A stretch of DNA of 33,372 nucleotides from NCBI GenBank assembly GCA_033720895.1, contig JAWWBS010000015.1, positions 1 through 33,372 of the forward strand, given 5' to 3'. The stretch comes from Gammaproteobacteria bacterium. GTDB taxonomy: Bacteria; Pseudomonadota; Gammaproteobacteria; Natronospirales; JAJUFS01. The position numbers were made by a program, and so were the translations under genes. The first letter of the stretch is position 1. Each line of letters starts with the position of its first letter. Below are positions 1 to 33,372 of the stretch, in pieces. The notes beneath the pieces were generated by a model, which was given only the letters and a program-made list of their open reading frames with translations, was not told the DNA's origin and searched no databases.

Positions 1-1877
1 CCGTCGATGACCGGCGGTTCCTCGCCATTCAGCGAACGGATGTAGGCGCGGTACGCCATGGTCACGCCGGAGAGGTCACCGATGTTTTCGCCGAGCGTGA
101 GCTCGCCATTGATGTTCATGCCCTCGATCGGTTCGTACTGGTTGTAATGCTCGACCAGCCTCTGTGCGCGGGCTTCGAAGGCTTCGCGATCCGCCTGGCT
201 CCACCAGTTCACCAGGTTGCCGTTGCCATCGTACTGGCTGCCCTTGTCATCGAAGCCATGCGAAATTTCATGACCGATCACGCCACCGACAGCGCCGTAA
301 TTGATTGCGTCATCGGCGTTCAGCTGGAAGAACGGCGGCTGCAGGCGCGCGGCCGGGAACACGATCTCGTTGCGCGACGGCGAGTAGTAGGCGTTTACCG
401 TCTGTGGCGTCATGAACCACTCGTTGCGATCCACCGGGCCGCCGAGCTTGGCGAGGTCCTGGCTGTAGTCCCATTCACGGGCACGCCGCAGGTTGCCGGT
501 GTGGTCGCCAAAGCGGATATCGAGGTCGGAGTAATCCTTCCATTCATCCGGGTAGCCGATCTTCGGCGTGAACCGGGCAAGCTTCTCGCGGGCCTTGGCC
601 TGCGTCTCGGGGGTCATCCATTCCAGCTTGCCGATGTCCTCGTTGAAGGTCCTGATGACATTGGCCACCAGCTCTTCCATCTTGGCCTTGGCTTCGGGCG
701 GGAACTCGCGCTCGACATAGACCTTGCCGACAGCCTCGCCGAGGACGCCATTGGTCAGGCTGATGCCACGACGCCAGCGGGGCGCCTCTTCCTTCTGGCC
801 ACGCAGGGTACGGCCCACAAAGTCGAAGCGGCGTTCGGCGACTTCCGCACTGAGGTGGGGTGCCCAGCCATGGAGCGTCTTGTAGGTCAGCCAGGCCTTC
901 CAGGTCTCCAGCGGCACTTCCGCGACCAGGGCATTGACCGCCTCGAAGTAACTCGGCTGGCCAATGATCACCCGGTCGATGTCGGCCACGCCAAGGCTTT
1001 CAAGAAGCAGTTCCCACTGCAGGTTGCTGGCAAGTTCATTCAGCTCTGCCGGTGTGTAGGGGTTGTAACGCTTCTGCGGATCGCGATTCTCGACCGAGCT
1101 CCACTGCGCCTCGGCGAGTTTCGTTTCCAGCGCCATGATGTCGCTGGCGGCCTGGGCAGCCTGCGTTTCGCTCATGCCGGTGAACACGAGCATGTCCGCA
1201 ACGTAAGCGGGCAGGGCCTCGCGGGCCTTCGCAAAGCGCGGGTTGTCGGTTTCGAGGTAGTAATCGCGGTTCGGCAGGCTCAGGCCGTCCTGGCTGATGA
1301 AAAACGCGTACTGGCTGGAGTTCTTGTCATCCAGTCCGACGCCATGGCTGAAAAACACTTCGACGCCATTGCGACCGAGTTCGGCCATGGCGTTCAGCAG
1401 CATGCGCTGGTTGCGGATGGCCGTGATCAGGTCGCGCTCACGCTGGATCGGTGCGATCCCCAGCGAATTGATGGTCTGCTCGTCCATGAAGCTCGCATAG
1501 AAGGCACCGATCTTGCCGCGCTCGCCCTTGGCTTCGGGGAATTTTGCAGCGGATTCGATGATGTCACGCAGGGTCTTTTCGGCTTCCTCGTAGACTTCGT
1601 GATACACGGTATAACCGCTGTAGATATCCGGGATCTCGGTATGGTCCAGCCAGGCGCCGTTGGCGAAGGCATAGAAATCGTCCTGTGGGCGAACCTCGCG
1701 TTTGATGGCGTCGAGATCCACACCCGAGACCGGTTCCGGTTCGGCAGGCTCGATCTCCACCTCTGCGACGACATCTTCGACCGGCGCCTCGACTTCGACA
1801 GGTGTTGCGTTCATGTACCAGTAGGCCAGTGCGCCGATGCCGGCAGCGATCAAGCCGATGAATATCTTGTTAGCCAC
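1..1877 (-). CDS. M13 family zinc metallopeptidase (neprilysin/PepO-like), 3' end outside window
   Basis: Zinc endopeptidase of the M13 (neprilysin/PepO) family, probably membrane-anchored and acting on peptides outside the cytoplasm. 625 residues are present. The zinc motif HEISH is at about residue 536 (bases 258-272), followed by FDDKGSQYDGNGN and NWW, and the third-ligand block GENIGDLSG lies near bases 66-92. A single hydrophobic N-terminal segment (about residues 4-21) is followed by an acidic, Pro/Glu/Val-rich linker to about residue 40, then the catalytic fold starting at 'RPQDDFYAFANGAWL'. The start is GTG at 1877, with AGGGGAG seven bases upstream; no ATG fits as well. M13 enzymes usually have about 670-700 residues, so roughly 50-70 C-terminal residues lie beyond the left edge. 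It lies 86 bp downstream of the lipocalin gene on the same strand and may be co-transcribed with it. Confidence 0.95.
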   Translation of the reverse strand, partial: MANKIFIGLIAAGIGALAYWYMNATPVEVEAPVEDVVAEVEIEPAEPEPVSGVDLDAIKREVRPQDDFYAFANGAWLDHTEIPDIYSGYTVYHEVYEEAEKTLRDIIESAAKFPEAKGERGKIGAFYASFMDEQTINSLGIAPIQRERDLITAIRNQRMLLNAMAELGRNGVEVFFSHGVGLDDKNSSQYAFFISQDGLSLPNRDYYLETDNPRFAKAREALPAYVADMLVFTGMSETQAAQAASDIMALETKLAEAQWSSVENRDPQKRYNPYTPAELNELASNLQWELLLESLGVADIDRVIIGQPSYFEAVNALVAEVPLETWKAWLTYKTLHGWAPHLSAEVAERRFDFVGRTLRGQKEEAPRWRRGISLTNGVLGEAVGKVYVEREFPPEAKAKMEELVANVIRTFNEDIGKLEWMTPETQAKAREKLARFTPKIGYPDEWKDYSDLDIRFGDHTGNLRRAREWDYSQDLAKLGGPVDRNEWFMTPQTVNAYYSPSRNEIVFPAARLQPPFFQLNADDAINYGAVGGVIGHEISHGFDDKGSQYDGNGNLVNWWSQADREAFEARAQRLVEHYNQYEPIEGMNINGELTLGENIGDLSGVTMAYRAYIRSLNGEEPPVID

Positions 1878-1963
1878 GTTGAATCTCCCCTGTTGGCTTG
1901 GTGATTTTTTCGAGTCTATCTATGACGTTGCGCAGGCTGTTTGGTTGCATGCGCGGCGCGAAT

Positions 1964-2563
1964 TTATTCGCGTTCCTGCGCTTGCTGCGATGCGCCAGAT
2001 TGCTCTGTCGTTTGGAAATCAGCCGGGTCGTAACCCTGTTCGGCCAGGATGCGGTCGACACGCTGGCGTTCGCTGTCCGACAGCGCCGGTTCACGAGCGA
2101 GGATCCAGCCATAGTCGCGACTCGGTTCGCCGACAATGGCCCACTGGTACTCCGGATCCAGACCGAGCACCCAGTAATCGCCCCAGATCGGTCGCCAGCC
2201 GAGGATGCTGAAGAAACTCACTTCAAGGCGGGTGTTGTTGCTGTCGGGCACGATGCGCGCCAGGCCCTCGGCGGCGTTCATGCTGCCGTCCGCACGGCGG
2301 CATTCGTTCAGCACGGAGATCCGGCCCGCTGCCGCGCGATCGTAGGTGGCGGTGACATCGCCGGCACAGTCGTCCTGGAAGCGGTTCGGCAGCCGGGCGA
2401 TTTCAAACCACTGGCCGAGGTAGCGATCCAGCTCGACAGCATCCACCGGCACGGGTGGATTTTCCGGCGTGCTGCTGCAGGCAGCGAGCGGCGCGAACAA
2501 GGCAAGTATTGGCAGGGCCAGCAGGCGCTTGGCGACGCGGCGTTTCCAGTTCTTGCGATACAC
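1964..2563 (-). CDS. blc: Blc-type bacterial lipocalin, outer-membrane lipoprotein
   Basis: Lipocalin of the Blc family: a lipid-binding beta-barrel lipoprotein, in E. coli attached to the outer membrane and linked to lysophospholipid handling and envelope stress. 199 residues. A basic N-terminus and hydrophobic stretch end in lipobox LAAC with Cys29. The lipocalin signature GQWFEIARLPNRFQ (G-x-W at 50-52) follows, then NECRRADG and the Blc-like blocks WGDYWVLGLDPEYQWAIVG and RDYGWILAR. The GTG start at 2563 is chosen because GAGGAGG lies six bases upstream and it gives a compact signal peptide; a GTG at 2602 would add 13 residues and has no ribosome binding site. It is divergent from the TetR-family gene, which may regulate it. 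Confidence 0.93.
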   Translation of the reverse strand: MYRKNWKRRVAKRLLALPILALFAPLAACSSTPENPPVPVDAVELDRYLGQWFEIARLPNRFQDDCAGDVTATYDRAAAGRISVLNECRRADGSMNAAEGLARIVPDSNNTRLEVSFFSILGWRPIWGDYWVLGLDPEYQWAIVGEPSRDYGWILAREPALSDSERQRVDRILAEQGYDPADFQTTEQSGASQQAQERE

Positions 2564-2586
2564 GGCAAGCCTCCTCGAGATTCGTG

Positions 2587-2615
2587 TTGCCGCTGTCAAC
2601 ACTGGCGTCTATAGT
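2587..2615 (+). promoter_or_regulatory. sigma-70-type promoter for the TetR-family gene
   Basis: TTGCCG (2587-2592), a 17-bp spacer, then TATAGT (2610-2615) form a good promoter facing the regulator, with transcription expected to start near 2622. The core CTATAG (2609-2614) is self-complementary, so the same bases could contribute to a minus-strand -10 for the lipocalin gene, though I see no good -35 for that direction. A regulator bound here would affect both genes. Confidence 0.55.
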
Positions 2616-2671
2616 GCGAATAGCGGTTGAAAAGCCTACCACGTTGCGCCGACAGGCATGAGGATTGACAC

Positions 2672-3328
2672 ATGAGCGAAGGAAACGAACCCACGCCCTT
2701 GAAACTGGCCGGCAAGCAGGGCTATCACCACGGCAACCTGCGGGCGGCCTTGCTGGAGGCCGGGCGGGCCTTGTTGCGCGACAAGGGCCTGGCTGCAATC
2801 AGCCTGCGCGCGGTCGCCAAGGCGGCAGGTGTCAGCCATGCCGCGCCGTACCGGCATTTCAGGGACAAGGAACACATGCTGGCCTGCGTGGCCGAGGCGG
2901 GCTATGAGCAGCTGAGCGACGCCATCCTGGCGGCGGCCGGGGTGGAAGACCCGGCCGAGCAGATCCAGGTCGCGATGGTGGGCTACCTGCGCTTTGCGCT
3001 GGCCAATCGCGAGCTGCATCACCTGATGTTTGGTGGCCTGCTGGACCAGGGCGAAACCGCGCTGGTGTTGCAGGACGCCAGGCTGAAGACGTTCGGCGCC
3101 TTGCGCGGCATTGTCGATGCCGGCATCAAGAGCGGCCGCTTCAAGGCCGTCAATGCGCGCGAAGCCACCCTGACACTGTGGTCCCTGATGCATGGCTTTG
3201 CGCTGCTGATGTCCACCGGCCAGTTGCAGGCCGGTGGCAGCGAGGAGCAGATCGAAATGATGGCCCGCGGCCAGGCCAGCCTGATGCTGGACGGCTTGTT
3301 GAAGCGGCGCTCAACCCTCGGGTCGTGA
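2672..3328 (+). CDS. TetR/AcrR family transcriptional regulator with WHG-type C-terminal domain
   Basis: 218-residue DNA-binding regulator. The N-terminal helix-turn-helix (about residues 15-65) has the classic pattern YHHGNLRAALLEAG, then LRAVAKAAGVSHAAPYRHFRDKEHML. The C-terminal ligand-binding part contains the WSLMHGFA block (about 170-177) typical of the TetR WHG subgroup. The ligand cannot be read from sequence. The ATG at 2672 has AGGA about nine bases upstream. It is divergent from blc, and TetR regulators often control a divergent neighbour, so blc and the M13 peptidase are candidate targets (inference). A strong terminator follows at once. Confidence 0.93.
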   Translation: MSEGNEPTPLKLAGKQGYHHGNLRAALLEAGRALLRDKGLAAISLRAVAKAAGVSHAAPYRHFRDKEHMLACVAEAGYEQLSDAILAAAGVEDPAEQIQVAMVGYLRFALANRELHHLMFGGLLDQGETALVLQDARLKTFGALRGIVDAGIKSGRFKAVNAREATLTLWSLMHGFALLMSTGQLQAGGSEEQIEMMARGQASLMLDGLLKRRSTLGS

Positions 3329-3343
3329 GCCGCACCTTGGTGT

Positions 3344-3371
3344 AAAAAAGGGGCCTTTCGGCCCCTTTTTT
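3344..3371. terminator. bidirectional intrinsic terminator
   Basis: A-tract, GGGGCC, tetraloop TTTC, GGCCCC, T-tract: a perfect stem flanked by A and T runs, so it can end transcription both from the TetR-family gene and from the convergent gene at 3388-3792. Confidence 0.9.
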
Positions 3372-3387
3372 ATTGAAAAACAATCAC

Positions 3388-3792
3388 TTAGGGCATCTGG
3401 ATGCCGCCGCCGCCCTGGCCGCCGGGTCCTCCCTGGCCGCCACCCTGGCCGGGTACGTAAAGCTGCGACGCCTGCTCGCGGCGCATTTCCTTGAGCTTCT
3501 CCATGGTTTCCTCGACGGCCTTGTTGGCGGCATCGGCGAAGGCCTCGACGGCGTCGGCGAGGGTCTTTGCCTCCAGCTCGAAGTTCAGTGGCAGCGCGCC
3601 CCCCGGCGTGTACAGGCTGGCCTGGCCCATGAACAGGGTGTCGCGCTCGGTATCGGCACTGCCGTCGGCCTTGACGGGCTCCAGCATGCGGATGGTGCCG
3701 ACCTTGCGATCGGTGATCACGGACTCGCGGTATAAGGCGTCGGCATCCATGCGGGCATCGTTGCTGCTGGCGGCTTCGGTCTGGTCAACCAT
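3388..3792 (-). CDS. uncharacterised protein with Gly/Gln-rich C-terminus
   Basis: 134 residues; I do not recognise a named family. Residues 1-25 are polar and acidic. About residues 28-75 look like a compact, possibly beta-rich domain (VGTIRMLEPVKADGSAD, then TLFMGQASLYTPGGALPLNFEL). About 75-105 form a charged amphipathic helix (LADAVEAFADAANKAVEETMEKLKEMRRE). The last 20 residues are almost all Gly, Gln and Pro, ending IQMP. There is no signal peptide or membrane segment, so it is probably cytoplasmic. The ATG at 3792 has a good GAGGAG site. The helix plus low-complexity tail suggests an assembly or scaffold role, but nothing fixes a function. Confidence 0.8.
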   Translation of the reverse strand: MVDQTEAASSNDARMDADALYRESVITDRKVGTIRMLEPVKADGSADTERDTLFMGQASLYTPGGALPLNFELEAKTLADAVEAFADAANKAVEETMEKLKEMRREQASQLYVPGQGGGQGGPGGQGGGGIQMP

Positions 3793-3881
3793 GGAATCTC
3801 CTCGGTATCAGGCAGGTTTCAGGTCATTGTTTCGAAGGGCGAAAGACTAGCAGATTCGGCACTTTCGGGGCAGGGACTATA

Positions 3882-3887
3882 TATAAT
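3882..3887 (+). promoter_or_regulatory. consensus -10 element for the diguanylate cyclase gene
   Basis: A perfect TATAAT in the context ACTATATATAATG, 27 bp upstream of the ATG at 3914. No good -35 is seen at 16-18 bp, so the promoter may need an activator or another sigma factor. The expected transcript start near 3894 leaves a leader of about 20 nt. Confidence 0.5.
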
Positions 3888-3913
3888 GTCTGCAAGGATG
3901 CGGGAGGGCAGCC

Positions 3914-5053
3914 ATGGGCAAGCCACTGCTGGAACGGAAGGCCGGGAACGACGACGACTGGGCAAAACGGGTTCGGTTGCGGCGCTTTCTCATGTCCTTT
4001 GCTTCCTACGGCATGTGGTATGCCATCGCCCTGGCGGCGCTGGAGCTTGGTTTCCTGCGCGCCTCGACCCTGATGGTTGCCCTCGCCGGTGTCGGCATCC
4101 TGGTTTGCCAGGCCATCTTCTACTTCCTGATGCGCAGTGGTATCAGCCTGCGTTTTCGCGATCCCTCGCTCACCATGCCGCAGATCCTGGTCGGGCTCGC
4201 CTGGAGCCTGGTGCTGGTCGCCAGTGCGGTCGAGATTCGGGGCCTGACCATCGCCGCCTTCATGGTGACCATGCTGTTCGGCATTTTCGCGCTCGATTCC
4301 CGGCAGTTCATGATCTGCGCCTTCATGGCCTTCGCCAGCTACGTGGGGCTGGTCATTGTCGAGCAGTCCGCTTTTCCCGGATTGCTGAGCGAGGACTACT
4401 ACACCATGTCGGTGCTGGTGCTGGGCGGCGTGTTGCTGTGGACGATGTTGTTCGGCGTGTATGTCAGCAACCTGCGCTTCAAGCTGCAGCAACGCAACGA
4501 GGAACTCATGCTGGTGAACCAGCGGATTCGCGAACTCGCCGAGCATGACGACCTGACCGGAATCTACAACCGGCGTTACATCATGCAGTTGCTGAACCTC
4601 ATGAAGGCACGCAGCGACCGCACTGGCGAGCCTTTCAGCGTGGTGCTGATCGATCTCGATCATTTCAAGAAAGTGAATGATCGCTACGGCCATGCGGCGG
4701 GAGACCAGGCGCTGGCAGATTTCGCCGAGCTGACCGAGGACACGCTGCGCGGCATGGATTTGATTGCGCAGGACAAGGACGAGGCGTTCGGGCGCTATGG
4801 TGGCGAGGAGTTCATCATCCTGCTGCCGGCAACCCGGCTGGAAGGGGCCATGCAATGCGCGGAGCGCCTGCGCCTGCGCCAGGAGGAAGTGCAGCGGGCT
4901 GAGCAGGATGCCGGTATGCACGTGACGCTGTCGGCAGGCATTGCCGAGTATCGCCATGGCGAGGCGGTGGAAGACATGTTGAAACGGGCGGACAAGGCGC
5001 TTTATTCAGCAAAGGATCGGGGCCGCAACCAGGTGGTGCAGGAAACGGCCTGA
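3914..5053 (+). CDS. membrane diguanylate cyclase (GGDEF domain)
   Basis: 379 residues. It makes c-di-GMP from two GTP. The N-terminal half (about residues 25-195) has about six hydrophobic helices and no recognised sensor family. A short coiled coil (FKLQQRNEELMLVNQRIRELAEHD) leads to the GGDEF domain: DDLTGIYNRR, LIDLDHFKKVNDRYGHAAGD, then GGEEF at residues 296-300, and the C-terminal ADKALYSAKDRGRN. The key metal-binding and signature residues are intact, so it should be active. An I-site-like RGMD sits at 279-282, but residues 286-293 (QDKDEAFG) look like an insertion between it and RYGGEEF, where most family members go directly from RxxD-x-x-A to RYGG. The start at 3914 has GGGAGGG just upstream. 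It is convergent with pirin. Confidence 0.95.
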   Translation: MGKPLLERKAGNDDDWAKRVRLRRFLMSFASYGMWYAIALAALELGFLRASTLMVALAGVGILVCQAIFYFLMRSGISLRFRDPSLTMPQILVGLAWSLVLVASAVEIRGLTIAAFMVTMLFGIFALDSRQFMICAFMAFASYVGLVIVEQSAFPGLLSEDYYTMSVLVLGGVLLWTMLFGVYVSNLRFKLQQRNEELMLVNQRIRELAEHDDLTGIYNRRYIMQLLNLMKARSDRTGEPFSVVLIDLDHFKKVNDRYGHAAGDQALADFAELTEDTLRGMDLIAQDKDEAFGRYGGEEFIILLPATRLEGAMQCAERLRLRQEEVQRAEQDAGMHVTLSAGIAEYRHGEAVEDMLKRADKALYSAKDRGRNQVVQETA

Positions 5054-5075
5054 GCCAGGAATCACGCGCTCGCGC

Positions 5076-5978
5076 TCAGCGTGCCTTCAGCTTGTGTTCC
5101 AGGGCGGGCGCTTCCAGTGGTGGACCATCGTAACCCTCGACCTTGCCCAGTTCCCCGTTTTCCCATTGCGCCAGGGCGGCGCGAATTTCCTGGTCGCTCC
5201 GTGCGACAAAGTTCCACCACAGGACGATCGCTTCGCCGAACGGTTCGCCGCCCAGCAGGAAGACCCGCGTGCCGGCCTCGGCCTCGCAGCGAAGGCGATC
5301 CGCAGCTTTCGGCAGGTAGTATAGCTTGCCGGGAACAAGCTCCAGCTCGCCGATGCGCAGTGCGCCTTCGCTGACCAGCAGGGCATGTTCGAAATCCTCC
5401 CGTAGCGAGAGATCGACGTCGCCGGCACGGGCCAGCTGCAATTCCATGCCGACCAATGGCGTGTGGGTGCTGGCGGGCGATGCCAGGTCCTCGTGTGATC
5501 CCATGACCACGGTCAGTTTGCCGTTCGGCAAGGTGCGGCTGGGCAGCTCGGCATGGTGTTCGAAACTGGCAGCGTCGTGGCGTGCGCCGTCGGGCAGGGC
5601 TATCCAGAATTGCAGGCCGTGCAGCCGTGGTCCGCGCTCGCCGGGCGATTCCTCGGAATGGGTGATGCCGGCGCCGCTGGTCATCAGGTTCAGCTGGCCC
5701 GGACGGATTTCCTGCAAGGAGCCCAGCGAATCGCGATGCAGCACTTCGCCTTCGTGCAGCCAGGTGACGGTCTGCAGGCCGATGTGCGGGTGCGGGCCGA
5801 CCCGCAGGCCCGGCGAATCGGGTTCGATCTCTGCGGGGCCGAAGTGATCCAGGAAGCACCAGGCACCGACCATGCGGCGGGCTTTCTGGGGCAGGGCGCG
5901 ACGTATCACCAGGCTGCCGCCGACTACCGCTTCGCGGGTGGCAAGGACCTGGATGGAATCGGGAGTGACCTCGGGCAT
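5076..5978 (-). CDS. pirin family protein
   Basis: 300-residue bicupin protein of the pirin family, cytoplasmic, expected to hold one metal ion in the N-terminal cupin; some members have quercetin 2,3-dioxygenase activity. The metal-ligand set is visible: H63 and H65 in GPHPHIGLQTVTW, then H107 and E109 in SGAGITHSEES. Other family blocks are MVGAWCFLDHFGPA near the start and LQFWIALP. The C-terminal cupin runs from about residue 170 to 280. The ATG at 5978 has AAGGAG at proper spacing. It is convergent with the cyclase gene and divergent from the small gene at 6140. Substrate and regulation are unknown. Confidence 0.95.
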   Translation of the reverse strand: MPEVTPDSIQVLATREAVVGGSLVIRRALPQKARRMVGAWCFLDHFGPAEIEPDSPGLRVGPHPHIGLQTVTWLHEGEVLHRDSLGSLQEIRPGQLNLMTSGAGITHSEESPGERGPRLHGLQFWIALPDGARHDAASFEHHAELPSRTLPNGKLTVVMGSHEDLASPASTHTPLVGMELQLARAGDVDLSLREDFEHALLVSEGALRIGELELVPGKLYYLPKAADRLRCEAEAGTRVFLLGGEPFGEAIVLWWNFVARSDQEIRAALAQWENGELGKVEGYDGPPLEAPALEHKLKAR

Positions 5979-6049
5979 GACAGACTCCTTGTCTTCTTGG
6001 CCATCTCCATGAGGGTAACGCAGCCGTCCCGGAGGCGTGAGTAAAAATG

Positions 6050-6075
6050 CGTCAAATGACGAATTTTGCTATCAT
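6050..6075 (+). promoter_or_regulatory. extended -10 promoter with adjacent small palindrome
   Basis: TGC followed by TATCAT (6070-6075) is an extended -10 element for the gene at 6140. Just upstream, CGTCA-AA-TGACG (6050-6061) is a perfect inverted repeat that could be an operator serving this gene and the divergent pirin gene. The -35 region is poor. Confidence 0.4.
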
Positions 6076-6139
6076 GCTCGGCCCTTCGAGGCAGCCCGAC
6101 ACGGGTTGCCCGGACACGAAACCAGGTAGTCGACACACA

Positions 6140-6472
6140 ATGAAGCCAATCGCCAATCTCCAAACCCCAGCCGAGCATGGTCCCGAGAACATCATGGACG
6201 AGGCAGCCCGCAAGCTGGTGGAGCTGGCCAACCAGCTGGCTGCGGACAATCCGGAAGCCGATCTCTGGGATATCGCTGACGGCCTGCTGTCCGGTGCCGT
6301 GCATTACTGGCAGTACGCCAATGCGCCATGCGATGACTTGTCCTGCGAGGACTGCGCCAACCTGCAGACCGCCGAAATGCGCATTGCCGAAATGCAGAAA
6401 CTGCTGCGCGAGTTCGCCGAGTCCAGCGATTACTTCCACTCGCCCAACGACATCAACGTCGCCCGCGCCTGA
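6140..6472 (+). CDS. small uncharacterised cysteine-containing protein
   Basis: 110 residues, no recognised family. The chain is mainly helical and acidic (MDEAARKLVELANQLAADNPEADLWDIADGLLSGAVHYW), then a C-x4-C-x2-C cluster (CDDLSCEDC), then another helix (TAEMRIAEMQKLLREFAESSDYFHS). The cluster could hold a metal together with His or Asp residues. There is no signal peptide. The ATG at 6140 is preferred because the likely promoter lies at 6070, inside the longer frame that begins at 6047; an ATG at 6194 is possible and would give a 92-residue protein. Its ribosome binding site is weak (AGGTAG). Confidence 0.75.
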   Translation: MKPIANLQTPAEHGPENIMDEAARKLVELANQLAADNPEADLWDIADGLLSGAVHYWQYANAPCDDLSCEDCANLQTAEMRIAEMQKLLREFAESSDYFHSPNDINVARA

Positions 6473-6487
6473 GCGCTGCGGGCCTGG

Positions 6488-6517
6488 AGCCGCTGGCGCC
6501 TCTTCGGTCCAGCGGCT
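6488..6517 (+). terminator. possible terminator hairpin after the small Cys gene
   Basis: AGCCGCTGG (6488-6496) and CCAGCGGCT (6509-6517) form a perfect 9-bp stem with a 12-nt loop, 16 bp after the stop codon. It is followed by TCTTGC rather than a true T-run, so termination may be partial. Confidence 0.4.
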
Positions 6518-6548
6518 TCTTGCTGCCTTGCTGGCGTAGACTGCCTCC

Positions 6549-7706
6549 ATGTCCTGGCGCATCTACCTGATTGCACTCGCCCAGTTCCTCGGCACCTCGC
6601 TGTGGTTCTCCGCCAATGGCGTGGCGGATGCCTTGATGGCGAGCTGGGGTATCGATGCCGCCGGCATCGGACGGCTGACCAGCGCCGTGCAACTCGGCTT
6701 CATCAGTGGCACCTTCCTGATGGCCTTCTCCGGCCTGGCGGACCGCTATGCCGCCAGTCGCATTTTCTTTGTTTCGGCACTGGTCGGTGCGCTGGCCAAC
6801 CTGGCGTTCGCGCTGGCGTCCGATGCCTGGTGGCTGGCGTTGAGCTGGCGCTTCATCACCGGCCTGGCACTGGCCGGAATCTACCCCCTCGGCATGAAGC
6901 TGGTGGTGACCTGGGCGCCGGAACGCATGGGCCAGGTGCTGGGATGGCTGGTTGGCATGCTGGTGCTGGGTACCTCGGCGCCACACCTGATCCGCGCGCT
7001 GGACGTTTTCAGCGACTGGCAGGCGGTGGTGATGACGGCGTCGGTGCTGGCAACGCTGGCTGGTGTGCTCGTGCTGCTGATCGGTGATGGTCCGCACCAT
7101 CCATCCTCGGGTCGCTTCGACTGGCGGGCCGTGCAGAAGGCTTTCGGTACGGCCGCGTTTCGACGTTCGGCCAGCGGATACTTCGGTCACATGTGGGAGG
7201 TCTACACCGCCTGGACCCTGGCGCCGCTGCTGCTGGCAATGCAGTTTCCAGACCTCGCATCGCATGAAGTCTCCTGGCTGGCATTCGCGTTCATTGCCAT
7301 GGGTGCGCTGTCCTGCGTGATTGGCGGGCAGCTCTCGGCGCGGCTCGGCAGTGGCCGGGTGGCGTGGACGACCTTGCTGGGGTCGGGCCTGTGTTGCCTG
7401 GTGTTGCCGTTGAGCCTGGACCTGCCGGCGATCGTCTTCCTGGTGTTGATGCTGGCCTGGGGGTTTACCGTCGCGCCGGATTCGCCGCAGTTCTCGGCGA
7501 TGTCGGCAGCGGCCGCGCCCCAGGGAACCGTCGGCAGTGCGCTGGCCGTGATGAACGGCATCGGCTTTTTCCTCTCGGTCATTTCGATCGAAATCATGAC
7601 GGCCTTGTGGCCGGAGCTTGGCATCCAGGTGTTGTGGCTGATTGCGCCGGGCCCGGCGCTGGGCCTGTGGCTGTTCCTTCGCCAGCGGCGGGCGCACGCC
7701 TTCTGA
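6549..7706 (+). CDS. MFS transporter
   Basis: 385-residue major facilitator superfamily protein with about 12 hydrophobic segments and the usual central cytoplasmic loop near residues 180-200 (GDGPHHPSSGRFDW). The N-terminal half shows TSLWFSANGVADAL, a shortened loop 2-3 signature (GLADRYAASR) and WRFITGLALAGIYPLGMKLV. This resembles the nitrate/cyanate-permease-like branch of MFS, but the substrate cannot be assigned. The ATG at 6549 has no strong ribosome binding site. It lies 55 bp before the rhomboid gene on the same strand and may share a transcript with it. Confidence 0.9.
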   Translation: MSWRIYLIALAQFLGTSLWFSANGVADALMASWGIDAAGIGRLTSAVQLGFISGTFLMAFSGLADRYAASRIFFVSALVGALANLAFALASDAWWLALSWRFITGLALAGIYPLGMKLVVTWAPERMGQVLGWLVGMLVLGTSAPHLIRALDVFSDWQAVVMTASVLATLAGVLVLLIGDGPHHPSSGRFDWRAVQKAFGTAAFRRSASGYFGHMWEVYTAWTLAPLLLAMQFPDLASHEVSWLAFAFIAMGALSCVIGGQLSARLGSGRVAWTTLLGSGLCCLVLPLSLDLPAIVFLVLMLAWGFTVAPDSPQFSAMSAAAAPQGTVGSALAVMNGIGFFLSVISIEIMTALWPELGIQVLWLIAPGPALGLWLFLRQRRAHAF

Positions 7707-7761
7707 GACCAACCTGCCGAGTAGCGCTTTTTTCCCGGCGCCAATCGAGTAGCATCAAGGC

Positions 7762-8565
7762 ATGAGTCATCGATCGCGCCGCTTTTCCCTGTCACGCCGC
7801 CGCAGCCACGGGCTGCAACGGCCGCCCGGTGCCATGTTGCATGCCTTCCTGCTGAGCGGTGGTTTTGTCGCCTTCCTGTGGTGGTTGCTGTTCATGGCCT
7901 GGGGGCTCGACCTCCCGTACCGCGAGCTGGGTGTTCGCCCGGGAGAGCCGGAAGGCCTGTTCGGCATCCTGTTTGCACCGCTGATTCACGGTGACTGGGA
8001 GCACCTGATCGCAAACACGCCACCCCTGCTGTTGCTGGGCACCTTGCTGATCTACAGCTACCCGCGTGCCTGGCAACCGACCATCGTGCTGATCTGGGGT
8101 TGCGCCGGCATCGGTACCTGGCTCATCGGCAGCCCGGCCGTGCACATCGGTGCCAGCGGCCTGACCCACGGCATGATGTTCTACCTGTTCGTCACCGGCG
8201 TGATTCGACGCGATGGTCCGGCGATGGCGATTTCAATGGCCGTGTTCTTTCTTTATGGCGGCATGCTGATGACCATCGTGCCGCGCGACCCGGGCGTGTC
8301 CTGGGAGTCGCACCTGTCAGGGGCCATTGGCGGCCTGCTGGCAGCCGCGCTGTTCGCGAGGCTGGACCCGCGACCGCCGGAGAAGCATTACGAATGGGAG
8401 CAGGAAGGCGAAGAGCGCGACGATCCGCTTATCGGCGACCTGTGGAAGTACACGCCGGAAGAGCTCGAGGAGATGGCACGCCGTGGCGAGTCCGTCGATG
8501 ACGAGGAGCCGATCTATCTCGTTGGCGATGACGATGACGACGAGCCGCCACCGAGGCTGCACTGA
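7762..8565 (+). CDS. rhomboid family intramembrane serine protease
   Basis: 267 residues, with six hydrophobic segments between about 25 and 205. The Ser-His dyad is visible: S132 in GASG (HIGASGLTHGMMFYL) and H184 in ESHLSGAIGG; the conserved HxxxN-type element is HLIANT. It should cleave membrane proteins within or near a transmembrane segment. The N-terminus is very basic (RSRRFSLSRRRSHG) and the last 50 residues form a strongly acidic tail ending VGDDDDDEPPPRLH, which may act in the cytoplasm. The ATG at 7762 has AAGG upstream. It is convergent with greB, with only 3 bp between the genes. Confidence 0.94.
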   Translation: MSHRSRRFSLSRRRSHGLQRPPGAMLHAFLLSGGFVAFLWWLLFMAWGLDLPYRELGVRPGEPEGLFGILFAPLIHGDWEHLIANTPPLLLLGTLLIYSYPRAWQPTIVLIWGCAGIGTWLIGSPAVHIGASGLTHGMMFYLFVTGVIRRDGPAMAISMAVFFLYGGMLMTIVPRDPGVSWESHLSGAIGGLLAAALFARLDPRPPEKHYEWEQEGEERDDPLIGDLWKYTPEELEEMARRGESVDDEEPIYLVGDDDDDEPPPRLH

Positions 8566-8568
8566 CGT

Positions 8569-9072
8569 TCAATCGGGTCGGGTGTAACTCACCCCGACCA
8601 GCAGGTACTCGCGGCGACCCTCAGGCGTGTCTACCGCGACATCGTCGTCCAGCTGCTTTTTCAACAAGGCCCTTGCCATCGGTGAATCGATGGAAATCCA
8701 GCCTTGCGCAGGATCGATTTCATCCGGACCGACGATGCGCAGCGTCCTTTCCTTGCCGGTCTCGTCTTCCAGGGTCACCCAGGCGCCGAAGAACACTTGC
8801 TCCCGGTTCGCAGGCAGGTCAACGACCACCTTCAGGTCAGGCAGCCGTTTCTGCAGGTAGCGAATGCGCCGATCCATTTCGCGCAGCTGCTTCTTGCGAT
8901 AGATGTACTCGGCGTTCTCCGAGCGATCGCCTTCCGCGGCAGCGGCTGACAAGGCGGCAACGACCTCGCGACGGTCCTTCCACAAGCCATCGAGCTCCGC
9001 CTCGAGTCGGACATGGCCGTCGGCAGTGATGTAGGGCGTGGACTTTTCGGCAGGTGGTCGCCAGCGACCCAT
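8569..9072 (-). CDS. greB: transcription elongation factor GreB
   Basis: 167 residues, the usual GreB size. It enters the RNA polymerase secondary channel and stimulates cleavage of backtracked RNA. The N-terminal coiled coil has the family core [20 protein letters not shown] (acidic tip D-x-x-E-N) and [15 protein letters not shown]. The C-terminal FKBP-like domain includes [12 protein letters not shown] and RIVGPDEID, with [14 protein letters not shown]. The ATG at 9072 has AAGGAG eight bases upstream; a longer frame to 9243 is rejected because it has no start signal and adds residues foreign to the family. Confidence 0.95.
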
Positions 9073-9146
9073 GGCATGGACTCCTTTTTGCAGCGAGTGT
9101 AAAGAATCCCGCTGCCGGAAGTCACCGGTGAGGAAAAACCGGCCTG

Positions 9147-9186
9147 AAAAAAAACCGACCCTGCGCTGGGGCAAGCGCAGGGTCGG
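9147..9186 (-). terminator. intrinsic terminator for the b561-yceI operon
   Basis: On the minus strand, a perfect 12-bp stem (CCGACCCTGCGC with GCGCAGGGTCGG) around an 8-nt loop is followed by eight T (A-run at 9147-9154 on plus). It lies about 95 bp after the yceI stop. A second short hairpin, GGCGCGC-6-GCGCGCC (9251-9270), lies between. Confidence 0.85.
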
Positions 9187-9281
9187 CCGGGGGTTGGTCG
9201 GCCAGGTCGCGGGGAACGACGGGGCAGGCCGACCGAGGGGCACGGTGTGCGGCGCGCATCACTGCGCGCCACGGGTGTGGC

Positions 9282-9857
9282 TTACTTGATCGCTTCCACG
9301 GCGATCTTGATGTCGGCGGTGCGCGAAGCCGGGCCGAGGTCGTAATCGATGTTGAAGTCGGCCAGCGTCACTTCGCCGGTTGCCTCGAAGGCAATGCGGT
9401 CATTGCCCCAGGGGTCCTTGGCGGCATTCTTCATGACGACGTCCAGGACGATCGACCTGGTGACACCCTTGAGGGTCAGGTCGCCGGTCAGCTTCGCGGT
9501 GTTGTCTCCGGTCGGCTCGTAGGCCGTGCTGACGAAGGTCGCCGTCGGGTACTCCGCGACGTCAAAGAAGTCCTCGCCACGCAGGTGCTTGTCTCGCTCC
9601 GCGTGCTCGGTGTCGATGCTCTCCACCTGGATGGTGAAACGGGTCGATGCGTCCGCCGGATTGGCAGCGTCGTATACCAGCTCGCCGTCGAACTCGTTGA
9701 AGCTGCCAGGCAGGAAGGCGAAGCCGATGTGGCTGATCTCGAAGGTAATGAAAGTGTGGCCCTTGTCGATCTTGTAGGCATGATCATCGGCGACGGCTGC
9801 CGTGCTGGCAAAGGACAGCGACAGCAGGGTTGCCAGGCTGAGTGCAAACTTCTTCAT
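9282..9857 (-). CDS. yceI: YceI family periplasmic protein
   Basis: 191 residues. The signal peptide (MKKFALSLATLLSLSFASTAAVA) is cut before DDH, so the mature protein is periplasmic. The lipocalin-like YceI barrel shows YKIDKGHTFITFEISHIGF, the IDTEHAERDKHLRGEDFFDVAEYPTA region and LTGDLTLKGVTRSI. YceI-type barrels bind isoprenoid chains such as polyprenyl or quinone-like ligands. The start overlaps the b561 stop in an ATGA, implying translational coupling. The same pairing occurs in E. coli (yceJ-yceI), so the barrel may serve quinone chemistry next to the cytochrome. Confidence 0.95.
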   Translation of the reverse strand: MKKFALSLATLLSLSFASTAAVADDHAYKIDKGHTFITFEISHIGFAFLPGSFNEFDGELVYDAANPADASTRFTIQVESIDTEHAERDKHLRGEDFFDVAEYPTATFVSTAYEPTGDNTAKLTGDLTLKGVTRSIVLDVVMKNAAKDPWGNDRIAFEATGEVTLADFNIDYDLGPASRTADIKIAVEAIK

Positions 9858-10468
9858 GAGTAGATCTCCTTGTTGTCTTTGGTCTTTCGATCAGTCGTGT
9901 AGTCCGGCTGCGAAGCGTTGCCGAGCCCGAGCATGCGGCGCAGGGTCTCGTCGCGATCCACCACGTGATGCTTGATGGCACCCATGGCGTGTATGGCGAC
10001 CAGGCCCACCAGGGCCCAGGCGGTCCAGTAATGCAGCAAGCCCATGATTTCCTCCTGGCGTTCGACCAGGGCGCCAGGCGCAGGGACCTCGAACCAGCCG
10101 AAAATCGATACCGGGTCGCCCTTGGCTGTCGTCATCAGGTAGCCGCTGGCGAGAATCGCGAACAGCAGCAGGTAGATGAGCCAGTGGGCCGCTTCGGCGG
10201 CCAGGGCAATGACGCGCGGCGTGCCCGGCACGGTCGCTGGCGGCGGGTTCAGCAGTCGCCAGCCCAGTCGGAGGAACACCAGGCCGAACAGCAGCATGCC
10301 GACGGCCTTGTGAATGGCGGGTGCCTGGTGATACCAGTCGTCGTAGTAGGTCAGCTCGACCATCCAGATCCCGAGCAGGAACAGGCCGATCACGGCAACG
10401 GCGCTGAGCCAGTGCATGACGATGGCCAGCCAGCCCCATTCCTGTTTGGTGTTTGTCAGTTTCGGCAT
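9854..10468 (-). CDS. cytochrome b561 (diheme membrane cytochrome)
   Basis: 204 residues, four transmembrane helices. Likely heme-ligand histidines are visible: H19 in VMHWLSAV, HQAPAIHKAVGM before helix 2, AAHWLIYLL in helix 3, and LHYWTAWALVGLVAIHAMGAIKHH in helix 4. It should pass electrons between quinones or other carriers at the inner membrane. It is the first gene of a two-gene operon with yceI, overlapping by 4 nt. A probable promoter lies about 40-70 bp upstream. A second, diverged b561 is encoded at 19155-19688; both share the C-terminal ending D-x-T/E-TLRRMLG after HH. Confidence 0.94.
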   Translation of the reverse strand: MPKLTNTKQEWGWLAIVMHWLSAVAVIGLFLLGIWMVELTYYDDWYHQAPAIHKAVGMLLFGLVFLRLGWRLLNPPPATVPGTPRVIALAAEAAHWLIYLLLFAILASGYLMTTAKGDPVSIFGWFEVPAPGALVERQEEIMGLLHYWTAWALVGLVAIHAMGAIKHHVVDRDETLRRMLGLGNASQPDYTTDRKTKDNKEIYS

Positions 10469-10506
10469 GTGATCGATCCGGATTAAGTCCTTGTCTGGAT
10501 AGTACG

Positions 10507-10536
10507 AATATGGACTAAAATCGGTTCAGAGGTCAA
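10507..10536 (-). promoter_or_regulatory. sigma-70-type promoter of the b561-yceI operon
   Basis: Read on the minus strand: TTGACC (10531-10536), an 18-bp spacer, then CATATT (10507-10512), with a start expected near 10500 and a leader of about 30 nt. On the plus strand the spacer carries ATATGGACTAAAAT, which resembles one half of an IscR/Rrf2-type operator; the other half is poor. Confidence 0.5.
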
Positions 10537-10687
10537 GCTGGGCTGGATAATTTGCATGGATATGAACAAAAACAACAGCTTATGACGGATGCTGCTGGAG
10601 TGTCCCAGTTCTCTCCGTGCGGCGCCAGGCTGAAGATATGCTAAAGTTCGGCCCCGTCGAGGCCGCAGCAAGGAGCGATCTGTTCGC

Positions 10688-11032
10688 ATGAACGACCCGG
10701 AAAACAAGCCGCCCGCCGAGGGTCAACTGGCCGAATCCACCGATCCGGCAGAGTTGCGTGCCCGCCTGAACACCGAGACCGCCCGCATCGAATGGCAGGC
10801 GCTGGCGCCGCATTTCGCCCGCGGTGTCGTGGTCGTGGTGTCGCCCGAGCTGGACCTGGTCGAGGTCGCCGCGGCCTTTGTCGAGAACGACAAGGCGAGC
10901 GTCAGCGAATGGATGGAGAGTGACAAGCTGGAGCGTGCCAGCGATGATGATGCCCGGGGCTGGAGCGAGTCCGACAAGGAACTCTGGGCGGTGGTGGTCG
11001 CACCCTGGGTACTGGTTCAGGATCGCGCCTAG
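10688..11032 (+). CDS. DUF2288 family protein
   Basis: 114 residues, cytoplasmic, function unknown. The family core is clear: LRARLNTETARIEWQALAPHFARGVVVVV, then ELDLVEVAAAFVENDKASV, and C-terminal LWAVVVAPWVLVQ. The first 18 residues are a charged, Pro/Glu-rich leader. The ATG at 10688 has AAGGAG 12 bases upstream, a rather long spacing. It is the first gene of a probable three-gene operon with the channel (36 bp gap) and the spermidine-synthase-like gene. Confidence 0.88.
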   Translation: MNDPENKPPAEGQLAESTDPAELRARLNTETARIEWQALAPHFARGVVVVVSPELDLVEVAAAFVENDKASVSEWMESDKLERASDDDARGWSESDKELWAVVVAPWVLVQDRA

Positions 11033-11068
11033 GCAGGGCCGAGGGCTAACAGACGAGCGGGGTGCAGG

Positions 11069-11845
11069 GTGGTGGCGATCAAGGCGTTCCTGAAGACGAT
11101 CTATCACGGCAAGGGCAGCGAAGGTCAGAACTGGCGCTGGACCTTCATCGGCGTCGACATGTTGCTGATGCTGTTCTTCGTCGTGACCACCTTCATCGAC
11201 CATGACCCCATGCCGCGCTGGCTGGTGATCACGGACTATGGTATCGGTACCTACCTGCTGCTGGACTGGCTGGCACGTGGCTGGGTGTCGGCCGATCGCA
11301 TTCGCTACCTGTCACGGCCGCTGGCCATGCTCGATCTGCTGGTCATCCTCTCGCTGTTTGCCCCGGCGCTGACTGAAAGCTTCATCTTCCTGCGCGTGAT
11401 CCGCACCTTGCGCTTGCTGCATTCCTACCATTTGTTGCACGACCTGCGGCAGCTGTCCGGTTTCTTCCGCGATCGCGAGGAAATCATTTCTGCCGCCCTC
11501 AACCTGCTGGTGTTCATTTTCGTTGCCTCGTCGACGGTGTATGCGCTGCAGGTGAGAGTGAATGACAACATCAACAACTATGTCGACGCGTTCTACTTCA
11601 CGGTGTCGACATTGACGACCACCGGTTTCGGCGACATCACCCTGCCGGACACGACCGGCAAGATCATTGCCGCGTTCATGATGATCATCGGCGTGTCCTT
11701 GTTCCTGCGGTTGATCCAGTCGATCTTCCGACCCAGCAAGGTCAGCCACGAATGCCCGGACTGCGGCCTGAATCGCCATGATCGCGATGCAGTGCACTGC
11801 AAGCACTGCGGTGTGACGCTGCATATCAGTACCGAAGGCGCTTGA
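11069..11845 (+). CDS. voltage-sensor-type cation (potassium) channel with C-terminal zinc ribbon
   Basis: 258 residues. Six hydrophobic segments follow the plan of a voltage-gated channel subunit: S4 carries arginines every third residue (FLRVIRTLRLLHSYHLL), and the pore loop holds the potassium-type filter TTGFGD (residues 184-189). After S6 the chain ends in a zinc-ribbon-like module with two CxxC pairs: C229/C232 and C244/C247 (CPDCG...HCKHCG). Selectivity for potassium is inferred from the filter. The start is one of two consecutive GTG codons (11069 or 11072) with a weak site. The stop overlaps the next ATG (TGATG), so the two products are probably translationally coupled. Confidence 0.92.
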   Translation: MVAIKAFLKTIYHGKGSEGQNWRWTFIGVDMLLMLFFVVTTFIDHDPMPRWLVITDYGIGTYLLLDWLARGWVSADRIRYLSRPLAMLDLLVILSLFAPALTESFIFLRVIRTLRLLHSYHLLHDLRQLSGFFRDREEIISAALNLLVFIFVASSTVYALQVRVNDNINNYVDAFYFTVSTLTTTGFGDITLPDTTGKIIAAFMMIIGVSLFLRLIQSIFRPSKVSHECPDCGLNRHDRDAVHCKHCGVTLHISTEGA

Positions 11846-12600
11846 TGGCGGTCATCTGGCGAGCGGAGCGAGGCGGTTCCAGCTATGAAGTCCGCAGTGC
11901 CGGCGCGACACGTCGCCTCTACACTGACGGCATCTTCCATTCGCAATTCAATCCGGATTCGCCGTTGACCGGTGCCGTCTGGGACCTGCTGATGCTGCCC
12001 GCCTTCCTGTTTCCCCCGCAGCGCATCCAGCGCGTGCTGGTGCTGGGCGTTGGTGGCGGGGCGGTCATTCGCCAGCTCGAGACGTTCCTCAAGCCGCGGC
12101 ATGTCACCGGCATTGATATCGACCCCGTGCATCTTGATGTTGCCCGGCAGCATTTCGGTGTTACTGGCAAGAACATCCGGTTGCTGGCCGCCGATGCCAT
12201 CGAATGGGTGCATGCGGCCGAGACCGGGAAATACGACCTGGTGATCGATGACCTGTTCGGTCGTGGACCGGCAGGTCCGCTGCGTGCCATCAAGCCGACC
12301 GTCGAATGGTGCTGGCAACTGGCCCGCGTGACTTCAGCCAGCGGTGGCGTGGTGATGAACTGCCTGGCGCCAAGGGATCTCAGGCACAGTGGTTTCATGA
12401 CGGATGCCGGCCTTCGGCAGCGCTTTGCATCCCGCATGCTGCTGCGATCGCCTGTCGATGAAAATGCGGTGGGCGCGTTCCTGCCGTTTGCAGTCGAAGC
12501 GCGCGAGCTGCGACAGAACCTGAAATGCGTGCCGGGCCTTAACACGGCGGGCGCCCGCAAGGCGATGCGGTTCAGTATCCAGGCCCTGGCCGACGCCTGA
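11845..12600 (+). CDS. spermidine-synthase-fold, SAM-dependent methyltransferase-like protein
   Basis: 251 residues with the Rossmann-type fold of the spermidine synthase/methyltransferase superfamily. Visible motifs are VLVLGVGGGAVIRQLE (nucleotide-binding loop), GIDIDPVHLDVARQHF (acidic residue binding the cofactor ribose), AADAIEWV, and YDLVIDDLFGRGPAGPL. In true spermidine synthases that last stretch reads D-S-S/T-D-P; here it is DDLFG, so the usual catalytic Asp is missing and aminopropyl transfer is doubtful. The ATG at 11845 overlaps the channel stop by one base; a TTG at 11842 would add one residue. It is convergent with the TraR/DksA-type gene. The substrate is unknown. Confidence 0.85.
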   Translation: MAVIWRAERGGSSYEVRSAGATRRLYTDGIFHSQFNPDSPLTGAVWDLLMLPAFLFPPQRIQRVLVLGVGGGAVIRQLETFLKPRHVTGIDIDPVHLDVARQHFGVTGKNIRLLAADAIEWVHAAETGKYDLVIDDLFGRGPAGPLRAIKPTVEWCWQLARVTSASGGVVMNCLAPRDLRHSGFMTDAGLRQRFASRMLLRSPVDENAVGAFLPFAVEARELRQNLKCVPGLNTAGARKAMRFSIQALADA

Positions 12601-12602
12601 CC

Positions 12603-12947
12603 CTATTGCCGTGCCTCGGCGCAGCCGATGCAGAACAGGGCGCAGGGATCGACCTTCAAGCGGGCCAGCGCGATTTCCTCGCCACATTCCCGGCACTCGC
12701 CATAATCACCACGCTCGATTCGTTCCAGTGCGCGCTGTATTGCCTGCAGGCGCTGCGTGGCACGGGCACTGGAAGCGCGCGCCATGGCCTGTCCCTGCAA
12801 GGCATCCATGCGAGTCAACCGACCGGTCCGCGTCTGGTCGAGTTCCACGGTGTCGGCGCTGGTCCGACGCGCTTCCGCGCTGGCGTCGAGGGCATTGCGC
12901 TCCTCGTGGAGTTGCCGGCGCAGGCTGTCCAGATCGTGATCTTCCAT
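12603..12947 (-). CDS. TraR/DksA-type C4 zinc-finger protein
   Basis: 114 residues, in the class of small DksA relatives that may bind RNA polymerase through its secondary channel. A long helix (about 5-80) contains VELDQTRTGRLTRMDALQGQAMA, typical of this subgroup, then the zinc finger with C85, C88, C106 and C109 spaced C-x2-C-x17-C-x2-C, as in DksA; C102 is extra. It is shorter than DksA (about 150). The ATG at 12947 is chosen because residues before it in the open frame do not fit the family. There is no clear ribosome binding site, and a -10-like TACACT ends only six bases upstream, so the mRNA may be leaderless. Confidence 0.92.
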   Translation of the reverse strand: MEDHDLDSLRRQLHEERNALDASAEARRTSADTVELDQTRTGRLTRMDALQGQAMARASSARATQRLQAIQRALERIERGDYGECRECGEEIALARLKVDPCALFCIGCAEARQ

Positions 12948-13337
12948 GTCGCCAGTGTAGAGAAAAAAGGCCCGCGAGCGCCAAGTTCCACGCGGATCCG
13001 ACAAGGCCCGGAGAGAGTTGATCCTTTGTCGGCCGGCATGAACCGGCGAGCGGCGATCACGTTCCTGTGATCAGTTGCCCGTATGTCCTGCTGGCAGCGC
13101 TCGACCGGGGCGAACCTCCTCTGGTCCCGGGAGCGCCGGGCGGGCGCAGGGAGTCATGCTGCCCGCCAGTTTGCCAGCAGCCCGGGCAACCGGGCCGTCC
13201 CTGTCAATACAGACCGCACCGGTGAGATCTTCATTGCACGCCCGGTCACGCTCTGCTGTTGCCGTGCAGCAGATCACGGTGCTGGCAGCTATGCTTGGCG
13301 ATACTGATGACTTCTGTTCCCACGCGAGGTGAGTGCC
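12948..13337. other. 390-bp intergenic stretch without a supported gene
   Basis: No open frame here has a family match, a ribosome binding site or convincing composition. It holds two small hairpins, GCCGG-6-CCGGC (about 13032-13047) and GATCAC-GTTCCT-GTGATC (13055-13072), and divergent control regions for the TraR/DksA-type gene and the secreted protein at 13338. An unannotated small RNA cannot be excluded, but nothing specific supports one. Confidence 0.5.
12954..12984 (-). promoter_or_regulatory. possible promoter giving a leaderless mRNA
   Basis: On the minus strand TACACT (12954-12959) lies six bases before the ATG of the TraR/DksA-type gene. TTGGCG (12979-12984) could be the -35, but its spacing of 19 bp is long. 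Transcription would begin at or next to the start codon. Confidence 0.3.
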
Positions 13338-13964
13338 ATGAAATTGATCCAGAAGCTGTTGTTGCTGGTATTGCTGTTGCCGCTGGCTGTCCAGGCCCAG
13401 GAAGAAGAGGCTGACGAGCCGCGCAGTTGCAGTGACAAACGCGCCGAATGCGTGTCGTCCTGTGATTCGGAGCGCACCTTCTTCGTGTTCAAGGGCGAGC
13501 GCTATGACAGCTGTGTCGATCAGTGCGAAGCCAAGTTCCCGGATGACTGCGATCAGCGTGCCCGTGGCGGGCGTGATGGCGAGCGTGAGCGTGATGGCGA
13601 GCGCGGGCACGAGGGCGAGCGCGGCAAGGGCAACATGGAACACCCCCAGGACAAGGAATACGGTTACGACAAGAATGCCGACAAGAAGTCGGACAAGAAG
13701 CGTGGCGAGCGTGGTCGTGGTGGCGATGCCGACGACATGGACCGTGATGATGACGCTCGCGACCGTGCCGAGGATGCGGCCGAGGATGCCCGTGAGCGTG
13801 CAGAAGAGGACCGCGAACGTGCCGAGGAAGCGGCCGAGGATGCCCGTGAGCGTGCAGAAGAAGACCGCGAACGTGCCGAGGAAGCTGTCGAGGAGGCCCG
13901 GGGTCGTGGCGGCGAAGAGCGGGGCCGTGGCAAGAACAGGGACGGCGACAAAGACGAGGATTGA
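13338..13964 (+). CDS. secreted twin-CX3C protein with long charged repeat tail, function unknown
   Basis: 208 residues, no recognised family. A signal peptide (MKLIQKLLLLVLLLPLAVQA) is followed by an acidic spacer and a short cysteine domain: C31, C38-x3-C42, C59-x3-C63 and C71. The two CX3C motifs lie 16 residues apart, compatible with a disulfide-linked helical hairpin in the periplasm. From about residue 74 the chain is almost only Arg, Glu, Asp, Gly and Lys: first Gly-rich (GGRDGERERDGERG), then helix-forming 18-residue repeats (DARERAEEDRERAEEAAE) at 150-185, then Gly/Arg again to the end, DKDED. The ATG at 13338 has GAGGTGA at good spacing. The long frame opposite it is an antisense artefact of the repeats. 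Confidence 0.85.
   Translation: MKLIQKLLLLVLLLPLAVQAQEEEADEPRSCSDKRAECVSSCDSERTFFVFKGERYDSCVDQCEAKFPDDCDQRARGGRDGERERDGERGHEGERGKGNMEHPQDKEYGYDKNADKKSDKKRGERGRGGDADDMDRDDDARDRAEDAAEDARERAEEDRERAEEAAEDARERAEEDRERAEEAVEEARGRGGEERGRGKNRDGDKDED
13785..13892 (+). repeat. 54-bp tandem repeat, two copies, in frame
   Basis: Two near-identical 54-bp units (13785-13838 and 13839-13892), each coding 18 residues of alternating Glu/Asp and Arg with Ala. A degenerate partial unit precedes and another follows. Eighteen residues equal five alpha-helical turns, so copy number can change without altering helix phase. Confidence 0.85.
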
Positions 13965-13970
13965 ACCGGG

Positions 13971-14001
13971 CTGCCGGCCCGGCAAGCTGCCGGGCCGGCA
14001 G
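13971..14001. terminator. perfect 14-bp inverted repeat after the charged-repeat gene
   Basis: CTGCCGGCCCGGCA (13971-13984), loop AGC, then its exact complement (13988-14001), seven bases after the stop. The stem is very GC-rich. There is no T-run directly after it (a short TTTT comes 15 bases later), so it may be a terminator or an mRNA 3'-end stabiliser. Confidence 0.55.
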
Positions 14002-14113
14002 GTTCGCCTGTAAGAATTTTCGGAAAACCCGTGCCTGTGAATGGCTTCACAGTGCTGGCCTCACGGCATGCCGATAGTGGTGGGTACGCTCGCAGCTTTT
14101 CAAGGAGTGACCC

Positions 14114-14608
14114 ATGTACAAGGATCGCATCAAGCCGGGCCCGGGCCAGGAGTCCGTCTGGGACTATCCCCGTCCACCGCGGCTCGAAGCCAGCCTCCGC
14201 CGCGTTCGGATCGAGTTCGCCGGCCGCCTGATTGCCGATACCCGCGAGGCTTTCCGGGTCCTGGAAACCTCCCATCCACCGACCTATTACATTCCGCCCG
14301 GCGACATCGACGAGTCGGTCCTTGAGGTCAGCGACTTGCACAGTTATTGCGAATGGAAAGGCCAGGCCGATTACCGCCATCTCAGGCTGGGTGAGCGGCA
14401 GTCTCGAAATGCCGCCTGGTTGTACCCCGACCCGGTCCCGGCGTTCGCGCCGCTGGCGGGTTACCTGTCCTTCTATCCCTCGCGGGTCGATGCCTGCTGG
14501 CTGGACGAAGAACGCATCGAAGCGCCGGAGGGCGATTTTTACGGCGGCTGGATCAGCAGCGACATCGTCGGCCCTTTCAAGGGGCCACCGGGATCACAGG
14601 GTTGGTAG
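14114..14608 (+). CDS. DUF427 domain-containing protein
   Basis: 164 residues, cytoplasmic, function unknown. The DUF427 core is clear: VRIEFAGRLIADTREAFRVLETSHPPTYYIPPGDI, then CEWKGQADY and NAAWLYPDP, with GYLSFYPSRVDACWLDEERI. The family is a small beta-rich fold often annotated as nucleotidyltransferase-like without direct evidence. The tail after about residue 140 (GDFYGGWISSDIVGPFKGPPGS) is common in the longer members. The ATG at 14114 has AAGGAG at ideal spacing. The next gene is 121 bp away on the same strand. Confidence 0.92.
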   Translation: MYKDRIKPGPGQESVWDYPRPPRLEASLRRVRIEFAGRLIADTREAFRVLETSHPPTYYIPPGDIDESVLEVSDLHSYCEWKGQADYRHLRLGERQSRNAAWLYPDPVPAFAPLAGYLSFYPSRVDACWLDEERIEAPEGDFYGGWISSDIVGPFKGPPGSQGW

Positions 14609-14729
14609 GCGGTACGGACCGAGCTGCAGTGCAGCCAGCGTGATGTGGTCGACAGGCAAGCCGTGGGCGGCTGTGCCATAGTTATCCCCATAACCAGAAT
14701 CTCACATTGAACATGGCAGGGGACTCTCC

Positions 14730-15620
14730 ATGATGATCGAACACTGGCAACTGCTGGTGGCGGCCTTGCTGACGGGCATGCTCGCCGGTATCGCTGCCTA
14801 TGCACTGGCCTTCCTCGGGGTCTGGCTGGGCGATGCCATCACCCGCAAGATGAAAATCATGCCGGTTCCGGCGGCTCCCGGCGACAAGGCCAGGCGCCAT
14901 TACCGGGTGCTGGGCAAGCGGGCCGGCATGTGGTGGGCCGCGATGCTGGTCGTGCTCGGTGTTACCGGGGTTACCTGGGTGCTGCTGCCCGGCAAGTGGT
15001 CCATCGAGCTCGAGCAATGGGGTTGGTACGTGGCAGCTGCCGTGCTGGTATTGCTGGTCCTGATGGCCTTCTGGAACCTGGTGAGCCTGTTCCTGCAGCG
15101 GCGCGATGCGCGTCATGACTGGCTCTCACATCGTGCCGTGGCGGCAGTACTTGATCGCCTCGGTGCCAACGGCTTCCGCATCTTCCACGAGGTGGTCATT
15201 GGCGAGGTGCTGATCGATCACGTGGTACTGGGCGAAAAAGGGATCTTTGCCATCAACACGGTAGCGCGGCGGGCTCACAAGAAGGACACAGAGCGGGCAG
15301 CGAAGTTGGAAAATGGCAAGCTGGCATTCAGCGACGGCGAGGTACTGGTCGAACCGATTGCCGAATCGGCCGCAAACCTGCGCATGCTCACCGCCGCCTG
15401 CACCAAGCTGCTCGGACACAAGGCCATCGTCCGGTCCGTGATCGCCTTGCCAGGCTGGAACTGCCAGCCGGATGCCAGCGAGAACCACATGCTGCTGAAC
15501 GAAACCAACCTGGCGACCCTGCCAAGCTGGAACCCGCCCGAGCATCACCTGATGCAGGAAGACGTGCCCAACCTGGAAAAATGGTTGCAGGAGCAGTCCA
15601 CTATCAAGACGCTGGACTGA
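14730..15620 (+). CDS. membrane protein with degenerate NERD (nuclease-related) domain
   Basis: 296 residues. Three hydrophobic segments (about 7-33, 66-86 and 96-117) precede a cytoplasmic domain that resembles NERD: RAVAAVLDRLGANGFRIFHEVVIGEVLIDHVVLGEKGIFAIN. NERD domains are PD-(D/E)xK-like and normally read '..iDhvvvgp.GvfviEtK'. D163 is present, but the expected E and K are N176 and V178 here (AINTVARR), so nuclease activity is doubtful. The later part (about 200-270) keeps a Rossmann-like pattern (VRSVIALPGWNC). The first ATG of a pair (14730, 14733) has GGGGA upstream. It is convergent with mscS, with the stop codons 10 bp apart. Confidence 0.8.
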   Translation: MMIEHWQLLVAALLTGMLAGIAAYALAFLGVWLGDAITRKMKIMPVPAAPGDKARRHYRVLGKRAGMWWAAMLVVLGVTGVTWVLLPGKWSIELEQWGWYVAAAVLVLLVLMAFWNLVSLFLQRRDARHDWLSHRAVAAVLDRLGANGFRIFHEVVIGEVLIDHVVLGEKGIFAINTVARRAHKKDTERAAKLENGKLAFSDGEVLVEPIAESAANLRMLTAACTKLLGHKAIVRSVIALPGWNCQPDASENHMLLNETNLATLPSWNPPEHHLMQEDVPNLEKWLQEQSTIKTLD

Positions 15621-15629
15621 ACAGGCCGT

Positions 15630-16541
15630 TCAGGAGTCGCCGGGCTCCGGCTGGCTGGTCTCGTTGACCAGGCGGAGCGGCTCCTTGAAGGTCATGGTGC
15701 GGTAAGGGAACGGGATCTCGATGCCGGCTTCGTCCAGCGCCTGCTTGGACGCCGTGACCACTTCTGCAATCGAGCGCCGCTGTTCCAGCGGCTTGGGGCT
15801 GGTCCACCAGATAAGGTCGATGTCGATGCTGGAGGCGCCGTAGGCCTTGGGCAGCACGTCGATCGGCAGCTTGTCATCCACGCTTTCGCAGCCGCGCAGC
15901 GCCTTCTCCAGCACGTCCACGGCCGTGGCGACGTCCTCGCCGTAGGCGATGCCCGTCGTCACCTCGACGCGACGACGTCTCTGGCTGGTCAATACCTGCA
16001 CCGGGTTCTTGTAGAGAAAGGCATTCGGCAGGATCAGGTGCTCGCCACTCAAGGTGCGAAGCTCTGTCATCCGCACGTTGATGTGCAGCACTTCGCCCAC
16101 ATAGCCCTCGCATTCGATCACATCACCGTTCTCGAAGGGAAAACGCCACAGCAGCAGGATGCCGGCAAAAAAGTTCTCGAAAATGTCGCGGAAGGCAAAA
16201 CCGATGGCGATCGACACGATGCCCAGGCCGCCGACCACCTTGGTGATGGTCACGCCCGGAACGACGATGGTCGCGATCAGCAACATGCCGAGTGTCCAGA
16301 TGAGGATGTTGACCACCCGCGAAATCACCTGGCGCAGCGACGGCCGCATGCGCGATCGGGCAAGCACGGCGCGGAAGGTACGATCGAGCACTCGCGCCAC
16401 CAGCCACAACAGCAAGAACAGCAGCAGCGCGCCGAGCAGGTGCGGAATATGGCGCAGGAAGTCTTGCCAGATATCGATCAGGCTGCCCTGCACGATATCG
16501 AGGATGCCCTGCAGGCTGCTGTCGGTGTTGGTGGGTGTCAT
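15630..16541 (-). CDS. MscS-type mechanosensitive ion channel
   Basis: 303 residues, similar in size to E. coli MscS (286). It opens under membrane tension to release solutes during osmotic downshock. Three transmembrane segments: about 30-52, 75-95, and the pore helix TM3 with Gly/Ala packing (VVGGLGIVSIAIGFAFRDIFENFFAGILLL, about 101-130). The beta domain starts at FPFENGDVIECEGYVGEV, and the following ILPNAFLYKNPV matches the family. The C-terminal alpha/beta domain ends near FPYRTMTFKEP. The ATG at 16541 is used; upstream sequence is short and shows no clear ribosome binding site. Confidence 0.95.
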   Translation of the reverse strand: MTPTNTDSSLQGILDIVQGSLIDIWQDFLRHIPHLLGALLLFLLLWLVARVLDRTFRAVLARSRMRPSLRQVISRVVNILIWTLGMLLIATIVVPGVTITKVVGGLGIVSIAIGFAFRDIFENFFAGILLLWRFPFENGDVIECEGYVGEVLHINVRMTELRTLSGEHLILPNAFLYKNPVQVLTSQRRRRVEVTTGIAYGEDVATAVDVLEKALRGCESVDDKLPIDVLPKAYGASSIDIDLIWWTSPKPLEQRRSIAEVVTASKQALDEAGIEIPFPYRTMTFKEPLRLVNETSQPEPGDS

Positions 16542-16568
16542 GCTGTCAGTCTAGCAGAGCTGCCGGCC

Positions 16569-17510
16569 TCAGCCGGTATCGCCCTGCCAGGCGTTCTCGC
16601 TCTTGTATTCCTTTTCGCCAGCCGTGATTGCCAGTGGCAGACGGTTCTGCATCGGCGGCAGCGGGCAGGTAGCCAGCGCCGTAAAGGCGCAAGGCGGGTT
16701 GTAGACCTTGTTGAAGTCGATCACCGTCATGGGTGGCTGGTCCGGCAACTGCACGGGCGGGTCGATGTAGATGTAACGCCCGGCGCCATAGCTGCCTCGT
16801 CCCGAGGTGGCATCGGCAAGCATGACGAACCAGGGACTCGATTCGTCCTGCTGGATGACCAGCAGGCGGTACTCCTCGCCCTCATGCTCGAAGACGATTT
16901 CGCCTGGCGAACGCATGGCTTCTTCCATGCCGAGAATGTTGATGATGTTGACGCCCTGGGGTTCGGGATAGGGTTCGAAGGTCGCGATCTTCCGCCACTC
17001 GAGGTCGATGGGAAAGTAGTCGAGCCCGGTGAATTCCTGGATGGCATCCGACTCGATGTCCCTCATGCGAACGCCGATTTCGCCGAAGCGTTCGATCAGG
17101 TAGAAACGCAATGAACCGTAGTGCAGTACGGTGGGTTTGCGCTGCCTGTCGTCGGCCAGGCCGATGCGCTCGACAGGGTTGCCGTCGGCATCGGTGACCG
17201 AGCGGCTGGCCGGCCCGAAATAGAGCGCACCCTGGGCACTCAAGTCGATGCTGCCGAGGTCGGCAGGCACCTTGTGGTAATCCACTTCGCAGTCCGCACC
17301 GGATCCGTTGCCCAGCTGGTTGAGGCCGGGTTCCAGCCAGCACAGGCCGACCAGCGACAGCCAGCCATTCGCACTGCCGATGCTGGCGTTTCGCTCGGCC
17401 TGCCAGGCCTTGATCTCTGCCTTGTGTTCTTCCGCGGTGGGTCCGGGGAGTTCCTGGGAGCAACCCAGCAATGACAGCATGGCTGCAAGCGTCAGAATTT
17501 TCTTCACCAC
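16569..17510 (-). CDS. DUF1684 domain lipoprotein
   Basis: 313 residues, function unknown. A lipoprotein signal ends at LLGC (Cys17). The DUF1684 body includes WLSLVGLCWLEPGLNQLG near the start and the family hallmark near the end: DFNKVYNPPCAFTALATCPLPPMQNRLPLAITAGEKEY. It is predicted to face the periplasm. Two consecutive GTG codons (17510 and 17507) could start it. AAGGAG lies five bases before the first and eight before the second. The second overlaps the stop of the upstream SDR gene as GTGA, so the pair is translationally coupled and likely one operon. Confidence 0.9.
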   Translation of the reverse strand: MVKKILTLAAMLSLLGCSQELPGPTAEEHKAEIKAWQAERNASIGSANGWLSLVGLCWLEPGLNQLGNGSGADCEVDYHKVPADLGSIDLSAQGALYFGPASRSVTDADGNPVERIGLADDRQRKPTVLHYGSLRFYLIERFGEIGVRMRDIESDAIQEFTGLDYFPIDLEWRKIATFEPYPEPQGVNIINILGMEEAMRSPGEIVFEHEGEEYRLLVIQQDESSPWFVMLADATSGRGSYGAGRYIYIDPPVQLPDQPPMTVIDFNKVYNPPCAFTALATCPLPPMQNRLPLAITAGEKEYKSENAWQGDTG

Positions 17511-18235
17511 GGTATCTCCTTGCCATCGCGATAGAATCCGCCGCTGGGACCATCAGGCCCGAGCCGCGCTGCCCACAGCACGCTGGCTGCACCTTCGGCG
17601 GGCGTGCGGCTGGCATTCGGACCGCCCATGTCGGTCTGCACCCAGCCGGGGCATACCGAATTGACCTTGATGTTCTGCTTCGCGAGTTCATTGGCGAACA
17701 CTCGCGTTACGGTATTCAGCGCCGTCTTGGACAGGCGATATCCCAGCACCCGCGAATCCATATCGGACAGCTGGCCCATGCCGGAAGAGACATTGACCAC
17801 TCGCGCATTTGGCCGAAGCAGTGGCCCCAGCGCCTGGATCAAACGCACCGCGCCCAGGGTATTGGTGTTGAAGATTTCCATCAGGGAGGTAGCAGGAATC
17901 AACCAGGGATTCGACGAATAGCGCCCGGTCGTGTCGTCCGAGGATTCCGGCAGGATGCCGGCGGAATTGACCAGCACGTCGAGGCCCTTGTGCGTAGATT
18001 TCAGCCAGTCTGCCAGGGCACGCACCTGCTCGCCGGAGGTGATATCCAGCTTGCGCGCTTCGATGTCGAGACTTTCATCACGCGCCTGTTCCAGCAGGTC
18101 ATTGAGCTTGCCGGGATCGCGGGCCGCGGCAATGACATGCAGGCCATCGCGGGCCAGGCCAAGGGCAACTTCGCGGCCGATGCCGCGGTTGGCGCCAGTC
18201 ACCAGGGCGATTTGCGGTGCTCCCGTGTTGCTCAT
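17504..18235 (-). CDS. short-chain dehydrogenase/reductase (carbonyl reductase-like)
   Basis: 243-residue NAD(P)H-dependent oxidoreductase of the SDR superfamily, cytoplasmic. Cofactor loop TGANRGIG (13-20); AAARD after beta-2 suggests NADP(H); NSAG at 90-93 replaces the usual NNAG; catalytic S150/S151, Y166 and K170 (VVNVSSG, then YRLSK). The PG motif VCPGWVQTDMGG follows. The insertion between NSAG and the active-site Ser is like plant and animal carbonyl reductases. The ATG at 18235 has AGGAG five bases upstream; the longer open frame to 18274 lacks such a site. The substrate is unknown. It overlaps the DUF1684 lipoprotein gene. Confidence 0.94.
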   Translation of the reverse strand: MSNTGAPQIALVTGANRGIGREVALGLARDGLHVIAAARDPGKLNDLLEQARDESLDIEARKLDITSGEQVRALADWLKSTHKGLDVLVNSAGILPESSDDTTGRYSSNPWLIPATSLMEIFNTNTLGAVRLIQALGPLLRPNARVVNVSSGMGQLSDMDSRVLGYRLSKTALNTVTRVFANELAKQNIKVNSVCPGWVQTDMGGPNASRTPAEGAASVLWAARLGPDGPSGGFYRDGKEIPW

Positions 18236-18348
18236 GAACTCTCCTGTCGTTGTTGATGGGGCGCGCGGGTGCAATTCCCGGCCGCTCTAGGGCATCCTGC
18301 CGAATACACCCTGGAAATTCCATCCGTCAGTCACGAATCCGAAAGGCC

Positions 18349-18933
18349 ATGCCCAAGACCCCGCCACCCGCCGATAACGCCGAGCTCCAGCCCCTGCCGG
18401 ATTTCCTGGAGGGTGCACTGGATATCGTCACCATTGGCGTCAATCCCTCCATTGCCTCGGCGCGGGCCGGTTTTTACTATGCCAACCCGCGCAATCGCTT
18501 CTGGCCGGCACTGAATGCCTCGACGCTGGTCGACGAGGAGCTGGCACCCGGCATCGATTCGATTGCCCGGCTGGCAGGCCGGCATGGCATCGGTTTCACC
18601 GACATCGTCAAGCGTCCCACGCCGATGGAAAAAGACCTCCCGGTCGCCGAGTTGCGGGCCGGAGCGGAAATCCTGCGCGACAAGCTGCTTGCTGTCCGCC
18701 CCGCGATTCTCTGGTTCAACGGCAAGACGCCACATGATCGCCTGATGCGCCTGCTCGGCCTTGAAAAGGCGGCGGGCTGGGGCGAGCAGCCGCAGCGCTG
18801 GGAAGGCATGCGATGTTTCGTGGCGCCCAATCCCAGTCCGGCCAACGCCGCGTTTTCTCTCGACGAGCTGGTGGGCTGGTACGACCGGCTGGCGGCGCTT
18901 CGAGCGGCATTGCGGGATGGATCCACGGCATGA
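18349..18933 (+). CDS. mug: G:T/U mismatch-specific DNA glycosylase (MUG/TDG family)
   Basis: 194 residues. It removes uracil or thymine, and some alkylated bases, opposite guanine to start base-excision repair. Motif 1 is GVNPSIASARAGFYYANPRNRFWPAL with N32 at the position of the catalytic/water-positioning Asn; motif 2 is NPSPAN (161-166), a variant of the NPSG-type block that inserts into DNA. The ATG at 18349 is chosen because the family starts shortly before the first strand (LDIVTIGVNP) and AAAGG lies just upstream; the open frame to 18250 adds residues without a start signal. Its stop overlaps the next ATG (ATGA). Confidence 0.93.
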   Translation: MPKTPPPADNAELQPLPDFLEGALDIVTIGVNPSIASARAGFYYANPRNRFWPALNASTLVDEELAPGIDSIARLAGRHGIGFTDIVKRPTPMEKDLPVAELRAGAEILRDKLLAVRPAILWFNGKTPHDRLMRLLGLEKAAGWGEQPQRWEGMRCFVAPNPSPANAAFSLDELVGWYDRLAALRAALRDGSTA

Positions 18934-19091
18934 CGGGTCGGATGAAAGCCAAGGGCGACCTGCCGCAAAAGACCTGCCAGGTTTGTCAGCGCCCGTTTGC
19001 CTGGCGCAGGAAGTGGGAAAAATGCTGGGACGAGGTGAAGTACTGCTCGGACCGCTGCCGTCGTGCGAGGAATGCAGGACAGGGGCGCTAG
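18930..19091 (+). CDS. DUF2256 small zinc-finger-like protein
   Basis: 53 residues. It matches DUF2256: KGDLPQKTCQVCQRPFAWRRKWEKCWDEVKYCSDRCRR, with Cys pairs C-x2-C and C-x3-C that could bind one zinc, in a very basic background. The ATG at 18930 overlaps the mug stop as ATGA; an ATG at 18942 would also leave the whole domain. The family role is unknown; the fold and charge suit nucleic acid or protein binding, and coupling to a DNA glycosylase points to DNA repair (inference). Confidence 0.9.
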   Translation: MTGRMKAKGDLPQKTCQVCQRPFAWRRKWEKCWDEVKYCSDRCRRARNAGQGR

Positions 19092-19154
19092 CGCCTGTCA
19101 TGGCCGAGGTGCTAACTTTCGGCCATCATCCCGGGCACTGGAGAAGGGGGAGCA

Positions 19155-19688
19155 ATGTCCACGAGCTACTCGAAAACGGCGCGCCGCCTGCACTGGATCA
19201 TCGCCGTGCTGGTGATCCTGCAATTCATTTTCATTTTCACCGCCGAGGGCCTGCCACGCGAGCACGAGCTGCGAGGCCTGTTTTTCCAGCTGCATTTTTC
19301 CACCGGTTTCACGGTGCTGTTGCTGGCAGTCTGGCGAGTGATCAATCGCTTCACCAATCCGCCGCCCATGCCGGAGCAGGGCATGTCGCGTGCCGTGCAG
19401 CTTGCGGCGGCAACGGCCCACTGGGCGATGTATGCCGCCATCTTCATCCTGCCGGTCACCGGCCTGATGCTGGTCAACACGCGGGGCAGTGCCGTTGGCT
19501 ATTTCTGGCTTTTCGACCTGCCGATGATTGTCGGCGAGAGTGATGACTTGCACGAGCTGGTCGAAGCGATTCACGTACCGGTGGGTATCGGCCTGCTGGC
19601 ACTGGCCAGCCTGCACGCGCTCGCCGCTCTCTGGCATCACTTCATTCGCAAGGACGACACGCTGAGGCGCATGCTCGGCCGTGGCTGA
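19155..19688 (+). CDS. cytochrome b561 (second copy)
   Basis: 177 residues, four transmembrane helices, diheme b561 of the bacterial type, in the inner membrane. Candidate heme ligands: H13 (RRLHWII), H47 (FQLHFSTG), the TAHWAMY histidine, and helix 4 IHVPVGIGLLALASLHALAALWHHF. The ATG at 19155 has GGGGGAG upstream. Its stop codon overlaps the TauE/SafE start by 8 nt, so the two are coupled. It is distinct from the YceI-linked b561 at 9854-10468, which has a longer helix 1-2 loop and C-terminal tail. Confidence 0.93.
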   Translation: MSTSYSKTARRLHWIIAVLVILQFIFIFTAEGLPREHELRGLFFQLHFSTGFTVLLLAVWRVINRFTNPPPMPEQGMSRAVQLAAATAHWAMYAAIFILPVTGLMLVNTRGSAVGYFWLFDLPMIVGESDDLHELVEAIHVPVGIGLLALASLHALAALWHHFIRKDDTLRRMLGRG

Positions 19689-20409
19689 GCTCGAACTCCT
19701 CGCGATTGCGCTGACGGCCATGCTGGCCTCGGCGCTGACCCTGCTGTCGGGGTTCGGGCTGGGCACCTTGCTGATGCCGGTCGTGGCGCTCTTCTTTCCC
19801 GTCGAGGTGGCGGTCGCCGTCACCGCGCTGGTGCACCTGGCCAACAATGCCTACAAGTTCGTCGTGCTGGGAGCCGGGGCTGATTGGAGCCTGGTCAGGC
19901 GCTTCGGCATCCCGGCGGTGCTGCTGGCCTTCCCGGGAGCATGGCTGCTGACCCATGCCGCAGCCGTGCCGACACGACAGCTCATCGGGGCATTGATCCT
20001 GCTGTTCGTGCTGCTGGAGCTGCTGCCGGTCGTCAAGCGCCTCAAGTTCCCGGCGCACTGGATGCCCTTGGGCGGTGCCCTGAGTGGATTCTTCGGTGGC
20101 CTTTCCGGCCACCAGGGCGCGTTCCGCAGCCTGTTCCTGCTGAAAAGCCACATCAGCAAGGAGCAGTTCATCGCGACCAATATCGTCATTGCACTGCTGG
20201 TGGATGTGGCCCGGCTGGGCGTCTACGGCTGGCGCGCGCCCACGCTGCAAATCGACTGGCTCCTGGCGGCCATAGCCACCCTCGCGGCCTTTGCCGGCGT
20301 CAATATTGGCCGTCGCTTCATCCACAAGGTCACCATCGACAGCATCCAGAAACTCGTCGCCGTGCTGCTGAGTGTCATCGGTGTCGGTATGATGTGCGGC
20401 ATCCTGTAA
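19681..20409 (+). CDS. TauE/SafE family membrane permease
   Basis: 242 residues with about seven or eight hydrophobic segments. Family features: LTLLSGFGLGTLLMPVVALFFPVEVAVAVTALVHLANNAYKF in the first repeat, and GGALSGFFGGLSGHQGAFRSLFLL in the second. Family members export or import small organosulfur or sulfite-type anions, but the substrate here cannot be read. It starts with GTG at 19681, inside the end of the cytochrome gene. The CrtI-like gene follows after 13 bp, so these three form one transcription unit. Confidence 0.92.
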   Translation: MAELELLAIALTAMLASALTLLSGFGLGTLLMPVVALFFPVEVAVAVTALVHLANNAYKFVVLGAGADWSLVRRFGIPAVLLAFPGAWLLTHAAAVPTRQLIGALILLFVLLELLPVVKRLKFPAHWMPLGGALSGFFGGLSGHQGAFRSLFLLKSHISKEQFIATNIVIALLVDVARLGVYGWRAPTLQIDWLLAAIATLAAFAGVNIGRRFIHKVTIDSIQKLVAVLLSVIGVGMMCGIL

Positions 20410-20422
20410 CGCGGAGACTCCA

Positions 20423-21994
20423 ATGCAGTATGACGTCGTCATCATCGGGGCCGGGCACAACGGCCTGACCTGCGCCTGTTACCTGGCAGCAGCCGGCCTG
20501 AAGGTGCGCCTGCTGGAGCGCCGGGATGTGGTTGGCGGCGCGGCAGTCACCGAGGAGTTTCACCCGGGCTTCCGCAACTCGGTGGCGAGCTACACGGTTT
20601 CGCTGCTGAATCCCAAGGTGATCAAGGACCTGCGCCTGCACGACAACGGCTTGAAGGTCGTCGAGCGCCCAATGTCGAATTTCCTGCCACTGAACGATCG
20701 CGACTTTTTCCAGGCCGGCCCGACGTCGGCTGACACGCAACGGGAAGTTGCACGCTTTTCGAAAAAGGATGCCGAGGCGCTGCCGGAGTTCAACGCGCGG
20801 CTCGATGCCATCGGCGACGTATTGCGTGACCTGGTGCTGGAGACCCCGCCTAACGTTGGCGGCGGCATTTCCGACATGCTGAAAGGCCTGAAGGTCGGCA
20901 ACCGTTTCCGCAAGCTCGACATGGAGCAGCGGCGCGACTTGCTGGACCTTTTCGCCAAGTCGGCGGGTGACTGGCTGGATGCCTGGTTCGAGTCCGATCC
21001 CATCAAGGCCCTGCACGGTTTCGATGCCGTCGTCGGCAATTACGCCAGTCCGTACACGCCGGGTTCGGCTTACGTGCTGCTGCATCACGTCTTCGGCGAA
21101 GTGAACGGCAAGAAGGGTGCCTGGGGCCATGCCATCGGGGGCATGGGTGCGATCACGCAAGCCATGCGCAAGGAGGCCGAGGCGCGGGATGTCGAGATCA
21201 CGACCAATGCCGCCGTGCAGAAGGTCAACGTGGTCAACGGCAAGGCGACGGGCGTGACGCTGGCTGATGGCACCGTTATCGATGCGAAGAAGGTCGTCTC
21301 CAACCTGAATCCGAAGCTGCTGTTCCTGAAACTGCTTGATGAATCCGATGTGGGCCCCGACTTCCGGCGTCGCATGCAGGGATGGAAATGCGGTTCCGGC
21401 ACCTTCCGCATGAACGTGGCGCTGTCGGAGCTGCCAAAGTTCAGCTGCAAGCCCGAGGCCGGTCCGCATCATGGTGCAGGCATCATCATTGCTCCTTCGC
21501 TGGATTACATGGATCGCGCCTATATCGATGCGAAACAGCAGGGCTGGTCGCAGCAGCCGATCGTGGAGATGCTGATTCCCAGCACCATGGACGACACGCT
21601 GGCACCGGAAGGACAGCATGTTGCAAGCCTGTTCTGCCAGCATGTCGCGCCGGAGCTGCCGGACGGTCGTTCCTGGCATGACGAAAAGGACAAGGTGGCC
21701 GAGCTGATGATCGACACCGTCGACGCCTATGCGCCGAATTTCAAGTCGTCGGTGCTTGGCCGCATGGCCTTGTCGCCGCAGGACCTGGAAGACACCTTCG
21801 GACTCGTCGGCGGCGACATCTTCCATGGTGCACTTGGCCTGGATCAGTTGTATTCGGCGCGACCGATGCTCGGTTACGCGGATTACCGCTCGCCCATCAA
21901 GGGGCTCTATCTTTGCGGGTCAGGTACGCATCCGGGTGGTGGTGTGACCGGCGCACCGGGGCATAACGCAGCGCGTGAAATCCTGAAGGATTGA
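20423..21994 (+). CDS. FAD-dependent oxidoreductase, CrtI/PYROXD2-like
   Basis: 523 residues. Flavoprotein of the phytoene desaturase/amine oxidase superfamily, closest in layout to PYROXD2-type proteins. The dinucleotide-binding loop is VVIIGAGHNGLTCACYLAAAG (G9, G11, G14), with LLERRDVVGGAA after the second strand. The C-terminal FAD signature is LYLCGSGTHPGGGVTGAPGHNAAREIL. The middle region (HHVFGEVNGKKGAWGHAIGGMGAITQAM) is typical of this group. No carotenoid gene is nearby, so carotenoid synthesis is not supported. The ATG at 20423 has GGAG at good spacing. It ends at a strong terminator and is probably the last gene of an operon starting at mug. Confidence 0.92.
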   Translation: MQYDVVIIGAGHNGLTCACYLAAAGLKVRLLERRDVVGGAAVTEEFHPGFRNSVASYTVSLLNPKVIKDLRLHDNGLKVVERPMSNFLPLNDRDFFQAGPTSADTQREVARFSKKDAEALPEFNARLDAIGDVLRDLVLETPPNVGGGISDMLKGLKVGNRFRKLDMEQRRDLLDLFAKSAGDWLDAWFESDPIKALHGFDAVVGNYASPYTPGSAYVLLHHVFGEVNGKKGAWGHAIGGMGAITQAMRKEAEARDVEITTNAAVQKVNVVNGKATGVTLADGTVIDAKKVVSNLNPKLLFLKLLDESDVGPDFRRRMQGWKCGSGTFRMNVALSELPKFSCKPEAGPHHGAGIIIAPSLDYMDRAYIDAKQQGWSQQPIVEMLIPSTMDDTLAPEGQHVASLFCQHVAPELPDGRSWHDEKDKVAELMIDTVDAYAPNFKSSVLGRMALSPQDLEDTFGLVGGDIFHGALGLDQLYSARPMLGYADYRSPIKGLYLCGSGTHPGGGVTGAPGHNAAREILKD

Positions 21995-21995
21995 A

Positions 21996-22020
21996 AAAAG
22001 CCCCGCGGCTGCGGGGCTTT
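21996..22020. terminator. intrinsic terminator (GCCCCGC type), bidirectional
   Basis: AAAGCCCCGC, loop GGCT, GCGGGGCTTT: ten paired positions flanked by A- and T-rich ends. It ends the CrtI-like operon and can serve the convergent GFA gene. Nearly the same 24-bp sequence recurs at 22548-22571. Confidence 0.88.
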
Positions 22021-22037
22021 CCGGTTTCAATACAGCG

Positions 22038-22466
22038 TCATTCGGCAACAGCCTCGCCGCTGCCGCCGAGCTCTGCCGGGAAATCCTTCAGCTTGGGCGC
22101 GCCGTCGTGAATGCGCAGCACGGTTTCCGCGTAATTGACGTGAACGCCTGGCTGGAACTCCAGCGTGGGCAGCAGGGCGGCATAGACATCCGTCAGGCCG
22201 AACCCGGGATGCTCGGTCATTACATGACCGCCGCATTGCTTGCACCACATGCGAATGCTGGAAGGATTCTTGCTGAAGCTGCCGAGATGTTCCTGGCCGC
22301 TGGTCACTTTCACGGATTCCGGTTTCCACAGCGTGAATGCGTTGACGGGGCCTGCCGACCAGTGTCGGCACGAATCGCAGTGGCAATACCCCATGGCCTC
22401 TGGCGAACCCGTTGCCTCGATTTCCACGGCGCCGCAAAAACAGCTTCCTTTGTGAGATTCAGTCAT
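22038..22466 (-). CDS. GFA family (glutathione-dependent formaldehyde-activating-like) protein
   Basis: 142 residues, cytoplasmic zinc protein of the GFA/Mss4-like fold. Zinc-ligand cysteines: C9 and C11 (GSCFCGAVE), C28, C30 and C33 (YCHCDSC), then C75 and C78 (MWCKQCGG). Family members bind glutathione adducts; true formaldehyde activation is shown for few. The ATG at 22466 is preceded on the coding strand by eleven G residues and AAGATC, so the ribosome binding site lies inside the homopolymer. The gene lies alone between two near-identical terminator hairpins. Confidence 0.93.
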   Translation of the reverse strand: MTESHKGSCFCGAVEIEATGSPEAMGYCHCDSCRHWSAGPVNAFTLWKPESVKVTSGQEHLGSFSKNPSSIRMWCKQCGGHVMTEHPGFGLTDVYAALLPTLEFQPGVHVNYAETVLRIHDGAPKLKDFPAELGGSGEAVAE

Positions 22467-22472
22467 GATCTT

Positions 22473-22483
22473 CCCCCCCCCCC
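22473..22483 (-). promoter_or_regulatory. 11-nt poly-G tract at the ribosome binding site of the GFA gene
   Basis: Eleven C on plus (G on the coding strand) end six bases before the ATG at 22466. This tract supplies the Shine-Dalgarno-like sequence (GGGGGAA). Such runs are prone to slippage, which would alter spacing between upstream signals and the start. Confidence 0.6.
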
Positions 22484-22547
22484 TCGGTGACTGCCGAATC
22501 AGGGTTTAAAGTGTAGGTCATGAATGCCATGCCAACTGGCAATGACG

Positions 22548-22571
22548 AAAAGCCCCGCGGTTGCGGGGCTT
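22548..22571 (-). terminator. intrinsic terminator after the SRPBCC/GyrI-like gene
   Basis: On the minus strand: AAGCCCCGC, loop AACC, GCGGGGCTT, then TTCG, three bases after the stop at 22575. It differs by one base over 24 bp from the hairpin at 21996-22019 and has the same orientation. Confidence 0.82.
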
Positions 22572-22574
22572 GTT

Positions 22575-23618
22575 TCATTGCAGGGGTTTCTTGCTGACTG
22601 GCCAGGTGATGGTCGTCACCAGTTCGGCGGGTGGGGTGGAGGCCGGGTTGCTCGGGTAGGACTCCCAGGAATCGGCCATCGTCTGCCAGCCACGAAGTGA
22701 CATGTAGAGGGCCGCTTTTTCATAGGTGCTCGCACTCTGTTCCCAGTCGGCACCCTGCAGCGTTGTTGTCAGGGCCGTTCCCGCGTAGCCGGTTTCCTGG
22801 CGAATGCCGTCGGCCATCACGGTCAGGAACGTATCCGCCGGCAGCGCGCGCGCCGCATCGAATATCCAGACCTGTTCCTCTTCATTCCACTGTTCGGTAA
22901 TGACGCGGTAACGGTCACTGGCTTCGACTTCGTTCAGCGTGAGGATCGTGTCCAGTGCCACGAAGGCGGCACTCATCGACGCCACCATCTCTTCCGGCGT
23001 CATGGTGGTCCGCTTGGTGGTCAGCAGCAGCTTGGCCGGTTCGATGGTCGTTTCTTCCAGTTCGAAGCCGGCGATGTCGACCTTCGGAAAGCTCTCTGCG
23101 AGTTTCTTCAGCCGGGCAAGACCCTTCTCATAATCTGCGCCGACGTACTCCTCCATCAACAGCCCCATGTAGCGGGCGACCAGGTTGTTGCCGAAGTCCA
23201 TGTCGAAGCTCCAGGTGACTGCGGTGCTGTCGCCGCTCTGCTGCAGGTCGAAGCGTGTCATTGCCGTGCCCTTGCCCACGAAGTCCAGGCTGGTTTCGAC
23301 ATGGGCGTAAGGTTCGGCCGACACGACTGTCTGGATGCCATGGCCCACATCGGGGTTGCTGCTGCGCCATTCCATGACGGCGCCTTCGCCGCGTTCCGGT
23401 CCACGGAACTCGTACCTGGTTGCCGGATCGATCTCGGCCCAGGGCGAGAACTTGTTGAAATGACGGAAGCCGTTGACCAGTTCATAGACGGTGGCGGGCG
23501 GCGCATCGATCGCTGCGCTGCGCGTTACGGTGACGCTGCTTGGCAGGAAGAAGCCGATGCCGGCCAGGATGATGACGATAAAGATCAGGGCTCCGAGAAG
23601 CCGTGTCAGCACTTTCAT
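22575..23618 (-). CDS. membrane-anchored SRPBCC plus GyrI-like effector-binding domain protein
   Basis: 347 residues. One N-terminal membrane helix (about 4-26, LLGALIFIVIILAGIGFFL) is followed by an SRPBCC/polyketide-cyclase-type ligand cavity domain (about 30-170: VTRSAAIDAPPATVYELVNGFRHFNKFSPWAEIDP). A C-terminal part (about 195-347) has the GyrI-like/effector-binding layout (ETTIEPAKLLLTTKRTTMTPEEMVASM ... PADTFLTVM). This architecture is seen in uncharacterised bacterial proteins; a role in binding a small hydrophobic molecule is inference. The ATG at 23618 has GGGGAA at proper spacing; the frame open to 23753 lacks a good start. It is divergent from msrA. Confidence 0.87.
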   Translation of the reverse strand: MKVLTRLLGALIFIVIILAGIGFFLPSSVTVTRSAAIDAPPATVYELVNGFRHFNKFSPWAEIDPATRYEFRGPERGEGAVMEWRSSNPDVGHGIQTVVSAEPYAHVETSLDFVGKGTAMTRFDLQQSGDSTAVTWSFDMDFGNNLVARYMGLLMEEYVGADYEKGLARLKKLAESFPKVDIAGFELEETTIEPAKLLLTTKRTTMTPEEMVASMSAAFVALDTILTLNEVEASDRYRVITEQWNEEEQVWIFDAARALPADTFLTVMADGIRQETGYAGTALTTTLQGADWEQSASTYEKAALYMSLRGWQTMADSWESYPSNPASTPPAELVTTITWPVSKKPLQ

Positions 23619-23755
23619 GGTATTTCCCCGTTGCTTGGCCGCTTTCTGCCACGCCTGGCGGCTCGTGTATTGTTGGTGGGAAGAGTATACGCTTGAAAAT
23701 ACGCGTTTCGACCCCAGCTCATGAGTCCCGCCCCGTTCCGTGATGGAGTTCAAGC

Positions 23756-24394
23756 ATGTTCAGCAAATCTTCCATGCCAACCGCCGATACCGCCCTTGTC
23801 GGGCGTGACGAACCGATGCCCGTCACCGAACCGCATGTCGTGTCCGGGCGTTCGCTGGAACCGCCGTATCCGGACGGCATGGAAATTGCCATGTTCGGCC
23901 TGGGGTGTTTCTGGGGTGCCGAGCGGATGTTCTGGCAGCAGGCCGGCGTGTGGGTGACCGCGGTCGGCTATGCGGGAGGCTTCACTCCGAACCCGACCTA
24001 CCAGGAAGTCTGCAGCGGCATGACCGGGCACAACGAAGTCGTGCGGGTCGTGTTCGATCCGGCCAGGATCAGCTACGAGCAGCTGCTGCAGGTGTTCTGG
24101 GAAGGTCACGATCCGACCCAGGGCATGCGCCAGGGTAACGATGTCGGTACGCAGTATCGAAGTGGCATCTATTGCAGCAACGAGGCACAGCTGACAGCTG
24201 CCGAAGCGTCGAAGCAGGGCTACCAGCAGGCGCTGGACAAGGCCGGGCATGGCCAGATCAGCACGGAGATACTGCCGGCCCCGGAATTCTATTTTGCGGA
24301 AACCTACCACCAGCAATACCTGGCGAGAAATCCGGGTGGGTATTGCGGCCTGGGGGGTACGGGAGTGAGCTGCCCGATCGGGCTGTCCACCTGA
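23756..24394 (+). CDS. msrA: peptide methionine (S)-S-oxide reductase MsrA
   Basis: 212 residues, like E. coli MsrA. It reduces methionine-S-sulfoxide in proteins, using a catalytic Cys and thioredoxin-recycled disulfides. The active site is GCFWGAER with C51; resolving cysteines C197 and C206 lie in [16 protein letters not shown]. Other family blocks are [59 protein letters not shown] and [11 protein letters not shown]. The ATG at 23756 has GGAG nine bases upstream. It is convergent with the GGDEF-EAL gene, 3 bp apart. Confidence 0.97.
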
Positions 24395-24397
24395 AGC

Positions 24398-26446
24398 TCA
24401 GATGACCTCGTCCTTGAAGTAACGGGCAGCACTGACGCTTTCCAGCATCGACTCGCAGGTTGCCGGCGGCATCGGCTCGTACATCAGGAAGCCCTGGATT
24501 TCATCGCAACCTGCTTCGCGCAGCTGTGACAGCTGTTCGCGGGTCTCCACGCCCTCGGCAACGACCTTCATGCCCAGCTGGTGGGCCAGCGGCACGAGCG
24601 CATTGACGATGGCCAGGCTGCCGATGTCTTCCGACAGCTCGTGGATGAATTCCTTGTCCAGCTTGACCTTGTCGACGGGCAGGCGTCGCAGGTAGGACAG
24701 CGACGAGAAGCCGGTACCGAAATCGTCAATGGCAATCCGCACGCCGCGCTGGCGCATCTGCTCCAGCGTCACGACGCCTGACTCGAAATTTTCCATGGCG
24801 ACGTTTTCGGTGATCTCGCAGATCAGGTCCTCGGCATCCAGCTTGGTCTGCCCGAGCACCTCGAAAATCTGGTCGACCAGGTCAGCCTGCCGGAAGGCGC
24901 TGGCCGAGAGGTTCACTGCAATCCACAGCGGCATGTCGAAGCGCCGCCGCCAGGTGTAGACCTGCTGGCAGGATTCGGCGAGTACCCACTGGGTGATGCT
25001 GTCCATCAGGCCGAGGCTTTCAGCCAGCGGGATGAAGTTGTCAGGGGTCAGCAGGCCACGGCGCGGATGTTTCCAGCGCAGCAGCGCTTCGAAACCCAGC
25101 ACGCGATTGTCGTTGGCATCGATCACCGGCTGGTAGAGCAGGGTGAATTCGTCCCGCTCCAGGGCGCGGCGCAGGTCACCTTCGAAATCCAGCTGTTCAT
25201 GCGCCTTGCCACCCATGTCCTCCGAGAAGGGCACCAGCTTGTCGCCGCCTTGTTCCTTGGCCCGCTGCATGGCGGCGGCAGCATTCGCAATCAACTGGTC
25301 GGGTCGTTTGCCATCATCGGGAAAACGGCTGATGCCGAAGCTGGCGGTCATCAGGATCTCGCGACCATTCAGTTCGTAGGGTTCGCGCAGGTCCTTCAGC
25401 AGCTTGTTGGACGCATTCAGAATCTTCTGGCCATCGGGTTTCTCGCGCAGCAGCAGCGCGAATTCATCCACACCGACGCGCGCCACCGTGTCGACCTGGC
25501 GGGCGCGATGCAGCAGTCGGTCACCCACCAGGGCCAGCAGCTTGTCGGCACGGCTGTGACCCAGCGATTCGTTCAGCAGGCGAAAGCGGTCCAGGTTGAT
25601 CAGCAGAACGGCGTAACTCTCTTCCTCGCTGCCACGCTCGATGGCGTGGGACAAGCGCTCGAGAAACAGCTTGCGGTTCGGCAGGCCGGTAAGCGGGTCA
25701 TGGAAGGAAAGATGGTAGAGCTTGCGATTGGCGCTACGCGCGCGGTTGCGTTCCTCTTCCAGCAGCCAGATCACCAGCGCCAGGCCCACGAGGCTGAGAG
25801 CGACGATATCGATGAAGCCGAGATAGGGCGCGAATCCGCTGGCCTGCGACAACAGTCGCTGTGACAGGAACACGGTAAAGGTGACAAATGCCTGCGCACT
25901 GAATACCAGGAAGGCGACACCCAGCAGCCGCTGGCCGAAGCCGGGCTGCTCGGACTTGATCAACAGCAGGTAAATGCCGCCGAGGAACATGGCAATGCCG
26001 ACCAGGAACGCGCGCAGCTCGACGCGGAAGAACATGCGCAGGTCGGACGCGCCTGGATCAAACGTATACAGGAGTGCAGTGGCCGCGCCGAACATGGCAG
26101 CGGCAGCGATCCACAGCCGTACATGGCTGGTCGGCATGCGCTTTTGCGTTGCAGCAATGTAGGCGCCGGCAAGCAACCAGATCGTTGCCGGGTAGGCGGC
26201 CGCCAGCGACAGCATGGATTCGATGGTGCGCAGCATGACCTGGTCGCTCGCGCGCACGGCGGTGTACATGGCCATTACCGAAAGTGCCGAATGCAGGCTG
26301 GCGGCAATGAAGGACCAGGCCCAGTAGCGGAGATGGGTGCGACGATAGAGTCGATGGAAGCCGATGAACAGCGCAGCAAAGATCAGAGAGAGCGCGAACT
26401 CCACCATGCCGAGTGAAACGACCAGACTGACCGGACTGATTGTCAC
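24398..26446 (-). CDS. membrane GGDEF-EAL protein, probable c-di-GMP phosphodiesterase
   Basis: 682 residues. Seven or so N-terminal hydrophobic helices (about 8-235) form a membrane sensor-like region. The GGDEF domain (about 250-410) is degenerate: the metal-binding Asp of LIDLD is Asn (LINLDRF), ND is NE, and the signature is GVDEF, so cyclase activity is unlikely. The EAL domain (about 430-670) keeps [37 protein letters not shown] and AEGVE, plus EIQGF, so c-di-GMP hydrolysis is likely, perhaps tuned by GTP bound to the inactive GGDEF. The GTG at 26446 is preferred because GGGGGA lies nine bases upstream; the frame runs on to a TTG at 26482. Confidence 0.92.
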
Positions 26447-26552
26447 GCGCTGCTGTCCCCCAAAATGACAGATTTCATGCAAGGCCGCGGCAGATTCAGG
26501 AATTCAGTGTAGCATCCGGCCCGCCGGCGGGGATTATGACTAAGCTCACAGA

Positions 26553-26572
26553 ACAGGGAAACGACTCCCTGT
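26553..26572. promoter_or_regulatory. inverted repeat upstream of the beta-barrel gene
   Basis: ACAGGGA-6 bp-TCCCTGT, perfect 7-bp arms, about 90 bp before the ATG at 26660, in the gap shared with the divergent GGDEF-EAL gene. It could be an operator or an mRNA leader hairpin. Confidence 0.35.
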
Positions 26573-26613
26573 ACATTACCTGCCGTAACCGGTCTTCGCC
26601 ATGGGCGGAGCCA

Positions 26614-26647
26614 CGATTATCACCAATTAGCGATTATCACCAATAAG
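26614..26647 (+). repeat. 17-bp tandem duplication next to the ribosome binding site
   Basis: Two adjacent 17-bp units, CGATTATCACCAATTAG (26614-26630) and the same with one change, ATAAG at the end (26631-26647). The second runs straight into the AAGGGAG ribosome binding region of the gene at 26660. Confidence 0.8.
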
Positions 26648-26659
26648 GGAGATAAAGAG

Positions 26660-27220
26660 ATGCGTCAACTATTGGCAAGTGTTTTTGCTGTCGGCATGCT
26701 GCTGAGCGTCCCGGCTGCCGCGGCAGACCTGGAGTACAACTACGTGGATTTCGGTTTCATCAGTGTCGAACCTGACGGCGGCGGTGCCGATTTCGACGGT
26801 CTCGGCCTGCGTGGGTCCTTCCTGGTCAATCCGGAAATCTTCGTTATCGGCGAGTTCACTTCCGCTTCGGCAGAAACCGGCTTCGGCGACATCGATCGCA
26901 CCGACCTGGCTTTCGGCGCCGGCTATCGTCATGCGCTCAACCCGAGCACGGACGTCTATGGTTCGATCGAGTACCTGAATGTCGAAGTGGATCCGGCATT
27001 CGATGATGACGGCCTGCGCCTGAGCGGCGGTGTCCGTGTCGCCATGTCGGACCGCCTGGAACTGCGGGGTGCCTTGCAGTACATCGACCTGACCGATTCG
27101 GATACCGTCCTCTCGGTCGGTGCGCAGTACCAGTTCATGCCAAAGCTGGCTGGTTTCTTCGAGCTGCGTGAAGGCGACAACTTCGGTGGTTACTTCATCG
27201 GTGGTCGCTACAGCTTCTGA
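26660..27220 (+). CDS. small outer-membrane beta-barrel protein
   Basis: 186 residues. The signal peptide (MRQLLASVFAVGMLLSVPAAA) is followed by DLEYNYVDFGF. The mature part is about 164 residues of alternating beta strands with aromatic girdle residues, ending in YSF, the usual C-terminal aromatic for outer-membrane insertion. The size fits an eight-stranded barrel similar to the OmpA/OmpW-like porin families. The acidic loops (EPDGGGADFDG, DPAFDDDG) suggest calcium or cation contact at the surface, which is only a guess. The start at 26660 has AGGGAGATAAAGAG upstream. A strong terminator follows. Confidence 0.87.
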   Translation: MRQLLASVFAVGMLLSVPAAAADLEYNYVDFGFISVEPDGGGADFDGLGLRGSFLVNPEIFVIGEFTSASAETGFGDIDRTDLAFGAGYRHALNPSTDVYGSIEYLNVEVDPAFDDDGLRLSGGVRVAMSDRLELRGALQYIDLTDSDTVLSVGAQYQFMPKLAGFFELREGDNFGGYFIGGRYSF

Positions 27221-27243
27221 TACGAGTCGCTGTGTTGAAAAAG

Positions 27244-27273
27244 AAAAGCCCCGGTTGTGCCGGGGCTTTTTTT
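27244..27273. terminator. bidirectional intrinsic terminator
   Basis: AAAAGCCCCGG, loop TTGTG, CCGGGGCTTTTTTT: an 11-bp stem with a seven-T tail and A-rich start, between the beta-barrel gene and the convergent metallopeptidase gene. Confidence 0.92.
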
Positions 27274-27292
27274 GTTTCCGCCTTGTTGCGGA

Positions 27293-28642
27293 TCAACGCA
27301 GGTCGGCGGGCAGTTTCGGTGAACCCAGCAGTTCACTGAATACCTGCCAGCGCTGCTGCTCGTTGTCGGCATTCGTCCTGACGTATTCCGCAACCAGGTC
27401 ACGGCCGTGGTTGTAGTTGATGACGTAACCGCCATAAGCGTCGAAAAACCGGATCCGCTGGGCGGCTCGTTCGGGTGAACTCAGGCTGTATTCCACCAGG
27501 AACGCCTCGGCTTCTTCGCGGCTGAATTTCTCCACGCCCTCGTCACCGATGTAGCGACGCGCGGCTTCCACGCCGGCGTAAGTCAGTTTCTTCAGCAGCT
27601 GGCGGAGCTCCCAGTACTGTTCCGCCTTCTCCATGGGCAGGCCGGCGATCGGCATCAGCACGTCACGCTCGAATTCGAAACGCTTGCGTCCCGGGAAGGC
27701 CATCTCGATGCCATAGTTGGCGCTGCCCTCGGCTATCAACGACTGCGGGCTGTAGAGCGCATAGACGGAAAACTCGACCCAGCCGCGCTTTTCGACCAGC
27801 TCGGCTTCCAGCAGGGCGTTGTAGGTGTGGTGGCCCGGGTAGCCCTCGTGGCAACCCAGGTCGACTGCGCGGTCGATGAAGATGGGCAGATCGGTGTTCA
27901 CCTGGATCAGGCTGTGCGCGCCGCCCTGGTACCAGTTGTAGCCGCTCCAGGGCTTGTCATCGACGTATTCCACGACAAAGCTTTCGCCCTCGGGCAGCGA
28001 CATGTTGGCCACCGTTCTTTCCTTGCAGGCTTCCATGGCTGCCATGAATACCGCATCGAGTTTTTCCGGCGGAATCACGAATTGCTGGCGGAAGGTTTCG
28101 ACGCGATCGGCCAGTGGTGCGTCGCCCGGCAGCAAGGCATCGATTTCGGCGAGCGCGGTTTCGAAGAATTCGACGTCATGGCGTGGCGCCACGGAGTCGT
28201 AGATCAGCGCGGTCTCCCGGTCGAAGTCGAAGGTCTCGCCACTCACCATGCGCAGCCGGGTTGCGACGGCGCGCAACTGCTTGTCGAGGTAGCGCTGGCG
28301 AGCCTGTTCGTCCGCTTTTACTGCATTGATCGATTGCAGCGAGCCGCGGAGCGCCTCGGCGGCAGCGATCAGCTCCGCGAGCGAGCGTGGATCCTGGCTG
28401 GCAGCCTGCTGCCATTCTTCCGGTCCGTAATAGGCATCGACCAGGGCGGCGTCGTGCTGTCCGCCTTCGAGCACGATCCGGACGTATTGCCCGGCCACCT
28501 GCTCGAGGTCGATGGTTGCTTCGGGTTTGCTGCTGGTGGATTGCGTTGCTGTCTTGTCAGCATCGCTGCAGGCGGCCAGCGCCACTGCGGCAAGCAGGAC
28601 AACAAGGGTCTTCAGCATGGATGCGCGAGGGTTGCGGGACAT
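27293..28642 (-). CDS. DUF885-like metallopeptidase lipoprotein (HEGYPGHH motif)
   Basis: 449 residues. A lipoprotein signal (MLKTLVVLLAAVALAAC, Cys25) is followed by a Ser/Thr linker, then a mostly helical body. The zinc-type motif HEGYPGHH is at 265-272, with further acidic residues in a following helix (SLIAEGSANYGIEMAFPGR). This matches the pattern of DUF885-type putative metallopeptidases (HExxPGHH). It should face the periplasm or sit in the outer membrane. The ATG at 28642 is preferred because GGAG lies seven bases before it; ATGs at 28648 and 28618 are alternatives. It lies 73 bp downstream of the transglycosylase gene, possibly co-transcribed. Confidence 0.87.
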   Translation of the reverse strand: MSRNPRASMLKTLVVLLAAVALAACSDADKTATQSTSSKPEATIDLEQVAGQYVRIVLEGGQHDAALVDAYYGPEEWQQAASQDPRSLAELIAAAEALRGSLQSINAVKADEQARQRYLDKQLRAVATRLRMVSGETFDFDRETALIYDSVAPRHDVEFFETALAEIDALLPGDAPLADRVETFRQQFVIPPEKLDAVFMAAMEACKERTVANMSLPEGESFVVEYVDDKPWSGYNWYQGGAHSLIQVNTDLPIFIDRAVDLGCHEGYPGHHTYNALLEAELVEKRGWVEFSVYALYSPQSLIAEGSANYGIEMAFPGRKRFEFERDVLMPIAGLPMEKAEQYWELRQLLKKLTYAGVEAARRYIGDEGVEKFSREEAEAFLVEYSLSSPERAAQRIRFFDAYGGYVINYNHGRDLVAEYVRTNADNEQQRWQVFSELLGSPKLPADLR

Positions 28643-28715
28643 TGCCATTCTCCGGTGTCTGCAAGAGCGGGACACCGGAGGATACCAAAGCTGCGGCAGG
28701 AATCAGTGCGACGTC

Positions 28716-29978
28716 TTACTGGGCTGTCTGTCGCAAGGCAGCAAGCAGGGTCTTGTCGGGGTAGCCGTCAGCCGGCAGGCCGGCATCGGCCTGGAAGCGC
28801 TGCGCTGCCTTGCGGGTCTGGCGCCCGACCACGCCATCCGGCTCGCCACTGGCATAGCCGAGCCGGTTGAGGATGGACTGGATTTCAGTGACTTCGGCAC
28901 GGCTCAGCAGCTCGATGGCTTCCGGGCGCTTGGCCGTCAGTTCGCCCATGCCGGCGATGCGATCCGCGAGATGGCCGACCGCCAGCGCATAGGACAAGGA
29001 GCGGTTCCACTCCATGATGATGTTGAAGTTTTCGTAGACCAGGAAGGCCGGCCCCTTGTGGCCCATTGGCAGGAGCAGCGAGCCTTTCATGTCCGATTCC
29101 GGCAGCGGGCGCCCGAAGGCGTCACGCAATCCGAGTGCGCGCCACTCCGAGACCGTTTTCTTGGTGTTCATGCTCGCCTGTGACCAGTCGAAGCGGAACG
29201 GCACGATGACTTCGCGTCCCCAGCGTTCGCCCGGAGCCCAGCCAATGCTGGACAGGTAGTTGGCGGAGGAAGCAAAGGCATCGGCCAGGCTGCCGTACAG
29301 ATCGCGATGGCCATCGCCATCGTGGTCCAGCGCATAGCGCTCGAAGGTGGAAGGCATGAACTGGGTGTGGCCCATGGCGCCAGCCCAGGAACCCTTGGCA
29401 CGGGTCAGGTCCATGTCGCCGCGCTGGTGCAGCTCCAGGGCAGTCAGGAACTCGCCGGTGAAGAATTCGCTGCGGCGCTGGTCGCAGGCGAGGGTCGCAA
29501 GTGCATCCAGGACCGGGATCTTGCCGAAGTAGCTGCCGTAATTCGTTTCCAGGCCCCAGAAAGCGACCAGGTATTCCGGCCGCACGCCGAATTCGCGATA
29601 CACCTGGTGCAGCAGGCGGTAATGCTGTTGCAGCATCTCGCGGCCACGTTCGACCCGTTGCTCGGTAACCCGGCGATTCAGGTAGTGCCAGAAGGTGTAG
29701 AAGAACTCGGGTTGCGCCGAATCCGACTTGATGACGCGCTGTGCCTGCTCGATGCCGGGCAGGGTGGCCCGGAGGGTGGCAGCCTCGATGCCGCGGTCGG
29801 CGGCCCGGGTTTCCAGCCTCGCCAGGCAGCCATTGAAATTCTCGGCCGCTGCTGGCGCATTGATGTTGTCACCTGCCATGCTGGACGGCGCCATTGCTGT
29901 CATCACCAGGCCCGCGATCAGCACATGGCTGAAACGCAGTACAGGGTGGTGGGCAGGATTGGCAGGCAGGCTGGTCAT
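28716..29978 (-). CDS. MltB-type lytic murein transglycosylase with peptidoglycan-binding domain
   Basis: 420 residues. It cleaves the MurNAc-GlcNAc bond of peptidoglycan to give 1,6-anhydro-MurNAc ends. The N-terminal hydrophobic segment (about 14-35) ends at SSMAG and looks like a signal peptide without a lipobox, so the enzyme is probably soluble in the periplasm. The SLT_2-type catalytic domain (about 45-340) has the catalytic Glu E144 in VAFWGLETNYGSYFG, GSWAGAMGHTQFMPSTFERYALDHDGDGHRDLY, and AVGHLADRI. The C-terminal PG_binding_1 domain (about 355-420) contains IQSILNRLGYASGEPDGVVGRQTRKAAQRFQ. The ATG at 29978 has GGAG five bases upstream. Confidence 0.95.
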   Translation of the reverse strand: MTSLPANPAHHPVLRFSHVLIAGLVMTAMAPSSMAGDNINAPAAAENFNGCLARLETRAADRGIEAATLRATLPGIEQAQRVIKSDSAQPEFFYTFWHYLNRRVTEQRVERGREMLQQHYRLLHQVYREFGVRPEYLVAFWGLETNYGSYFGKIPVLDALATLACDQRRSEFFTGEFLTALELHQRGDMDLTRAKGSWAGAMGHTQFMPSTFERYALDHDGDGHRDLYGSLADAFASSANYLSSIGWAPGERWGREVIVPFRFDWSQASMNTKKTVSEWRALGLRDAFGRPLPESDMKGSLLLPMGHKGPAFLVYENFNIIMEWNRSLSYALAVGHLADRIAGMGELTAKRPEAIELLSRAEVTEIQSILNRLGYASGEPDGVVGRQTRKAAQRFQADAGLPADGYPDKTLLAALRQTAQ

Positions 29979-30110
29979 GCGAACTCCGCGCCTCCGGATT
30001 TGTCGGAGGCTTTCTGCGATGATAGCGCAAAGTGCCGGCTAGAAAAGCCTGTAATACCGTTGAATGGCGGAATTCACGGCTTCATGCCAGGGACTGCACG
30101 GAGACGCTGA

Positions 30111-30782
30111 ATGAGGAGCAAGCTGACAATTCTGGTGGGCTGCCTGTGCGCGTTTTTGGTCATGCTGCCATCGGCCACTGCGACCGCAGGCCAGTTGCGA
30201 ATTTCCGCCGCGGCTTACACCCGCACGGTGGACGCATCCATCGATTTCGATGACGGCAGTTCGGCCGAGCTGACCACAAGGCGCTATGGCGCCGAGTACT
30301 GGGAAACGCTGCAACCAGGTATCCAGGGTGGTTTCGTGATCGGCTATTCCGAATCGGAATTGCGGGGCGGCGGCCTGCTGCAGGAAACGGCCAGCGGAAG
30401 TTTCGGCGGGCTGGGCCTCCGGTTCCAGTGGCCCCTGACGGCGCGACTCGATGCCACCGGCTCCATTGATTACCTCTACCAGCGGGATCGACGCAGCACG
30501 GATATCAACGAGTACCGCTTTCGCACCCTGGAGCGGACAGCGACCGCTGGCTTGCGGTACCGGGCCGGTGTCGTGTTGCTCGGTGGCGGGGGCTACGCTG
30601 GCGACATCGACTTCCACCAGGAAGACGAGGGCACGGGCGCAACCCTGGCAGCGGGCGAACGCAGGCGCAGCGGCAGTTATGTCGAGCTTGGCCTGCTGGC
30701 AGCTCGAGGTGGCGTGATGCTGTTGCGTTTCGAGCAGGGTGTGGTTGATGGCTGGAGCCTGCGTTACGAACGAAACTTCTGA
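30111..30782 (+). CDS. probable outer-membrane beta-barrel protein, unknown
   Basis: 223 residues. A signal peptide (MRSKLTILVGCLCAFLVMLPSATATA) is cut before GQLR. The mature part is rich in short alternating strands (ISAAAYTRTVDASIDF, GGFVIGYSESELRGGG, ATAGLRYRAGVVLLGGGGYAG, MLLRFEQGVVDGWSLRYERNF), and the final Phe fits outer-membrane barrels. I do not recognise a specific family; the size suggests 8-10 strands. The ATG at 30111 has GGAGA upstream. It is divergent from the transglycosylase gene. No terminator is evident; the next gene starts about 250 bp on. Confidence 0.75.
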   Translation: MRSKLTILVGCLCAFLVMLPSATATAGQLRISAAAYTRTVDASIDFDDGSSAELTTRRYGAEYWETLQPGIQGGFVIGYSESELRGGGLLQETASGSFGGLGLRFQWPLTARLDATGSIDYLYQRDRRSTDINEYRFRTLERTATAGLRYRAGVVLLGGGGYAGDIDFHQEDEGTGATLAAGERRRSGSYVELGLLAARGGVMLLRFEQGVVDGWSLRYERNF

Positions 30783-31029
30783 GCCGTGCCTGATCTGACA
30801 TAAGTCCCTTCACCTGTCTAAAAAAACACCAATCGAAAGCTGAATCCGGGTTTGGGTTCGAATTTTTAGGCCTGCTTCATTGATTTTTGCACTGCACTAA
30901 ACTAAACCCGATGTTCATGTCTGCGAATACAAAACCAAAAATGCAGGCTGACGAGCATTACCCAAGGGGGGTGATGACACGATCCAGGGAGGGTTCGTGC
31001 AATTGAGGTGATTGATTGGGGGGATATTT
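30783..31029. other. AT-richer intergenic leader before the S8 protease
   Basis: About 250 bp, clearly lower in GC than the flanks, with no supported gene. It carries A- and T-runs and two G6 runs (30966-30971 and 31018-31023), the second acting as ribosome binding site for the ATG at 31030. CGGGTTT (30847-30853) and AAACCCG (30904-30910) could pair in a leader RNA. A weak -10 (TAAACT, 30898-30903) is present without a good -35. No known riboswitch class is recognised. Confidence 0.45.
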
Positions 31030-33372
31030 ATGTCCTTTTTTACTACCGGACGGAGATCCGGTCTTTTGTGGCGCGTCCTTTTGGCTGCCACGGCGTTACT
31101 CTTCACGACCGCGACAACCGTCGCCCATGCCGGCCAGCGCAGCGCGCCTGAGCAAGCCGGTCCACCGCAACAGGTCATCGTGCAGTTTGCCAAGCCCGGC
31201 CAGGGTGAAGCGAACCGTTCCGAGCGTGCCCGCGAAGTACTGGCTGCAGTCAGCCAGCGCCTGAGCGTCAAGCTCGAGCGGGTTCGTACGCTGGGTACCG
31301 GCGCCGACCTGGTGCGCGTCCACGGCCGCAAGGGAGATCATGCCCGCGTTGCCCAGATGCTGTCGCGCAACCCGCATGTCGTTTATGCCGAGGTCGACCA
31401 GATGCTGAAGCCACTGGCGACGCCCAATGACTCGCGTTACAACGAGCAGTGGCATTACTTCGAGGCGACGGGCGGCTTGAACGTCGATTCGGCCTGGGAT
31501 GTGACCACGGGTGCTGGCGTGCTGGTGGCGGTGCTCGACACCGGCTACCGTCCGCACGTCGATCTCGACGGCAACATCGTGGGTGGCTATGACTTCATTT
31601 CCGACAGCTTTGTCGGCAATGACGGCGACGGCCGCGATTCGGATGCGCGCGACCCGGGTGACTGGGCCGAAGCAGGCGAGTGTGGCAACGGCCAGCCGAC
31701 CCAGTTCCAGGGTTCCAGCTGGCACGGCACGCACGTCGCCGGCACCGTGGCTGCCGAAACCAACAACTCCAGCGGTGTGGCTGGCGTTGCCTATGGCGCC
31801 AAGGTCGTGCCGTTGCGCGTGCTGGGCAAGTGCGGTGGCCTGACCTCGGACATTGCCGATGCCATCATCTGGGCATCCGGCGGTACCGTTTCTGGCGTGC
31901 CGACCAATGCCAACCCGGCTGACGTGATCAACATGTCGCTCGGTGGCGGCGGTTCCTGCTCGTCCACCACCCAGTCGGCGATCAACACCGCCCGTTCCAA
32001 TGGTGCGGTCGTGATCGTCGCTGCCGGCAACTCCAACACCAATGCGTCGAACGCCAACCCGGCGAACTGCGCAGGCGTGGTGACGGTGGCTGCCACCAAC
32101 CGTGACGGTGGTCGTTCCTACTACTCGAACTACGGTTCGGTGGTCGATGTCGGCGCGCCGGGTGGCGAGCTGACGCAGTCCACGTCGATCAACGGCGTGT
32201 TGTCGACGTTCAACAGCGGCAGCCGTGGTCCGGGCAGCGACAACTACACCTTCTACCAGGGCACTTCGATGGCGGCACCGCATGTCGCTGGCGTTGCTGC
32301 GCTGATGATGGCGGTAGACAACACGCTGAGCCCGGATGACGTCGAGTCCATCCTGAAGTCGACGACCCGCGCCTTCCCGTCCACCTGCTCGCAGTGCGGC
32401 ACCGGCATCGTTGATGCCACGGCAGCCGTGAACGCGGCCAATGGTGGCGGCGGTGGCGGTGGCGGTGACACCGTGCTCGAAAACGGCGTCGCCGAGACCG
32501 GCCTGTCCGGTGCCCAGGGTGCCGAGCTCCGCTTCACGCTGGAGGTACCAGCCGGTGCGACCGACCTGTCGTTCAACATGAGCGGTGGTTCGGGTGATGC
32601 CGACCTGTACGTCAAATTCGGTTCGGCACCGACCACCTCGAGCTACGACTGCCGTCCGTACGTCGGTGGCAACAGCGAGAGCTGCGATATCAGCAACGTC
32701 CAGGCAGGCACTTACCACGTCATGATTCGTGGCTACTCGGCCTTCTCGAACGTGTCGCTGGTCGGCAGCTTCACCGAGGACACCGGTGGCGGTGGCGGCG
32801 GTGACACCGTGCTCGACAACGGCGTGGCCAAGACCGACCTGTCCGGCGCCCAGGGCGAAGAGCTGCTCTTCACCATGGACGTTCCGGCCGGTGCTTCCGA
32901 CCTGAGTTTCGTCATGAGCGGTGGTTCGGGCGACGCGGATCTCTATGTCCGCTTCGGCCAGGCGCCGACCACGTCGAGCTATGACTGTCGTCCGTACCGT
33001 TCGGGCAACAACGAGACCTGCAACATCTCCAATGTGCAGGCCGGTACCTACTACGTGATGCTGCGCGGCTACTCGGCCTTCTCGGGCGTGTCGCTGACGG
33101 GCAGCTACACGGATGGCGGTTCCGGTGGTGGCGGTTCGAACTTCTTCGAATCGACGACCAACGTCTCGATCCCGGACAATGGTGGCTACGTCGAAAGCCC
33201 GATCAGCGTCTCCCGCACGGGTGACTCCGGCTCCATCACGGTGCACGTGGAAATCGTCCACACGTATCGCGGTGACCTGGAAGTCATCCTGGTGACGCCG
33301 AGCGGTCAGACGACCACGCTGGAATCACCGAGCAACGACTCGGCGGACAACATCAGCAAGGACTACACCATC
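31030..33372 (+). CDS. secreted subtilisin-like (S8) serine protease with two PPC domains and a P-domain, 3' end outside window
   Basis: 781 residues are present. A signal peptide (to about VAHAG, residue 35) and an inhibitor-type propeptide (about 45-130, [10 protein letters not shown] ... VVYAEVD) precede the S8 domain, whose triad is D170 (VAVLDTG), H232 (HGTHVAGT) and S413 ([11 protein letters not shown]), with the oxyanion Asn in AAGNSN. A Gly-rich linker joins two tandem PPC (pre-peptidase C-terminal) domains, starting at about residues 480 and 592, then a P-domain-like segment ([16 protein letters not shown] ... [18 protein letters not shown]) cut by the window edge. PPC domains are often removed after secretion. 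Export is probably Sec-dependent followed by type II secretion (inference). The ATG at 31030 follows a GGGGGG tract seven bases away. Confidence 0.96.
32467..33138 (+). repeat. 336-bp in-frame duplication (two PPC domains)
   Basis: Unit 1 is 32467-32802, unit 2 is 32803 to about 33138. Both begin GACACCGTGCTCGA and share long blocks such as [30 protein letters not shown] and RGYSAFS. The period of 112 residues equals one PPC domain with its Gly linker. Likely an intragenic duplication that has begun to diverge. Confidence 0.88.

Follow-up and report, generated by a model that had tools for sequence, protein, structure and literature searches.

A candidate exported protein with a six-cysteine, predicted helical head and a repeat-built acidic tail, encoded by an orphan gene of a Natronospirales bacterium

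Which protein, if any, is encoded by a gene that resembles nothing else in its lineage? The question is raised by an open reading frame on the plus strand (positions 13338 to 13964) of a 33,372-nucleotide window, i.e., the whole stretch of contig JAWWBS010000015.1 of a gammaproteobacterium of the order Natronospirales that was analyzed here; its GC content is 62%. A first-pass annotation, made from the sequence alone, had described a small exported protein with six cysteines, in which two CX3C motifs lie 16 residues apart and are flanked by C31 and C71, and the sequence confirms the frame, which encodes 208 residues, and this cysteine arrangement. The frame opens with an ATG at 13338, 5' of which stands GAGGTG, and its stop codon ends at 13964. 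The parts of the gene and the signal that follows it are collected in Table 1.

Table 1. Features of the orphan gene and its 3' flank
Feature	Position	Strand	Basis
Signal peptide, residues 1-20, probable cleavage after VQA	13338..13397	+	K2/K6, L/V-rich core, V-Q-A
Six-cysteine head, residues 21-76, C-X6-C-X3-C-X16-C-X3-C-X7-C	13398..13565	+	Sequence; predicted helical hairpin
Linker, residues 77-134, R/D/G/E/K-rich, low-confidence model	13566..13739	+	Sequence, AlphaFold
18-bp tandem repeat within the linker	13567-13624	+	Repeat finding
Predicted helix, residues 135-190, alanine stripe, net charge about -14	13740..13907	+	AlphaFold, sequence
54-bp tandem repeat (18 aa per unit), 2.6 copies, 93% matches	13758..13900	+	Repeat finding
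C-terminal charged end, residues 191-208, and stop codon	13908..13964	+	Sequence
GC-rich stem-loop (possible terminator or 3' stem)	13970..13998	+	Directly 3' of the stop codon

We scored the frame with a codon model trained on nine neighboring genes, whose own scores span 0.331 to 0.530 per codon; at 0.367 per codon, the frame falls inside this range. The opposite strand is open as well: an antisense frame of 304 aa (13071 to 13985, minus strand) encodes a hydrophobic repeat that mirrors the charged repeat of the plus frame. It is conceivable that the locus makes no functional orphan protein, the plus frame being a chance opening or the minus frame being the gene. The open antisense frame itself, its higher score for synonymous codon choice along the tail (0.252, versus 0.160 for the plus frame), and the lack of any homologue (see below) argue for this alternative, which we nevertheless regard as improbable: the minus frame scores lower overall (0.174 versus 0.367 per codon) and over the tail (0.346 versus 0.417), its TTG start sits inside the first arm of the 3' stem-loop, and it is the plus frame that carries the signal peptide and the ordered cysteines. 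Given its codon bias, signal peptide, ordered cysteines, and the stem-loop after its stop codon, the plus frame is very probably the gene. The stem-loop region folds at -44 kcal/mol over 13955 to 14025 (z = -5.26; 0 of 200 shuffles were equally good). A terminator consensus scan did not call the hairpin, since no T run follows it directly, and a promoter scan found no promoter-like site for the gene.

Searches for relatives were carried out in overlapping sets of genomes. Apart from the gene itself, a whole-protein query of the own genome hit only the antisense repeat frame of the same gene (E = 1.6e-4). Fifty-six genomes of relatives contained no homologue, and 19 genomes of the order contained no convincing one at E <= 10; the single other match there (in G010; E = 0.338) lies opposite what appears by eye to be a type II secretion/pilus-like gene. 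At the level of the class (369 genomes, E <= 0.1), eight other genomes gave weak matches only, which we judged to be noise; none had both a signal peptide and a pair of CX3C motifs, a reading that covered these matches apart from L041 (minus strand, two stops inside). Nothing convincing beyond the gene itself came from 398 genomes of the phylum at E <= 0.01, and collections of plasmids and phages held no homologue. A search of genome contigs with residues 1 to 76 returned 215 pattern matches and viral contigs returned 46, none of which was confirmed. No family of Pfam or NCBIfam passes its cut-off on the protein, the names that surfaced (Rubicon homology domain, 0.022; Ag473 lipoprotein, 0.0099, on the tail) being far below theirs; PHROGs gave one row only, on the tail (E = 0.77), and PADLOC none. 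The first-pass annotation had named, as an outcome speaking against itself, that the cysteine domain might belong to an established family of different function; no such match was seen in the profile libraries.

Related neighborhoods were equally silent. Through alignments of the NERD-domain protein encoded nearby, we fetched 80 loci (80 of 104 confirmed were kept), in which a scan for exported twin-CX3C frames matched the motif 99 times; a crude signal filter left five of these, and we judged none to be real. No signal-bearing frame in 1,331,042 bases reached 60% R/E/D/K over 50 residues (153 of 159 loci, the six from the window itself being excluded). When 163 of 171 loci were scanned for the strict motif (the eight from the window itself being excluded), 12 frames of at least 70 aa were found, none of them from L162 on, and two further motif scans of the collected loci returned only matches that we took for chance frames. 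Isolated genes without any match occur often in MAGs of this kind, and orphan status alone is therefore unremarkable.

The gene lies downstream of a gene for a spermidine-synthase-like methyltransferase and is preceded by a gene for a DksA/TraR-type zinc-finger protein (minus strand) and followed by genes for a DUF427 protein and the NERD-domain protein. The latter (14730 to 15617, plus strand) has hydrophobic N-terminal stretches, and MAGs of Woeseiaceae and of other gammaproteobacteria contain many relatives of it. In the only genome of the same family that was compared (G001, 82% complete), a spermidine-synthase-like frame and a NERD protein flank another methyltransferase, as judged by eye, and the orphan gene is absent between them; DUF427 has no match in that genome, and the sole DksA-like match is weak (E = 1.5e-5). 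The three genes that G001 lacks between these similar flanks (DksA-like, orphan, and DUF427; 12603 to 14608) therefore look like a lineage-specific block, and the difference between the two genomes looks like an insertion or a loss. At the far end of the window, a frame assigned by eye to a subtilisin-type secreted protease (31012 to 33372, plus strand) runs past the window end; its C-terminal part includes a 336-bp tandem duplication (32461 to 33110, 1.9 copies, 79%).

The predicted protein begins with a stretch that, by eye, resembles a Sec signal peptide with a V-Q-A site, in keeping with the export proposed earlier. Its head contains C31, C38, C42, C59, C63, and C71, and the gaps of 6, 3, 16, 3, and 7 residues are near-symmetric, almost a palindrome. 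We asked how readily such spacing arises by chance, using tests that were devised after the pattern had been seen: 1,323 of 200,000 shuffles of the 55-residue cysteine region, with six cysteines kept, contained CX3C-X14-18-CX3C; six cysteines placed at random in 55 residues formed the inner pattern with X4-20 and one flanking cysteine per side in 0.38% of cases and had flank gaps equal within one in 0.045%. On a helical wheel, C31, C38, and C42 fall within 40 degrees, i.e., on one helix face, and C71 lies about 120 degrees away from the face of C59. AlphaFold models of the full-length protein and of the head only, both built from the single sequence without an alignment, contain the same three head helices (residues 30 to 44, 46 to 52, and 56 to 66), and an extra one (69 to 75) is predicted in the full-length model only. 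Block pLDDT over the helices of the head-only model is 74 to 88 (mean pLDDT 74; pTM 0.49). The helical hairpin suggested in the first-pass annotation is accordingly borne out at the level of prediction.

The tail had been described as made almost only of Arg, Glu, Asp, Gly, and Lys. It is indeed highly charged, with a net charge of about -18 over 132 residues, but its five-letter composition was overstated: these residues account for 78% of positions 76 to 208, and 90% is reached only when Ala is added. The 18-residue repeats are encoded by the 54-bp tandem repeat, and lag-18 identity within residues 135 to 190 is 0.74. In the full-length model (pTM 0.31), this segment is a single helix, with block pLDDT of 89 to 96 over residues 141 to 180. 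The earlier expectation of one stable alpha helix or coiled coil is supported to this extent; the charge pattern does not follow, since opposite charges at i+3 and i+4 occur at shuffle level (z = 0.78 and 0.81; 5,000 shuffles). There is an excess of like charges at i+7 (z = 3.78), as would arise from the 18-residue repeat itself, and the alanines line one face (moment 0.82 at 100 degrees per residue, or 3.6 residues per turn). With single-alpha-helix domains (PMC5347031), the tail shares a long, R/E-rich charged helix, here a predicted one. Unlike those domains, it is Ala-striped and acidic, and it lacks the excess of opposite charges at i+3 and i+4 over shuffled sequences that defines the ER/K type. 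Such a helix, acidic and smooth on one side, could equally well stand alone, serve as a rod, or pair weakly with copies of itself.

These observations can be assembled into a tentative model. The Sec pathway would export the protein and residues 1 to 20 would be removed, after which the DsbA/DsbB system could oxidize the six cysteines; a DsbB gene is present in the own genome (G000:C28; E = 1.8e-47). We infer nested rungs C42-C59, C38-C63, and C31-C71, which would staple the two head helices into a hairpin and make it the folded unit. The third rung is the weakest of these, given the position of C71 off the face of C59. Residues 135 to 190 would form a straight, acidic, alanine-striped helix that acts either as a soluble rod holding the head off a partner or as a self-association surface that pairs copies through its alanine face, and the 54-bp repeat would let the rod change length by duplication. 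In favor of the model we count the codon score of the plus frame, its signal peptide and GAGGTG, the 3' stem-loop, the near-symmetric gaps, the shared face of C31, C38, and C42, the head helices common to both AlphaFold models, the predicted tail helix with its alanine stripe, the 54-bp repeat, and the DsbB gene. Against the model as a whole we count the missing homologues, the alignment-free structure models, the synonymous score of the tail relative to the opposite strand, and the missing promoter-like site. The anatomy, a stapled head plus a rod, is in our estimate slightly better than an even bet; the complete explanation, that this is a real gene for an exported protein with a stapled periplasmic head on an acidic rod, we hold with a probability of about 0.4.

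The tail could instead be the working part, an acidic polyampholyte that protects against stress or desiccation or binds ions, with the head as only a cap. Its net charge, repeat-built sequence, and alanine stripe fit such a role; Pfam offered no LEA or similar family at E <= 1, and the six-cysteine head seems to have more order than a mere cap would call for, and we consider this alternative rather improbable. The low-complexity tail could also be functionless.

The cysteines might bind metal rather than form disulfides, the second half of the head being a knuckle like those of the YHS (PF04945) and TRASH metal-binding domains. The similarity is local: GERYDSCVDQCEAKF resembles the YHS half G-x-x-Y-x-x-C-x3-C-x2-K-F, and a YHS frame of a P-type ATPase (L043) was a weak match (E = 0.025). 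A local YHS profile aligned half of the domain, and 61 of 2,000 shuffles with fixed cysteines scored as well; this profile is rough, having started from 23 stretches, of which three with stops were dropped and at least two that were translated on the wrong strand (L134 and L138) were kept. We found the half motif unconvincing: the own genome has no PF04945 match at E <= 0.001, though 19 of 56 genomes do, Pfam scans of the protein gave none, the orphan head is predicted to be helical and fails the profile, and its first cysteine pair is CX3C, not CX2C. A metal knuckle is therefore, in our view, very improbable.

The first-pass annotation had likened the cysteine layout to that of mitochondrial small Tims, claiming no kinship. 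Small Tims are small twin-CX3C chaperones, as the cited part of PMC3759932 has it, and the orphan head shares with this family (PF02953) the twin CX3C and, by prediction, the helical hairpin. By analogy, the protein could be a periplasmic holdase like small Tims or Skp, with heads arranged in a ring and helices gripping unfolded clients. Small Tims are recognized by a hexameric ring, client binding, and Zn binding when reduced. The orphan protein differs from them in its extra cysteines, its tail, which is charged throughout, and its want of long hydrophobic arms, for which the mature part before C31, just ten acidic residues, leaves no room. A tie to the family thus lacks support: PF02953 had no match in the own genome at E <= 10 and none in the Pfam scans; a control with this profile gave matches in 7 of 14, although none of these exceeded the cut-off. 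Of the roles weighed here, a holdase strikes us as the most doubtful.

Structure searches did not point to a relative. Foldseek found nothing in the PDB at E <= 0.001, either for the full model (30 rows, best E = 1.9) or for the head (10 rows, best E = 4.7), and a PDB sequence search returned 3 rows with E of 0.84 to 3.4. VIA-align re-compared Foldseek's 18 best chains, and the 13 rows it listed all have Z <= 4.3, which the tool itself describes as a common arrangement, i.e., noise level. Small Tim chains are absent from this list, an absence that does not exclude them. Among the rows are two plant hairpinins, VBP-8 (Z = 4.2, rmsd 3.5, 47 aligned) and BWI-2c (Z = 3.3, rmsd 3.7, 41 aligned), at noise level like the unrelated Rop (Z = 4.3) and SF3b chains (up to 3.3).

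These two rows bear on the possibility that the head is a bioactive hairpin like the plant alpha-hairpinins, a protease inhibitor or antimicrobial peptide, and the tail its carrier or pro-region. Antimicrobial peptides are usually cationic, and the orphan head carries a net charge of about -7. It obeys the same spacing rule as alpha-hairpinins; its loop between C42 and C59 contains R46, K52, and R55, and plant hairpinin inhibitors are described in the relevant part of PMC7191063 as using an Arg in the loop between the CX3C motifs; we also count in its favor that a subtilisin-type protease frame lies near the window end. The loop of 16 residues exceeds the 11 to 13 of the proven active members covered by the cited portion of PMC11591084, no sequence match was found, and Rop and SF3b chains score alike, so that we regard a bioactive hairpin as improbable, too.

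If the preferred reading, a stapled head on an acidic rod, is correct, this would be a small, self-contained bacterial module that couples a stapled hairpin to a rod of adjustable length. It would also exemplify a lineage-specific gene with a tail extended by in-frame 54-bp repeats, and it would have converged with the defense peptides of plant seeds. Its weight is limited at present to that of a single orphan with a proposed function. The proposed layout, two helices stapled by cysteines as a head on a long acidic helix, is best known from plant seed proteins, and the host is a poorly known environmental bacterium. The literature searched yielded no bacterial hairpinin and no exported bacterial twin-CX3C protein, which is no proof of their absence.

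The earlier statement that no described family has this architecture was too strong. Plant alpha-hairpinins are defined, in the part of PMC11591084 used here, by C-X3-C-Xn-C-X3-C, searched with n of 4 to 20, and the orphan head fits this motif with n = 16. It departs from the 6C form C-X3-C-X3-C-X4-20-C-X3-C-X3-C, in which the outer gaps are 3, by its own outer gaps of 6 and 7; alpha-hairpinins are further characterized by disulfides C1-C4 and C2-C3. The Vicilin_N profile (PF04702) had no match in the own genome at E <= 10, its controls being equally without a match, and none in Pfam scans of the protein. Since no sequence kinship was found, we read the likeness as convergence. A rather unlikely extension of this reading is that bacteria arrived on their own at a protein of the alpha-hairpinin type: exported, with a hairpin stapled by three rungs on an acidic rod lengthened by repeats, and matching the front half of PV100-type plant precursors. 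It would then perhaps be the first known member of a bacterial family not yet described, in an order that is poorly sampled. The closest layout among known systems is that of plant alpha-hairpinins and vicilin-type precursors (PMC7191063, PMC11591084, as far as the cited parts go), such as the pumpkin PV100 precursor with its signal peptide, CX3C hairpins, and repeat-built Arg/Glu-rich domain (PMC7191063). Unlike PV100-type precursors, the orphan protein is bacterial and has one hairpin, with n = 16, and no vicilin domain; what the two have in common is a signal peptide, a C-X3-C-Xn-C-X3-C helix-loop-helix, predicted in the bacterial case, and a charged repeat domain that follows it.
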